NCBI RefSeq assembly: GCF_017312725.1
Contig: NZ_BOPO01000028.1
Coordinates: 1 to 64,000 of the forward strand
Source of the DNA: Actinocatenispora comari
GTDB taxonomy: Bacteria > Actinomycetota > Actinomycetes > Mycobacteriales > Micromonosporaceae
Direction of reading: 5' to 3'
Length of the DNA stretch: 64,000 nucleotides
Of the stretch, positions 1-64,000 are shown piece after piece. A program made the position numbers and the translations under genes. A model generated the notes under the pieces. The model had not been told where the DNA came from, ran no database searches, and was given only the letters and a program-made list of their open reading frames with translations. Numbering within the stretch: position 1 is the stretch's first letter; the number at the start of each line of letters is the position of its first letter.

Positions 1-1880
1 CGGCCGGCCTGGCCGGCCTGCTGGTACGGCCGGGCGCGCGACGGGCCGCCGCGGCGCTGGGCATCACGGCGACCGCGGTGGCGCTGGCCGCCGCGACGGT
101 GCTGCTCGCGACGACCCGGACGGTGGCGGCCGCCACCACGCTGGCCGACCTGGTCGGGGTCACGGTGCGGGTGGGCGTCTCGGTCGACCCGGTGGCCAGC
201 TCGGTGGCCGTCGCGGTCGGCGTGGTCGCGCTGCTGGTACAGATCTACTCGGTGGCCTACCTGCGCGGCGACGACCGGTACGGGCCGTACGCGGCGCAGG
301 TGAGCCTGTTCACCGCGGCGATGCTCGACGTGGTGGTCGCCGGCGACCTGGTGCAGTTGCTGGTCGGCTGGGAGGTCATGGGCATCTGCTCGTACCTGCT
401 GATCGGGCACGACCGCAGCCTGGCCACCGCGCCGGCGGCCGCGGTCAAGGCGTTCCTGGTCACCCGGGTCGGCGACGTCGGGTTCTGGATCGGGGTGATC
501 CTGCTCGGCACCGGCGCCGGCAGCTTCCGGATCGACGACGTGATCACCGCCGCGGCCACCGGCGAGCTGTCGCACGCCCGGGTCACCGCTGCGGTGCTGT
601 TGCTGCTCGCCGGCGTCGCCGGCAAGAGCGCGCAGTTCCCGCTGCACAGCTGGCTGCCGGACGCGATGGCCGGCCCGACCCCGATCTCGGCGCTGATCCA
701 CGCCGCGACGATGGTCGCCGCGGGCATCTACGTGGTGACCCGGCTGTACCCGCTGTTCGTCACGTCGAAGCCGGCGCTGGTGGTGCTGGGCCTGATGGCG
801 GCGGTGACGATGCTGCTCAGTGCGCTCGCCGCGACCGCCGCCGACGACCTCAAGCGGGTGCTCGCCTGGTCGACGGTCAGCCAGCTCGCGTACATGGCGG
901 GCGCGCTCGCGGTCGGCTCGGACCGCGCGGCGATCTTCCACCTGCTCACCCACGCCGCGTTCAAGGCGCTGCTGTTCCTCGCCGCCGGCTCGGTCATCCA
1001 CGCGGTCGGCAGCAACCTGATGAGCCGGATGGGCGGGCTGCGCCGCGGCATGCCGGTCACGTTCGTGACGATGACGATCGGGCTGGCGGCGCTGGCCGGG
1101 GTGCCGCCGTTCGCCGGCTTCTGGAGCAAGGACTCGATCCTGTCCGCCGCGCAGCAGACGACCAACGGCCTGGGCGCCGCGCCGGCGCTGAACGGCTGGC
1201 TGATCCTGGTGTGCGGGTTGGCCACCGTCGCGATCACCGCCTGGTACGTGACGAGGCTGTGGCTGCGGACGTTCTTCGGTGCCCGGCGCGGCCCGGCCGG
1301 GCACGAACCGGCCCGGACGATGTGGATTCCGCTGGTGCTGCTGGCGATCCCGGCGACGCTGCTCGGGCTGATCGAGCTGGTGCCCAGCCGCACCCCGCGG
1401 GCCGACTTCGGCTGGTTCGCCTACACGCCGAGGAAGTACGCCGAGTACCTGCCGTCCGGGGTGCCGGGCAGTCACCTGCTGCCGATCGGCCGGCAGGACC
1501 TCGACCCGGTGACCATGACCATCGGCCTGGTCCTGGTCGCGCTGGGGATCGTCACGGCGATCCTGGTGTGGCGCCGGGACACCGCCGCCGACCCGGCCCG
1601 GATACTGGGTCGGATGGCGCCGCTGCTGCGGTCCGGCTTCCGGTTCGACGACGCGCAGCGCGCGCTGGTGATCCGGCCGGTGCAGGCGCTGGCCACCACG
1701 GTGTGGCTGGGCGACGCCCGGGTGGTGGACGGCGCCGTCCGCGGGGTCGGGGCCGGCGCGGTCCGGCTCGGCCGGCGGCTGGCCCGGCTGCACACCGGCC
1801 TGCCCCGCTCGCTCGCCGCGGTGCTGGCCGGTGCGGTGCTGCTCGCCCTCGTCGCCGTGCTCGTCGGAGGTGCGCGATGA
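1..1880 (+). CDS. nuoL: NADH-quinone oxidoreductase subunit L (5' end cut by window)
   Basis: Large antiporter-like membrane subunit of respiratory complex I, which couples NADH-quinone electron transfer to proton pumping. The frame is open from base 3 with no start before the family's conserved part, so the true start lies upstream and only a short N-terminus is missing (about 626 codons present). The protein is almost wholly hydrophobic helices. Diagnostic segments are the TM5 glutamate in GWEVMGICSYLL, the lysine of AGKSAQFPLHSWLPDA followed by PTPISALIHAATMV, and GFWSKDS near the middle. The C-terminus holds the lateral helix and the last membrane helix. The stop overlaps an ATG (ATGA at 1877-1880) that opens a small ORF leading towards nuoM. 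Confidence 0.97.
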   Translation, partial: AGLAGLLVRPGARRAAAALGITATAVALAAATVLLATTRTVAAATTLADLVGVTVRVGVSVDPVASSVAVAVGVVALLVQIYSVAYLRGDDRYGPYAAQVSLFTAAMLDVVVAGDLVQLLVGWEVMGICSYLLIGHDRSLATAPAAAVKAFLVTRVGDVGFWIGVILLGTGAGSFRIDDVITAAATGELSHARVTAAVLLLLAGVAGKSAQFPLHSWLPDAMAGPTPISALIHAATMVAAGIYVVTRLYPLFVTSKPALVVLGLMAAVTMLLSALAATAADDLKRVLAWSTVSQLAYMAGALAVGSDRAAIFHLLTHAAFKALLFLAAGSVIHAVGSNLMSRMGGLRRGMPVTFVTMTIGLAALAGVPPFAGFWSKDSILSAAQQTTNGLGAAPALNGWLILVCGLATVAITAWYVTRLWLRTFFGARRGPAGHEPARTMWIPLVLLAIPATLLGLIELVPSRTPRADFGWFAYTPRKYAEYLPSGVPGSHLLPIGRQDLDPVTMTIGLVLVALGIVTAILVWRRDTAADPARILGRMAPLLRSGFRFDDAQRALVIRPVQALATTVWLGDARVVDGAVRGVGAGAVRLGRRLARLHTGLPRSLAAVLAGAVLLALVAVLVGGAR

Positions 1881-1939
1881 GGGGCGCCGCCGCGCGTCGT
1901 GCCTCGCGTCGTGCCTCGCTGGGGGAGGCGAACCGATGA
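1877..1939 (+). CDS. Possible 20-aa linker ORF between nuoL and nuoM
   Basis: A 20-codon ORF, rich in Arg, Ala and Ser (MRGAAARRASRRASLGEANR). It starts in the ATGA overlap with the nuoL stop and ends in another ATGA overlap with the next small ORF at 1936. It is encoded by the first unit of a 60-bp repeat. It is not a recognised protein. The two overlaps suggest that ribosomes finishing nuoL could re-initiate here, so the ORF may act as a translational relay rather than give a useful product. It could also be chance in a repeat derived from operon junctions. Confidence 0.35.
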   Translation: MRGAAARRASRRASLGEANR

Positions 1940-2068
1940 CCGGGTACCGCCGCGCGTCGTGTCGCGTCCGGGGCTGTGCCACGAGAGGCGAACCGGTGCG
2001 TGCGCGGCGCCGCGCGTCGTGCCTCCCCGGGGACGGCGAGCGGTGCCTCCCCGGGGACGGCGAGCGGT
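1890..2068 (+). repeat. 60-bp spaced repeats and a 24-bp tandem repeat in the nuoL-nuoM gap
   Basis: The word CCGCGCGTCGTG occurs at 1890, 1950 and 2010, exactly 60 bp apart, and GAGGCGAACCG at 1925 and 1985 with the same spacing. Within the third unit a 24-bp block beginning GCCTCCCCGGGG is repeated perfectly at 2021-2044 and 2045-2068. The gap between nuoL and nuoM is therefore a decayed minisatellite. In most actinobacteria I would expect these genes to be nearly adjacent. Confidence 0.85.
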
Positions 2069-2106
2069 GCCTCGTCGGGCTTCCGCGCGGAAGGGACGGC
2101 CGATGA
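1936..2106 (+). CDS. Possible 56-aa linker ORF between nuoL and nuoM
   Basis: A 56-codon ORF of Arg, Gly and Cys-rich sequence that includes a duplicated CLPGDGER segment from the 24-bp repeat. Its ATG overlaps the stop of the preceding 20-codon ORF (ATGA at 1936). Its TGA overlaps the nuoM start (ATGA at 2103-2106). It has no similarity I recognise. Together with the ORF before it, it makes an unbroken chain of 4-base overlaps from nuoL to nuoM, so its likely role, if any, is translational coupling. The six cysteines could be incidental to the repeat. Confidence 0.35.
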   Translation: MTGYRRASCRVRGCATRGEPVRARRRASCLPGDGERCLPGDGERCLVGLPRGRDGR

Positions 2107-3593
2107 GCGCTCTGCTGGTGGTGTTGTTGGCGGTGCCGGCGGTCGGTGCGGTGCTGGCCGCGTTGCTGCCGGACCGCGCCGGCCGGCTCGCCGGTACCGT
2201 CGCCGCGGCCGTCGCGTTCCTCGCCACGCTGCCGCTGGCCTGGCACTCGGCGCCGGTCGGCCACCACGCGATCGCGCCGTGGCACCAGCTCGACGTGGCC
2301 TGGGCGCCGGCCCTGGACATCCGGTTCCACCTCGGTGTGGACGGCATCTCCTGGCCGCTGGTGCTGCTGACCACGCTGCTGACGCTGCTGTGCTGCGGCT
2401 ACTCGCTCTGGCGGACGCCCGGCGCCGTGCCCGGCCGGTACCTGGTGGCGTTGCTGCTGGTGATCGAGGTCGGCATCGTCGGCGTGTTCGAGTCGCTGGA
2501 TCTGGTGCTGTTCTTCGTGTTCTTCGAGGTCGTCCTGCTCCCCATGTACGCGGTGATCGCCGGCTGGGGCGGCCCCGGGCGCCGGGCCGCGGCGACCAAG
2601 TTCGTGCTGTACACGCTGTTCGGGTCGGTGCTGCTGCTGGTCGGCGTGTTCGTGATCGTGGCGAGGACCGGGACCGCCGATCTGGTCACGCTGTCCGACC
2701 GGGGCGGCGCCGGGCTGTCCGCCGGCACCCAGCTGCTCGCGTTCGTGCTGCTGGCGGTGGCGTTCGCGGTGAAGAGCCCGCTGTGGCCGCTGCACACCTG
2801 GCTGCCGGACGCGCACACCGAGGCACCGACGGTCGGTTCGGTGATCCTGGCCGGCGTGCTGCTCAAGATGGGCACGTACGGGCTGCTGCGGGTGGCGGTC
2901 GGGGTGCTGCCGGACGGCGCCCGCGCCGCGTCCGGGGTGCTCGGCGTGCTGGCCACCGCGGCGATCCTGATCGGTGCGCTGGTCTGCCTGCGGCAGACCG
3001 AACTCAAGCGGCTCATCGCGTACTCCTCGGTCGGGCACATGGGGTTCGTGGTGCTCGGCATCGCGACCCTCACCGGCGTCGGATTCCAGGCCGCGCTGGT
3101 CGGCAACATCGCGCACGGGCTGCTGACCGGGCTGCTGTTCTTCCTGGCCGGCGCGATCAAGGACCGCACCGGTACCGGCGAGCTGGCCCGGCTCGGCGGG
3201 CTGCGCGAGGTGGCGCCGGGGCTCGCCGGCCTGCTCGGCTTCGCCGCGATCGGCTCGCTCGGCCTGCCCGGCCTGGCCGGCTTCTGGGGCGAGTTCTTCA
3301 CCGTGTACGCGGCGATCCGGCACGGCGGTCCACTGTGGATAGTGCTGGGGGTGTTCGCCGCGTTCGGTGGCGCCCTGGCCGCCGCGTACTTCCTGCGGCT
3401 GCTGCGGCGCGTCGCGCACGGCCCGGCGGCGCCGGCGATCGCCGCGCTGCGGCCCCGCGCGCTGGCCCGGCCGGAACTCGCCGCCTGGTCCCCGCTGGTA
3501 CTGCTGGCGCTCGCGGTCGGGGTGGCCCCGGCGCTGGTGCTCGCGCTGTCCGCCCCGCCGGTCCGCGCCCTGATCGAGGTGATGGGCCGATGA
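2103..3593 (+). CDS. nuoM: NADH-quinone oxidoreductase subunit M
   Basis: Antiporter-like proton-pumping subunit of complex I, 496 residues. The ATG at 2103 gives the usual hydrophobic N-terminus (MSALLVVLLAVPAVGA); longer readings run into the upstream repeat. Family landmarks are the glutamate in LFFVFFEVVLLPMYAVI, the lysine in AVKSPLWPLHTWLPDAHTEAPT, a second lysine in GVLLKMGTYGLLR, and the glutamate of GFWGEFFTVYAA near the C-terminus. It lies between nuoL and nuoN as in standard nuo operons. The final codons and stop (3572-3594) are the source of the 42-bp repeats that follow. Confidence 0.97.
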   Translation: MSALLVVLLAVPAVGAVLAALLPDRAGRLAGTVAAAVAFLATLPLAWHSAPVGHHAIAPWHQLDVAWAPALDIRFHLGVDGISWPLVLLTTLLTLLCCGYSLWRTPGAVPGRYLVALLLVIEVGIVGVFESLDLVLFFVFFEVVLLPMYAVIAGWGGPGRRAAATKFVLYTLFGSVLLLVGVFVIVARTGTADLVTLSDRGGAGLSAGTQLLAFVLLAVAFAVKSPLWPLHTWLPDAHTEAPTVGSVILAGVLLKMGTYGLLRVAVGVLPDGARAASGVLGVLATAAILIGALVCLRQTELKRLIAYSSVGHMGFVVLGIATLTGVGFQAALVGNIAHGLLTGLLFFLAGAIKDRTGTGELARLGGLREVAPGLAGLLGFAAIGSLGLPGLAGFWGEFFTVYAAIRHGGPLWIVLGVFAAFGGALAAAYFLRLLRRVAHGPAAPAIAALRPRALARPELAAWSPLVLLALAVGVAPALVLALSAPPVRALIEVMGR

Positions 3594-3720
3594 GTCCCTC
3601 CCGTCCGGGCCCCGATCGCGGTGATCGGCCGATGAGCGCCGCCGGTCCGGGCCCCGATCGGGGTGATGGGCCGATGAGTCCCGCCGGTCCGGGTCCCGAT
3701 CGAGGTGACGGGCCGATGAG
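3572..3720 (+). repeat. 42-bp tandem repeat made from the nuoM 3' end
   Basis: The last codons of nuoM, its stop and the overlapping ATGAG recur at an exact 42-bp period: ATGAG lies at 3590, 3632, 3674 and 3716. Each unit reads roughly GATCGAGGTGATGGGCCGATGAG plus a GC-rich spacer with GGTCCGGG. The first unit is the authentic nuoM end; the others are diverged copies. Because 42 is a multiple of three, all four ATGs share one frame. Confidence 0.9.
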
Positions 3721-3862
3721 CTGCGCCACCACCCGCTCCGGCCCGCCCGTGCCCCGGCGCGCGGGCGTCCGCGCGGTGCCGGCCGGTGGTCGGGCGCGCC
3801 CGAGCCGTCGGCGCCGGGCCTCGCTGCCCGGCGGCGTTCCGGCGAGGGGGGAGCGCTCGTGA
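3590..3862 (+). CDS. Possible 90-aa repeat-encoded linker ORF between nuoM and nuoN
   Basis: A 90-codon ORF whose ATG overlaps the nuoM stop (ATGA at 3590-3593) and whose TGA overlaps the nuoN start (GTGA at 3859-3862). The first half is three 14-residue repeats of the type PMSPAGPGPDRGDG; the second half is basic and proline-rich. It resembles no protein known to me. Its ends suggest translational coupling of nuoM to nuoN through an expanded junction. The extra in-frame ATGs in each repeat could serve as alternative entry points. Evidence for a functional peptide is weak. Confidence 0.4.
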   Translation: MSPSRPGPDRGDRPMSAAGPGPDRGDGPMSPAGPGPDRGDGPMSCATTRSGPPVPRRAGVRAVPAGGRARPSRRRRASLPGGVPARGERS

Positions 3863-5403
3863 GCCTCGTGCAGTCGATCGATCAGGTGGCGCTCGCGCCG
3901 GCCTACCTGGCCGCGCTGACCGCGGTGGCGGTGCTGGTCGTCGACCTGATCGTGCCGGGCCGGCGGGTGCCGGCGCTGGTCGCCGCCGCGCTCGGGACCA
4001 CCGCGACCGGCGTCGTCGCCGTACTGGTCGGGCTCGGCCCGGCGCGCGCCACGTTCTGCACCGCCGGCGGCACCCTGCCTGGCGGCGTGCCCGTCGACCG
4101 GTCCTGCTCGTACGTCGCGGACCACGTCGGCGCGCTCGTCGCGGTGGCGTTCTGCGCGGTCACCCTGGTCGTGCTGGCGCTGTCCACGCCGGTGCTCGCG
4201 GCCCGGGTGGCGCCGACCGGCGAGTACCTGTTCCTGCTGGCCGCGTCGCTGACCGGCGGCGTCGTGCTCGGCTACGCCCGCGACCTGATCACGCTGATCA
4301 TCGCGGTCGAGACGCTCACCCTCCCGCTCTACGTCCTGATCGGCCTGCGTCGCCGCGCGTCCCGCGCCACCGGGCCCGACGAGCCCGGCGCGCCGGCGGA
4401 GGCGGCGTCGGGCGCGTTGACGTTCTTCGTGATCTCGGTGGTGTCGACCACCGTCACGCTGCTCGGCGCCGCGCTGCTCTACGCGCTGACCGGCGCGGTG
4501 CACCTGGACCGGATCGCCGCGGCGCTGGCGCACCGGGACGACCTGCACGGCGTACCGCTGACCTCGGCCGCGGTGCTGCTGGTGCTGGTGGGGCTGGCGT
4601 TCAAGCTTGCCGCGGTGCCGTTCCACGGGTGGGCGCCGGTGAGCTACGACGGCGCGCCGCTGCCGGTGACCGCGTACCTGTCGACCGCGTCCAAGCTCGG
4701 CGGCGTCGTCGCCCTGCTGTACGTGACGGTGTTCGCGCTCGGCCCGTGGTTGTCGGTGGTCGGCCCGCTGCTCGCGGTGCTGGCGGTGGCGAGCATGACG
4801 GTCGGCAACCTCGCCGCGCTGCGGCAGCGCCGGATGGTGCGGCTGCTCGCGTTCTCGTCGGTGGCGCAGGCCGGCTACCTGCTGGCACCGCTCGGCGCGT
4901 TCGCCGCGGCGGCCGGTCGCTCCGGCGCGGCCCGGCACACGCTGACCGCGGCCACCCTCGGGTACACGATCTTCTACCTGCTGCTGGAGCTGGGCGCGTT
5001 CGGTGCGTTGATCGCGCTGCGCGGCGCCGGGTCGGGTGGCGAGATCGACGAGTACCGGGGTGCCGGGCGGGTGCGGCCGCTGACCGCCGCGGCGCTGGCG
5101 TTCGCGCTGATCGGGCTCGCCGGGCTGCCGCCGAGCCTGGCCGGCCTGTTCGCCAAGATCACCGTGGTCCGGGCGGCGCTGACCGGCGGTACCGCCTGGC
5201 TGGCCGTGCTGATCGCGCTGAACGCGGTGCTCGGCCTGGTCTACTACCTGCGCGTCGTGGTCGTCCTGTACCGCCCCGGCGAGTACCGGCCGGTCCCGGT
5301 CCGGCCGTTGCTGGCCGGCGTGCTCGCCCTGGTCACCGCCGCCGCCGTGGTCGCCGGATTCGCCCCGCAGCTGGTCCTGGACGCCGCCGCGCTGCTGCCC
5401 TGA
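3859..5403 (+). CDS. nuoN: NADH-quinone oxidoreductase subunit N
   Basis: Third antiporter-like proton-pumping subunit of complex I, 514 residues. The GTG start follows GAGGGGGGAGCG, a good ribosome binding site, and overlaps the upstream linker ORF. Landmarks are the glutamate of AVETLTLPLYVLIGL, the lysine in FKLAAVPFHGWAPVSYDGAPLPVTAYLSTASKLG, and a lysine in PPSLAGLFAKITVV. It is the last gene of the nuo operon. No T-rich terminator is obvious before htpX. Confidence 0.97.
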   Translation: MSLVQSIDQVALAPAYLAALTAVAVLVVDLIVPGRRVPALVAAALGTTATGVVAVLVGLGPARATFCTAGGTLPGGVPVDRSCSYVADHVGALVAVAFCAVTLVVLALSTPVLAARVAPTGEYLFLLAASLTGGVVLGYARDLITLIIAVETLTLPLYVLIGLRRRASRATGPDEPGAPAEAASGALTFFVISVVSTTVTLLGAALLYALTGAVHLDRIAAALAHRDDLHGVPLTSAAVLLVLVGLAFKLAAVPFHGWAPVSYDGAPLPVTAYLSTASKLGGVVALLYVTVFALGPWLSVVGPLLAVLAVASMTVGNLAALRQRRMVRLLAFSSVAQAGYLLAPLGAFAAAAGRSGAARHTLTAATLGYTIFYLLLELGAFGALIALRGAGSGGEIDEYRGAGRVRPLTAAALAFALIGLAGLPPSLAGLFAKITVVRAALTGGTAWLAVLIALNAVLGLVYYLRVVVVLYRPGEYRPVPVRPLLAGVLALVTAAAVVAGFAPQLVLDAAALLP

Positions 5404-5554
5404 CCCGCCGGTACGCGCCCGTTCGGCAGGCAGCGTTTTCCCAGCTCAGTGTCAGAAAACCGGGGCATGCTGGAGTCGGCCCCGGAATCCCCACCGGGGA
5501 TGAAACGGCGTGGGCGCGGCGTTGAACCAAGCCCATCGCCATGTACAGGGAGTG

Positions 5555-6451
5555 ATGACGGTGACCGTACATCGGCACCACAACGGGCTCCGCACCGCGC
5601 TGCTGCTCGGGCTGCTCACCGCGCTGATCATCGGCATCGGTTACCTGATCGGCGGCAGTACCGGCCTGATCATCGCGGTGCTGATCTCGCTGGCCATGAA
5701 CGCCGCGACCTACTTCTGGTCGGACAAGATCGCGCTGCGCTCGATGCAGGCCCAGCCGGTGTCCGAGGCCCAGGCGCCCTGGCTGTACGCCATGGTCCGG
5801 GAGCTGTCCACCGCGGCCAAGCAGCCGATGCCCCGGCTCTACATCAGCCCGACCGCGCAGCCGAACGCGTTCGCGACCGGGCGCAACCCGGCCAACGCCG
5901 CGGTCTGCGTGACCGACGGCATCACCCGCATCCTGACCCAGCGCGAGCTGCGCGCGGTGATCGGCCACGAGCTGTCCCACGTGTACAACCGGGACATCCT
6001 GATCTCCAGCGTCGCGGCGGCGCTCGGCGGCATCATCACCGCACTGTCCTACCTGGTGTGGTTCATCCCGTTCGGCCGGTCGGAGGACGACGACGGCCCC
6101 GGCATCCTCGGCGTGCTGGCGATGCTGATCCTCGGCCCGATCGCGGCCACGCTGATCCAGCTCGGCATCAGCCGCAGCCGGGAGTACGAGGCGGACGCGG
6201 ACGGCGCGCGGCTCTCGCAGGACCCGTTGGCGCTGGCCAGCGCGCTGCGCAAGATCGACGCCGGGGCGCAGCAGCTGCCGCTGCAGCCGACCAGTCAGCT
6301 GCAGTCCAGCGCGCACCTGATGATCGCGAACCCGCTGCGCGCGGCCGGCGTGGCGAAGCTGTTCTCCACCCACCCGCCGATGGCCGACCGGATCAAGCGG
6401 CTGGAGCAGCTGGCCGTCTCCGGCGAGCAGTACCGCGCCGTCGACCGCTGA
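5555..6451 (+). CDS. htpX: M48 family membrane zinc metalloprotease HtpX
   Basis: Membrane-bound quality-control protease that degrades damaged membrane proteins; about 298 residues. Two hydrophobic helices lie at about residues 13-33 and 36-53. The zinc site HELSH is at about 138-142, and the third ligand is the glutamate of REYEADADGARL. A second hydrophobic pair follows the HExxH segment, as in HtpX. The start at 5555 was chosen because ACAGGGAG lies just upstream; a frame-compatible ATG at 5510 would add 15 uncharacteristic residues. It is transcribed alone or with the phosphatase behind it. Confidence 0.93.
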   Translation: MTVTVHRHHNGLRTALLLGLLTALIIGIGYLIGGSTGLIIAVLISLAMNAATYFWSDKIALRSMQAQPVSEAQAPWLYAMVRELSTAAKQPMPRLYISPTAQPNAFATGRNPANAAVCVTDGITRILTQRELRAVIGHELSHVYNRDILISSVAAALGGIITALSYLVWFIPFGRSEDDDGPGILGVLAMLILGPIAATLIQLGISRSREYEADADGARLSQDPLALASALRKIDAGAQQLPLQPTSQLQSSAHLMIANPLRAAGVAKLFSTHPPMADRIKRLEQLAVSGEQYRAVDR

Positions 6452-6557
6452 CCGGCCACGGTGTCGACGCACGGACCGGCCGCCCCGCGTGGGGCGGCCG
6501 GTTCCCGTCCGGCGCCCGGCGCGCTCGGGGCCACGAGATGACCGCTGGTGAAATACG

Positions 6558-7187
6558 GTGCGAAAGATGATCTATCTGGTGCGGCACGCGCAGCCGGCGG
6601 TGCGCCGGAAGGTCGCGCCGGACCGCTGGGAGCTGACGGCGGACGGCCGGTCGGCCGCCGCCCGGCTCGCCGGCCGTCTCCCGTGGGACCCGTACCTGGT
6701 GGCGAGCGACGAACCGAAGGCGATCCAGACCCTGCACTGCGCGTACCCGGGGCGCGCGGTCGACACCGACCCGCGGTTCGGTGAGGTACGCCGGGTCGAA
6801 CCGGTCGACGACGGCTACGCGGAGCGGCGCCGGCAGTACGTCTCCGGTACCCCGCTGCCGCGCTGGGAGCTGGCGTCCGCGGTCGTGGCCCGGTTCGCCG
6901 CCGCGGTCACCGACCACCTGGCCCGGGCCGACGGGCGACCGCTCGTCATCGGTACCCACGGGATGGCGCTGACGGTGTGGCTGGCCGCCGCGCTGCCGAC
7001 CGCGCTGGCCGGCGGCCCGACCGCGCCGGCCGGCGACCCGAACGCGCTGTCCGGTGACCCCGCCACGCTGTCCGTCGGGCCGGATGCGCCGGCCGGCGGG
7101 CCGGCCGAGTTCTGGGCGGCGCTGGCGCTGCCGGACGTGCTCGCCGTCGACCTCGCGACCGCCACCGTCGTCCGCCAGGAAGGCTGA
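6558..7187 (+). CDS. Histidine phosphatase superfamily protein
   Basis: Phosphoglycerate-mutase-like phosphatase of about 209 residues; the substrate cannot be told. The phosphorylated histidine lies in YLVRHAQP close to the N-terminus and the second catalytic histidine in VIGTHGMAL. The GTG at 6558 is used here; an ATG at 6567 would give the more typical start MIYLVRHAQP and is equally possible. Between the second histidine and the C-terminus sits an unusual low-complexity stretch of imperfect repeats built on GGPTAPAGDPNALSGDP, absent from the compact family fold and probably a repeat expansion in a surface loop. Confidence 0.85.
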   Translation: MRKMIYLVRHAQPAVRRKVAPDRWELTADGRSAAARLAGRLPWDPYLVASDEPKAIQTLHCAYPGRAVDTDPRFGEVRRVEPVDDGYAERRRQYVSGTPLPRWELASAVVARFAAAVTDHLARADGRPLVIGTHGMALTVWLAAALPTALAGGPTAPAGDPNALSGDPATLSVGPDAPAGGPAEFWAALALPDVLAVDLATATVVRQEG

Positions 7188-7223
7188 CATGCCAGCAGCA
7201 CCGACACCCCCGGGAGAGGCGAC

Positions 7224-8015
7224 ATGACCGAGGCACAACTGTCCACGATGGACGGATCGCGCGGCGAGATCACCGTGTACCGCTGGCCGAACCCCGACGC
7301 CACCCACCGGGTGTTGCTGGTGCACGGGTACGGCGAGCACCTCGGCCGGTACGACCACGTCGCCGCCGCACTGCACGCCAACGGCGCCGAGATCATCGGG
7401 CCGGACCACCTCGGCCACGGCCGCTCCGCCGGCGAGCGGGTGCTGGTCCACTCCTTCGACGACGTACTCGCCGACCTGCGCGCCGTCGCCGACCGGGCCG
7501 GTGCCGACCTGCCCGTGGTGCTCGTCGGGCACTCGATGGGCGGCATGATCGCCGCCCGATACGCGCAGCTGCACGGCGCCGGGCTGACCTCCGTCGTCCT
7601 GTCCGGGCCGGTACTCGGCAGCTGGGCGCCGATCGCGCTGGCCGACGGCGAGATCCCCGACGAGCCGCTCGACGTGTCGACGCTGTCCCGCGACCCCGCG
7701 GTGGGGGAGCGGTACGCGGCCGACCCGCTGATCTGGCACGGCCCGTTCAAGCGGGAGACGCTGCGCGCCCTCGGCCGCTGCCTGGACGAGATCAACGCCG
7801 GCCCGCGGCTGACCCCACCGACGCTGTGGCTGCACGGCGAGGACGACCACCTGGTACCCATCGGGCCGAGCCGCGCGGGCATCGACCGCATCCGCGGCGA
7901 CCGGTTCGAGCAGATCGCCTATCCCGGCGCTCGGCACGAGATCTTCAACGAGACGAACAACGCCGCCGTGCTCGCCGACGTCACCACCTTCGTCACCCGT
8001 ACGCTCGGCGGCTGA
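7224..8015 (+). CDS. Alpha/beta hydrolase, monoacylglycerol lipase-like
   Basis: Serine hydrolase of 263 residues with the layout of the lysophospholipase/monoacylglycerol lipase group. The oxyanion-hole segment HGYGEH is at about 34-39 and the nucleophile elbow GHSMGG has its serine at about 104. The acid is probably in LWLHGEDDHLVP and the histidine in GARHEIFNE near the C-terminus. The ATG follows GGGAGAGGCGAC. There is no signal peptide, so a cytoplasmic lipid esterase is likely; the true substrate is unknown. It sits 36 bp behind the phosphatase and may be co-transcribed with it. Confidence 0.88.
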   Translation: MTEAQLSTMDGSRGEITVYRWPNPDATHRVLLVHGYGEHLGRYDHVAAALHANGAEIIGPDHLGHGRSAGERVLVHSFDDVLADLRAVADRAGADLPVVLVGHSMGGMIAARYAQLHGAGLTSVVLSGPVLGSWAPIALADGEIPDEPLDVSTLSRDPAVGERYAADPLIWHGPFKRETLRALGRCLDEINAGPRLTPPTLWLHGEDDHLVPIGPSRAGIDRIRGDRFEQIAYPGARHEIFNETNNAAVLADVTTFVTRTLGG

Positions 8016-8101
8016 CCGCCGCGCCCCTCCGTCCGGGCGGCATCATGGAGTTCGACCGGTCCGGTCGGACGACCGGCGAGCGGGAACGAGAGGTGAGTGC
8101 G

Positions 8102-8467
8102 ATGGCCGCCGAGTCGGAGCGGGAGCGGGCGCTCGCCGCCTGCGGCGCGCTGCCCGGAGCGGTCGAGACGTACCCGTTCGGCGACGGGGTCGCGGTGTTC
8201 AAGGTCGGCGGCAAGATGTTCGCGCTGGTACCGCTGGGTGGCGAGCCGGCCAGCGTCAGCCTCAAGTGCGACCCGGACTACGCGCTGAGCCTGCGCGACC
8301 GGTACCCGGCGATCACCGCCGGGTACCACCTCAACAAGCGGCACTGGAACACGGTCGTGCTGGACGGATCGGTCCCCGACGACGAGGTGCTCGAACTCGT
8401 CGACCACTCGTACGACCTCGTCGTGTCCAGCCTCCCCAAGGCCACCCGCGCGAAACTGGCCCGCTGA
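8102..8467 (+). CDS. MmcQ/YjbR family DNA-binding protein
   Basis: Small protein of about 121 residues of the CyaY-like MmcQ/YjbR fold. Typical features are an N-terminal helix (RALAACGALPGAVETYPFGDGVAVFKVGGKMFAL), a central SLKCDPDYALSLRDRYPAITAGYHLNKRHWNTV, and an end helix LVDHSYDLVVSSLPK. The ATG at 8102 lies just after GAGAGGTGAG; an upstream ATG at 8045 adds a non-conserved tail. The biochemical role of the family is poorly defined. The gene ends convergent with yajQ. Confidence 0.85.
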   Translation: MAAESERERALAACGALPGAVETYPFGDGVAVFKVGGKMFALVPLGGEPASVSLKCDPDYALSLRDRYPAITAGYHLNKRHWNTVVLDGSVPDDEVLELVDHSYDLVVSSLPKATRAKLAR

Positions 8468-8536
8468 CGCACGGCGAGACGCCGCTCGACGCATACGGTG
8501 ACGGCGCTCCGCCGCCCGTGCTCGGTACGGGCAGCG

Positions 8537-9028
8537 TCAGCGGTAGTTGGTGAACTGCAGCGGTATGTCGAAGTCGGCGCCCTTGAGCAGCGCGATCACC
8601 GCCTGCAGGTCGTCCTTCTTCTTGCCGGTCACGCGCAGCTGGTCGCCCTGGATCTGCGCCTGCACGCCCTTCGGCCCCTCGTCCCGGATCAGCTTGCCGA
8701 TCTTCTTCGCCTTGTCCTGCTCGATGCCCTGCACCAGCTTGGCGCTGATCTTGTACGTCTTGCCGGACTGCTGCGGATCACCCGCGTCCAGCGCCTTCAA
8801 CGACACGCCGCGCTTGACCAGCTTGTCGCGGAACACGTCGAGTGCCGCCTTCACCCGGTCCTCGGTCTCGGCGACCAGCGAGATCGCCTCCTCGCCGGAC
8901 CAGGTGATCTCGGCGCCGGTGCCGCGGAAGTCGAACCGCTGGCTGATCTCCTTGGCCGCCTGGTTCACCGCGTTGTCGACCTCCTGCCGGTCGACGTTGC
9001 TGACGATGTCGAAGCTCGGATTCGCCAC
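8537..9028 (-). CDS. yajQ: YajQ family cyclic-di-GMP-binding protein
   Basis: Nucleotide-binding protein of 163 residues with two RRM-like halves. The start is the GTG at 9028, giving (M)[20 protein letters not shown], the canonical YajQ N-terminus, with GGGAGC upstream; the longer open frame to 9283 crosses the tRNA and is not real. Other hallmarks are [18 protein letters not shown], and the end segment [17 protein letters not shown]. Family members bind cyclic di-GMP in some bacteria. That is of interest because a GGDEF-EAL gene lies about 8 kb away, though no link is shown. Confidence 0.95.
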
Positions 9029-9128
9029 GAACAGTGCTCCCGTACTGCGTCGATGTCTGTTGATCCACCACGCCGCGAACCGCCCGGCACCCCGCCGGCC
9101 GCCCGCGCGCCGCCTCGACGCTACCCGT

Positions 9129-9159
9129 TTGCGTACGGCCCCGGGTGTACCGCTATCCT
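9129..9159 (+). promoter_or_regulatory. Probable promoter of tRNA-Tyr
   Basis: TTGCGT at 9129-9134 and TATCCT at 9154-9159, 19 bp apart, lie about 40 bp before the tRNA. The -10 fits the actinobacterial TANNNT pattern; the spacing is slightly long. Confidence 0.4.
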
Positions 9160-9198
9160 TCTTCCGCACCCCGCGTTCGCGCGAGGTGCTGCGCCCAC

Positions 9199-9280
9199 GG
9201 CGGGTTGCCCGAGCGGCCAAAGGGAGCGGTCTGTAAAACCGTCGGCTACGCCTACACTGGTTCGAATCCAGTACCCGCCA
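9199..9280 (+). tRNA. tRNA-Tyr (anticodon GTA)
   Basis: An 82-nt class II tRNA. The acceptor GGCGGGT pairs with ACCCGCC, with discriminator A at 9280. The anticodon loop reads CTGTAAA, giving anticodon GTA. The long variable arm and T-arm CTGG-TTCGAAT-CCAG are intact. CCA is not encoded. Confidence 0.95.
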
Positions 9281-9293
9281 CACCCAGGGTGTT

Positions 9294-9336
9294 AAGGCCC
9301 CTGACCAGCAGCAATGCCGGTCAGGGGCCTTCCTCG
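9294..9336 (+). terminator. Terminator after tRNA-Tyr
   Basis: Perfect 13-bp stem AAGGCCCCTGACC (9294-9306) with GGTCAGGGGCCTT (9319-9331), a 12-base loop, then TCCTCG. It ends tRNA-Tyr transcription and, having A residues on the other side, could also work for the minus-strand genes. Confidence 0.85.
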
Positions 9337-9370
9337 TACGTCCGGCTGTGACCGACCCCGCGCCGGTGAT

Positions 9371-9661
9371 CTACGGCTGGCCGCCCCGAATGCGACCCGA
9401 ACTTCGTACGGTCCAGCGTGCGGTGACGTGACGAAGGTCGGAGAGGCCTGGACGAGGCATCACCACGGCGCGTGCGGAGCAGTCCGGACACCTCACGTGG
9501 ATCAGGTCCGAGTACGCCGTGAGCGGGTGTCCATGGTCGACGAACCGCTTCCCGGAAGCGTTGTCGGATGCCCTGCGGCGATCGTGCCGGGGCGCCGCTC
9601 GGCTGTCCCCTGCGATGGTGCCGAGCGGGTCACCCGGGTCGTTCGGAGGGGAGTGGGGCAC
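9371..9661 (-). pseudogene. Truncated zinc-ribbon-like protein remnant
   Basis: Open frame on the minus strand whose middle (HPLTAYSDLIHVRCPDCSAR, then AVVMPRPG) resembles the N-terminus of a small zinc-ribbon protein family seen in actinomycetes. After this the sequence turns into RHVTARWTVRSSGR and stops. The second CxxC and C-terminal domain expected of that family are missing. The end abuts the tRNA-Tyr terminator, and the first codons overlap the CPCC gene. I read it as a decayed copy cut off near the tRNA. A short real protein is possible, and the family recognition is from memory. Confidence 0.4.
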
Positions 9662-9944
9662 GGACGAACTGGCGGCAGCGCTCGTCGCAGGCGCCGTAGG
9701 CGGCGAAGTTGCGGCGGGCGGCGGTCAGGCTGAGCCGCTGGTTGGGGCCGCCGCGTACCACGCCTGCGTCATGGTCGTCCTGGCCGTCGTCCTCCCAGAA
9801 GCAGACCGGGCAGATCTCGTACCCGCCGCGCTCGGGCAGCGTCGCATGCCCGCAGCACGGGCAGGCATACGGCCCGCCGGACGCATCGCGCACGACGTTC
9901 CTGAACGGTTCGAGCTGTGGCCGCGGTCGTCCCGGATGCTGCAC
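9630..9944 (-). CDS. CPCC family cysteine-rich protein
   Basis: Protein of 104 residues with the signature CPCCGHATLPERGGYEICPVCFWEDDGQ, two CxxC pairs that should bind one zinc, followed by NQRLSLTAARRNFAAYGACDERC. This matches the CPCC (cysteine-rich) family, of unknown function and often encoded as a stand-alone cargo gene. It lies between a truncated zinc-ribbon remnant and a divergent TetR regulator. The first 20 residues (MQHPGRPRPQLEPF) are not conserved and an internal start is possible. Confidence 0.8.
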   Translation of the reverse strand: MQHPGRPRPQLEPFRNVVRDASGGPYACPCCGHATLPERGGYEICPVCFWEDDGQDDHDAGVVRGGPNQRLSLTAARRNFAAYGACDERCRQFVRAPLPSERPG

Positions 9945-10047
9945 GGAGGTGATCCTGGCACGTCGTCGATGAGTGCGGCATCGCGGCGGCCTGGCGTGAC
10001 GAGGATCCGTCGAGGTCGATCGAGACGGTGTAGCGGGGTGGGCGTTG

Positions 10048-10053
10048 TATCGT
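10048..10053 (+). promoter_or_regulatory. -10 box for a leaderless TetR gene
   Basis: TATCGT (TANNNT type) ends 7 bases before the GTG at 10061, the spacing expected when the transcript begins at the start codon. No ribosome binding site is visible ahead of the GTG, which supports a leaderless mRNA. The -35 is not clear. Confidence 0.45.
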
Positions 10054-10060
10054 CGGCGCC

Positions 10061-10741
10061 GTGTTGGTGTGGGAGCGGCCGGAGCCGCCGGACCGGCCGG
10101 TACCGGCGCCGCTGAGCCGGGAGCGGATCGTCCGGGCGGCGATCCGGCTGGCCGACGCGGACGGCTTGGCGGCGGTGTCGCTGCGCAAGGTCGCGGCCGC
10201 GCTGGAGGTCGGGCCGATGCGGCTGTACGGCTACCTCGACACCAAGGACGAGCTGCTCGACCTGATGGTGGACGAGATCTACGCCGAGATCCGGCCGGTC
10301 GGGGACGGCTGGCGGCAGGTGCTGCACTCCCTGGCCGGGGCCACCCGGCAGGCGGTTCACCAGCACGAATGGCTGGCCGACCTGATCGGCGGTCGGCCCG
10401 CGCTCGGGCCGCACGCGCTGGCCAGGGGCGAGGCGGTGGTGGCCGCGATGCGCGGTGTCGACGTCGACCTGGTGATGCCGGTAGTCGGCGCGGTCGACGC
10501 GTACGTGATCGGGGTGGCGCGGCGCGAGATCGCCGAGCGGCGTGCCGAACGGTCCAGCGGCATGGACCAGCGGCAGTGGCAGCGGGCGTACGGGCCCTAT
10601 CTGGAGCGGGTGTTCGGCACCGGCCGGTTCCCGGCGCTGGCCACGGTCGTTCGCGACGCCGCCCACCTGGACGCCGACGAGACCTTCCGGCTGGGCCTCG
10701 ACTTCCTCCTCGACGGCATCGAAGCCCACCTCGCCCGCTGA
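10061..10741 (+). CDS. TetR/AcrR family transcriptional regulator
   Basis: DNA-binding repressor of 226 residues. The N-terminal helix-turn-helix is intact: LSRERIVRAAIRLADADGL, then AAVSLRKVAAALEVGPMRLYGYLDTKDELLDLMVDEIY. The C-terminal half (WLADLIGGRPALGPHALARGEAVV, then DETFRLGLDFLLDGIEAHLA) resembles the tetracycline-repressor-type ligand domain. The GTG start directly follows a -10-like TATCGT. It is divergent from the CPCC gene and has no obvious transporter partner next to it, so its target and ligand are unknown. Confidence 0.9.
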   Translation: MLVWERPEPPDRPVPAPLSRERIVRAAIRLADADGLAAVSLRKVAAALEVGPMRLYGYLDTKDELLDLMVDEIYAEIRPVGDGWRQVLHSLAGATRQAVHQHEWLADLIGGRPALGPHALARGEAVVAAMRGVDVDLVMPVVGAVDAYVIGVARREIAERRAERSSGMDQRQWQRAYGPYLERVFGTGRFPALATVVRDAAHLDADETFRLGLDFLLDGIEAHLAR

Positions 10742-10830
10742 GCGCGGAACCGGCTGGTACGCCAACATCGCCTCAACCGAGGAAGGCGGGACCGGCAGCC
10801 CCGCCCGGAGCTGCGAGCAGGTCCTTCGTG

Positions 10831-11478
10831 CTATCCGGCGAGCATGTCGTACGCCTGGGCCAACTCGTCCGCCCACGGGGACTCGTGGTCACGTTCGAAG
10901 GCATGCAGCAGCCGTTCCTGAGTGGCCGGGCGACGGAGCCAGGCGACGACCGAGGGTTCGTGCTGCCAGCCGGCCGACCATGCCAGAACCAGTACGGCGA
11001 GGTGACGGTCGGCACTGGGCTCGTTGGTGCAGTCCCAGACGGTCAGGAACGTGTCGGGCCCGGCGTAGAGCGGGGCCGCCGCGTCGAGGAACGTCGTCGC
11101 GTCGGACACGGCGCCGAGGCGGGACGGGTAATCAGTCAGCAGTGACCGCCACACCGCACGGAGATAGCCGTCGACGGCCGCGTACTCGGTGGACGGCCAA
11201 CCGCGCCAGTCGTTCCGGCCGGCGAGCTTGCCGAAGACGATCTCGGGGTCGAGCTCCGTGTCGGTGACGAGCCGCTCCAGGAGGGTCGGCAGGAGCGCCT
11301 TGAGGTCGTCCAACGTGCCGACGGTGTTGCCAATCGTGATCGACAGCGAGTACAGGTCGTGTTCGGCCACCGTAACCGCGCCCCGGCAGTGCGGGCACCC
11401 GTCGAGCATCGGGCGCCGTGGATAGCGGGAAAACGCCTCCCGTACCCGTCGCAGCGATGCGTGCACCTCGTCGACCAC
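10831..11478 (-). CDS. Hypothetical protein with N-terminal CPHC motif
   Basis: Unrecognised soluble protein of 215 residues. The N-terminus carries CPHC in RRPMLDGCPHCRGAVTVAEHDLYSL, a possible half zinc site. The rest is mostly alpha-helical with many Trp residues (NDWRGWPSTEYAAVDGYLRAVW; LAWSAGWQHEPSVVAWLRRPATQERLLHAFERDHESPW). Good GC bias at third positions supports real coding. The last segments look like a small helical repeat of the kind found in proteins scored by WxxxPxxxxRL patterns, but I cannot name a family. It lies between the TetR gene and a VOC pseudogene. Confidence 0.7.
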   Translation of the reverse strand: MVDEVHASLRRVREAFSRYPRRPMLDGCPHCRGAVTVAEHDLYSLSITIGNTVGTLDDLKALLPTLLERLVTDTELDPEIVFGKLAGRNDWRGWPSTEYAAVDGYLRAVWRSLLTDYPSRLGAVSDATTFLDAAAPLYAGPDTFLTVWDCTNEPSADRHLAVLVLAWSAGWQHEPSVVAWLRRPATQERLLHAFERDHESPWADELAQAYDMLAG

Positions 11479-11550
11479 CCGGGCGATTCTCCCCGATCGG
11501 GCGGACCCGACGGCCGCGTGGGATCCGTACTCCGCCCGCGGATGCTTGGG

Positions 11551-12101
11551 TCAGGCGGGGCCGAGGGTGCAGAACTGGGTGCCTTCCGGGTCGGCGAGGA
11601 CCCGCCAGGTGACGTCGCCCTGGCCCACGTCGGCGGGCGTGGCGCCGAGCGCCTCGACCCTGGCCACCTCCGCGGCGAACCCGGCCACGAGGCGTGGGAC
11701 CAGGTCGAGGTGCGTGCGCTGCCACCGGCCGGCAGGTGCGGCGTACGCACGAATTCGAGGTACGGGCCGCTGCCCTCGACGGCGCGCAGCGGCGCGTGCT
11801 CGTCGGCCAGGTCGCGCGGGGCCAGCCCGTCACGTCCGTCCAGAACCCGGCCATCGCTCGCGGATCCGCGCAGTCGACGACGATCGTGGCGATCAGGCCC
11901 GGTGTCCCCGTACCCGTCCCGCGGTTCCCGGCGATGAAGTCCAGCGAACTCGTGGCGGGGGAGGGCCAGGCTGCGCCGGCGGGCAGCGCGCTGGCCGCGC
12001 CCGCCTCCTCGGTCGAGAACTCCCAGCCCAGAGCCGCCGCCCAGAACCGTCCCAGCGCCGCTTTCGCCCCGTGCCTTGATGTTCACCTGACCAAGCTGCA
12101 A
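11551..12101 (-). pseudogene. Two-domain VOC (glyoxalase-like) protein broken by frameshifts
   Basis: Four successive segments of a vicinal-oxygen-chelate protein can be read, but in changing frames. They are LQLGQVNIKA at the N-terminus; AKAALGRFWAAALGWEFSTE, followed by LIATIVVDCADPRAMAGFWTDVTGW; DLADEHAPLRAVEGSGPYLE followed by FVRTPH; and HLDLVPRLVAGFAAEVARVE, then LADPEGTQFCTLGPA to a stop at 11551. At least three frame changes separate them, so no full-length product is possible without sequencing error. The intact relative would be a glyoxalase/bleomycin-resistance-type protein of about 240 residues. Confidence 0.75.
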
Positions 12102-12196
12102 ACGCCATGCCGCAGACCCATCCCACGCGGGGCCGGGCCGGCCGGCGTCCACCGTGCCGCGCGATGTCGGGTCCGGCAGCGCCGCGCGTCGCCGTG

Positions 12197-14200
12197 TCAG
12201 GCGCGAGTGCGGACGGGTCGGGCGGTGCCGGGCCAGGCGGCGGTACGGAGCAGGCGGAGGCCGTTGAGGCCGACCAGGACGGTGGAGCCCTCGTGCCCGG
12301 CGACGCCGAGCGGGAGCGGCAGGTGACCGGCGAGGTCCCAGACGACCAGGCCGGTGATGACGGTGGCGGCGATGACCAGGTTGGCGACCACGACCCGGCG
12401 GGCTCGCCGGGACAGCGCGATCGCGGCGGGTACGGTGCTCAGCTCGTCGCGGATGATCACGGCGTCCGCGGTCTGCAGCGTCAGGTCGGAGCCGGCGCCG
12501 CCGAGGGCGATCCCGGTGTGCGCGGCGGCGAGGGCGGGCGCGTCGTTGATGCCGTCGCCGACGATGGCGACCCGGTCGCCGGCCTGCTCGTACCCGCGTA
12601 TCGCGGTGACCTTGTCCGCGGGGAGCAGCCCGGCGCGCACGTCCCGGATGCCGACCTGGTCGGCGAGCCGTCGCGCGGCGCGGTCGTTGTCGCCGGTGAG
12701 CAGCACCGGCGGTCGGGCGGTCAGCCCGGTGACCGCGGCGACCGCCCGAGCCGCGTCGTCGCGCAGCTGGTCGGCGATGCCGAGCACCCCGATCGGACGG
12801 TGGTCGACGAGTACCACGACCGCGGTGTGACCCGCCGCGACCAGCTCCGCGACCACCTCGTCGACCACCGTCGGGTCGGTCGGGACGCGCTCACCCCCGG
12901 CCTCGGCGGTACGGGTGCCGGGCAGCAGGCGGTCCGGGGCGCCGACCTGGACGAGCCGGCCGGCCACCCGCGCGGTGATCCCGACGCCGGGTTGCGCGGC
13001 GAACTCGTCCACCGCGGTCAGCGGCAGACCACCGGCGCGGGCGGCCCGGACGACCGCCGCCGCCAACGGATGTTCGCTGGGGTGCTCGGCGCTCGCCGCC
13101 AGCCGCAGTACCTCGTCGTCGGCGTGCCCGTCCAGCGCCCGGACGTCCGCCACCTGCGGTACGCCGCGGGTCAGGGTGCCGGTCTTGTCGAACGCGACCC
13201 GGGTGGTGGCGCCGAGCCGTTCCATCACCACGGCGGACTTGACCAGTACGCCGTGCCGGCCGGCGTTGGCGATCGCGGCGAGCAGCGGCGGCATGGTCGC
13301 CAGGACGACCGCGCACGGCGAGGCGACGATCATGAACGTCATCGCCCGCAGCAGCGAGTCGCGTACCGCGTCGCCGAGCAGCAGCGGCACCACGAACAGC
13401 ACGATGGTGGCGGCGACCATGCCGACCGAGTACCGCTGCTCGACCTTCTCGATGAACAGTTGGGTGGTCGCCTTGGTCCGGGAGGCCTCCTCGACCTGCG
13501 CGGCGATCCGTGCCACGACCGATTCGCCGGCCGGCCGCCCGACGCGTACCCGCAGGGCGCCGGTGCCGTTGACGGTGCCGGCGAAGACCTCGTCGCCGGT
13601 GGTCTTGTCGGCGGGCAACGGTTCGCCGGTGATGGTGGCCTGGTCGACCTCGCTGGCGCCGTCGAGCACCGAGCCGTCGGCGCCGATCCGGTCCCCGGGG
13701 CGTACCAGGATCACGTCGCCGACGGCGAGTTCGGCGACCGGCACCGTCGCCTCACCGCCGTCGGGGTTCAGCCGGGTGGCGGTGTCCGGTGCCAGGTCGA
13801 GCAGACCGCGCACGCTGTCCGCGGTACGCGCGGTGGCCAGCGCCTCCAGCGCGCCGGAGGTGGCGAAGATGACGATCAGCAGCGCCCCGTCGAGTACCTG
13901 CCCGATCGCCGCGGCGCCGATCGCGGCGGCGACCATCAGCAGGTCCACGTCGAGCGTGCGGCCGCGCAGCGCGCGCAGGCCGGCGAGCGCCGGCTCCCAG
14001 CCGCCGGCCGCGTAGCAGCCGAGGTACAGCGGCCAGTACGCCCAGCCCGGCCCACCGGTGAGCTGCACCGCCAGGCCGACCAGGAACAACGCCAGCGCCG
14101 CGGCGGCCCATCGCATCTCGGCCAGCGCGAACAGCCGGGTCCGCCGCACGCCGACCGCGGCGGTACGGGTCGGCGCGGGCGCGGCGGTCAGGGTGTCCAC
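12197..14200 (-). CDS. P1B-4-type heavy-metal-exporting ATPase
   Basis: Metal-translocating P-type ATPase of about 667 residues. The actuator TGEP is at about 191-194, the phosphorylated aspartate in DKTGTLT at about 338, and the hinge is GDGINDAPALAAAH. The transport helix carries SPC (about 294-296) rather than CPC, and the last helices carry HEGST (about 636). With no N-terminal HMA domain, SPC plus HEGST marks the P1B-4 group (CtpD/CoaT-like: Co, Zn, Fe efflux). The GTG at 14200 has GGGGAG upstream. An ATG at 14254 would add MFCYRADCPC, a Cys-rich tail, but lies inside the operator. It is divergent from an ArsR sensor. Confidence 0.92.
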   Translation of the reverse strand: MDTLTAAPAPTRTAAVGVRRTRLFALAEMRWAAAALALFLVGLAVQLTGGPGWAYWPLYLGCYAAGGWEPALAGLRALRGRTLDVDLLMVAAAIGAAAIGQVLDGALLIVIFATSGALEALATARTADSVRGLLDLAPDTATRLNPDGGEATVPVAELAVGDVILVRPGDRIGADGSVLDGASEVDQATITGEPLPADKTTGDEVFAGTVNGTGALRVRVGRPAGESVVARIAAQVEEASRTKATTQLFIEKVEQRYSVGMVAATIVLFVVPLLLGDAVRDSLLRAMTFMIVASPCAVVLATMPPLLAAIANAGRHGVLVKSAVVMERLGATTRVAFDKTGTLTRGVPQVADVRALDGHADDEVLRLAASAEHPSEHPLAAAVVRAARAGGLPLTAVDEFAAQPGVGITARVAGRLVQVGAPDRLLPGTRTAEAGGERVPTDPTVVDEVVAELVAAGHTAVVVLVDHRPIGVLGIADQLRDDAARAVAAVTGLTARPPVLLTGDNDRAARRLADQVGIRDVRAGLLPADKVTAIRGYEQAGDRVAIVGDGINDAPALAAAHTGIALGGAGSDLTLQTADAVIIRDELSTVPAAIALSRRARRVVVANLVIAATVITGLVVWDLAGHLPLPLGVAGHEGSTVLVGLNGLRLLRTAAWPGTARPVRTRA

Positions 14201-14251
14201 GGCGGTCACTCCCCGGGTACGGGTGCACGGGCAGTCCGCACGATAGCAGAA

Positions 14252-14273
14252 CATATGAAGACGTCTTCATATG
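14252..14273 (+). promoter_or_regulatory. Perfect 22-bp palindrome, likely ArsR/SmtB operator
   Basis: The half-site CATATGAAGAC is followed directly by its exact reverse complement GTCTTCATATG. It lies between the divergent ATPase and ArsR genes and overlaps the probable -35 regions of both. The ATATGAA...TTCATAT core resembles Zn/Co-sensing SmtB/CzrA-type operators. Confidence 0.85.
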
Positions 14274-14286
14274 ATTCAAGTACGGG

Positions 14287-14292
14287 TACGAT
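14287..14292 (+). promoter_or_regulatory. -10 box of leaderless arsR-type gene
   Basis: TACGAT ends 7 bases before the ATG at 14300, the same leaderless geometry as the TetR gene. The 22-bp palindrome covers the corresponding -35 position, so repressor binding would block this promoter. Confidence 0.5.
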
Positions 14293-14299
14293 CCCGGCC

Positions 14300-14662
14300 A
14301 TGGGTCACCGAGTGAACGGCAAGCCCGGCGCCGCCGAGCCGCTGGACGCCGAGTCCGCCGCGACCGTCGCGGCCACCCTGCAGGCCCTCGCCACCCCCAG
14401 CCGGCTGCTGATCCTCACCCGGCTGCGGCAGAGCCCCTGCCCGGTCGGCGAGCTCGCCGAGGCGGTCGGCATGGAGCAGTCGGCCGTCTCGCACCAGCTG
14501 CGGCTGCTGCGGGCGCTCGGCCTGGTCGCCGGCACCCGCGCCGGCCGCCGCATCGTCTACTCGCTGTTCGACAACCACGTCGCGCAGCTGCTCGACGAGG
14601 CGATCTACCACATCGAGCATCTGCGTCTGGGCAAGCGCGACCGCGTCACCGACGCCGGCTGA
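14300..14662 (+). CDS. ArsR/SmtB family metal-sensing repressor
   Basis: Winged-helix repressor of 120 residues. The recognition helix is MEQSAVSHQLRLLRALGLV (about 58-76) and the wing is AGTRAGRRIVYSLFD. The C-terminal helix has Asp91, His93, His104 and His107, spaced +2, +13 and +16 from the aspartate. That is exactly the alpha-5 Zn/Co site of CzrA/SmtB. The CxC of arsenic or cadmium sensors in the recognition helix is absent. It should repress itself and the divergent P1B-4 ATPase through the 22-bp palindrome and release on Zn(II) or Co(II). Confidence 0.92.
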   Translation: MGHRVNGKPGAAEPLDAESAATVAATLQALATPSRLLILTRLRQSPCPVGELAEAVGMEQSAVSHQLRLLRALGLVAGTRAGRRIVYSLFDNHVAQLLDEAIYHIEHLRLGKRDRVTDAG

Positions 14663-14677
14663 GCGCCGCCACGGTGG

Positions 14678-15364
14678 CTACGGCTTCGGGCCGTACAGCC
14701 GGGCGACCTCCTCCGAACCGGTCCACCGGCTGTACGTGGGCTCCTGCGGCCAGCCCTCGGGGGAGTCCTGCCACTCCTCCTGCCGCCCGTACGGCAGCAG
14801 GTCGATCAGCGGGAACGTGTGGGCCAGCTGCTCGGTGCCCCGACCGTTGGTGTGCCAGGTCCGGTAGACGGTGTCGCCGTCCCGGAGGAACACGTTGACC
14901 GCGAACCCGCCGCCGGGCGGTGCGTCGACGTCGGCGCCGAACGAGCTGTTCGCGGTCGAGTACCAGGTCATCGTGTTGCCGACCCGCTTCTTGTACGCGA
15001 GTGCCTGCTCGATCGGCCCCTGCGTGACGATGACGAACCGCGCGTCGTACTGGTCGAGGAACTCCAGCCGGGTGTACTGCGAGGTGAACCCGGTGCACCC
15101 CGGGCACTGCCATTCCGCGTCCGGGAACCACATGTGGTTGTAGACGATCAGTTGCGACCTGCCGTCGAACACGTCGGCCAGCCGGACCGGCCCCTCCTCA
15201 CCTTCCAGGGTGTACTCCGGCAGCTCGACCATCGGCAGCCGGCGGCGCTGCGCGGCGATGGCGTCGAGCTCCCGGGTCGCCGCCTTCTCCCGTATCCGCA
15301 GCGCGTCGAGCTCGCGCCGCCAGGCCTCGGCGTCGACGACCGGCGGTAGTGCAGTGGTGGCCAT
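14678..15364 (-). CDS. DUF899 family thioredoxin-like protein
   Basis: Protein of 228 residues of the DUF899 group, a thioredoxin-fold family. Typical segments are the N-terminal helix AWRRELDALRIREKAATREL, the stretch LPEYTLEGEEGPVRLADVFD followed by SQLIVYNHMWFPDAEWQCPGCTGF, and GPIEQALAYKKRVGNTMTWYST. The C-terminus has DTVYRTWHTNGRGTEQL and LIDLLPYGRQEEWQDSPEGW. The CPGC pair sits where a redox site would be. The ATG at 15364 follows GGGAGGG closely. Function is unknown. It is convergent with the arsR gene. Confidence 0.9.
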   Translation of the reverse strand: MATTALPPVVDAEAWRRELDALRIREKAATRELDAIAAQRRRLPMVELPEYTLEGEEGPVRLADVFDGRSQLIVYNHMWFPDAEWQCPGCTGFTSQYTRLEFLDQYDARFVIVTQGPIEQALAYKKRVGNTMTWYSTANSSFGADVDAPPGGGFAVNVFLRDGDTVYRTWHTNGRGTEQLAHTFPLIDLLPYGRQEEWQDSPEGWPQEPTYSRWTGSEEVARLYGPKP

Positions 15365-15511
15365 GGGCCCTCCCGCGGTAGACGTCTGGTGATCCGTACG
15401 GGTAGACGCCCGCCACCCACCCAACTCATCGGTGCCGCTGGTCTGCCGCCGACCGTGCGAGCTCGCCGACACCGAAGCCGGCCGGCCGCCCACCCACCTG
15501 AACGCAGCCGC

Positions 15512-16126
15512 CTACCGCCGCCAGCGCGCCAGGATCGCCGCCGAGTCGTACCCGACCCGGTCCGGCTGGTTGAAGCGCAGGAAGTCGCGTACCGCCCGGT
15601 TGTCCGTCTGCTCGCCGAAGTCCTGCCCGGACACCAGATCGGGTGGCACCAGGTAGTGGTAGCCGCGCTCGGCCGCGCCGAGCACCGCGTACAGCACGCA
15701 GCAGACCAACTCGACGCCGCAGACCACCAACCCGTCGATGTCGTACCGATCCAGGAAATCGGTGAACTCGCCGCTCTGCCAGCAGTCGAACCGGTCCTTC
15801 ACGACCACCGTCGCACCGGGTACGGGATCGAGGAACAGCTCCGCACCCCAGGACCCGGTCGCGCACAACCCGTCCGGGCGCTCCCACCGTCGCTGTCGTG
15901 GCGTGAGCCGATCGAGGTCGAGTACCTGCCGCGTGTACACCACCCGGGCGCCCAACGCGCCGGCCTGGCGGGCGAAGGCGTCGGCTCGCCGCGCCGCCTG
16001 CGCGTTGCGAGTGTTGGTGGGCGGGTGGCCGGGATCGGCGTCGGGATGGCAGAAGTCGTTCTGGAAGTCCACCAGCACCACCGCCACCCGCCGCAGCTCC
16101 AGCTCGAAGAACCCTGCCCCGTCCAT
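15512..16126 (-). CDS. Isochorismatase-like cysteine hydrolase
   Basis: Cysteine hydrolase of 204 residues. The catalytic triad of the family is visible: Asp20 in VVLVDFQNDF, Lys110 in TVVVKDRFDCW, and a nucleophilic cysteine at about 143 in GVELVCCVLYAV. The fold is shared by nicotinamidases, isochorismatases and N-carbamoyl amidases. The substrate cannot be assigned, though the GVEL(V)C region and the HP metal-side residues argue for an amide hydrolase. No signal peptide. It is divergent from the GGDEF-EAL leader region. Confidence 0.85.
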   Translation of the reverse strand: MDGAGFFELELRRVAVVLVDFQNDFCHPDADPGHPPTNTRNAQAARRADAFARQAGALGARVVYTRQVLDLDRLTPRQRRWERPDGLCATGSWGAELFLDPVPGATVVVKDRFDCWQSGEFTDFLDRYDIDGLVVCGVELVCCVLYAVLGAAERGYHYLVPPDLVSGQDFGEQTDNRAVRDFLRFNQPDRVGYDSAAILARWRR

Positions 16127-16483
16127 CCTCGTAGTCTCCCGGCGAGACTGCCCACCCCGCGACCGGGACGTGTGCGCTCGTGGCGCGAGCCGCCCGCTCC
16201 GGGCGAGGGGACGGACCGTGGTGGTGCGCTGGCGGAACGAGTTGCCGCCCGGCTGAAACGTCCGTGGCTGGTTTTCGGAAGGAAAGTTTAGCGGGGCTCG
16301 CGACCGGTCACCTTGGCCGATAATCTTTCCGGCAAAACGGTCACTAAGGTGACGATCTGTGCGTGCCCTCGTGCGGCGGTGCGCCCGGACCTCTTCTGCT
16401 CACGGCGCCGGTACCGCTAACATCATCGTTAGCTGCCTCGGCAGTAGCTCCCCCCGCCCCGTCGACGCCTAGGAGACACCGCG
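16127..16483 (+). promoter_or_regulatory. Upstream region of the GGDEF-EAL gene with two inverted repeats
   Basis: A gene-free, locally A/T-enriched stretch. It holds GTCACCTT (16307-16314) and its complement AAGGTGAC (16346-16353) around a TAATCT -10-like box (16321-16326). Further on is GCTAAC-ATCATC-GTTAGC (16416-16433), a perfect 6-bp inverted repeat. Both are candidate operator or RNA-hairpin sites. Confidence 0.45.
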
Positions 16484-16546
16484 ATGCGTCACCATGTCGC
16501 CTCCGCTCGCCGCTCCGACCTGACCTGGACCGTCATCGGACGCTGA
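16484..16546 (+). CDS. 20-aa upstream ORF (leader peptide candidate)
   Basis: ATG with a strong AGGAG 8-9 bases upstream opens a 20-codon ORF, MRHHVASARRSDLTWTVIGR, ending in TGA at 16546. A perfect 7-bp hairpin (16554-16574) follows at once, then the GGDEF-EAL start 45 bases later. In contrast to the main gene, whose own ribosome binding site is poor, this ORF is well set up for translation. It may be a leader peptide that controls the downstream gene by ribosome position. No known leader family is recognised. Confidence 0.5.
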   Translation: MRHHVASARRSDLTWTVIGR

Positions 16547-16553
16547 TGCGGTA

Positions 16554-16574
16554 GCGAGCCGAAGTTTGGCTCGC
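16554..16574 (+). promoter_or_regulatory. Hairpin between leader ORF and GGDEF-EAL gene
   Basis: GCGAGCC and GGCTCGC form a perfect 7-bp stem, with a GAAGTTT loop that can close further by A-T and G-U pairs. It lies 8 bases after the leader stop, so a stalled or terminating ribosome would affect its folding. No T-tract follows, so a translational role is more likely than termination. Confidence 0.5.
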
Positions 16575-16618
16575 CCGTGAAGTGCTGGACGGCCCGAAGG
16601 GTGCGCACGGATGCCTGA

Positions 16619-19141
16619 ATGCTTCCAATGACCACCATTACGGGCCGTCGGGCGCTCTGGTCCTGGCTCGTCACCGCGATCCTGCTGATCGTCGGCGTCG
16701 GAGCAACGCTGCTGGACCCGCGCGTCCACATGTTCGATGTGGGCCCGTGGTGGTTGTTCGCCGTGATCGCGGCGGGCGTTCTGCTCAGCCAGGTCATCAA
16801 GCTGCACTTCGAGTTCGGTCGGCAGAACATCACCGTCTCGCCGATCGAGATCCCGATCCTGATCGCCCTGTTCGTGCTGCCGCCGCTCGGCGTCATCGCG
16901 GCCCGGCTGATCGCGGGCGCCATCGTCTACGCCTGGCGCACCAAGGACATCACCAAGTACTGCTTCAACCTGGCCCTGTTCGTGGCGTCGCCCGCGGTGG
17001 CGAACCTGGTGGTGGGCTGGCTGGGGCCGCTGGAGATCACCGAGCCACGGAGTTGGCTCGTCGCCGTCGGCGCCATCTTCTGCCTGGAACTCACCACGTA
17101 CCTCGGCGTTGCGACGGTGCTCGCCGTGGTGCAGGGCAACGTGTCGCTCCGCGAACTGCTCCGCGGTGCACAGCCGATCATCATCGGCGTCGCGGCGGCC
17201 GTGATCGGCCTGATCATGCTGCTGTCGATCCAGGACACGTTGTGGTCGTTGGTCCCGCTCGCGGCTCTCGGCTTCGTCGTCGCGCTCGGCTACCAGATGT
17301 ACGCGCGCTTCCTGAGCGAGCACCAGAAGCTCGACGAGATGTACGAGCTGACCCGGGCGGTGCGGCAGGCGGCGTCCGAGGGCGAACTGGCGGACATCCT
17401 GCTCAGCCGGGTCCGCGGGATGCTGCGGGCCGAGTACGCGACGTTGTGGCTGCCTGCTTCCGGCCGGTACCCGGAGGTGTTGCTGACCGCGAAGGAAGGC
17501 GTCCGTGGCCTGCTCGACCGGGCGCCGGCGCCGGCCGACCTGCGGCGCGAGGCGTTCGCCGAGGGCGGCACGGTCGCGGTCGGGCCGAAGCTGGGCGACG
17601 ACGCGCGGCGCGCGCAACTGCTGGACAGCCGGACCAAGGACGTCATCATCGTGCCGCTGCGCTCCGGCCGCGCGACCGTCGGCACCGTCGAGTGCGTGAA
17701 CCGGCTGGGCGACGTGCACCAGTTCGCCCCGGCGGACGTGAACCAGATGGAGGCGATTGCCTCGCAGACCGCCGCCGCGGTGGAGAACGCCCGGCTGGTC
17801 GAGCGGCTGCGGTTCGACGCGTACCACGACGCGTTGACCGGCCTGCCCAACCGGCACCGGATGACCACCGCGATCGAGGAGGCGGTGAAGGTACGCGCGC
17901 CGGGCGAGGTGGTCAGCGTGCTGGTCTTCGACGTGGACGGGCTGCGTGACGTCAACGACTCGCTCGGCCACGGCGCCGGCGACCAACTGCTCGCCGAGGT
18001 CGGCAAGCGGTTGCAGGCGGCGGCGCCGGCCGGTTCGCTGGTGTCCCGGGTCGGCGGGGACGAGTTCGCGCTGCTGGTCCGGATGCCCGGGATCGACGAC
18101 GCCGTGGCGCTGGCCGGTGAGCTGCGCACCGCGCTGCAGGAGCCGATGCCGTTCGGCAACGCCCGGCTCGACGTGGACACCGCGGTCGGCCTGGCCATCC
18201 ACCCCGACCACGGCAGCGAGCCGGAGGTGCTGTTGCAGCGCGCCGACCTCGCCAACCTGGCCGCCAAGGGCACCCAGGCCGCGGTCCAGGTGTTCAACCT
18301 CGGGCTGGAGTCGAGCAGCGTCCGGCGACTCGGCCTGGCCGGTGATCTGCGCCGCGCGATCGACGCGGCCGAGCTGGAGGTGCACTTCCAGCCCAAGATC
18401 GCGATCGGGCGGCGCGAGCTGATCGGGGTCGAGTGCCTGGCCCGGTGGAAGCACGCGACGCACGGCTGGGTCTCGCCGAGCGACTTCGTCGCGGTCGCGG
18501 AGCACACCGGCCAGCTGGGTCGGCTGACCGACCTGGTGTTGCGCGAGGGGCTGCGCCGCTGCCGGGAGTGGGTCGAGACGGGGCATCCGCTCAGCGTCGC
18601 GGTCAACCTCTCGCCGCGCACCCTGGTCGACCCGGTGTTCCCCAGCTACCTGCAGGAACTGCTCACCGAGTACGACGTGCCGCCGGCGCTGCTGACGCTG
18701 GAGATCACCGAGGACCGGATGTTCGCCGAGACCGACCGGCCGCTGCCGACCCTGCGGCGGCTCCGGGACACCGGGGTACGGCTGTCGGTCGACGACTTCG
18801 GCACCGGCTACTCGTCCCTGTCGTACCTGCGGCGGCTGCCGGTGCAGGAGGTCAAGATCGACCGGTCGTTCGTACAGGGCATGGCGACCGACGACGGTGA
18901 CTACGCGATCGTCCGGGCGGTCGTCGACCTGTCCCGCCACTTCGGCCTCGAGGTGGTCGCCGAAGGGGTGGAGAGCGAGCTCGCGCTCAGCCAGCTGGAG
19001 GAGATGGGCTGCGACATCGGCCAGGGCTTCTACTTCTCCCGGCCCCTGTCGTACGAGCGGTTGGTGGCCTGGCTCGCGGCCCGCACCGAGCTGGCGGAGA
19101 CGGCCGGCGACAGCAGCCGACGGCTGCGCGTCGTCACCTGA
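16619..19141 (+). CDS. Membrane GAF-GGDEF-EAL cyclic-di-GMP protein
   Basis: Protein of 840 residues that should make and/or break cyclic di-GMP. About seven hydrophobic helices (roughly 10-230) form a sensor region. A GAF-like domain follows (about 240-390), then a GGDEF domain with intact GGDEF at 479-483, then an EAL domain from about 560. The EAL site retains its acidic residues: ECL at 605-607 in place of EAL, NLSP, LEITED, DDFGTGYSSL from 725, KIDRSFV and EGVESE. The RxxD inhibitory site ahead of GGDEF is replaced by PAGS. The start is ATG at 16619 or 16628; neither has a good ribosome binding site. Confidence 0.93.
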   Translation: MLPMTTITGRRALWSWLVTAILLIVGVGATLLDPRVHMFDVGPWWLFAVIAAGVLLSQVIKLHFEFGRQNITVSPIEIPILIALFVLPPLGVIAARLIAGAIVYAWRTKDITKYCFNLALFVASPAVANLVVGWLGPLEITEPRSWLVAVGAIFCLELTTYLGVATVLAVVQGNVSLRELLRGAQPIIIGVAAAVIGLIMLLSIQDTLWSLVPLAALGFVVALGYQMYARFLSEHQKLDEMYELTRAVRQAASEGELADILLSRVRGMLRAEYATLWLPASGRYPEVLLTAKEGVRGLLDRAPAPADLRREAFAEGGTVAVGPKLGDDARRAQLLDSRTKDVIIVPLRSGRATVGTVECVNRLGDVHQFAPADVNQMEAIASQTAAAVENARLVERLRFDAYHDALTGLPNRHRMTTAIEEAVKVRAPGEVVSVLVFDVDGLRDVNDSLGHGAGDQLLAEVGKRLQAAAPAGSLVSRVGGDEFALLVRMPGIDDAVALAGELRTALQEPMPFGNARLDVDTAVGLAIHPDHGSEPEVLLQRADLANLAAKGTQAAVQVFNLGLESSSVRRLGLAGDLRRAIDAAELEVHFQPKIAIGRRELIGVECLARWKHATHGWVSPSDFVAVAEHTGQLGRLTDLVLREGLRRCREWVETGHPLSVAVNLSPRTLVDPVFPSYLQELLTEYDVPPALLTLEITEDRMFAETDRPLPTLRRLRDTGVRLSVDDFGTGYSSLSYLRRLPVQEVKIDRSFVQGMATDDGDYAIVRAVVDLSRHFGLEVVAEGVESELALSQLEEMGCDIGQGFYFSRPLSYERLVAWLAARTELAETAGDSSRRLRVVT

Positions 19142-19174
19142 TTCGGCGCCGCACGGCGGGCGGGGGATCCGATT

Positions 19175-19202
19175 TTGGGCCGCCGAACCCACCGTGTACC
19201 CT
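19175..19202 (+). promoter_or_regulatory. Promoter of tRNA-Thr
   Basis: TTGGGC (19175-19180) and TACCCT (19197-19202), spacer 16, lie about 30 bases ahead of the tRNA. It probably drives tRNA-Thr and possibly tRNA-Met and rpmG. Confidence 0.55.
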
Positions 19203-19233
19203 TACCCAGGCAGCTCCCCGCAAGGGGATGCAC

Positions 19234-19306
19234 GCCCCTTTAGCTCAGTCGGCAGAGCGTCTCCATGGTAAGGAGAAGGTCTACGGTTCGATTCCGTAAA
19301 GGGGCT
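19234..19306 (+). tRNA. tRNA-Thr (anticodon GGT)
   Basis: A 73-nt cloverleaf. The acceptor GCCCCTT pairs with AAGGGGC, with discriminator T. Anticodon stem TCTCC/GGAGA encloses ATGGTAA, giving GGT. T-arm TACGG-TTCGATT-CCGTA. CCA is not encoded. Confidence 0.96.
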
Positions 19307-19523
19307 CGACATCCGGGTTTCCTGTGCCCGCCGAGAGCGCGGGCCGGGATGTCTCGCTGATGCCAGCCCGGGGGGCGACCCCCGGACCCCCGAATGTCAG
19401 GGGCTTCGCCCCCGAACCCCTGGCCGGTCACGTCGCGGGCGGGCCCGGGTTCGTTGCGGGGTTTCTGGCCCGGCGAGTTCCGGATTCGCCTGACCCAAGT
19501 GCTGGTTGCCTGGGCGGGTTTGC
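19307..19523 (+). other. Spacer between tRNA-Thr and tRNA-Met with GC-rich hairpins
   Basis: No gene seen. It contains the compact hairpin GGGGC-TTC-GCCCC at 19400-19412, flanked by CCCCCGGACCCCCG and CGAACCCCTG. This type of GC-rich repeat is common between actinomycete genes and may terminate or process the tRNA transcript. Confidence 0.5.
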
Positions 19524-19596
19524 GGCGGTGTAGCTCAGTTGGCAGAGCAAGCGGCTCATAATCGCTGTGTCGCCGGTTCGAGTCCGGCCACCGCTA
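19524..19596 (+). tRNA. tRNA-Met (anticodon CAT)
   Basis: A 73-nt cloverleaf. The acceptor GGCGGTG pairs with CACCGCT (one G-U), with discriminator A. The anticodon loop CTCATAA gives CAT. The T-arm is GCCGG-TTCGAGT-CCGGC. The first acceptor pair is G-U rather than the C-A mismatch of an initiator tRNA, so it is read as elongator Met. Confidence 0.93.
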
Positions 19597-19705
19597 CGAG
19601 ACGTCGCCGATTCGGCGATGTATCTTTGTCCGGGCGCTTCCTTGAGCGCCTGACGACGGCCGTTCGTGGTCGTCGAGACAGCACCGACGAGAAAGGCACT
19701 CCGCC

Positions 19706-19873
19706 GTGGCCAAGGCGACCGATGTACGTCCGAAGATCACGATGGCGTGCGTGGAGTGCAAGGAGCGCAACTACATCACGCGCAAGAACCGCCGCAACGA
19801 CCCGGACCGCATGGAGCTGAAGAAGTTCTGCCCGCGTTGTGGCAAGCACACCGCGCACCGCGAGACCCGCTGA
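19706..19873 (+). CDS. rpmG: 50S ribosomal protein L33
   Basis: Ribosomal protein of 55 residues, GTG start, beginning (M)[18 protein letters not shown]. Two CxxC pairs (CVECK and CPRCGKHT) form a zinc ribbon, so this is the zinc-containing C+ paralogue. Its place after tRNA-Thr and tRNA-Met and before hadAB matches the mycobacterial rpmG2 locus. It was found by direct reading; the leader GAGAAAGGCACTCC serves as ribosome binding site. Confidence 0.95.
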
Positions 19874-19967
19874 CCCGACGCCGCGCAGCCCCAGCGGCTG
19901 CGGCCGGCAGGCCCGCGCGATGTCACGGCAGCACGCGATATCGCGCCATAACCGGCAGCACGTCACG

Positions 19968-19995
19968 ACCGGCGCCCTCGGGCCGCCGGTCGTTT
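19968..19995 (+). terminator. Probable terminator after rpmG
   Basis: ACCGGCG (19968-19974) pairs with CGCCGGT (19984-19990), with extra pairing inside the loop, followed by CGTTTCGT. It would separate rpmG from the hadAB unit. Confidence 0.6.
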
Positions 19996-20066
19996 CGTGT
20001 CCGCCGCCACTTCGATCGCGCGCCTCGGCCGGGTCACCGAGGCGCCACACCCGACGGGGAGCAACG

Positions 20067-20522
20067 ATGCCGCTGGACAGCTCGTTCGTGGGCCGCAGCT
20101 ACCCGCCCACCCCGGCGTACGAGGTGGGGCGGGAGAAGATCCGCGAGTTCGCCGCGGCGCTCGGCGACGACAACCCGGCCTACCGGGACCAGGCGGCCGC
20201 CCGAGCCCTCGGCCACCCGGACGTGATCGCGCCGCCGACGTTCGCCATCGCGTTCACCTGGCCGGCGAGCCAGCAACTGGTGCACGACCCGGAGTTGGGG
20301 CTCGATTTCGGTCGGGCCGTGCACGGAGACCAGAAGTTCGCCTACCACCGGCCGATCCACGCCGGTGATCGCTTGCGCAGCACGGTGATCGTGGAGAACA
20401 TCCGTGCCGTGGCCGGCAATGACATGATCACCACTCGGATCGAAGTGACCGACGAGGCCGGCGAGCCGGTCGTGACTACCTGGTCCATGCTCGTGGTCCG
20501 GGCTGCGGAGGTGTCGGGATGA
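20067..20522 (+). CDS. hadA: MaoC-like dehydratase, HadA-type subunit
   Basis: Hot-dog-fold protein of 151 residues, matching the non-catalytic partner (HadA) of (3R)-hydroxyacyl-ACP dehydratases. Segments include MPLDSSFVGRSYPPTPAYEV, DDNPAYRDQAAARALGHPDVIAPPTF, and QKFAYHRPIHAGDRL. The ATG at 20067 follows GGGGAGC. It overlaps the catalytic partner gene by four bases (ATGA at 20519). In mycobacteria the same neighbourhood makes the dehydratase of mycolic-acid elongation. Here, with no mycolate genes in view, a role in ordinary or specialised fatty-acid reduction is only inferred. Confidence 0.85.
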   Translation: MPLDSSFVGRSYPPTPAYEVGREKIREFAAALGDDNPAYRDQAAARALGHPDVIAPPTFAIAFTWPASQQLVHDPELGLDFGRAVHGDQKFAYHRPIHAGDRLRSTVIVENIRAVAGNDMITTRIEVTDEAGEPVVTTWSMLVVRAAEVSG

Positions 20523-20938
20523 TCGCGTTCGACGAGGCCCCGGTCGGTACCGAGTTGCCGACCCGAACGTTTCGGGTGACCCGTACCGATCTGGTGCGGT
20601 ACGCCGGCGCGTCCGGCGACTTCAACGTGATCCACTGGAACGAGCGCAGGGCCATCTCGGTCGGGCTGCCGGACGTGATCGCGCACGGCATGTACACGAT
20701 GGGGCTGGCCGGCCGGGCGGTCACCGACTGGCTGGGCGACCCCGGCGCGCTGGTCGACTTCGGGGTGCGGTTCAGCCGCCCGGTCGTGGTGCCGGACACC
20801 GACGACGGCACCGAGGTACAGGTGGGCGGGGTCGTCAAGCGGGCCCTGGACGACCGCCAGGTGGTGATCGAGCTGACCGTCACGAGCGACGGTGTCAAGG
20901 TGCTCGGGCAGGCCCGGGCGACGGTGCGGTTGAGCTGA
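20519..20938 (+). CDS. hadB: MaoC-like dehydratase, HadB-type catalytic subunit
   Basis: Hot-dog protein of 139 residues with the hydratase 2 motif: Asp34 and His39 in YAGASGDFNVIHWNE, followed by AHGMYTMGLAGRAV, as in catalytic HadB. It should dehydrate (3R)-hydroxyacyl chains together with HadA; the start overlaps the hadA stop. No hadC follows: the next element is the tRNA-Trp promoter, whereas mycobacteria have hadC between hadB and tRNA-Trp. Confidence 0.87.
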   Translation: MIAFDEAPVGTELPTRTFRVTRTDLVRYAGASGDFNVIHWNERRAISVGLPDVIAHGMYTMGLAGRAVTDWLGDPGALVDFGVRFSRPVVVPDTDDGTEVQVGGVVKRALDDRQVVIELTVTSDGVKVLGQARATVRLS

Positions 20939-20995
20939 TCACACCGGTACGAACGAGGCCGGCGCACCGGCCGCGCAGCCCGGGTGGGGTGCCGG

Positions 20996-21025
20996 TTGGG
21001 AGATTGGGGTGGCAACCCGTACACT
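20996..21025 (+). promoter_or_regulatory. Promoter of tRNA-Trp / secE / nusG
   Basis: TTGGGA (20996-21001) and TACACT (21020-21025) with an 18-base spacer, about 90 bases before tRNA-Trp. Both boxes fit the major actinobacterial sigma factor. Confidence 0.6.
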
Positions 21026-21117
21026 GGTCCGCCGGGGGTGCCGGTGCCTGCGGTGCGTGTCACCGAGCGTGCCAACACCCCCGCTGCGTGACGTGCCGCG
21101 ACAGCGTCGGGTCACGA

Positions 21118-21190
21118 AGGGGCGTGGCGCAATTGGCAGCGCAGCGGTCTCCAAAACCGCAGGTTGCAGGTTCGAATCCTGTCGCCCCTG
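21118..21190 (+). tRNA. tRNA-Trp (anticodon CCA)
   Basis: A 73-nt cloverleaf. The acceptor AGGGGCG pairs with CGCCCCT, with discriminator G. Anticodon stem GCGGT/ACCGC encloses CTCCAAA, giving CCA. T-arm GCAGG-TTCGAAT-CCTGT. Its position ahead of secE is conserved in actinobacteria. Confidence 0.96.
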
Positions 21191-21379
21191 CGCCGAGTAC
21201 GTCCCGGCCGGGTCCGGTCGGGTGGGCAGGCGTGGCAGCGCGTTGGTTCGCCGTCGCGCTGTCCCGACAATCCGGCGCGGATCCCGTCACGGGGTTGGCG
21301 CGGGAGCACGAATAGGCCAGGATCGAATGGCCCAGGACGTGGCTGGGATCGTGTTGGCATAGGACCTGAGAGGGCTGAA

Positions 21380-21919
21380 GTGGCCGAGAGGAAGCGACGC
21401 GGGGGCGACGCCGACGGCGGATCCGCCGACGACGAGGTCCGCGACAGCCTCGATGAGGCCGCCGCCGAAGAGACCCTCGAAGACGACATCGCGGACGAGT
21501 CGGACTCCGACGACGAGGGTTCCGCGAGCGACGAGGACACGGCGAGCTCCGAGACCAAGCGGTCCACCCGAGCCAAGGCCGCCGCCGGCAAGCGGGACGG
21601 CAAGAGCTCCGGCACCACCGCGGTGCGCAGCAAGAGCTCGAAGGCCGGCACCGGCAAGTCCGGTGACAAGAAGAACGACAAGTCGAAGAAGGACAAGACC
21701 GACGGACGGCCGCGTGGTCTGGGGCGGCTCACCCGGTTCGTTCGTGAGGTCGTCGCCGAGCTACGCAAGGTGATCTGGCCGACCCGCAAGGAGCTGGTCA
21801 CCTACGCGGTCGTGGTGATCATCTTCGTTGCGGTGATCCTGGCGATCGTGGGGCTGCTCGACCTTGGGTTCTCCAAGGCGGCGCTGTGGGTCTTCGGCGG
21901 CGGTAAGAATAACCAGTAG
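21380..21919 (+). CDS. secE: Preprotein translocase subunit SecE
   Basis: Small clamp subunit of the SecYEG channel. The SecE core is at the C-terminus: GLGRLTRFVREVVAELRKVIWPTRKELVTYAVVV followed by one membrane helix (VVIIFVAVILAIVGLLDLGF). Ahead of it is a hydrophilic tail of about 120 residues, acidic first (EETLEDDIADESDSDDEG) and then Lys/Ser-rich (KSGDKKNDKSKKDKTDG), giving 179 residues in all against about 65-95 for many SecE. The GTG at 21380 follows GAGAGGGCTGAA. It is upstream of nusG, as usual. Confidence 0.95.
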   Translation: MAERKRRGGDADGGSADDEVRDSLDEAAAEETLEDDIADESDSDDEGSASDEDTASSETKRSTRAKAAAGKRDGKSSGTTAVRSKSSKAGTGKSGDKKNDKSKKDKTDGRPRGLGRLTRFVREVVAELRKVIWPTRKELVTYAVVVIIFVAVILAIVGLLDLGFSKAALWVFGGGKNNQ

Positions 21920-22010
21920 ACGAAGCCCGCGGAGCCTGAGCGCCGCGTTCGCATCTCGGGTTGGCCGGCAACGCGGGCCGGCCCGTGATCCACATTGGAA
22001 GTGAGCAAGC

Positions 22011-22949
22011 GTGTCTGAGTTCGACGAGACCGGCCGGCCGACCGACGAGCAGGAGTCCTCGCCGGCGGCTGAGGCTGCCGCCACGACCGGTGGCGCGGCC
22101 GGGGACGGCGCCGCCGAGCAGGCCGGTACCGGCGCCGTGGCCACCGCCGTCGACCCGGCGGCCGAGCCGACCGCCGCAGCCGACGCTGAGCAGCCGGCTG
22201 ACACCGAGCAGCCGGGTGGGGCCGAGGCCGAGCAGCCGGCTGGGGCCGAGCAGCCGGCGAACGCCGCGTCGACCGATGCGGAGGCGCAGGTCGACACCGA
22301 GCTGGCCGAGGACGAGCAGGCCACCGACGAGGAGGCCGCCGAGGTCGACCCGGTGGCCGAGCTGCGGCAGGCGCTGCGGCACGCGCCCGGCTACTGGTAC
22401 GTCGTGCACTCCTACGCCGGGTACGAGAACAAGGTCAAGACCAACCTGGAGAGTCGGATCCAGAGCCTGGACATGGAGGAGTACATCTTCCAGGTCGAGG
22501 TGCCGACCCGGGAAGAGGTCGAGGTCAAGAACGGCAAGCGGCAGAACGTCCAGAGCAAGGTCTTCCCCGGCTACATCCTGGTCCGGATGGACCTGATCCC
22601 CGAGTCGTACTCCTGCGTCCGGAACACCCCGGGCGTCACCGGCTTCGTCGGCGCCACCGACCGGGCCGACAACCCGTCACCGCTGACCCTCGACGAGGTC
22701 ATCAAGTGGCTGGCGCCCGGGGTCAAGGAGGAGAAGGCCGAGGCCGCCGCGGGCGGCGGGGCCAAGCCCGAGATCAAGGTCGACTTCGAGGTCGGCGACT
22801 CGGTCACGGTCATCGACGGCGCGTTCGCCTCGCTGCCGGCCAGCATCTCGGAGATCAACGCCGACCAGCAGAAGCTCAAGGTGCTGGTGTCGATCTTCGG
22901 CCGGGAGACCCCGGTGGAGCTCAACTTCAACCAGGTCTCCAAGATCTAG
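22011..22949 (+). CDS. nusG: Transcription termination/antitermination factor NusG
   Basis: RNA-polymerase-binding elongation factor of 312 residues. The NGN domain starts at about residue 125 ([22 protein letters not shown], then [13 protein letters not shown]), followed by the KOW domain ([24 protein letters not shown]) and [11 protein letters not shown] at the end. An acidic, Ala/Glu/Pro-rich N-terminal extension of about 115 residues precedes it, with imperfect AEQPA repeats. Extended N-termini are usual in actinobacterial NusG; this one is long and repetitive. The GTG follows GGAAGTGAG. Confidence 0.96.
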
Positions 22950-22965
22950 CGACAACCGAAGACGT

Positions 22966-22995
22966 CCGGCGCCCGGGGGCAGGCCCGGGTGCCGG
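22966..22995 (+). terminator. Strong hairpin between nusG and rplK
   Basis: CCGGCGCCCGGG (22966-22977) pairs with CCCGGGTGCCGG (22984-22995), 12 bp with one G-U. Only TGTGTGG follows, so it may be a partial terminator or a processing site between nusG and rplK-rplA. Confidence 0.6.
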
Positions 22996-23103
22996 TGTGT
23001 GGAAAACAAACCAGCGCCGCCGAGGACACGTCCGTGGCCGAGGCGGCCCAGTCCCGGGCCGGCTGGCAGCCGGTGCGGGGCGCGTAGGAGAAAGCCCAGG
23101 GTC

Positions 23104-23535
23104 ATGCCTCCCAAGAAGAAGCTCGTCACCACGTTCAAGCTCGAACTGCCCGGTGGCCAGGCGACGCCGGCCCCGCCGGTGGGTCCGGCGCTCGGTCAGC
23201 ACGGCGTGAACATCATGGAGTTCTGCAAGGCGTACAACGCGCAGACCGAGTCGCAGCGGGGCGAGATCGTCCCCGCCGAGATCAGCGTGTACGAGGACCG
23301 CTCGTTCACGTTCGTCCTGAAGACCCCGCCGGCGGCCAAGCTGCTGCTGAAGGCGGCCGGGGTGGCCAAGGGCTCCGGTGAGCCGCACAAGGACAAGGTC
23401 GGTTCGGTCAGCCAGGCCCAGGTCCGCGAGATCGCGGAGCGCAAGATGGCCGACCTGAACGCGAACGATCTCGACCAGGCGTCGAAGATCATCGCCGGTA
23501 CCGCCCGTTCGATGGGCATCACGGTCCAGGACTGA
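23104..23535 (+). CDS. rplK: 50S ribosomal protein L11
   Basis: Protein of 143 residues of the GTPase-associated centre, target of thiostrepton-type drugs in other bacteria. Complete from [34 protein letters not shown] to [15 protein letters not shown], with the proline-rich drug-contact helix at about 20-27. The ATG follows AGGAGAAAGCCCAGGGTC. First gene of the rplK-rplA pair. Confidence 0.98.
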
Positions 23536-23615
23536 GAGCCCACCACCCAGTACGACCGTGGGAGGGGCAGGCGCTGCCCCGCACCACGCACCACACCACT
23601 CGTGGAGGAACACCA

Positions 23616-24335
23616 ATGGCGCAGCACGGCAAGCAGTACCGCAAGGCATCCGAGACGGTCGACGGCGACAACCTGTACAGCCCGCTCGACGCGATGCAGC
23701 TTGCGAAGGACACCTCGAAGACCAAGTTCGACGCCACCGTCGAGGTCGCGATGCGACTGGGCGTCGACCCGCGTAAGGCCGACCAGATGGTGCGCGGCAC
23801 CGTCAACCTGCCGCACGGTACGGGTAAGACCGCCCGTGTGATCGTCTTCGCCACCGGCGACAAGGCCACCGAGGCCATCGCCGCCGGCGCCGACGAGGTC
23901 GGTTCGGACGAGCTGATCGCCCGCATCCAGGGCGGCTGGCTCGACTTCGACGCGGCGATCGCGACGCCCGACCAGATGGCCAAGGTCGGCCGGATCGCGC
24001 GGATCCTGGGCCCGCGCGGTCTGATGCCGAACCCGAAGACCGGCACCGTCACCATGGACGTGACGAAGGCGGTCGCGGACATCAAGGGCGGCAAGATCGC
24101 CTTCCGGGTCGACAAGCACTCGAACCTGCACCTGATCATCGGCAAGGCCAGCTTCGACCAGCGTCAGCTGGTGGAGAACTACGCGGCCGCGCTGGACGAG
24201 GTGCTGCGGGCGAAGCCGGCGTCGTCCAAGGGCAAGTACCTCAAGAAGATCACCGTCTCCACCACGATGGGGCCGGGCATCCCGGTGGACACCAACCGGA
24301 CCCGCAACCTCACCGAGGACGAGGTCGACGCCTGA
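23616..24335 (+). CDS. rplA: 50S ribosomal protein L1
   Basis: Protein of 239 residues of the L1 stalk, also known elsewhere as a translational repressor of its own operon. Complete: [46 protein letters not shown], and [16 protein letters not shown] near the end. The ATG follows GTGGAGGAACACCA. It lies 80 bp after rplK and is followed by a strong terminator. Confidence 0.98.
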
Positions 24336-24352
24336 TCCAGGCGGTACTCGTG

Positions 24353-24386
24353 GGCGGGGCGTGCCGAGCTGTCGGCGCGCCCCGCC
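24353..24386 (+). terminator. Terminator after rplA
   Basis: A 15-bp stem, GGCGGGGCGTGCCGA with TCGGCGCGCCCCGCC (one G-U), and a four-base loop GCTG. Few T residues follow, as is common for actinobacterial terminators. Confidence 0.8.
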
Positions 24387-24484
24387 GCGGCGTTTCCGGC
24401 GTCTTCCGCCGTGGGCGGCCGTCGCGGGTGTGGCGTCGCCTACTCCGGTTGGCCGGGTCGCGGCGGCGTCGAGTAGGCTGAACA

Positions 24485-24727
24485 GGCTTTACCGAAGACC
24501 GCTGGTCACCGCGCCGAGTGCGCGGTCGAAGGCTCCGCTCGCCGCGGACGGCCCGCGCAGGGAAGACGGACGCGATCCAACACCGCAGGTCATCCAGGCT
24601 CCCGGATGACGTCGGTGCCGGTGATCCGATCTGGTGGGCGGCACGCGCCACGTGGCGTCGGCCGGAGCCGTAGACACGGACACCGAGCTGGTTCCTCGCC
24701 CCGTGCGCCCTGCGCCGGGGCGTTTTT
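24485..24727 (+). ncRNA. Ribosomal protein L10 leader
   Basis: The long 5' untranslated RNA of rplJ-rplL. The segment ACCGAAGACCGCTGGTC near 24490 resembles the conserved part of the L10 leader, where the L10-L12 complex binds its own mRNA. The leader ends in an attenuator, so excess L10 would favour termination. The family call rests on that motif and on position; exact ends are approximate. Confidence 0.65.
24697..24727 (+). terminator. Attenuator in the rplJ leader
   Basis: CGCCCCG (24697-24703) pairs with CGGGGCG (24716-24722), inner GCGC/GCGC pairs stack inside, and TTTTT follows. It is one of the few textbook U-tract terminators in the window and lies 54 bases before rplJ. Confidence 0.8.
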
Positions 24728-24780
24728 CGTGCCTGCGGGTCTTCGACGAGACCGGCCCGAGCATGCACGAGAGGAGGGAC

Positions 24781-25335
24781 ATGGCGGACACACATGGCCG
24801 GACCAAGCCAGTACGCGAGGACAAGGCCGCTGCGGTCAACGAGATCGCGGACCGGTTCCGGGCCGCTTCGGCGACCGTGATCACCGAGTACCGCGGGCTG
24901 AGCGTTTCGCAGATCACCGAGCTGCGGCGCGCCCTGGGCGGGGACACGCACTACCGCGTCGCGAAGAACACGCTGGTGAAGATCGCGGCGACGGAGGCCG
25001 GCGTCGACGGTCTCGACGCCCTGTTCGTCGGCCCGACGGCGGTCACGTTCGTCAACGGCGACGTGGTCGACGCGGCCAAGGGGCTGCGCAACTTCGCGAA
25101 GGACAACCCCGCGCTGGTCATCAAGGGCGGCGTCTTCGAGGGCAAGGCCCTCACCGCGGACGACGTCAACAAGCTGGCCGACCTGGAGTCCCGCGAGGTG
25201 CTCCTCGCCAAGCTGGCTGGTGCCATGAAGGGCAGCATGTCCAAGGCCGCGAGTCTGTTCCAGGCTCCGCTGTCGAAGACGGCGCGGCTCGCCCAGGCGT
25301 TGGCCGACAAGCAGTCCGGCAGCGAGGCTGCCTGA
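24781..25335 (+). CDS. rplJ: 50S ribosomal protein L10
   Basis: Protein of 184 residues, stalk base that holds the L7/L12 dimers. From [20 protein letters not shown] through [20 protein letters not shown] and [12 protein letters not shown] to the L12-binding helix near the end ([20 protein letters not shown]). The ATG sits 9 bases after GAGAGGAGGG. Controlled by the leader and attenuator ahead of it. Confidence 0.97.
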
Positions 25336-25467
25336 CGGCCGTACGGCCGTCGCCATGTTCGAGAAACTCGCCGCGATTCGCTTGCGGCAGGCCCATACCG
25401 CCGCGAGTGGTTCGCGACGACAGACATACCGCGACGTGATCGCGGGGTAGGAAAGGAATCCGCCACC

Positions 25468-25851
25468 ATGGCGAAGCTCAGCACCGAAGAGCTGCTCGAC
25501 GCGTTCAAGGAGATGACGCTGATCGAGCTGTCCGAGTTCGTGAAGCAGTTCGAGGAGACCTTCGAGGTCACCGCGGCTGCTCCGGTGGCCGTTGCGGCCG
25601 CCAGCGGCCCGGCCGCCGCGGCCGAGGCTGCCGTCGAGCAGGACGAGTTCGACGTCGTTCTCGACTCGGCCGGCGACAAGAAGATCCAGGTCATCAAGGA
25701 GGTGCGCGCGCTGACCAGCCTGGGCCTGAAGGAGGCCAAGGACCTGGTCGAGGGTGCGCCGAAGGCCGTCCTGGAGAAGGTCAACAAGGAGGCCGCGGAG
25801 AAGGCCAAGGAGCAGCTCGAGGCTGCCGGCGGCAAGGTGACCCTGAAGTAA
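25468..25851 (+). CDS. rplL: 50S ribosomal protein L7/L12
   Basis: Stalk protein of 127 residues that recruits elongation and other GTPase factors. N-terminal dimer domain ([30 protein letters not shown]), an Ala-rich hinge, and the C-terminal domain ([45 protein letters not shown]). The gap of 132 bases from rplJ has no terminator, so both are probably one operon, with AGGAAAGGAATCC as strong ribosome binding site giving the extra L12 copies. Confidence 0.98.
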
Positions 25852-25896
25852 GGGTCCGCACCGCGGTTCCGCGGCGGCCAGCCCGCCGTAGCGACG

Positions 25897-25933
25897 AAGG
25901 CGGCCGTCCCCCTCGGGGGCGGCCGCCTTTTGC
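25897..25933 (+). terminator. Terminator after rplL
   Basis: AAGGCGGCCG (25897-25906) pairs with CGGCCGCCTT (25920-25929), CCCCC/GGGGG pairs inside, then TTTTG. A very stable bipartite stem ending the rplJL operon. Confidence 0.9.
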
Positions 25934-26282
25934 TGTACCCGAGGAAGTGTGCTCGCGCGGCTGGCGGCGGCACCGGGGCAGCGTCGGGCGGATGGGTGAC
26001 GTGGCTCAGGTCACGTAACGTTGTGGGGCAAGCCGGGCACTCTCGTCACGCTCGAACTGTCCGGAAGCTACGGAGAGCTACGAAAGATCGCGACTGGTGC
26101 GCTACGTCGAGAGAATCCTGACGTACGACTCGACTTAGACGTTACTCGGAAGTTAACTTGTTCGCGTCACTACCGGCTCCGCGGCCTCCAGGGCACCGGC
26201 GGATCGCCGAGTCCGGGCCACATCGAGGCTGCGCCGGCCGTACCACGGCCGCAGCGGTGACCACGTCGGGAAGGAAGTACGC
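25934..26282 (+). promoter_or_regulatory. Upstream region of the Mce cluster
   Basis: About 350 bases with no credible gene; a short open frame near 26021 lacks coding character. It is richer in A/T than its surroundings from 26010 to 26165. Noted sites are GTGAC/GTCAC around GTGGCTCAG near 25997, TAACGT at 26016-26021 as a -10-like box, and the palindrome AAGTTAACTT at 26150-26159 preceded by GTTACTCGG. These are candidates for promoter and regulator sites of the lipid importer. Confidence 0.4.
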
Positions 26283-27335
26283 GTGGGCGTCGAGGTGCAG
26301 ATCGACGGGCTGACGAAGTCCTTCGGTCGGCAGAACATCTGGGCGGACGTCAGCTTCACGCTGCCCGAGGGCGAGATCTCCGTGCTGCTCGGTCCGTCGG
26401 GTACCGGCAAGTCGGTGTTCCTGAAGACGTTGGTCGGGCTGTTGCGGCCGGACCGCGGGCACATCTGGATCGAGGGCAAGGACCTGCCCGAGCTGTCCGA
26501 GCGCGACCTGTACGAGGTGCGCAAGCTGTTCGGGGTGCTGTTCCAGGACGGCGCGCTGTTCGGCTCGATGAACCTGTACGACAACGTCGCGTTCCCGCTG
26601 CGCGAGCACACCCGCAAGTCGGAGTCCGCGGTGCGTGACATCGTGATGGAGAAGCTCGACCTGGTCGGGCTCGCCGGCGACGAGAAGAAGCTGCCGGGCG
26701 AGATCTCCGGCGGGATGCGCAAGCGGGCCGGGCTGGCCCGGGCGCTGGTGCTGGAGCCGGAGATCATCCTGTTCGACGAGCCCGACTCGGGCCTCGACCC
26801 GGTGCGCACCACCCTGCTGAACCACCTGATCGTCGATCTCAACCAGCAGACGGGCGCGACGTTCCTGATCGTCACGCACGACATCAACACCGCTCGGACG
26901 GTGCCGGACAACATCGGCCTGATCTATCGGCGGCACCTGGCCATGTTCGGCCCGCGGGAGATGCTGCTGTCCAGCGAGGAGCCGGTGGTCCGGCAGTTCC
27001 TGAACGCGCAGCGGCACGGGCCGATCGGGATGGCCGAGGAGAAGGACGCGAGCGAGCTGGAGGCCGAGGCCGCGGCCGGCATCGAGCTGCCGATGCTGCC
27101 GCCGATCCCGCTGCAGATGCAGCCGACCGACGGTCGGCCGCGCGCCGCGGAGCGCATCCCGGGCGAGTGGTGCCGGACCAACGGGGTGATCCCGCCGGTC
27201 GGTTCGTTCGCGCCGGCGCCGGGGCAGCCGACGACGGTGCCCGCCCAGGGTGGCGTGAGCGAGTGGGCCGGGCCGGATCGCGTCGATCCGCACGCCGACA
27301 CCGTCGTCATCGAACGGAGGGACGGCGGTGCCTGA
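26283..27335 (+). CDS. mkl: Mce lipid-transport ABC ATPase (Mkl/MceG, MlaF-like)
   Basis: ATPase of 350 residues that powers MCE importers. Walker A GPSGTGKS at 37-44, Q-loop VLFQDGALFGSMNL, signature ISGGMRKRAGLARAL, Walker B ILFDEPDSGLDP, switch histidine in IVTHD. Beyond the ABC domain is a C-terminal extension of about 100 residues (from about 250) that is acidic and Pro-rich, typical of actinobacterial Mkl proteins and unlike MlaF. In Mycobacterium tuberculosis mkl is also near rplL but apart from the mce operons. Here it heads the permease and MCE genes. GTG start. Confidence 0.93.
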   Translation: MGVEVQIDGLTKSFGRQNIWADVSFTLPEGEISVLLGPSGTGKSVFLKTLVGLLRPDRGHIWIEGKDLPELSERDLYEVRKLFGVLFQDGALFGSMNLYDNVAFPLREHTRKSESAVRDIVMEKLDLVGLAGDEKKLPGEISGGMRKRAGLARALVLEPEIILFDEPDSGLDPVRTTLLNHLIVDLNQQTGATFLIVTHDINTARTVPDNIGLIYRRHLAMFGPREMLLSSEEPVVRQFLNAQRHGPIGMAEEKDASELEAEAAAGIELPMLPPIPLQMQPTDGRPRAAERIPGEWCRTNGVIPPVGSFAPAPGQPTTVPAQGGVSEWAGPDRVDPHADTVVIERRDGGA

Positions 27336-27368
27336 GCGCGGAGCCGACACCAGGAGGGTGGGTGCGCG

Positions 27369-28142
27369 GTGAGCAACCCGGTCGCCGGCGCCCTGCGGCA
27401 GTCCGGTTCGTTCTTCGCGTACTGCCTGGACTGCCTGCTTGCCATCCCGCGCCGGCCGTTCCAGCTGCGCGAGATGATCCAGCAGGCGTGGTTCGTCTCC
27501 AGCGTGTCGATCCTGCCGACAGCGCTGGTGGCGATCCCGTTCGGCGCGGTGATCTCGCTCCAGCTCGGCACCCTGACCAGCCAGCTCGGCGCCCAGTCGT
27601 ACACCGGGGCGGCGAGCGTGCTCGCGGTGGTGCGGGAGGCCGGGCCGATCGTGACGGCGCTGCTGATCGCCGGGGCGGGTGGGTCGGCGATCTGCGCCGA
27701 CCTCGGTGCCCGGAAGATCCGGGAAGAGCTGGACGCGATGGAGGTGCTGGGCATCGACCCGGTGCAGCGGCTGGTGGTGCCCCGGATCATCGCCTGCATG
27801 ATCGTCGCGCTGCTGCTCAACGGCCTGGTCAGCGTCGTGGGCGTGGCCGGCGGGTACTTCTTCAACGTGGTGCTGCAGGGCGGTACCCCGGGGGCCTACC
27901 TGGCGAGTTTCCAGGCGCTGGGGCAGATCCAGGACCTGATCGCCGGTGAGTTCAAGGCGGTGGTGTTCGGCGCGATGGCGGCGTTGATCGCCTGCTACAA
28001 GGGGATGACGGCGAAGGGCGGGCCGAAGGGTGTCGGCGACGCGGTGAACCAGAGCGTGGTCATCAGCTTCATGCTGCTGTTCGCGGTGAATTTCGTGATG
28101 ACCTCGATCTACTTCCAGATCGTTCCGCAGAAGGGCACCTGA
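27369..28142 (+). CDS. yrbEA: MlaE/YrbE family ABC permease A
   Basis: Membrane permease of 257 residues, first of the pair that forms the inner-membrane part of the Mce system. N-terminal amphipathic segment, then about five hydrophobic helices. The MlaE hallmark EAGPIVTALLIAGAGGSAICADLGARKIREELDAMEVLGIDP is present, with the cytoplasmic EExxA-like coupling helix. GTG start after AGGAGGGTGGG; its stop overlaps the yrbEB start (TGATG). Confidence 0.93.
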   Translation: MSNPVAGALRQSGSFFAYCLDCLLAIPRRPFQLREMIQQAWFVSSVSILPTALVAIPFGAVISLQLGTLTSQLGAQSYTGAASVLAVVREAGPIVTALLIAGAGGSAICADLGARKIREELDAMEVLGIDPVQRLVVPRIIACMIVALLLNGLVSVVGVAGGYFFNVVLQGGTPGAYLASFQALGQIQDLIAGEFKAVVFGAMAALIACYKGMTAKGGPKGVGDAVNQSVVISFMLLFAVNFVMTSIYFQIVPQKGT

Positions 28143-28969
28143 TGGCGTCGGTGAGCGATCTGTATCGCAAGCCGCTGGGGTTCCTGGACGACCTCGGCGG
28201 CCAGATGTCGTTCTACCTGCGCGCGTTCGCGTGGGCGCCGCGCACCGTCCGGCGGTACAAGCGGGAGGTGCTGCGGCTGCTCGCGGAGGTGTCGTTCGGT
28301 TCCGGTGCGCTCGCGGTGATCGGCGGCACCGTGGGCGTGATCGTCGCGATGACGTTCTTCACCGGGACCGAGGTCGGCCTGCAGGGGTACGAGGCGCTCA
28401 ACCAGATCGGTTCGTCCGCGTTCACCGGCTTCATCTCCGCGTACTTCAACACGCGGGAGATCTCGCCGCTGGTGGCCGGGATCGCCCTGTCGGCGACGGT
28501 GGGGTGTGGTTTCACCGCGCAGCTGGGTGCGATGCGGATCAACGAGGAGGTCGACGCGCTCGAAGTGATGGGGCTGCCGTCGCTGCCGTTCCTCGTCACC
28601 ACCCGGATGATCGCCGGGCTGATCGCGGTGATCCCGCTGTACGTGATCGGGCTGCTGGCGAGCTACCTCGCCACCCGCGAGATGGTCACGCTCTACTTCG
28701 GGCAGTCGTCCGGCACCTACGACTACTACTTCCACCTGTTCCTACCGCCCGAGGATGTGCTGTGGTCGTTCGGCAAGGTGCTGGTGTTCAGCGTCATCGT
28801 GGTGCTGATCCACTGCTACCACGGGTACAACGCGTCGGGCGGCCCGGCCGGCGTCGGGATGGCGGTGGGCCGCGCGGTGCGTTCCTCGCTGGTGGCGATC
28901 AACGTGGTCGACTTCTTCCTCAGCCTGGCGATCTGGGGCGCCACCACGACCGTACGGATATCCGGGTGA
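28142..28969 (+). CDS. yrbEB: MlaE/YrbE family ABC permease B
   Basis: Second permease, 275 residues. SALSATVGCGFTAQLGAMRI-type core reads GIALSATVGCGFTAQLGAMR, followed by INEEVDALEVMGLPSLPFLV, the conserved coupling region. The C-terminus reads GYNASGGPAGVGMAVGRAVR and a last helix. With yrbEA it should form the heterodimeric channel below the MCE hexamer. Only 7 bases separate it from the first MCE gene. Confidence 0.93.
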   Translation: MASVSDLYRKPLGFLDDLGGQMSFYLRAFAWAPRTVRRYKREVLRLLAEVSFGSGALAVIGGTVGVIVAMTFFTGTEVGLQGYEALNQIGSSAFTGFISAYFNTREISPLVAGIALSATVGCGFTAQLGAMRINEEVDALEVMGLPSLPFLVTTRMIAGLIAVIPLYVIGLLASYLATREMVTLYFGQSSGTYDYYFHLFLPPEDVLWSFGKVLVFSVIVVLIHCYHGYNASGGPAGVGMAVGRAVRSSLVAINVVDFFLSLAIWGATTTVRISG

Positions 28970-28976
28970 GGCGCCG

Positions 28977-30308
28977 GTGTCGGTGACCAGGGTTTCGGAC
29001 GTGCTGCGGCGCCGGTTGCTCGGCGTCGGGTTCATCGTGCTCGTCGCCGCGCTGCTGGCCGCGGCGGTCGGCGCGTACCAGAAGGTGTTCACCCCGGCGG
29101 TGTGGGTGACGGTGACGGCCGACCACACCGGGCTGCAGGTGGACCGGAACGCCGACGTGAAGCTGCGCGGCGTCGTCGTCGGCCAGGTCCGCGACATCTC
29201 CGCGAACGGCGAACGGGCGAAGCTGCGGCTGGCGCTCGACCCCGGCTCGGTACCGCGGATCCCGTCGAACGTGACCGCCACGATGCTGCCCAAGACGCTG
29301 TTCGGCGAGAAGTACGTGTCGCTGGACGCGCCGGCGCGCCCGTCGGCCCGGGCGATCACCGCCGGTACGGTCGTGCACCAGGACCGGTCGGCGCAGGCGG
29401 TCGAGCTGGAGCGGGTGCTGGATCGCGCGTTGCCGCTGCTCAAGGCGGTACCGCCGGAGAAGGTCTCGGCCACGCTGACGGCGCTGGCGGCGGCGCTGCG
29501 CGGGCGCGGCGACCAGCTCGGCGACACGCTGGTCACGCTGGACCGGTACCTGAAGACGTTGAACGCGAACATGCCGACGATCCAGTCGGACATCCGCAAG
29601 CTGTCCGACGTGCTCGACACCTACACCGGCGCGCTGCCGGACCTGATGGCGATCCTGCGCAACCTGACGGTCACCTCGTCGACCGTGGCCGAGCAGCGCC
29701 AGCAGCTGGCGGACTTCTGGGCCGACACGACCGGGCTGGCCGACACCGCGACGCCGTTCCTGCAGCGGCACGAGGGCCGGCTGATCCAGCTCGGCCAGGT
29801 CAGTCGGCCGCTGCTGGACGTGCTCGCCGAGTACTCGCCGGAGTACCCGTGCCTGACCGCCGGCGCGGTGAAGCTGCAGAAGAACATCGAGGGGGCGTTC
29901 GACACCGGCCGCCTGCACATCACGCTGGAGATCACCAAGGACTCGGGCAAGTACATCGCCGGCGACGAACCGGCGAACCTGTCGGACACCGGGCCCAACT
30001 GCCGCGGCCTGCCGAACCCGGCGGTGCCGTACCCGGGTGGCACCGTCGCCGACGGCTACCAGCACGGCGCGTCGCACCCCGGCGGCGTGCTCACCGGCGG
30101 CGGCGACCCGGGTACCAGCGGCCTCGGTCTCGGCGGCATCGGTGGCGGCAGCGGCGTGGACATGGGCTACGCCGGTACGAGCGCGGAGCAGTCGGTGGTC
30201 AACCCGCTGGTCGCGGCGGCCACCGGTCGCAACGTCACCGACCTGGGCGGCATCGACGACCTGCTCTGGGGCCCACTGCTGCGTGGATCGGTGGTGAGTG
30301 TGAAGTGA
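28977..30308 (+). CDS. mceA: MCE family protein, first of six (MceA-type)
   Basis: Protein of 443 residues, one of six that assemble the periplasmic lipid-binding tube. One N-terminal membrane anchor (VGFIVLVAALLAAAVGAYQKVF), then the MCE domain (VTVTADHTGLQVDRNADVKLRGVVVGQVRDI, LPKTLFGEKYVSLDAP), a long helical section, and a Gly-rich tail (GGIGGGSGVDMGYAGTSAEQ). The presence of SGVDMGYAGT-type glycine tail and its order after the permeases fit MceA. GTG start. Confidence 0.9.
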   Translation: MSVTRVSDVLRRRLLGVGFIVLVAALLAAAVGAYQKVFTPAVWVTVTADHTGLQVDRNADVKLRGVVVGQVRDISANGERAKLRLALDPGSVPRIPSNVTATMLPKTLFGEKYVSLDAPARPSARAITAGTVVHQDRSAQAVELERVLDRALPLLKAVPPEKVSATLTALAAALRGRGDQLGDTLVTLDRYLKTLNANMPTIQSDIRKLSDVLDTYTGALPDLMAILRNLTVTSSTVAEQRQQLADFWADTTGLADTATPFLQRHEGRLIQLGQVSRPLLDVLAEYSPEYPCLTAGAVKLQKNIEGAFDTGRLHITLEITKDSGKYIAGDEPANLSDTGPNCRGLPNPAVPYPGGTVADGYQHGASHPGGVLTGGGDPGTSGLGLGGIGGGSGVDMGYAGTSAEQSVVNPLVAAATGRNVTDLGGIDDLLWGPLLRGSVVSVK

Positions 30309-30384
30309 GCGAGCGTCCGCGAGCGAACCATGGGCATGGCGCGACGTGGTGCCTCGTGAGTGTTCCGACGAAGGAGGAACGCTC

Positions 30385-31449
30385 ATGAGTGGTCGGAGCA
30401 GCAGCCGGAGCGTGGCGCCGGCGCTGATCAAGCTGATCGTGTTCGCCGTGGTCACGGTGCTGCTGACCGGGGTGCTGGCGACGACGCTCGGTTCGCTGGG
30501 CTGGTTCGGCGGCACCCGGTACAAGGCGCAGTTCACCGACGTGACCGGCCTGCTCAAGGGCGACGACGTGCGCATCGCCGGCGTCAAGGTGGGCCAGGTC
30601 AAGGACATCTCGCTGGTGCACGGCAAGACCGCGCAGGTGTCGTTCACCGTCGACGACACGGTGACGATGCCGAAGTCGGTACGGGCGAAGATCCGGTACC
30701 GCAACCTGATCGGCCAGCGCTACGTCGAGCTCACCGAGGGCACCGGCGACACCGCGAAGCTGCCGGCCGGCAGCACCATCCCGCTGTCGCACACCGCACC
30801 GGCGCTCGACCTGACCGCGCTGTTCAACGGCTTCCAGCCGCTGTTCGCCGGGCTGTCGCCGAAGGACGTCAACAAGTTCGCGTACGAGATCATCCAGGTG
30901 CTGCAGGGCGAGGGCGGCACCGTGAACGACCTGCTGGCCCGCACCGCGTCGCTGACCAACACGCTGGCCGACCGGGACAAGGTGATCGGCCAGGTGATCG
31001 ACAACCTGAACAAGGTGCTCGCGACGCTGAACGCGCGGGACGACAAGCTGTCCGACATCATCTCGTCGTTGCAGGACTTCGTCTCCGGGCTGTCCGCGGA
31101 CCGCAAGAACATCGGCGACTCGATCCAGAACCTGGGCGACCTCGCCGGTACCACCGCGGATCTGGTCAAGGACGGTCGGCCGGCGCTGAAGGACGACATC
31201 AAGCAGCTGCGTTCGCTCGCGACCAACCTCAACGCCAACACCGGCGTGATCGAGGGGACGCTGGCCCGGCTGCCGGTGCGCACCGCGGCGCTGACCCGGA
31301 CCGCGTCGTACGGGTCCTGGTTCAACTTCTACATGTGCAACTTCGACGGCACCGTGAACGTGCCGGGCATCGGCAACGTGAACCCGGCGACGGTGTCGGC
31401 GACCGCGGCCCGCTGCACCTCGCCCGGATCGAGCGGGGGTGGCAAGTGA
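30385..31449 (+). CDS. mceB: MCE family protein, second (MceB-type)
   Basis: Protein of 354 residues: anchor helix (LIVFAVVTVLLTGVLATTLG), MCE domain (AQFTDVTGLLKGDDVRIAGVKVGQVKDISL, IGQRYVELTEGTG), then helical repeats rich in NLNKVLATLN. The C-terminal NFYMCNFDGTVNVPGIG with two Cys (CNF and ARCTSPG) is typical of MceB. The ATG at 30385 follows AAGGAGGAAC, the best ribosome binding site of the cluster. Its stop overlaps the next GTG. Confidence 0.92.
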   Translation: MSGRSSSRSVAPALIKLIVFAVVTVLLTGVLATTLGSLGWFGGTRYKAQFTDVTGLLKGDDVRIAGVKVGQVKDISLVHGKTAQVSFTVDDTVTMPKSVRAKIRYRNLIGQRYVELTEGTGDTAKLPAGSTIPLSHTAPALDLTALFNGFQPLFAGLSPKDVNKFAYEIIQVLQGEGGTVNDLLARTASLTNTLADRDKVIGQVIDNLNKVLATLNARDDKLSDIISSLQDFVSGLSADRKNIGDSIQNLGDLAGTTADLVKDGRPALKDDIKQLRSLATNLNANTGVIEGTLARLPVRTAALTRTASYGSWFNFYMCNFDGTVNVPGIGNVNPATVSATAARCTSPGSSGGGK

Positions 31450-32624
31450 AGCCGTTCCGGCAGCGCAACCACCTGGTCATCGGGATGGCCGGGATCGCGG
31501 TCATCGTGCTCGGCGTGCTCGCCGCGTTCAACGCCGACAAGCTGCCGGTGATCGGCGGCGGCGACAAGTACTCGGCCGAGTTCACCGACGCGAGCGGTCT
31601 GGCCACCGACAACGAGGTACGCATCGCCGGGGTCAAGGTCGGCAAGGTGACCGGGATCGACCTGACCCACCACGACGGCAAGCCGGCGGTACGGGTCGAC
31701 TTCCGGGTCGACCGCGGCGTCTCGTTCGGTACCAGGACCGAGGCGACGATCCGGATCAAGACGGTGCTGGGGCAGAAGTTCCTCGGCCTCGATCCGGCCG
31801 GGCCGGGCGCCATGCAGCCCGGCCAGCAAATCCCACGCTCCCGCACGTCGTCCCCGTTCGACGTGGTCGAGGCGGTGAACGGGCTGGCCGACACCGTCGA
31901 CAAGATCGACACGAAGCAGCTGGCGAAGGCGTTCGACACGCTGTCCGCGACGCTGGAGGACACCGCGCCGAACGTGAAGGGTTCGATCCACGGCCTGTCC
32001 CGGCTGTCGCGTACCGTCGCCAGCCGCGACGACGCGCTGCGCCAGCTGCTGCGCCGGGCCCGCGGTGTCACCCAGGTGCTGGCCAACCGGGACAAGCAGT
32101 TCCAGCAACTGCTGACCGACGGCAACAAGCTGCTCAAGGAGGTCAAGGCGCGCCGGGACGCGATCCACCAGCTGCTGGTGAGCACCGACGAGCTGGCCAA
32201 GCAGCTGTCCGGGCTGGTCGAGGACAACCAGAAGCAGCTCAATCCGGCGCTCAAGCAGTTGCGCCAGGTGGTGCAGGTGTTGCAGAACAACCGCGACAAC
32301 CTGACCAAGAGCATTCAGAACATGGCGCCGTTCCTGAACGCGTTCACCAACGTGCTGGGCAACGGCCGCTGGTTCGACTCGTACATGGACGCGCTGCTCC
32401 AGCCGTACACGGTGGGTGCGCCGCCGGCTCGCCCGCAGGGCGGCGACCGGGCCGGCTCCGCGGCCACCCAGACCGGCAGCCAGGGCGGTAGCGGCAAGAG
32501 CGACCAGGGCGGCTCGGCGACGCCGAAGTCCACCCCGTCGGCCGGTGCGACGCCGCCCGGCGGCGCGTCACCGTCGCCCGGCGGCGCACCGTCACCGTCC
32601 ACGACCGCGAGCCCGGGTAGGTGA
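31446..32624 (+). CDS. mceC: MCE family protein, third (MceC-type)
   Basis: Protein of 392 residues, start GTG overlapping the mceB stop (GTGA). Anchor helix (NHLVIGMAGIAVIVLGVLAAF), MCE domain (FTDASGLATDNEVRIAGVKVGKVTGIDLT, VLGQKFLGLDPAGPG), long helical part (NKLLKEVKARRDAIHQLLV), ending NGRWFDSYMDALL and a Pro/Ser/Gly-rich low-complexity tail of about 70 residues that may span the cell wall. Confidence 0.92.
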   Translation: MKPFRQRNHLVIGMAGIAVIVLGVLAAFNADKLPVIGGGDKYSAEFTDASGLATDNEVRIAGVKVGKVTGIDLTHHDGKPAVRVDFRVDRGVSFGTRTEATIRIKTVLGQKFLGLDPAGPGAMQPGQQIPRSRTSSPFDVVEAVNGLADTVDKIDTKQLAKAFDTLSATLEDTAPNVKGSIHGLSRLSRTVASRDDALRQLLRRARGVTQVLANRDKQFQQLLTDGNKLLKEVKARRDAIHQLLVSTDELAKQLSGLVEDNQKQLNPALKQLRQVVQVLQNNRDNLTKSIQNMAPFLNAFTNVLGNGRWFDSYMDALLQPYTVGAPPARPQGGDRAGSAATQTGSQGGSGKSDQGGSATPKSTPSAGATPPGGASPSPGGAPSPSTTASPGR

Positions 32625-33949
32625 GGGCGATGATGGTGCGCAGCCACCGGGACAGCCGATCGCTGGGCGTGTTCCGCAGCCGCCTCGGCGTCGGCCTGGC
32701 CGTCGCCGTCGTCGCGGTGCTCGGTACCGCGGTCGGGTTGGCGGTGTGGCGGATGGGCCCGCCGCAGAAGACGCTGACCGCGTACTTCAGCCAGTCGGTC
32801 GGCATCTACGCCAACTCCGACGTCCGGGTGATGGGCGTCAAGATCGGTCACGTCACCGCGGTCCGGCCGCGCGGCCGCACGGTCGCGGTCAGCATGACCT
32901 ACGACGCGGACTACAAGATTCCGGCGAAGGCCAAGGCGGTCATCGTGCCGCCGAGCATCGTCGGCGACCGGTACGTGCAGCTCACGCCCGGCTACGTCGG
33001 CGGCTCGGTGATGTCCACCGGCGCCGTGCTGCGCGGCGACCGGGCGGTCGTGCCGCTGGAACTCGACGACGTGTACAAGGCGCTGAACAACCTCAGCGTC
33101 GCGGTCGGCCCGAACGGCGCCAACAAGAACGGTTCGCTGAACAACCTGATCCGGACCGGCGCGAAGAACCTCAAGGGCAACGGCAAGGACCTCAACCAGA
33201 CGCTGCGCGACCTGGCCGCCGCGCTGGACACGGTGTCCGACGGCCGGCAGGACCTGTTCGGCACGGTCGTCAACCTGCAGAAGTTCACCACCGCGCTGGC
33301 CGAGAGCGACGGCGCGGTCCGTGAGTTCAACAAGCAGCTGGCGGACGTGTCGGAGCAGCTGTCCGACGAGCGGGACGACCTGGCCACGGCGCTGAAGGAC
33401 CTCGGTACCGCGCTCAAGCAGGTCGCCACGTTCGTCAAGACCAACCGCAAGGAACTGACCGACAACGTGGACGCGCTGACCGACATCACCGGCGTGCTGG
33501 TCAAGCAGCAGAAGTCGATCATCGACGTGCTCGACCTGGCGCCGACCGCGCTGTCCAACCTGAACCTCGCGTACAACGCGCGCTCCGGCACTCTGGACAC
33601 CCGCGACGACATCATCGGCCCGTACGATCCGGCGTCGTACGTGTGCTCGCTGGTGACCCACCTGGTACCGGTCAAGCAGGTACCGGTCGCCTGCTTCGAA
33701 CTGGCCGCGTTCCTGGCCAAGGCCGGTTCGCCGCTGACGACCGAGCTCAAGCACCTGCTGAACCTGCTGCCGATCCCGGGCCTGAACCTCGGCGCGATCA
33801 TCCAGCCGGACCCGGACGGCACCACCGGCGGTACCGACCGGGTCGGCCAGAAGCCGGTCGACGGCGAGACGACGCCGCAGGGCGACCAGTCCGGCAGCGT
33901 GGCGGCCGACCCGACCCTCGGCGGCATCCTCGGAGGTGGTGGCAAGTGA
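32621..33949 (+). CDS. mceD: MCE family protein, fourth (MceD-type)
   Basis: Protein of 442 residues. GTG at 32621 overlaps the mceC stop in the same GTGA way as its neighbours; ATGs at 32630 and 32633 are alternatives. Anchor helix (VGLAVAVVAVLGTAVGLAVW), MCE domain (AYFSQSVGIYANSDVRVMGVKIGHV, PPSIVGDRYVQLTPGY), helical repeats, and a C-terminal domain with SYVCSLVTHLVPVKQVPVAC holding two cysteines. Confidence 0.92.
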   Translation: MRAMMVRSHRDSRSLGVFRSRLGVGLAVAVVAVLGTAVGLAVWRMGPPQKTLTAYFSQSVGIYANSDVRVMGVKIGHVTAVRPRGRTVAVSMTYDADYKIPAKAKAVIVPPSIVGDRYVQLTPGYVGGSVMSTGAVLRGDRAVVPLELDDVYKALNNLSVAVGPNGANKNGSLNNLIRTGAKNLKGNGKDLNQTLRDLAAALDTVSDGRQDLFGTVVNLQKFTTALAESDGAVREFNKQLADVSEQLSDERDDLATALKDLGTALKQVATFVKTNRKELTDNVDALTDITGVLVKQQKSIIDVLDLAPTALSNLNLAYNARSGTLDTRDDIIGPYDPASYVCSLVTHLVPVKQVPVACFELAAFLAKAGSPLTTELKHLLNLLPIPGLNLGAIIQPDPDGTTGGTDRVGQKPVDGETTPQGDQSGSVAADPTLGGILGGGGK

Positions 33950-35133
33950 GGACCAGCATCCGCCGCCTGGTGCCGGCGCTGCTCGGCCTGGTGCTGCTGG
34001 CCGGCTGCGGCTCGCAGGGGCTGTCCGGGGTGCAGCTGCCCGGCGGCGCGGGCGGCGACGGCTACCGGTTGACGATCGAGTTCGGCAACGTGCTCGACCT
34101 GGTCCCGCAGGCGGCCGTGAAGAGCAACGACGTGACGGTCGGCAGCGTCCGGTCGGTGCGCCGCAAGGGCTGGCACGCGCAGGTCGAGGTACAGGTCGAC
34201 CGGAACGTCGAGCTGCCGGCCAACGCGGTCGCCTCGATCCGGCAGACCAGCCTGCTGGGTGAGAAGTTCGTCGACCTGGACGCGCCCACCGACAAACCGG
34301 CGACCGGCCGGCTGCGCGCCGGTGCCACCATCCCGCTGTCCCGGACCAGCCGCAACGTCGAGGCCGAGGAGGTACTCGGCGCGATGTCGTTGCTGCTCAA
34401 CGGCGGCAGCCTGGAGAAGCTGAAGACGATCAACGACGAGGTCGCGAAGGTCTTCGACGGCCGGGAGCCCGACGTCCGGGACACGCTGAAGCAGCTGGAC
34501 ACGTTCGTCGGCGGGCTGGACGACCAGAAGAAGCAGATCGTGCGCGCCATCAACGCGCTGAACACGTTCTCCAGCCAGGTCGCGAAGCAGAAGAACACCG
34601 TCGCGAAGGCGGTCGACGCGCTCGATCCCGGGCTGAAGGTGCTGGACGACCAGAAGAAGCAGCTGATCGACATGCTCGCCGCGGTCAAGAAGCTCGGCAC
34701 CGTCGGTACCCGGGTGGTCAAGGAGAGCCGCCAGGACCTGCTGGCGAACCTGAAGTCGCTGCAGCCGACGCTGACCCAGCTGGTGAAGTCCGGCGACAAC
34801 CTGCCGAAGTCGGTCGACCAGCTGCTGACCTACCCGTTCCCGCCGAACGTGGGCGGCGCGATCGTCGGCGACTACGTCAACCTGCACCTGACCGTCGACC
34901 TCAACGTCACCGACATCCTGTCCAACCTGCTGACCAGTACCCCGGTCGGCGACCAGAAGGGCAAGGTCGCCGACCAGAACGGCCCGGTACGGGACCCGAA
35001 CAAGACGGGGTCGAAGTCGACCACCGCCCAGCCCGGGCCGACCGACGACAAGGGCCGCCAGCTGCCGGCGGGCGAGTCGAATCCACGGCAGGGCGACCTG
35101 CTCAGCATCCTGCTGGGAGGGCTGACCGGATGA
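33946..35133 (+). CDS. mceE: MCE family lipoprotein, fifth (MceE/LprK-type)
   Basis: Protein of 395 residues. The N-terminus is a lipoprotein signal (VPALLGLVLLAGCGSQGLSG, lipobox LLAGC), which identifies the MceE position. The MCE domain follows (LTIEFGNVLDLVPQAAVKSNDVTVGSVRSV, SLLGEKFVDLDAPTD). A long helical section and a C-terminal YPFPPNVGGAIVGDYVNLHLTVDL segment are conserved in MceE. The GTG overlaps the mceD stop. Confidence 0.94.
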   Translation: MRTSIRRLVPALLGLVLLAGCGSQGLSGVQLPGGAGGDGYRLTIEFGNVLDLVPQAAVKSNDVTVGSVRSVRRKGWHAQVEVQVDRNVELPANAVASIRQTSLLGEKFVDLDAPTDKPATGRLRAGATIPLSRTSRNVEAEEVLGAMSLLLNGGSLEKLKTINDEVAKVFDGREPDVRDTLKQLDTFVGGLDDQKKQIVRAINALNTFSSQVAKQKNTVAKAVDALDPGLKVLDDQKKQLIDMLAAVKKLGTVGTRVVKESRQDLLANLKSLQPTLTQLVKSGDNLPKSVDQLLTYPFPPNVGGAIVGDYVNLHLTVDLNVTDILSNLLTSTPVGDQKGKVADQNGPVRDPNKTGSKSTTAQPGPTDDKGRQLPAGESNPRQGDLLSILLGGLTG

Positions 35134-36449
35134 CCCCGCGCAGCGTCAAGATCAAGGTGCTGGCCTTCGTACTGGTCAGCGTGCTCGGCATCTGCTACGT
35201 CGCGGTCCGCTACGTCGGGGTCGGCGCCGCGCTGCTGGGCAACACGTACGAGCTGGCCGCCGACTTCACCAACGCCGGCGGCATCTTCACCAACGCCTCG
35301 GTGACCTACCGCGGCAGCCCGATCGGCAAGGTGACCTCGGTCGACCTGACCGCCAAGCAGGTACGGGTGACGATGCGCATCGACCGCGACGTGAAGGTCC
35401 CGCGCGACCTGCGCGCCGTGGTCACCGACCGTTCCGCCGTCGGCGAGCAGTACCTGGACCTGCGCCCGAACACCGCCTCCGGCCCGTACCTGGCGCCCGG
35501 CGACGTGATCCCGGCCAGCGAGACCGGCATCCCGCTGCCCACCGAGACGCTGCTGACCAACCTGGACAAGCTGGTCGGTTCGGTCGACACGAAGGACCTG
35601 CAGGTGGTGGTGAACGAGCTCGGCGCGGCGTTCCAGGGCAGCGAGGGGTCGCTGCAGCAGATCATCGACTCCAGCGACAAGATCCTCGCCACCGCCAACC
35701 AGGACCTGCCGCAGACCGTGAAGCTGCTGCAGGACGGCCAGACGGTGCTCACCACGCAGCAGGCCAGCGCGGCCGAGATCCGCCGCTGGGCCAAGGGGCT
35801 CGCCGACCTGACCCACACCCTGCGCACCTCCGACGCCGACCTGCGTAAGGTGATCGCGAACGCGCCACCCGCGGCCAAGCAGGTCTCCGGCCTGCTGCGC
35901 GACGTCGACCCGAACATCGGGATGCTGCTCGGCAACCTGATCACCGTCGGCGGCATCGCCACCCGCCGGCTGCCCGGCATCAAACAGATCCTGGTGGTGT
36001 ACCCGCTGGACATCGCCGGCGGTTTCACCGTGACGCCCGGCGACGGTACCGCCCACTTCGGGCTGGTGCTCGACGTCGACGATCCGGCCCCCTGCCAGTA
36101 CATTCGCACCGGTGTGAAGGCGGCCTGCACCGACTCGGAGCGGGCCGGCGGCTCGGAGGTACGCGGCAGCCAGAACGCACCGCGGCCCACCGGCCCGGAA
36201 ATCACCCCGGTACCCGAAGGGTCCGGCGCGCTGCCGCCCGGCAGCTCGACGTCCGGTTCGACCGGCGGGGGGTCCGTCGACGGCGCCACCACCAAGCCCG
36301 GCGCCGACCTCGCCGGGTACGACCCGTCGACCGGGCTGGTGCTCGGCCCGGACGGGCAGCCACTACAGTTCGGCGGCACCGGCGGCCAGTACCAGTTGGC
36401 CGGCGACCAGTCCTGGAAGCAACTGCTGCTCACCGGGCTGGAACCGTGA
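35130..36449 (+). CDS. mceF: MCE family protein, sixth (MceF-type)
   Basis: Protein of 439 residues; ATG overlaps the mceE stop (ATGA). Anchor helix (KVLAFVLVSVLGICYVAVRY), MCE domain (LAADFTNAGGIFTNASVTYRGSPIGKVTSV, AVGEQYLDLRPNT), the GIPLPTETLLTNLDKLVGSVD motif, and a C-terminal Gly/Ser/Thr-rich tail ending YDPSTGLVLGPDGQPLQFGG, as in MceF proteins. Confidence 0.92.
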   Translation: MTPRSVKIKVLAFVLVSVLGICYVAVRYVGVGAALLGNTYELAADFTNAGGIFTNASVTYRGSPIGKVTSVDLTAKQVRVTMRIDRDVKVPRDLRAVVTDRSAVGEQYLDLRPNTASGPYLAPGDVIPASETGIPLPTETLLTNLDKLVGSVDTKDLQVVVNELGAAFQGSEGSLQQIIDSSDKILATANQDLPQTVKLLQDGQTVLTTQQASAAEIRRWAKGLADLTHTLRTSDADLRKVIANAPPAAKQVSGLLRDVDPNIGMLLGNLITVGGIATRRLPGIKQILVVYPLDIAGGFTVTPGDGTAHFGLVLDVDDPAPCQYIRTGVKAACTDSERAGGSEVRGSQNAPRPTGPEITPVPEGSGALPPGSSTSGSTGGGSVDGATTKPGADLAGYDPSTGLVLGPDGQPLQFGGTGGQYQLAGDQSWKQLLLTGLEP

Positions 36450-36471
36450 TCGGAACGGAGCGCACCACGCG

Positions 36472-37257
36472 ATGAGCAAGGCCTCGACGTCGACGAAGTC
36501 GGCCAGCCGGGACGCGCCGACCAGCTCGGCCGCCCGGGGCAGGAAGTCCAACTCCGGATCCAGGCGCGGCTCGGCCAAGGGCAAGCCTGCGGACGAGACC
36601 GGGACCGCCACCGCGGAGTCGACCACGGCGAAGTCGGCGGAACCGGCCGAGCGGGACACGAACGCGACGAAGCGGGGCTCGAAGCGCGGGCCGGAGGAGC
36701 CCACCAGCTCCGCCGCGGACGGCCGGCGGAAGCCGTGGCAGCCGGTCACCGGTGCGTTCGGGCGCGGCTGGCGGTCGCTCGTCGCGACCCGGGTCGCGGT
36801 CGTCGTCCTCGCGGTGATCCTCGCCGGGGCGCTCGGCGCCGGTGGCTACGCCGGCTGGAAGCACTACCAGCACCGCCAGGACGAGCAGGCCCGCAATGCG
36901 GCGGTGTCGGCGGCGAAGACCACGGTCAGCAACTTCATGAGCATCAGCACCAAGACCGTCGACCACGACCTGAACCGGGTGCTGGCCGGCGCCACCGGCG
37001 ACTTCAAGACCCAGTTCAAGAACGGCATGGGGCAGACGAAGACCGCGGTGGTGGAGAACAAGGTCACCGCGAAGGCGCACGTACTGTGGGCCGGCGTCGT
37101 CTCCAGCAAGCGCCGCTCGGCGACCGTACTGGTGGCGATGGACGCCACCGTCAGGAACACCAACGCGCCCAAGGGCCGGCTCGCGCACTACCGGGTCAAG
37201 GTGACCATGGCCGAGCAGAACGGCAAATGGCTGGTGTCGGAGCTCCAGTTCGTCTGA
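36472..37257 (+). CDS. Mce-associated membrane protein 1
   Basis: Protein of 261 residues with a long basic, Ser/Lys-rich cytoplasmic tail (about 1-100), one membrane helix (VAVVVLAVILAGALGAGGYAGW), and a small outer NTF2-like domain (AAKTTVSNFMSISTKTVDHDLNRVLAGATGDFKTQF, ending EQNGKWLVSELQFV). This is the standard plan of Mas proteins encoded behind mce genes, thought to stabilise the transporter. Confidence 0.88.
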   Translation: MSKASTSTKSASRDAPTSSAARGRKSNSGSRRGSAKGKPADETGTATAESTTAKSAEPAERDTNATKRGSKRGPEEPTSSAADGRRKPWQPVTGAFGRGWRSLVATRVAVVVLAVILAGALGAGGYAGWKHYQHRQDEQARNAAVSAAKTTVSNFMSISTKTVDHDLNRVLAGATGDFKTQFKNGMGQTKTAVVENKVTAKAHVLWAGVVSSKRRSATVLVAMDATVRNTNAPKGRLAHYRVKVTMAEQNGKWLVSELQFV

Positions 37258-37290
37258 TCAACCGCTGCACGCTACGGAGGAAGTCCCGCG

Positions 37291-38481
37291 ATGGCCCGTT
37301 TCATCCCACGGACGCTGCGCGGCCAGATGCCGGCCAAGGACGGCACCCCGCGCCGCCCGACCCGCCGCCGGCCCGGTACGCCCCGTAGCCAGTCGCCCCG
37401 TACCACCGACGACCAGCGGTACGACGAGCTCCCGGCCGCGGACCACGCCGAGCGGCCCGCCGCCGATCCGTCGACCGACGAGCCACGCACTGGTGCGCCG
37501 TCGACCGACGACGAGTCGTTCCCGCCCGGCCCGATCGCCGTCGAGCCCAGCGCCCCCGAGCCCAGCGACCCCGCGCCCGGTGACCCCGAGCCCGGTCGGT
37601 CCGCGGACGCCTACTCCGGCGCGGCCGAGCCGGGGCAGAGCAGGTCGAACGGCGACGGGTCCGGTCGGCCCGACGGGGGGCGTCGGCCCAGCCCCCGCCC
37701 ACGGTCGGGCCGGGCCGCGACGGCCGGGAAGGACGCGGCCGCGGACCGGACGACCCGGCGCCGGCCGTCCCCGCGGCCCACGCCGGCCCGGACGTCCGAC
37801 GACCCGGACCGGGAGACCGACGCCGACGAGGCGACGTCGGCACGGTCCGAGAAGGCGAAGCCGAGCCGGCCGCCGGTGAAGGCGCCGGCGCGGCCCAGCT
37901 CCGGCAGTCGTGGCGGGAAGAAGCAGAGTCGCGGCAAGCCGGGCAGGTCCGGCAAGTCCGGCAAGGCGGCGCTGGCCCGTCGCCGCCGGGCCGAACGCTC
38001 GCTCAAGCGCACCCATCGGGCCGTTGCGATCCTCGGCCTGCTCGCGGTGCTCGCGCTCGCCGCCGGCGGCGGCGCCTGGTGGCTGCACCTGCGGGACGAC
38101 GCCGTCGGCCAGGCCCGCGACGACGCGGTCTCCGCCGCCCAGGCCGCCGCACCGGCACTGCTCTCGTACGACTACCGGACGTTCGACGCGAGCGTGCGGC
38201 GGGCGAAGCCGTACCTGGGTGGCAGCTTCGCGAAGAAGTACGCCAAGACGACGGCGTCGCTGAAGCACTACGCGGTGAAGCAGAAGGCGATCCTCACCGC
38301 ACGGGTGTCCGCCACCAGCGTGGTGTCCGCCCAGGCCGACGAGGTCGTGCTGCTGCTCTACGTCGATCAGTACAAGCAGAACACCACGATCACCGGCCAG
38401 AAGGTCGACCAGAACCGGGTGGTGCTGACCATGACCCCGATCGCCGGCAAGTGGAAGGTGACGAAGGTCACGGCGATCTGA
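37291..38481 (+). CDS. Mce-associated membrane protein 2
   Basis: Protein of 396 residues, same plan as its neighbour: a very long disordered Pro/Arg/Asp-rich tail (about 1-235), a membrane helix (AVAILGLLAVLALAAGGGAWWLHL), and an NTF2-like domain (RDDAVSAAQAAAPALLSYDYRTFDASVRRAKPYLGGSF, ending MTPIAGKWKVTKVTAI). ATG follows GGAGGAAG. The 235-residue tail contains KKQSRGKPGRSGKSGKAA. Last gene of the Mce cluster. Confidence 0.87.
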   Translation: MARFIPRTLRGQMPAKDGTPRRPTRRRPGTPRSQSPRTTDDQRYDELPAADHAERPAADPSTDEPRTGAPSTDDESFPPGPIAVEPSAPEPSDPAPGDPEPGRSADAYSGAAEPGQSRSNGDGSGRPDGGRRPSPRPRSGRAATAGKDAAADRTTRRRPSPRPTPARTSDDPDRETDADEATSARSEKAKPSRPPVKAPARPSSGSRGGKKQSRGKPGRSGKSGKAALARRRRAERSLKRTHRAVAILGLLAVLALAAGGGAWWLHLRDDAVGQARDDAVSAAQAAAPALLSYDYRTFDASVRRAKPYLGGSFAKKYAKTTASLKHYAVKQKAILTARVSATSVVSAQADEVVLLLYVDQYKQNTTITGQKVDQNRVVLTMTPIAGKWKVTKVTAI

Positions 38482-38736
38482 CGGCGAGTCCGAGCCCCAT
38501 CGGGGTAGGAGTCGTGGTTGCAGTCGGCTTTCGCCGCTCTACCGACGGTTGTCTGGTTCGGTGATTCGGGTTTCCGGGCATGTTGACCGCGTGCCAGCCC
38601 TTGACGACCCAGTGGTATCCGGGCACGCTGATCCCTAGCTGCCTCTGCATCGCGCGGAAGCCGGCCGAACGAGAGTTGGTGTTGTGCTCGGAGGCGTCTC
38701 CTCCAGGGCGCGGTTGGCGCCGGCCACGGCCTGGCC
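38482..38736 (-). other. Gap between the Mce cluster and the rpoB promoter; possible gene remnant
   Basis: No intact gene. On the minus strand, a frame from about 38700 down to 38468 has strong G/C at third positions and reads [20 protein letters not shown], then VVKGWHAVNMPGNPN, before turning to low-quality sequence. I do not recognise it. It could be the tail of a decayed gene or a short unknown ORF (ATG at 38650). Confidence 0.25.
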
Positions 38737-38765
38737 TGGACAGCGGTGGGCCGTTCGGCTACACT
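38737..38765 (+). promoter_or_regulatory. Promoter of rpoB-rpoC
   Basis: TGGACA (38737-38742) and TACACT (38760-38765) with an ideal 17-base spacer. The resulting leader is about 140 bases and contains a small hairpin GACCC-TGTCTTG-GGGTC (38815-38831). Confidence 0.75.
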
Positions 38766-38910
38766 GCTAGTTTGCGCTGCCTTCCAACATCGAGCTCGCC
38801 GAAATTGTCTGATTGACCCTGTCTTGGGGTCCTGTTTGGGCGGTTTTTGGGGAGTCGTTTGGGGTGCGCGCGAAACGGCCGTCGCTGACAGGTCCTCGGA
38901 AGGACGCATC

Positions 38911-42339
<3,429 letters not shown>

Positions 42340-42451
42340 GTGGTTGTACCGGGGCGCTGCGGCGCCCCGGTACCCCGACGACAGCGGCCGATACCACCGG
42401 CCGGGCGGCGTGCACACCGTCCGGCCACAACCCAAAGGGGACTGACCACAA

Positions 42452-46342
<3,891 letters not shown>

Positions 46343-46383
46343 CCCGGCGCCGGCGACTTCGGTCGCCGGCCAGCACAGCGATT

Positions 46384-46419
46384 GCGGGCCGTCGGTACCT
46401 TCGGGTGCCGGCGGCCCGC
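46384..46419 (+). terminator. UUCG-capped terminator after rpoC
   Basis: A 16-bp stem: GCGGGCCGTCGGTACC pairs with GGTGCCGGCGGCCCGC (two wobble pairs) around a TTCG tetraloop closed by C-G. Followed by GCCGTTTCC. Confidence 0.88.
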
Positions 46420-46464
46420 GCCGTTTCCGCCGGCATCCGGCCCCGGCTCGGCTGACCTCGGCTC

Positions 46465-46548
46465 GGCTCGGCTCTGCCTCGGCTCGGCGGGCCTCGGCCG
46501 GGCCCTGGCTCGGCACTGCCTCGGCTCGGCCGGCCTCGGCCTGGCCCG
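46465..46548 (+). repeat. 42-bp CTCGG-rich tandem repeat
   Basis: Two adjacent 42-bp units begin GGCTCGGCTCTGCCTCGG (46465) and GGCTCGGCACTGCCTCGG (46507) and differ at only a few positions. Both are themselves made of the pentamer CTCGG, which also flanks them. Confidence 0.8.
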
Positions 46549-46668
46549 GCTCGGCTGGCCGCGGCTCGGCCCGCGCCGGTTGCTGGGAGCCGCTCAGGTT
46601 CGCCGGGTAGCGTTGGGCGACACGGGTGCGGCCGGATTCACCCCGGCCGATCAGACAGGGGGCTTCGG

Positions 46669-47052
46669 TTGATTCCAGCAGGTGGTCCGGCGCCGGTGGG
46701 CGCCGATCCGACCGCCGCGCGCCGGCACCCGCAGGACCCCGATCCGACCAGGTCGACCAAGGCGATCGCAGTGGTCTGGCTGGCGGCGGTCGGGCTGCTG
46801 TTCTCACCGGTGGTCGCCGGTGCGCTGCCGGCCGGCTTCGCACTGCTGCTGGCCCGCAGTACCGAGGCCGAGATGCGTGCCTCGGGCGGTTTCCTCACCG
46901 GGGTGGCACCACTGCGCGTCGGTACCCGGTTGGCCCGGCTGGCGTTGCTGGTGGCGGTCGCGGTGATCGTGGTCGGGATCGTCTTCGCGATCTTCCAGTT
47001 CGGCGGCTCCGACGGTGGCGCCGGCGTCCGGTACGGCCCGGATGTGAACTGA
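46669..47052 (+). CDS. Small two-helix membrane protein, unknown function
   Basis: Protein of 127 residues, TTG start after CAGGGGGC. Pro/Arg-rich N-terminus (about 1-30), a membrane helix (AIAVVWLAAVGLLFSPVVAGALPAGFALLL), a short basic-acid loop (ARSTEAEMRASGGFLTGVAPL), a second helix (LALLVAVAVIVVGIVFAIFQF), and a Gly-rich end. Not a recognised family; codon bias supports coding. Placed 44 bases before a DUF4190-like membrane gene, with which it is probably co-transcribed. Confidence 0.7.
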   Translation: MIPAGGPAPVGADPTAARRHPQDPDPTRSTKAIAVVWLAAVGLLFSPVVAGALPAGFALLLARSTEAEMRASGGFLTGVAPLRVGTRLARLALLVAVAVIVVGIVFAIFQFGGSDGGAGVRYGPDVN

Positions 47053-47096
47053 CTTCGTAGTGTTGCCGCGTCACCATCGTTCCAGGAAGGACTCGC

Positions 47097-48011
47097 ATGA
47101 GCGACCAGTCCGGGCACGGCGACCGCCCCGCCGCTCCGCCGGATCCCGGCTACCTGATCCCCTCCGACGCCGATCGTGGCGTCGATGCGTCGAACGTGCC
47201 GCCGCCGCGGCCGCCGGCACCCGAGCCACCGGCAGCGCCGGCCAGTGGCCCCGCCTTCACCCTGCCGTCGGCCGAGCCGGAGTCGCCGGTCAGCTCCCCG
47301 CCGCCGCGGCATCCGGCCGCCGACGAGCCGGCGACCTCGCCCGGGGGGTACGGCGCCGGGGCGACCTCGGGTGCCGGGTCGTACGCGCAGTCCGGCTCGC
47401 CGGCGCCGGGTGACTACGCGCCGGACGCCCAGGCCAGCGCGCCGGCCGCGTACGGGCAGCCGTCCGCCCCGGCGTACGGGCAGCCCGCGGCGCCCGGATA
47501 CCCCCGGCCGGCCGCGCCGCAGCCCCCGCCGTACGGGCAGCCGCAGCCGCCGGGTTACCCGCCGGCCGGCGGGTACGGCGCGCCACCGGCGCCGGGCGGC
47601 TACGGCGCACCACAACCGGTCGGCTACGGTGCGCCGCCGCAGCCGGGGCTGCCGCCGGCCGGGTACGCGGTGCCGGCGCCGACCCCGCAGTACGGCGTGA
47701 TGCTGCCGGCGAGCAAGCCGCCGAACTCCGGCCTGGCGGTCGGTGCGATGGTGGCGGGCATCGCCGGCTGCGCGATCGCGATCGGCGGCTTCTGCTCGTT
47801 GATCATCAGCATTCCGGCGATCCTGGCCGGCGTGGCCGGCCTGGTGATGGGGATCATCGCGCGCAAGAGCCTGACCACCACGTCCGGCGCGGCTGACCAG
47901 AGTGGCGCCGGGATGGCCCTGGCCGGCATCATCTGCGGGGCGATCGGTGCCGGTCTCGGCGTGATCGGCCTGATCATCCAGGTGATCGTGCTGGTGGCGT
48001 ACGCCACCTGA
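47097..48011 (+). CDS. DUF4190-like membrane protein with Pro/Gly/Tyr-rich tail
   Basis: Protein of 304 residues, ATG after AGGAAGG. The first 200 residues are disordered and rich in Pro, Gly, Tyr and Ala, with YGQP, YGAP and PGYP repeats. Two hydrophobic helices follow (LAVGAMVAGIAGCAIAIGGF and the last 25 residues), flanking GLVMGIIARKSL, the typical DUF4190 arrangement. The role is unknown; such proteins are common and abundant in actinomycetes. It ends before the str operon promoter. Confidence 0.82.
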   Translation: MSDQSGHGDRPAAPPDPGYLIPSDADRGVDASNVPPPRPPAPEPPAAPASGPAFTLPSAEPESPVSSPPPRHPAADEPATSPGGYGAGATSGAGSYAQSGSPAPGDYAPDAQASAPAAYGQPSAPAYGQPAAPGYPRPAAPQPPPYGQPQPPGYPPAGGYGAPPAPGGYGAPQPVGYGAPPQPGLPPAGYAVPAPTPQYGVMLPASKPPNSGLAVGAMVAGIAGCAIAIGGFCSLIISIPAILAGVAGLVMGIIARKSLTTTSGAADQSGAGMALAGIICGAIGAGLGVIGLIIQVIVLVAYAT

Positions 48012-48144
48012 GCCCGGGAGGCGAGCCAGATCACGAAGTTTCCGGGCCGGCGCCGGCGGCGTCCGCCCAGCCGGTAGGCTGACAAGCCACAACAGATGAC
48101 GTCGGGCGTCGGCCCAGGCGCGTGGCCGAGATGGCACCCCCGTT

Positions 48145-48173
48145 TTGACCCTGGTCCAGATGGTGGGTACTCT
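48145..48173 (+). promoter_or_regulatory. Promoter of the str operon
   Basis: TTGACC (48145-48150) and TACTCT (48168-48173) with a 17-base spacer, the strongest-looking promoter in the window. Confidence 0.8.
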
Positions 48174-48302
48174 TGGTCTTCGTGCCTGGGCACTGCCTGG
48201 GCTCGTCGCGTGTGCGTCCGTGGTTGGCGTGGTTGCCTCGCCGACCTGTCGGGGCTGATCGGGCCCGACCAACCGGCTCGCCACACCGCGACGTGCGGCA
48301 AG

Positions 48303-48352
48303 ACTGTGTCAAGTGAATGTGCAGTGCACTGCGTCAAGCGATTGTGCAGTGC
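48303..48352 (+). repeat. 25-bp tandem repeat in the str leader
   Basis: ACTGTGTCAAGTGAATGTGC at 48303 and ACTGCGTCAAGCGATTGTGC at 48328 start two adjacent 25-base units, each ending in AGTGC, with three mismatches in total. Their junction contains the perfect 12-bp palindrome GCAGTGCACTGC (48321-48332). Confidence 0.85.
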
Positions 48353-48366
48353 GTCGGTTCGCGAGC

Positions 48367-48393
48367 GGGCGACACGCCCGACCGCGGGGGTCG
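48367..48393 (+). promoter_or_regulatory. Shared 27-base leader element, copy 1 (str operon)
   Basis: Identical over 27 bases to 53250-53276. It consists of GGCGACACG followed by C and a hairpin CCGACC-GCGGG-GGTCGG (stem 48377-48382 with 48388-48393). It lies about 220 bases before rpsL, within the presumed transcript. Confidence 0.75.
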
Positions 48394-48613
48394 GTCCACC
48401 GGCCGCCGATCTGCGCATCCGCCGGCGGGGGCCATCGGCGCCTGCTCGGCGCCCCGGGCTCGACACGGGCTCACCAGGCACGACACCCCGGAAATGGCAA
48501 CACGCACGACCTTGAAGACTGCACCACGGTCTTCGAGACCGCATGACCCTGAAGACTCCGATCACTTTCACGATTGGCCCGGCCAGCGATGGCCGAAGGG
48601 AGCGAAAGACCCG

Positions 48614-48988
48614 GTGCCCACGATCCAGCAGCTGGTCCGCAAGGGACGTCAGGCGAAGACCAGCAAGACCAAGACGCCGGCGCTGAACGGCAGCCCGCAG
48701 CGGCGCGGCGTGTGCACGCGTGTGTTCACGACCACGCCGAAGAAGCCGAACTCCGCACTGCGGAAGGTGGCGCGCGTCAAGCTGTCCAGCGGCATCGAGG
48801 TGACCGCCTACATCCCGGGCGTCGGCCACAACCTGCAGGAGCACTCGATCGTGCTCGTGCGCGGTGGCCGCGTGAAGGACCTGCCGGGTGTTCGGTACAA
48901 GATCATCCGCGGGTCGCTCGACACCCAGGGCGTGCGCAACCGCAAGCAGGCGCGCAGTCGTTACGGCGCGAAGAGGGAGAAGAGCTGA
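48614..48988 (+). CDS. rpsL: 30S ribosomal protein S12
   Basis: Decoding-centre protein of 124 residues, GTG start ([13 protein letters not shown]). The streptomycin-determining lysines in [13 protein letters not shown] and [13 protein letters not shown] are wild type. AAGGGAG lies 14 bases ahead of the start, a bit far. First gene of the str operon, followed at 1 base by rpsG. Confidence 0.98.
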
Positions 48989-48989
48989 C

Positions 48990-49460
48990 ATGCCGCGCAA
49001 GGGACCCGCGCCACGTCGTCCGCTGACCCCGGACCCGGTCTACAGCTCGGTGCTCGTCACCCAGCTGGTCAACAAGTTGCTCATCTCGGGCAAGCGTCAG
49101 CTGGCCGAGCGACTTGTCTACGGCGCGCTGGAAGGCGCCCGGGAGAAGTCCGGTACCGACCCGGTGGTCACGCTCAAGCGTGCGCTGGACAACGTCAAGC
49201 CCAGCCTGGAGGTCCGCAGCCGCCGTGTCGGTGGCGCGACGTACCAGGTGCCGGTCGAGGTGCGCCCGCAGCGCGCCACCACCCTGGGCCTGCGCTGGCT
49301 GATCCAGTACTCCCGCGCCCGGCGCGAGAAGACCATGACCGAGCGGCTCATGAACGAGCTGCTCGACGCCAGCAACGGGCTGGGTGCCGCGGTCAAGCGC
49401 CGCGAGGACACCCACAAGATGGCCGAGTCGAACCGCGCGTTCGCGCACTACCGCTGGTAG
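48990..49460 (+). CDS. rpsG: 30S ribosomal protein S7
   Basis: Head-domain primary 16S rRNA binder, 156 residues: [20 protein letters not shown] to [11 protein letters not shown], with [22 protein letters not shown] after GGGAGAAGAGCTGAC. Complete and of normal length. Confidence 0.98.
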
Positions 49461-49511
49461 TGCTCCGCCCGGTCCGCGACACGTGGCGGCCGAACCGCAA
49501 CGGAGGTAGCA

Positions 49512-51614
49512 GTGGCTAAAGCTGACGCCGCCCTGGCCCAGCTTCGCAACATCGGCATCATGGCCCACATCGATGCCGGCAAGACGACGACGACCGAGCG
49601 GATTCTCTTCTACACCGGCATCACGTACAAGATCGGTGAGGTCCACGAGGGCGCTGCCGTCATGGACTGGATGGAGCAGGAACAGGAACGTGGCATCACG
49701 ATCACTTCGGCTGCGACGAAGTGTGAGTGGAAGGACCACACCATCCAGATCATCGACACCCCGGGCCACGTCGACTTCACCGTCGAGGTGGAGCGTTCGC
49801 TGCGCGTCCTGGACGGTGCGATCGCGGTCTACGACGGTGTCGCAGGTGTCGAGCCGCAGACCGAGAACGTCTGGCGGCAGGCGGACAAGTACCACGTCCC
49901 GCGGATGTGCTTCGTCAACAAGCTCGACCGCACCGGTGCGGACTTCTTCCGTTGCGTCGACATGATGGTCGACCGGCTCAACTCGACCCCGCTCGTGCTG
50001 CAGATTCCGATCGGTACCGAGGCCGACTTCGTCGGCGTCGTCGACCTGATCCGGATGAAGGCGCTGACCTGGCGTGGCGAGACCCAGAAGGGCGAGGACT
50101 ACGCGGTCGAGGACATCCCCGCCGAGCTGCAGGCGAAGGCCGAGGAGTACCGGGAGAAGCTCCTGGAGACCCTGGCCGACGTCGACGACTCGGTGATGGA
50201 GAAGTACCTCGAGGGCGAGGAGCTGTCCGAGGCCGAGATCAAGGCCGGCATCCGCCGCGCCACGATCGGCAACAAGGCGAACCCGGTGGTGTGCGGTTCG
50301 GCGTTCAAGAACAAGGGCGTGCAGCCCATGCTCGACGCCGTGATCGACTACCTGCCGAGCCCGCTGGACGTGCCCGCCATCCAGGGTGTCGCGACCGACG
50401 GCGAGACGCCGATCGAGCGGCACTCGGACGTGAACGAGCCGTTCGCCGCGCTGGCGTTCAAGGTGCAGACCGACAAGCACCTCGGCAAGCTCACCTACAT
50501 CCGGATCTACTCGGGTTCGGTCGAGGTCGGATCCCAGGTGGTGAACTCCACCAAGGACAACCGCAAGGAGCGCATCGGCAAGATCTACCAGATGCACTCC
50601 AACAAGCGGGAGGAGCGGCCGTCGGCGCAGGCCGGCGACATCGTCGCGGTGCAGGGTCTCAAGCAGACCACCACCGGTGACACGCTCTGCGACCCGGCGA
50701 AGCCGGTGATCCTGGAGTCGATGACGTTCCCGGAGCCGGTCATCGACGTGGCGATCGAGCCGAAGTCGAAGGCCGACCAGGAGAAGCTGACCGTCGCGAT
50801 CCAGCGGTTGGCCGAGGAGGACCCGACCTTCCGGGTGCACACCGACGAGGAGAGCGGCCAGACCGTCATCGGCGGCATGGGCGAGCTCCACCTGGACGTG
50901 CTGGTCGACCGCATGCGGCGGGAGTTCAACGTCGAGGCGAACATCGGCAAGCCCCAGGTCGCCTACCGCGAGACCGTCAAGAACAAGGTCGAGAACGTCA
51001 CCTACCTGCACAAGAAGCAGACCGGTGGCTCCGGCCAGTTCGCGAAGGTCGTCGTGAACCTGGAGCCGCTGCCGCTGGACCCCGACTCCCCGACGTACGA
51101 GTTCGACAACAAGGTCACCGGTGGCCGGGTGCCGAAGGAGTACATCCCGTCGGTGGACGCCGGTGCCCAGGACGCCATGCAGTACGGCGTGCTGGCCGGG
51201 TACCCGCTGGTCGGCGTCAAGCTGACGCTGGTCGACGGTCAGTACCACGAGGTCGACTCGTCCGAGATGGCGTTCAAGATCGCCGGTTCGATGGTGCTGA
51301 AGGAGGCGGCGCGGCGTGCGAACGCGGTGCTGCTGGAGCCGATGATGGCCGTCGAGGTCACCACGCCCGAGGAGAACATGGGCGACGTGATCGGCGACCT
51401 GAACTCGCGGCGTGGCACCATCCAGGCGATGGAGGAGCGCGGCGGTGCGCGGGTCGTTCGGGCCGCGGTGCCGCTGTCGGAGATGTTCGGCTACGTCAAC
51501 GACCTCCGGTCGAAGACGCAGGGCCGGGCGAGCTACTCGATGCAGTTCGACTCGTACGCCGAGGTCCCGAACAACGTCGCCAAGGAGATCATCGCCAAGG
51601 CGACCGGCGAGTGA
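49512..51614 (+). CDS. fusA: Elongation factor G
   Basis: Translocation GTPase of 700 residues, GTG start after CGGAGGTAGCA. G1 [12 protein letters not shown], switch [12 protein letters not shown]3 DTPGHVDF, G4 NKLDRTG, G5 GSAFKNKG; then domains III-V with [14 protein letters not shown] and GYSTDLRS-type end reading [20 protein letters not shown]. Located between rpsG and tuf as in the classic str operon. Confidence 0.98.
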
Positions 51615-51620
51615 CGTGTG

Positions 51621-51644
51621 GCCGCCGAGCTCCGGCTCGGCGGC
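51621..51644 (+). terminator. Hairpin between fusA and tuf
   Basis: A perfect 10-bp stem GCCGCCGAGC-TCCG-GCTCGGCGGC lies 6 bases after the fusA stop, without a T-tract. It may trim or partly terminate the fusA transcript; tuf probably also has its own promoter in the 127-base gap, which contains GGATAGGTAAGT. Confidence 0.65.
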
Positions 51645-51741
51645 CCGCCCCTCGCGAATCACATGAAATCGTCCGGCGGCCAGCGTCAGGTGCCCGTACC
51701 GGATAGGTAAGTAGCAAAGAACAGTCCACAGGAGGACACCA

Positions 51742-52935
<1,194 letters not shown>

Positions 52936-52943
52936 ACGGCAGG

Positions 52944-52985
52944 CGGGGTGGCCGGCCACTCAGGTGGGTCCGGTCACCCCGGTTT
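52944..52985 (+). terminator. Terminator after tuf
   Basis: CGGGGTGGCCGG (52944-52955) pairs with CCGGTCACCCCG (52970-52981), 12 bp with one G-U, loop of 14 bases, then GTTTCC. Confidence 0.8.
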
Positions 52986-53249
52986 CCGTTCGCCGCACTC
53001 TGTACGGCATACTAGACAGGTTGCGTCCGCGGGGCGCCTGCTCGTGTGTTCGGCCGGCTGGGCCGGCCTGCCGGGCAGGGTTGCGCCGCACGGCGTGGGG
53101 CCAGCGAAATCGACCGGTGTCACATCCGGGCGGTGCTGTGCCAGGCGTCGAGACCCGCGCACGGGTCACCGTCAGTTCGGTGAGTTGCGGGCAGTGACGT
53201 CGAGCAAGGTGGATCCTTCCGTTCCCGGGCGGGTCCGTGACCTTGAATC

Positions 53250-53276
53250 GGCGACACGCCCGACCGCGGGGGTCGG
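53250..53276 (+). promoter_or_regulatory. Shared 27-base leader element, copy 2 (S10 operon)
   Basis: Identical over 27 bases to 48367-48393: GGCGACACGC and a 6-bp hairpin with GCGGG loop (stem 53260-53265 with 53271-53276). It lies about 130 bases before rpsJ. The flanks of the two copies are not alike, so the element itself appears selected. Confidence 0.75.
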
Positions 53277-53408
53277 CCGAATCGGTTCTCCGATCGGCTG
53301 AAGAAGGACCACAGGAGCCTCAGGTCGGGGACTCCGGGGCGCTGGCGAAGATCGGTTGCTCCGCTTCCTGACCAGGCAGCGGCACGAGAGAAGGAATCAG
53401 AAGCCACC

Positions 53409-53717
53409 ATGGCGGGACAGAAGATCCGCATCCGGCTGAAGGCCTACGACCACGAGGTCGTCGACTCCTCGGCGCGAAAGATCGTCGAGACGGTGACGCG
53501 CACCGGGGCGCAGGTCGCTGGCCCGGTGCCGCTGCCCACGGAGATCAACCGTTTCTGCGTCATCCGCTCGCCGCACAAGTACAAGGACTCGCGCGAGCAC
53601 TTCGAGATGCGTACGCACAAGCGGCTGATCGACATCATCGACCCGACTCCGAAGACCGTCGACTCGCTGATGCGGCTTGACCTGCCGGCCGGCGTCGACA
53701 TCGAGATCAAGCTGTAG
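53409..53717 (+). CDS. rpsJ: 30S ribosomal protein S10
   Basis: Protein of 102 residues, also the NusE antitermination partner. [20 protein letters not shown] through [20 protein letters not shown] to the end VDIEIKL. First gene of the S10 operon. Confidence 0.98.
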
Positions 53718-53728
53718 GGACCGAGACG

Positions 53729-54394
53729 ATGGACAGGCAAGTCAAGGGAATCCTGGGCACCAAGCTCGGCATGACCCAGGTCTGGGACGAGTTCAACCGG
53801 GTCGTCCCGGTGACCGTGGTGCAGGCCGGACCGTGCGTCGTCACCCAGGTCCGTACCGAGGACAAGGACGGCTACTCGGCCGTGCAGCTGGCGTTCGGTT
53901 CGATCGACCCGCGCAAGGTGAACAAGCCGCGGGCCGGCCACTTCGCCAAGGCGGGCGTCACGCCGCGCCGGTACGTGGTGGAGATCCGCACCAGCGATGC
54001 CGCCGAGTACGAGCTGGGCGCCGAGGTCACGCTGAACGACTTCGACGGCGTCGGCCTGGTCGACGTGACCGGCCGTACCAAGGGCAAGGGCTTCGCCGGT
54101 GTGATGAAGCGGCACGGCTTCCACGGCCTGAAGGCCTCGCACGGCGTCGAGCGCAAGCACCGTTCGCCGGGCTCGATCGGCGGTTGTGCCACTCCGGGTC
54201 GCGTCTTCAAGGGCGTGCGGATGGCCGGCCGGATGGGCTCCGACCGGTTCACCGCGCAGAACCTCTCGATCGTCGACGTCGACACGGAGAACAACCTCCT
54301 GCTGGTCAAGGGCGCGATCCCCGGCCCGACGAACGGGCTGGTGCTGATCCGCACCGCGGCCAAGCAGGCGCTGCGCAAGGGCGGTGTCAAGTGA
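53729..54394 (+). CDS. rplC: 50S ribosomal protein L3
   Basis: Early-assembly protein of 221 residues, from [20 protein letters not shown] to [10 protein letters not shown], with [21 protein letters not shown] near the peptidyl-transferase centre. Starts 11 bases after rpsJ; stop overlaps rplD start (GTGA). Confidence 0.98.
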
Positions 54395-55053
54395 CTGAGG
54401 TGAAGGTACTGGACCGCGAGGGCAAGGACGCCGGTTCGGCCGAGCTGCCCGACGACATCTTCGACGTCCAGGCGAACATCCCGCTGATGCACCAGGTCGT
54501 GGTGGCTCAGCTGGCCGCGGCCCGGCAGGGTACGCACAAGGCCAAGACCCGCGGCGAGGTCTCCGGCGGCGGCAAGAAGCCGTACCGGCAGAAGGGCACC
54601 GGCCGGGCCCGTCAGGGCTCGACCCGGGCGCCGCAGTTCGCCGGCGGTGGCACCGTGCACGGCCCCGTACCGCGGGACTACGCGCAGCGCACCCCCAAGA
54701 AGATGAAGCGCGCGGCACTGCGCGGCGCGCTGTCCGACCGGGCGCGTGCCGAGCAGGTGTTCGTCGTCTCCTCGCTGGTCGAGGGCGACGCCCCGAGCAC
54801 GAAGAGCGCGCTGGCCGCGCTGCGCCAGGTGACCAAGGCCGCCCGCGTGCTGGTCGCGGTCGCTCGCGAGGACGAGCTGACCTGGAAGAGCCTGCGCAAC
54901 GCCCCCGAGGTGCACCTGCTCGCCGCCGACCAGCTCAACACGTACGACGTGCTGGTCAACGACGACGTGGTGTTCGTCGGCGACGCGCTCGACGAGTTCC
55001 TCGGCGTGCAGGGGCACGGTTCGGCCTCGGCGAGTGAGGAGGAGCAGGCATGA
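54391..55053 (+). CDS. rplD: 50S ribosomal protein L4
   Basis: Exit-tunnel protein of 220 residues; in other bacteria it also represses the S10 operon. GTG overlaps the rplC stop. The tunnel loop [20 protein letters not shown] has the usual macrolide-contact lysine and Gly residues. Ends with an acidic [10 protein letters not shown] tail and overlaps rplW. Confidence 0.98.
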
Positions 55054-55358
55054 GCGGCGTGAGCTTCAACGACCCGCGCGACGTGATCGACAAGCCGGTC
55101 GTCTCGGAGAAGAGTTACGGCCTGCTGGACCAGAACAAGTACACGTTCCTGGTCCACCCGGACTCGAACAAGACGCAGATCAAGATCGCGATCCAGCAGA
55201 TCTTCAACGTGAAGGTGCTGTCGGTCAACACGATCAACCGGCAGGGCAAGCGCAAGCGCACCCGGACCGGTTTCGGGAAGCGCAAGGACACCAAGCGGGC
55301 GATCGTGACCCTCGCTCCGGGCGACCGGATCGAGGCGTTCGGCGGCCCGGTTTCCTGA
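55050..55358 (+). CDS. rplW: 50S ribosomal protein L23
   Basis: Protein of 102 residues at the tunnel exit, docking site for trigger factor and [66 protein letters not shown] overlaps the rplD stop (ATGA). Confidence 0.98.
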
Positions 55359-55415
55359 CAGCGGCGCGCCGGTACCGAATCTGATGGACACCGGCCTTGA
55401 GGTAGAGAGAGAACG

Positions 55416-56252
55416 ATGGGCATCCGCAAGTACAAGCCGACCACGCCGGGTCGTCGCGGCTCGTCCGTGGCCGACTTCGCGGAAATCACGCGAAGCACGC
55501 CGGAGAAGTCGCTGCTGCGTCCGCTGCACAACAAGGGCGGCCGCAACGCGCAGGGCAAGATCACCCAACGTCGGCAGGGTGGTGGGCACAAGCGGCAGTA
55601 CCGCCTGATCGACTTCCGTCGCAACGACAAGGACGGCATCCCGGCCAAGGTCGCGCACATCGAGTACGACCCGAACCGCACCGCCCGCATCGCGCTGCTG
55701 CACTTCGCCGACGGCACCAAGCGCTACATCCTGGCGCCGCGGAACCTCGGCCAGGGCGCGACCGTCGAGTCCGGCCCGGCCGCCGACATCCAGCCCGGCA
55801 ACAACAAGCCGCTGCGCAACATCCCGGTCGGTACCACGGTGCACGCCGTGGAGCTGCGGCCCGGCGGCGGCGCGAAGCTGGGCCGGTCCGCCGGCGCCAG
55901 CATCCAGCTGCAGGCCAAGGAGGGCATGTACGCCACGCTGCGGCTGCCTTCCGGTGAGACCCGGATGGTCGACGTGCGCTGCCGCGCCACGATCGGCGAG
56001 GTCGGCAACGCCGAGCAGTCGAACATCAACTGGGGCAAGGCCGGCCGGATGCGCTGGAAGGGCCGGCGGCCGAAGGTTCGTGGTGTCGCGATGAACCCGG
56101 TTGACCACCCGCACGGCGGTGGTGAGGGCAAGACCTCCGGTGGTCGTAACCCGGTCAACCCGAACGGTAAGCCCGAGGGCCGGACCCGGCGTCAGGGCAA
56201 GGAGTCCGACCGGCTCATCGTTCGTCGTCGTTACGCCAACCGGAAGCGCTAG
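55416..56252 (+). CDS. rplB: 50S ribosomal protein L2
   Basis: Protein of 278 residues, required for subunit joining. [20 protein letters not shown], the RNA-binding middle, and the conserved [20 protein letters not shown] with the critical histidine. ATG after TTGAGGTAGAGAGAACG. Confidence 0.99.
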
Positions 56253-56260
56253 GAGTAGGG

Positions 56261-56542
56261 ATGCCTCGCAGCCTCAAGAAGGGCCCCTTCGTCGACGACC
56301 ACCTGATGAAGAAGGTGGAAGTCCAGAACGACAAGGGCACCAAGAACGTCATCAAGACCTGGTCTCGCCGGTCCACGATCACGCCCGAGATGCTCGGTCA
56401 CACGATCGCGGTGCACAACGGCCGCAAGCACATCCCGGTGTTCATCACCGAGGCGATGGTCGGGCACAAGCTCGGCGAGTTCGCGCTGACCCGCACGTTC
56501 AAGGGTCACGAGAAGGACGACAGGAAGAGCCGGCGTCGCTGA
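56261..56542 (+). CDS. rpsS: 30S ribosomal protein S19
   Basis: Protein of 93 residues: [20 protein letters not shown] to [20 protein letters not shown]. 8 bases after rplB; ribosome binding site AGGAGTAGGG overlaps the rplB stop. Confidence 0.98.
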
Positions 56543-56605
56543 CCTGCGGGTCGCCCGAGACGCTGACGTACGAATCGATACGAGGAAACGAGCAAGGGGA
56601 CAGCG

Positions 56606-57127
56606 ATGCCAACTAAGGGCGACGCTACTGCGCCTCCCGGCGCGCGGGCGGTTGCGCGACACGTGCGCACCTCGCCGATGAAGGCGCGCCGTGTGGTCAA
56701 CCTCGTTCGCGGGATGTCCGCGAAGGAGGCCCTCACGGTGCTCAAGTTCGCCCCCCAGGCAGCCAGCGAGCCGGTCTACAAGGTGGTTGCCTCCGCGATC
56801 GCCAACGCCGAGAACAACGAGCGGCTGGACCCGGATTCGTTGCTCATCAGCGAGGCGTACGTCGACGAGGGGCCGACACTGCGGCGCTTCCGTCCGCGTG
56901 CCCAGGGTCGGGCGTACCGGATCCGCAAGCGCACCTGCCACATCACGATCGTGGTGGAGAGCGTGCAGGCGGCTCCGGCGGACCGGAAGGGCGCCAAGAA
57001 GGCGGCGGCGAAGAAGGCCGCGCCGGCGAAGAAGGCGGCCGAGCCGGCGGCGAGCGCCGAGGGCGAGGCTACGACGGCCGCGGCGGCAGAAGCCACGACG
57101 GCCGGCGAGAAGGAGAGCGCGGAGTAA
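56606..57127 (+). CDS. rplV: 50S ribosomal protein L22 with Ala/Lys-rich tail
   Basis: Tunnel protein of 173 residues. Core to about residue 125 ([40 protein letters not shown]). The remaining 45 residues are a low-complexity tail, [20 protein letters not shown] then acidic, absent from shorter homologues such as those of about 110-125 residues. Last base shared with rpsC start. Confidence 0.97.
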
Positions 57128-57957
57128 TGGGTCAGAAGGTCCACCCGCACGGGTTCCGGCTCGGTATCAGCACCGACTGGACCTCCCGGTGGTACGCGGA
57201 CAAGCTGTACAAGGACTACGTCGCCGAGGATGTCAAGATCCGTCGGATGATCTCCGGTGGCCTGGAGCGGGCCGGTATCTCCCGGGTCGACATCGAGCGC
57301 ACCCGGGACCGGGTCCGCGTCGACATCCACTCCGCGCGACCCGGCATCGTGATCGGCCGCAAGGGCGCCGAGGCGGACCGCATCCGCGGTGAGCTGGAGA
57401 AGCTGACGAAGAAGCAGATCCAGCTCAACATCCTCGAGGTGAAGAACCCCGAGTCGGACGCGCAGCTCGTCGCGCAGGGCATCGCCGAGCAGCTGGCCCA
57501 GCGGGTCGCGTTCCGGCGGGCGATGCGCAAGGCGATCCAGTCGGCCATGCGCAACCCGATGGTCAAGGGCATCCGGGTGCAGTGCGGCGGCCGCCTCGGT
57601 GGCGCCGAGATGTCGCGCTCGGAGTTCTACCGCGAGGGTCGCGTTCCGTTGCACACGCTGCGCGCGAACATCGACTACGGCTTCTTCGAGGCCCGGACCA
57701 CCTTCGGCCGGATCGGCGTGAAGGTCTGGATCTACAAGGGCGAGGCCGTGCCGGGTCGCGAGCAGCCGGAGGTTCCGTCCGGCCGTCCGCGCCGGGACCG
57801 CAACGACCGTCCGCGGCGCACCCGTTCGGGTTCGTCCGGCACGACCGCCGGCGGTACCGAGGCGGGTCGCGCGGCTGCGGCCGAGCGCGGTCGCCCGGCG
57901 CCCGAGCCGGCTGCAACTTCGACGGCCCCCGCGGCCGAGAAGAGTCAGGAGGGCTGA
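57127..57957 (+). CDS. rpsC: 30S ribosomal protein S3
   Basis: Protein of 276 residues of the mRNA entry channel. [22 protein letters not shown] domain [20 protein letters not shown], and the C-terminal [14 protein letters not shown]. After about residue 215 a disordered basic tail ([19 protein letters not shown]) extends the protein, as in many actinobacteria. Confidence 0.98.
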
Positions 57958-57960
57958 GCA

Positions 57961-58386
57961 ATGCTGATTCCGCGTAAGCCCCCGAAGGGCTTCCGGAAGC
58001 CGCATCACCCGACGCGCCGCGGCAAGTCCAAGGGCGGCACCCGGGTGGCGTTCGGCGAGTTCGGCATCCAGGCGCTGGAGCCGGCGTACGTGACGAACCG
58101 GCAGATCGAGGCCGCACGTATCGCCATGACCCGGCACATCAAGCGTGGTGGCAAGGTCTGGATCACGATCTTCCCGGACCAGGCGCTGACCAAGAAGCCG
58201 GCCGAGACCCGGATGGGTTCCGGTAAGGGTTCGCCCGAGTGGTGGGTCGCCAACGTGAAGCCCGGTCGGGTGATGTTCGAGCTGTCGTTCCCGAACGAAG
58301 TGGTCGCGCGTGAGGCGCTGACCCGCGCGATCCACAAGCTTCCGATGAAGTGCCGGATCGTGAAGCGCGAAGTGGGTGAGGTCTGA
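57961..58386 (+). CDS. rplP: 50S ribosomal protein L16
   Basis: Protein of 141 residues near the A site: [60 protein letters not shown]. 3 bases after rpsC; its last base overlaps rpmC's ATG. Confidence 0.98.
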
Positions 58387-58616
58387 TGGCGGCTGGTACG
58401 CCTTCCGGTGAGCTGCGCGAGCTCGGCGACGAGGAGCTCGCGACGAAGCTCGGCGAGGCCAAGGCGGAGCTGTTCAACCTCCGCGTGCAGGGTGCCACCG
58501 GGCAGCTGGACAACAACCGTCGGCTCCAGGTGGTACGCCGGGAGATCGCCCGGATCTACACGATCATGCGTGAGCGCGAGCTCGGCCTCAGCGCTGCGCC
58601 CAGCGAGGTTGCGTGA
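58386..58616 (+). CDS. rpmC: 50S ribosomal protein L29
   Basis: Small tunnel-exit protein of 76 residues: [53 protein letters not shown]. Overlaps rplP and rpsQ (TGATG). Confidence 0.97.
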
Positions 58617-58888
58617 TGAGCGAGCAGACGACAGAGCAGCGTGGCCGCCGCAAGGTCCGTGAGGGCCTGGTGGTCAGCGACAAGATGGACAAGACCGTCG
58701 TGGTCGCCGTGGAGGACCGGGTCAAGCACCCGCTGTACGGCAAGGTCATGCGGCGGACCAACAAGCTCAAGGCGCACGACGAGCAGAACCAGTGCGGTGT
58801 CGGCGACCGGGTGCGTCTGATGGAGACGCGTCCGCAGTCGGCGACGAAGCGGTGGCGGGTCGTCGAGATCCTGGAGAAGGCCAAGTAA
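58616..58888 (+). CDS. rpsQ: 30S ribosomal protein S17
   Basis: Early 16S binder of 90 residues: [43 protein letters not shown] at 58616 shares a base with the rpmC stop; the GTG three bases earlier is also possible. Last gene of the S10 operon proper. Confidence 0.97.
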
Positions 58889-58978
58889 AGCGAGCCGCCG
58901 TGACCCGGAAGCGGGCTGCGGCGGGACGTTCCGCCAGGCTTCGCGTCAGCGGAGGACCGGCAGACATCAGGAGTTGAC

Positions 58979-59347
58979 GTGATTCAGCAGGAGTCGCGAC
59001 TGCGCGTCGCCGACAACACGGGTGCCAGGCAGATTCTGTGCATCCGGGTGCTCGGCGGCTCCGGTCGGCGCTACGCGAGCATCGGCGACGTCATCGTGGC
59101 CACCGTCAAGGACGCGATCCCGGGCGCCGGTGTGAAGAAGGGCGACGTGGTCAAGGCCGTGGTCGTCCGTACCGCCAAGGAAAAGCGCCGGCCGGATGGC
59201 TCGTACATCCGCTTCGACGAGAACGCAGCGGTCCTGATCCGGGACGGCGGGGACCCTCGGGGTACCCGCATCTTCGGGCCGGTCGGCCGGGAACTGCGCG
59301 ACAAGAAGTTCATGAAGATCATCTCCCTGGCACCGGAGGTGTTGTGA
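58979..59347 (+). CDS. rplN: 50S ribosomal protein L14
   Basis: Protein of 122 residues, GTG start after CAGGAGTTGAC: (M)[20 protein letters not shown] to [20 protein letters not shown]. First gene of the spc group; 90 bases after rpsQ with no clear terminator. Confidence 0.98.
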
Positions 59348-59664
59348 CCGTGAAGGTGAAGAAGGGCGACACGGTCCTCGTCATCGCCGGCAAGGACCGG
59401 GGCGCGAAGGGCAAGGTCATCGCGGCCTACCCGGAGCAGGACCGGGTTCTCGTCGAGGGCGTGAACCGAGTCAAGAAGCACACCAAGATCCAGACGTCCC
59501 AGCGCGGTTCCCAGAGTGGCGGCATCGTCACCCAGGAGGCGTCGATCCACGTCAGCAATGTGATGGTGGTCGACGGCGACGGGAACCCGACCCGCGTGGG
59601 TTACCGCAAGGACGAGTCCGGGCGCAACGTGCGGATCTCCCGGCGCTCCAAGAAGGACCTGTGA
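59344..59664 (+). CDS. rplX: 50S ribosomal protein L24
   Basis: Assembly-initiator protein of 106 residues with the KOW motif ([20 protein letters not shown]) and [23 protein letters not shown] at 59344 overlaps the rplN stop (GTGA); a GTG at 59350 is an alternative. Confidence 0.97.
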
Positions 59665-60233
59665 TGTCGACGGCAACTGATGAGAAGGTCACCCCGCGCC
59701 TGAAGCAGCGGTACCGGGCGGAGATCGCGGGCGGGATGGTCGAGAAGTTCGGCTACGCCAACCCGATGACCGTTCCCGGTCTGGTGAAGATCGTCGTCAA
59801 CATGGGTGTCGGCGACGCGGCCCGGGACGCCAAGCTGATCGACGGCGCGGTGCGTGACCTGACCGCGATCACCGGCCAGAAGCCGCTGGTGCGGCGGGCG
59901 AAGAAGTCCATCGCGCAGTTCAAGCTGCGCGAGGGGATGCCGATCGGCGCGAAGGTGACCCTGCGCGGCGACCGGATGTGGGAGTTCCTGGACCGGCTGC
60001 TGTCGATCTCGCTCCCGCGTATCCGTGACTTCCGCGGCCTGTCGGCGAAGCAGTTCGACGGCCACGGTAACTACACGTTCGGTCTCACCGAGCAGTCGGT
60101 CTTCCACGAGATCGACCAGGACAAGATCGACCGTGTGCGCGGCATGGACATCACCGTGGTGACGTCCGCAACGACCGACGAGGAGGGCCGGCACCTGCTG
60201 CGGCTGCTGGGCTTCCCGTTCAAGGAGAACTGA
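59664..60233 (+). CDS. rplE: 50S ribosomal protein L5
   Basis: 5S rRNA-binding protein of 189 residues: [40 protein letters not shown], ending [20 protein letters not shown] at 59664 overlaps the rplX stop. Confidence 0.98.
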
Positions 60234-60234
60234 C

Positions 60235-60420
60235 ATGGCCAAGAAGGCGCTAGTCATCAAGGCGGCGCGGAAGCCGAAGTTCTCCGCGCGTGCGTACACT
60301 CGCTGCCAGCGTTGCGGTCGCCCGCGGGCGGTCTACCGCAAGTTCGGGCTGTGCCGGGTGTGCATCCGTGAGATGGCGCACCGCGGCGAACTTCCCGGTG
60401 TGTCCAAGGCGTCCTGGTAA
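60235..60420 (+). CDS. rpsZ: 30S ribosomal protein S14, zinc type (type Z)
   Basis: Short S14 of 61 residues with CxxC pairs in [23 protein letters not shown], so it binds zinc. The zinc-free paralogue is not in the window. 1 base after rplE. Confidence 0.98.
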
Positions 60421-60491
60421 CAGCCGACGCTGGATAAGCAACGCCACAGGCCCGTGAGGCGGGAACCGGGGCGAGGAAGGCACCACATCAC

Positions 60492-60899
60492 ATGACGATG
60501 ACCGATCCGATCGCAGACATGTTGACGCGTCTGCGTAACGGCAACCAGGCATACCACGATGTCGTGGCGATGCCCTACTCGAAGATCAAGGCGAACATCG
60601 CCGAGGTCCTCAAGCAGGAGGGCTACGTCACGGGCTGGTCCGTCGAGGAACCGGCCGAGGGTACCGTCGGCAAGAAGCTGAGCGTCGAGCTGAAGTTCGG
60701 CCAGAACCGGGAGCGCAGCCTCGCCGGTATCCGTCGGGTCTCCAAGCCGGGCCTGCGGGTGTATGCGAAGGCAGACGAGCTGCCCCGGGTGCTCGGCGGT
60801 CTGGGCGTCGCGATCATCTCGACGTCGCAGGGGCTGCTGACCGACAGGCAGGCTCGCAAGCGCGGCGTGGGCGGGGAAGTCCTCGCCTACGTCTGGTAA
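60492..60899 (+). CDS. rpsH: 30S ribosomal protein S8
   Basis: Central-domain protein of 135 residues; S8 is the spc-operon repressor in E. coli. [33 protein letters not shown], end [29 protein letters not shown] after GAGGAAGGCACCACATCAC. Confidence 0.98.
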
Positions 60900-60914
60900 G
60901 GGAGTTGCTGAGCC

Positions 60915-61451
60915 ATGTCTCGGATTGGACGTAAGCCGATCCCGGTCCCGGCCGGCGTGGACGTCAAGATCGACGGCGCCACGGTCGCGGTCAAGGGCCC
61001 GAAGGGCGAGCTGTCGCACACGCTCGCCGAACCGATCACCGCTCGCCTCGAGGACGGCACCATCTACGTGGAGCGGCCGAACGACGAGCGTCGTTCGCGC
61101 GCCCTGCACGGGCTGTCCCGGACGCTGGTGAACAACCTGGTCGTCGGCGTGACGGCGGGGTACGAGAAGGTGCTGGAGATCCAGGGCACCGGTTACCGGG
61201 TCCAGGCCAAGGGCCAGGACCTGGAGTTCGCGCTCGGGTTCTCGCACCCGGTCGTGGTCCCGGCTCCGGCCGGCATCACCTTCAGCGTGCAGAAGCCGAC
61301 CCAGCTGACGGTCTCCGGTATCGACAAGCAGCAGGTCGGTGAGATCGCGGCGAACATCCGCAAGATCCGGCCGCCGGAGCCGTACAAGGGCAAGGGTGTG
61401 CGGTACCAGGGCGAGAACGTTCGCCGCAAGGCTGGAAAGGCGGGTAAGTAA
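60915..61451 (+). CDS. rplF: 50S ribosomal protein L6
   Basis: Protein of 178 residues with two repeated folds: [40 protein letters not shown], and [20 protein letters not shown] at the end. Last base overlaps rplR's start. Confidence 0.98.
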
Positions 61452-61846
61452 TGGCTGCCACACTGGCCAACCGCAACTCGGCGAAGGGCGGTGCGGCGGC
61501 GCGCCGGATTTCCCGGAACCGCCGGCACTTCCGGGTGCGCAAGCGGGTCACCGGTACCGAGGTGCGTCCTCGGCTGGTCGTGACCCGTTCGCTGCGGCAC
61601 ATCTACGCGCAGGTCATCGACGACACCAAGGGCCACACGCTGGTCGCGGCGTCGACGCTCGATGGCACCCTGCGCGGCGCCGACGGCGACAAGAAGGACC
61701 AGGCCCGCAAGGTCGGCGAGCTGCTCGCCGAGCGGGCGAAGGGCGCGGGTGTGACCAAGGTGGTCTTCGACCGGGGCGGCAACGCCTACCACGGTCGGGT
61801 TGCCGCGCTTGCCGACGCCGCTCGGTCCGGTGGCTTGGAGTTCTAG
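61451..61846 (+). CDS. rplR: 50S ribosomal protein L18
   Basis: 5S rRNA-binding protein of 131 residues: [62 protein letters not shown] overlaps the rplF stop (TAATG). Confidence 0.98.
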
Positions 61847-61909
61847 GAAACCGACCAGCATCGGGCCCGACCGGTCCGGTGACGAGGGACTTAAGAAAGG
61901 TAGCGCCTG

Positions 61910-62509
61910 ATGGCAGGTCCGCAGCGCCGTGGCGGATCCGGCGACAACCGCCGGGATCGCCGGGATGGCGGCCGTGGCGGCGCGGCCGCGGAGAAGACAC
62001 CGCACCTCGAGCGGCTCGTCAAGATCAACCGCGTCGCCAAGGTCGTGCGAGGTGGCCGACGCTTCAGCTTCACCGCGCTGGTCGTGGTGGGTGACGGCGA
62101 CGGTACCGTTGGTGTCGGATACGGAAAGGCCAAGGAGGTGCCCGCGGCGATCGCCAAGGGCGTCGAGGAGGCCAAGAAGCACTTCTTCAAGGTGCCGCGC
62201 ATCGGTGCGACGATCACCCACCCGGTGATCGGCGAGGATGCGGCCGGCGTCGTGATGCTCAAGCCGGCCAGCGCCGGTACCGGTGTGATCGCGGGCGGCC
62301 CGGTTCGTGCCGTGCTGGAGTGCGCCGGTATCCACGACGTGCTGTCCAAGAGCCTCGGCTCGTCCAACCCGATCAACATCGTGCACGCCACCGTGGCAGC
62401 CCTGAAGAGCCTGGAGTCTCCGGAGCAGGTGGCCGCGCGCCGTGGCCTGCCGCTGGAGGACGTGGCTCCGACCGCGATGCTGCGGACCCGTGCGGGCCTG
62501 GCGAGCTGA
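61910..62509 (+). CDS. rpsE: 30S ribosomal protein S5
   Basis: Fidelity protein of 199 residues. Glycine- and Arg-rich N-terminus, then [40 protein letters not shown] and the C-terminal [23 protein letters not shown] after GAAAGGTAGCGCCTG. Confidence 0.98.
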
Positions 62510-62523
62510 ACGGGAGACATGAC

Positions 62524-62706
62524 ATGGCACGCCTGAAGGTCACCCAGGTCCGGTCCGTGATCGGGTCGAAGCAGAACCAGCGCGAGACGCTGCGCAGCCT
62601 CGGCCTGAAGCGGATCAACGACGTGGTGGTCAAGGAGGACCGTCCGGAGATCCGGGGCATGGTCCGTACCGTGACCCACCTCGTGCAGGTTGAGGAGGTG
62701 GAGTAG
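62524..62706 (+). CDS. rpmD: 50S ribosomal protein L30
   Basis: Protein of 60 residues: [39 protein letters not shown]. Starts 14 bases after rpsE with GGGAGACATGAC as ribosome binding region; read directly inside a longer open frame. Confidence 0.97.
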
Positions 62707-62708
62707 CG

Positions 62709-63152
62709 ATGGCGCTCAAGGTGCATCACCTGCGCCCGGCTCCGGGTGCGAAGACCGCCAAGGTGCGGGTCGGCCGCGGTGAGGGCTCGAAGGGCAAGAC
62801 CGCCGGCCGCGGTACGAAGGGCACCAAGGCCCGGAAGAACGTACCGGCGTACTTCGAGGGTGGGCAGATGCCCATCCACATGCGGCTGCCGAAGCTGAAG
62901 GGCTTCAAGAACCGGTTCAAGGTCACCTACCAGGTGGTCAACCTGGACCGGCTGGCCGCCCTGTTCCCGAACGGTGGCGAGATCGGCCCGGTCGAGCTGG
63001 CCAAGGCCGGCGCGGTGCGCGCCGGTGAGCTGGTGAAGGTGCTGGGTTCCGGCGACCTCGGTGGCGTCAAGCTCCAGGTCACGGCGCACGCGTTCAGCGG
63101 CGCCGCCAAGGAGAAGATCACCGCCGCCGGTGGTTCGGTCACCGAGCTGTAA
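62709..63152 (+). CDS. rplO: 50S ribosomal protein L15
   Basis: Protein of 147 residues with the Gly-rich N-terminus ([37 protein letters not shown]), then [20 protein letters not shown]. 2 bases after rpmD; GAGGAGGTGGAG overlaps the rpmD end as ribosome binding site. Confidence 0.98.
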
Positions 63153-63165
63153 GTGAAGCAATTTG

Positions 63166-63208
63166 CCGCGCCGTTGTGAGCCCCACCAGGGCGTTCACAA
63201 CGGCGCGG
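63166..63208 (+). terminator. 14-bp inverted repeat between rplO and secY
   Basis: CCGCGCCGTTGTGA (63166-63179) pairs perfectly with TCACAACGGCGCGG (63195-63208) over a 15-base loop. No T-tract follows. It probably ends or attenuates the ribosomal-protein transcript ahead of secY, which has a TAGAGT -10-like box at 63265-63270. Confidence 0.7.
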
Positions 63209-63353
63209 TCTCATGTCGGTACGGAAGTGGCCGGCACGGATACCGCCGTAAACGCCCGTACTGTTAGAGTCGCCCCCGGACCCCGGCCATGCCGTGGGCG
63301 AAGTTCTCGACACGCACCGCCGCGTCGGCGGTCAGTCTGCGCAGGAGGAACAG

Positions 63354-64000
63354 TTGCTCTCCGCCTTTGTCAGTGCGTTCAAAACGCCTGACCTGCGCAA
63401 GAAACTGCTGTTCACGGTCTTCATCCTGGCCATCTTCCGGCTCGGGGCCGCGTTGCCGAGTCCCGGCGTGTCGTACACGAACGTGCAGACCTGTATCGGC
63501 ATCGCGTCGAAGTCCGGTGGTACGCAGGACGTCTTCACCCTGCTGAACCTCTTCTCCGGTGGCGCGCTGTTCCAGTTGAGTGTGTTCGCGCTGGGCATCA
63601 TGCCCTACATCACCGCGAGCATCATCCTGCAGCTGCTCACCGTGGTGATTCCGCGGTTGGAGCTGCTGAAGAAGGAAGGCCAGTCCGGCCAGGCGAAGAT
63701 CACCCAGTACACGCGGTACCTGACGCTCGGGCTCGCGGTGCTGCAGGCGTCCGGCTACATCGCGCTCGCCGAGTCGGGCCAGCTGTTCGGCAACCAGTGC
63801 CCGGACCCGATCATCCCGACCGTCGGCCCGCTGCCGCACTGGCTGACCCTGGTGATGATCGTGACCACGATGACCGCCGGCACCGGCTGCATCATGTGGC
63901 TGGGCGAGCTGATCACCGACCGCGGTGTCGGCAACGGCATGTCGGTGCTGATCTTCACCAACATCGCGGCCCGGATGCCCGCCGAGGGCTGGACGATCCT
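63354..64000 (+). CDS. secY: Preprotein translocase subunit SecY (3' end beyond window)
   Basis: Channel subunit of the Sec translocon; the first 215 codons are present. TTG start with an excellent AGGAGGAA at 63343-63350, giving (M)LSAFVSAFKTPDLRKKLLFT. Visible are TM1 (VFILAIFRLGAALPSPGV), the plug region DVFTLLNLFSGGALFQLSVF, TM2-4 (GIMPYITASIILQLLTVVIP, WLTLVMIVTTMTAGTGCIMW) and LGELITDRGVGNGMSVLIF. It follows rplO as in classical spc operons but is separated from it by about 200 bases and a strong hairpin. Confidence 0.97.
   Translation, partial: MLSAFVSAFKTPDLRKKLLFTVFILAIFRLGAALPSPGVSYTNVQTCIGIASKSGGTQDVFTLLNLFSGGALFQLSVFALGIMPYITASIILQLLTVVIPRLELLKKEGQSGQAKITQYTRYLTLGLAVLQASGYIALAESGQLFGNQCPDPIIPTVGPLPHWLTLVMIVTTMTAGTGCIMWLGELITDRGVGNGMSVLIFTNIAARMPAEGWTI

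Follow-up and report, generated by a model that had tools for sequence, protein, structure and literature searches.

Small open reading frames, probably of dispersed, coupling-type repeats, at stop/start overlaps in the nuo operon of Actinocatenispora comari and its relatives

The window, a 64,000-nucleotide stretch of Actinocatenispora comari DNA, begins within nuoL and continues through nuoM and nuoN, with three small ORFs placed such that each reading frame, in the order nuoL, ORF 1, ORF 2, nuoM, ORF 3, nuoN, is linked to the next by an ATGA or GTGA overlap without interruption (Table 1). The original prediction had described this chain as running through ORFs of 20, 56 and 90 codons; its coordinates are exact and the codon counts were reproduced on recomputation. 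nuoL and nuoM were named from profile matches above cut-off (TIGR01974, 491 bits, and TIGR01972, 462.4 bits, respectively), and the best match of nuoN is to TIGR01770 (273.5 bits, below the cut-off of 332.6). Shine-Dalgarno pairing is strong at all five DTGA sites of the chain (-11.6 to -13.2 kcal/mol), and among the 428 DTGA sites found elsewhere on the plus strand of the window just 1.4-2.8% reach such a strength. The gap between nuoL and nuoM (L/M) contains tandem units of 12 bp and 24 bp as identified by TRF, and the gap between nuoM and nuoN (M/N) contains a 42-bp array that begins within nuoM. Read in the nuoM frame, every 42-bp unit repeats the nuoM C-terminus and its stop, so that each copy brings its own ATGA, and because 42 is a multiple of three small ORF 3 is kept open. 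Elsewhere in the window, at 46444-46579, lies a G+C-rich array for which units of 5, 11, 15 and 42 bp were reported.

Table 1. Coordinates of the nuo chain and of dispersed-element matches in the window. R1 is the covariance model of the element described in the text; its E-values are rough.
Feature	Position	Strand	Remarks
nuoL, 5' end beyond the window	1..1880	+	stop TGA 1878-1880 within ATGA 1877-1880
Small ORF 1, 20 codons, ATGA to ATGA	1877..1939	+	second ATGA at 1936-1939
Small ORF 2, 56 codons, ATGA to nuoM ATGA	1936..2106	+	ends in ATGA 2103-2106
Degenerate element 3' part: hairpin, Shine-Dalgarno, nuoM start codon	2053..2108	+	R1, 28.1 bits, E 8.4e-6
nuoM	2103..3593	+	starts at ATGA 2103-2106, ends within ATGA 3590-3593
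42-bp tandem repeat, four copies, duplicated from nuoM 3' end	3554..3720	+	TRF and reading of the sequence
Small ORF 3, 90 codons, ATGA to nuoN GTGA	3590..3862	+	GTGA 3859-3862 is the nuoN start
Probable degenerate element 3' part: Shine-Dalgarno, nuoN start codon	3801..3864	+	R1, 15.5 bits, E 0.017, weak
nuoN	3859..5403	+	profile match and overlap coordinates
Full-length copy of the element between two MCE-family genes, its 27-codon ORF linked to them by GTGA and ATGA	30305..30388	+	R1, 94.5 bits (match 30300-30390)

When the inserts are dinucleotide-shuffled and the frame is left to chance, a complete chain is expected with P ~0.07 for the L/M gap and ~0.18 for the M/N gap of the window, and the chain in the window alone is thus only moderately beyond chance. 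Such a chain might be a by-product of base composition, with the overlaps arising as duplicated ATGA: with a G+C content of 70-80%, few stop codons occur and chance alone would leave long stretches open between overlaps. Same-length shuffles of single inserts do often remain in chain (0.20 and 0.55 for the two window inserts, up to 1.00 for short inserts). However, a chain also needs the frame to be right, and every start of the window chain carries a strong Shine-Dalgarno sequence.

A search of contigs with nuoM as query returned no near relatives (best identity 66%), while a genome-level search gave near ones, namely three other species of the genus with nuoM identities of 97, 93 and 85% (the last for the best piece). 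At L/M, two of these three species have a direct GTGA overlap without insert and the third has a 24-codon ORF, giving two direct and two filled junctions over the four species including that of the window. At M/N, all three carry inserts in chain, of 36 codons, of 55 codons (G003) and of 29 + 26 codons, which are unlike the window's insert in both sequence and length. The comparison was extended to other genera of the family through 27 nuo loci, those obtained for the best matches among 121 genomes; nuoM and nuoN starts were not fixed in them, and an in-frame DTG anywhere in the open stretch was counted. At L/M, 18 of these loci have a direct overlap and seven a chain, one is without DTGA (L058) and one is without a nuoL match (L042); at M/N, 16 are direct, eight are in chain, two have TGATG and one is out of chain. 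The nuo inserts are of unrelated kinds, comprising element-like DNA (see below), a ~60-bp type, a palindromic repeat and unclassified DNA, and those of other genera stay in chain over a range of 10-297 codons. The longest frame belongs to an 886-bp repeat-rich M/N insert (L063), whose 297 codons end exactly at the nuoN ATGA. The ~60-bp type, a second coupling-type repeat starting GTGAGCGCGAGGAG (e.g. L064:1433-1498, also at other family loci), matches 22 of the 46 family genomes but neither of the two genus genomes searched. The palindromic repeat, CTTTGCTCTG ... CAGAGCAAAG, lies within a small ORF at L040:2547-2615 and leaves its frame unbroken, and an inverted repeat similar to it is found in the L/M insert of L060. 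The palindromic repeat is matched at 63 places in a single genus genome and nowhere in the other three, and the G003 M/N ORF, which contains a palindromic repeat, is still in chain.

Among insert-bearing nuo junctions with DTGA at the upstream stop, 21 of 22 (6 within the genus, 16 outside) are in chain, against a chance expectation of ~4.4 obtained by summing per-junction values for frame and openness together. The single junction scored as out of chain (L048 M/N) has a 1-base overlap, TGATG, at its end. All six genus junctions are in chain, falling to 1.6 or 1.2 after a 1- or 2-base deletion, respectively, and 15 of the 16 outside the genus, falling to 0.8 or 0.9. Same-length shuffles retain the chain in 2.9 of the six genus junctions and in 11.8 of the 16 outside-genus junctions, so that the signal in the latter lies mainly in insert length rather than openness. 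Once these related genomes are added, the chain goes far beyond what chance would give, which could not be said from the window alone. The empty sites, the varied length and origin of the inserts and the excess of in-chain junctions support the idea, already put forward in the original prediction, of selection keeping stop/start coupling while junction length changes, and from these comparisons we consider such selection well supported. Base composition, whose expectation these junctions exceed, is disfavoured as an explanation, and we regard it as very improbable.

Another explanation is that the peptides themselves have a function, such as that of complex I accessory peptides, in keeping with the open frames and good start sites of the small ORFs. 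At these nuo junctions, however, some relatives have no peptide at all and the peptides of the others are unrelated, and a Pfam/NCBIfam scan of four small-ORF peptides returned no match, a result of little power at lengths of 20 to 90 residues. This is the least probable of the explanations that we weighed, and we give it hardly any credence.

Using the M/N copy of one species as query, a dispersed element was found in all four genus genomes, with at least 132 matches (42, 14, 35 and 41, three of these counts being lower bounds). From 90 loci we compiled 81 distinct sites, some of the 132 matches, mainly the weakest, being left out. As read by eye, the element consensus consists of ATGA, ~26 codons and then GTGCCTCATCGGCGTTCCGACGAAGGAGGAACGCCGATGAGC, such that its 3' end is the Shine-Dalgarno sequence and start codon of the following gene and the ORF within it has 24-27 codons. 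Its last ATG/GTG is the start of a gene-like ORF in the same direction at 75 of the 81 sites. The element is mostly 77 or 80 bp long (63 of 68 measurable copies, after setting aside seven of 75 sites at which no 5' end could be recognised), and the length from first to last DTGA is 71, 74, 77 or 80 bp, i.e. 2 mod 3, in 65 of the 68, all 65 of which are open; the three off-length copies measure 70, 76 and 76 bp. A search of Rfam at gathering thresholds with five loci gave no family for the element, and in the window gave four tRNAs only.

Six of the 81 sites lack a clear downstream gene and 12 lack a same-direction upstream gene; their exclusion leaves 63 sites flanked by genes on both sides, 45 of which have DTGA at the upstream gene's stop. 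Of the 18 that do not, four have TGATG with a 1-base overlap; together with the 12 sites without an upstream gene, this indicates that the element also occurs in arrangements other than coupling to an upstream gene. Complete chains are present at 42 of the 45 DTGA sites (41 of 44 if one locus with an N run in the junction is dropped), compared with 10.4 when one base is deleted, 12.8 when two are and 18.8 under same-length shuffling. The deletion controls speak against base composition here as well. The element copies are of common descent, and the counts are therefore not independent. Among the three DTGA sites that fail to form a chain, one has an intact ortholog. Tandem copies occur, with two to five links in 18 of the 42 complete junctions. 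An array at L151:1083-1618 has seven element matches, mostly with a 78-bp period, and since 78 is a multiple of three its units are fused in frame rather than forming separate small ORFs.

The original prediction had ascribed the window's gaps to two different tandem repeats. The repeats are indeed present, and to them must be added the genome-wide element, matches to which end both gaps, that in M/N being weak. The model matches suggest that a worn element copy supplies the start-codon region at the end of each nuo gap, with local repeats making up the remainder, and most of each gap lies outside the element consensus. Small ORF 1 is possibly another degenerate copy, given a weak model match over 1872-1941 (9.3 bits, E 0.7). 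The full-length copy lies farther downstream between two MCE-family genes. This MCE junction has a direct overlap in one of the four species and in-chain inserts in three, the relatives having a direct overlap, two tandem copies or, in G003, an unrelated 16-codon insert. An ABC-transporter junction is in chain from DTGA in three of the four species; in the fourth, a 12-codon ORF starts 3 bases past the stop and ends at the next gene's ATGA. The empty sites observed are direct GTGA overlaps, and the pattern of empty and filled sites would fit insertion, with loss as the alternative.

The last 33 bases of the element, up to and including the start codon, fold into a 12-bp hairpin whose stem takes in that codon and the GG end of the Shine-Dalgarno sequence, with AAGGA of the latter in the loop. 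RNAalifold recovered this hairpin unprompted (10 pairs). Across 71 sequences, 91.0% of cells are paired against 81.6% in shuffled controls (0 of 500 shuffles as high), changes on both sides of a pair occur in 67 cells against 17.5 (0/500), the covariation score is 0.310 against 0.150 (0/500; slid controls at most 0.069) and further pair types number 22 against 16.8 (1/500), with the reservation that the copies share descent and the events are not independent. The number of pairs with a both-side change, six against 5.5 in shuffles, is not in excess (242/500). G-U outnumbers A-C by 60 to 11 among the 828 hairpin cells, which points to the coding-strand RNA, the fixed start codon accounting for part of the difference. 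In the window, the hairpin is intact at 30354-30388 (fold z -5.55) and weaker in the L/M gap (z -1.31), and the fold is no better than shuffles in the M/N gap (z +0.56) or in the M/N copy of G002 (z +0.11). As the hairpins of the nuo gaps are degenerate, the idea of hairpin gating rests on the element family and not on those gaps.

An element built with a length of 2 mod 3 and an open frame would place fresh insertions in chain by design, and the frames might then reflect nothing but selfish camouflage, without continuing selection at each junction. The uniform length and mostly open frames of the copies are as this explanation would have them. Inserts other than the element are in chain too, however, including the nuoM-derived 42-bp array, the palindromic repeat of the G003 M/N junction, the 16-codon ORF of the G003 MCE junction and the inserts of widely differing length in other genera. 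Of 16 orthologous site groups, seven have members of differing lengths, all in chain (one of the seven includes the N-run locus), one has a member with the frame lost, and in the remainder the lengths are equal or DTGA is missing in some member. The frame-breaking indels that, according to the original prediction, should be sought in relatives were thus looked for with an outcome that mostly favours coupling, the one orthologous site that has lost its frame being the counter-example. Camouflage alone therefore seems unlikely to us, if somewhat less so than the two explanations considered above, and we favour selection for coupling.

Beyond the genus, R1 matches were found in 36 of 61 family genomes, representing 25 of 44 genera, and in 24 of 197 genomes of the class, spread over eight families, where some consist of a single weak match; one of the 14 listed genomes of family f2 of the same order has matches. 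The three genus genomes drawn in this survey, in which scoring extended to at most 72 candidates per genome, gave at least 70 (the present genome), at least 66 and at least 24 matches. A script found an ORF of 26-27 codons ending in the downstream ORF's DTGA at 16 of 18 outside-genus loci (10 from the family and 8 from the class survey), and the other two, inspected by eye, have their terminal DTGA displaced from the end of the model.

The arrangement recalls the MIRUs of mycobacteria, which Supply et al. in 1997 reportedly found inserted in operon stop/start overlaps, using the term DTGA; the present element occupies this position at 45 of 63 sites and not at 18. Small repeats of the REP/MITE type are likewise short, dispersed and hairpin-bearing, and differ from the element, whose location and frame are linked to start codons. 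The passages on coupling in PMC12548453, which cite Supply et al. 1997, describe MIRUs as apparently mobile, inserting at start codons and having an ORF coupled with a -4 spacing, and the dispersed element is likewise short and placed at start codons with an ORF at the same spacing. The mechanism, which the original prediction took to be undescribed, had in that account already been set out for MIRUs, and the principle is consequently known. In the part of PMC2453075 concerned with senX3-regX3, MIRU units of 77 and 53 bp stand in tandem; both lengths are 2 mod 3, and the commonest length of the element is likewise 77 bp. Copy numbers of the 77 bp repeat are given in a section of PMC9392950. 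Tandem units of length 2 mod 3 are common to both systems, but one array of the element, with its 78-bp period, is fused. Differences are that the element occurs in genomes apparently, from their kinship labels, outside the genus for which MIRUs are named, that several unrelated insert types share the same junctions here and that the element has a covarying hairpin at the downstream start, of which the MIRU descriptions, in the passages cited, make no mention. Coupling via hairpins that hide a downstream start at an NTGA (-4) overlap is itself described, in the same passages of PMC12548453, for example for phage f1 genes VII/IX, where ribosomes from upstream open the structure, as is proposed for the element; there it concerns one gene pair, whereas here a dispersed element brings the hairpin to many. 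Searches of an open-access library yielded no description of this element, nor of MIRU-like elements outside mycobacteria. By description rather than by sequence similarity, the element may be likened to a MIRU in how it works, and what appears to be new is an element family outside the MIRU description, apparently spread through the class, with a strongly covarying hairpin predicted to pair the start codon and part of the Shine-Dalgarno sequence.

We propose that short dispersed coupling elements, together with local duplications, inserted at DTGA overlaps and that the small ORFs are their coding part. The element's first DTGA would overlap the upstream stop, its ORF of 24-27 codons would span it, and its 3' hairpin would hold an AAGGAGG-type Shine-Dalgarno sequence and the DTGA whose DTG serves as the start of the next gene. 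Ribosomes finishing the upstream gene would re-initiate on the small ORF, melt the hairpin, stop at the last TGA and then start the following gene. An insert of 2 mod 3 length with an open frame would make insertion nearly harmless, and frame-breaking insertions would uncouple the operon and be removed. Translation, re-initiation and gating by the hairpin, as well as the mode in which the element moves, are what we infer from sequence, and we consider the coupling-element explanation as a whole to be probable. A bolder version would posit a mobile cassette family, ancient and found across the class, with a hairpin that shuts the next start and so makes the downstream gene strictly dependent on translation of the small ORF, and junctions repeatedly rebuilt by different repeats while selection keeps the ribosome path; on this our judgement is evenly balanced.

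If the proposal holds, a phenomenon named after mycobacteria would be found more widely, and the RNA structure would hint at the way in which gating works. It would also provide a testable rule, that only DNA which preserves stop/start coupling may be added to junctions of coupled genes, and the many natural insertions, together with some empty sites, would amount to a natural experiment on the importance of translational coupling.
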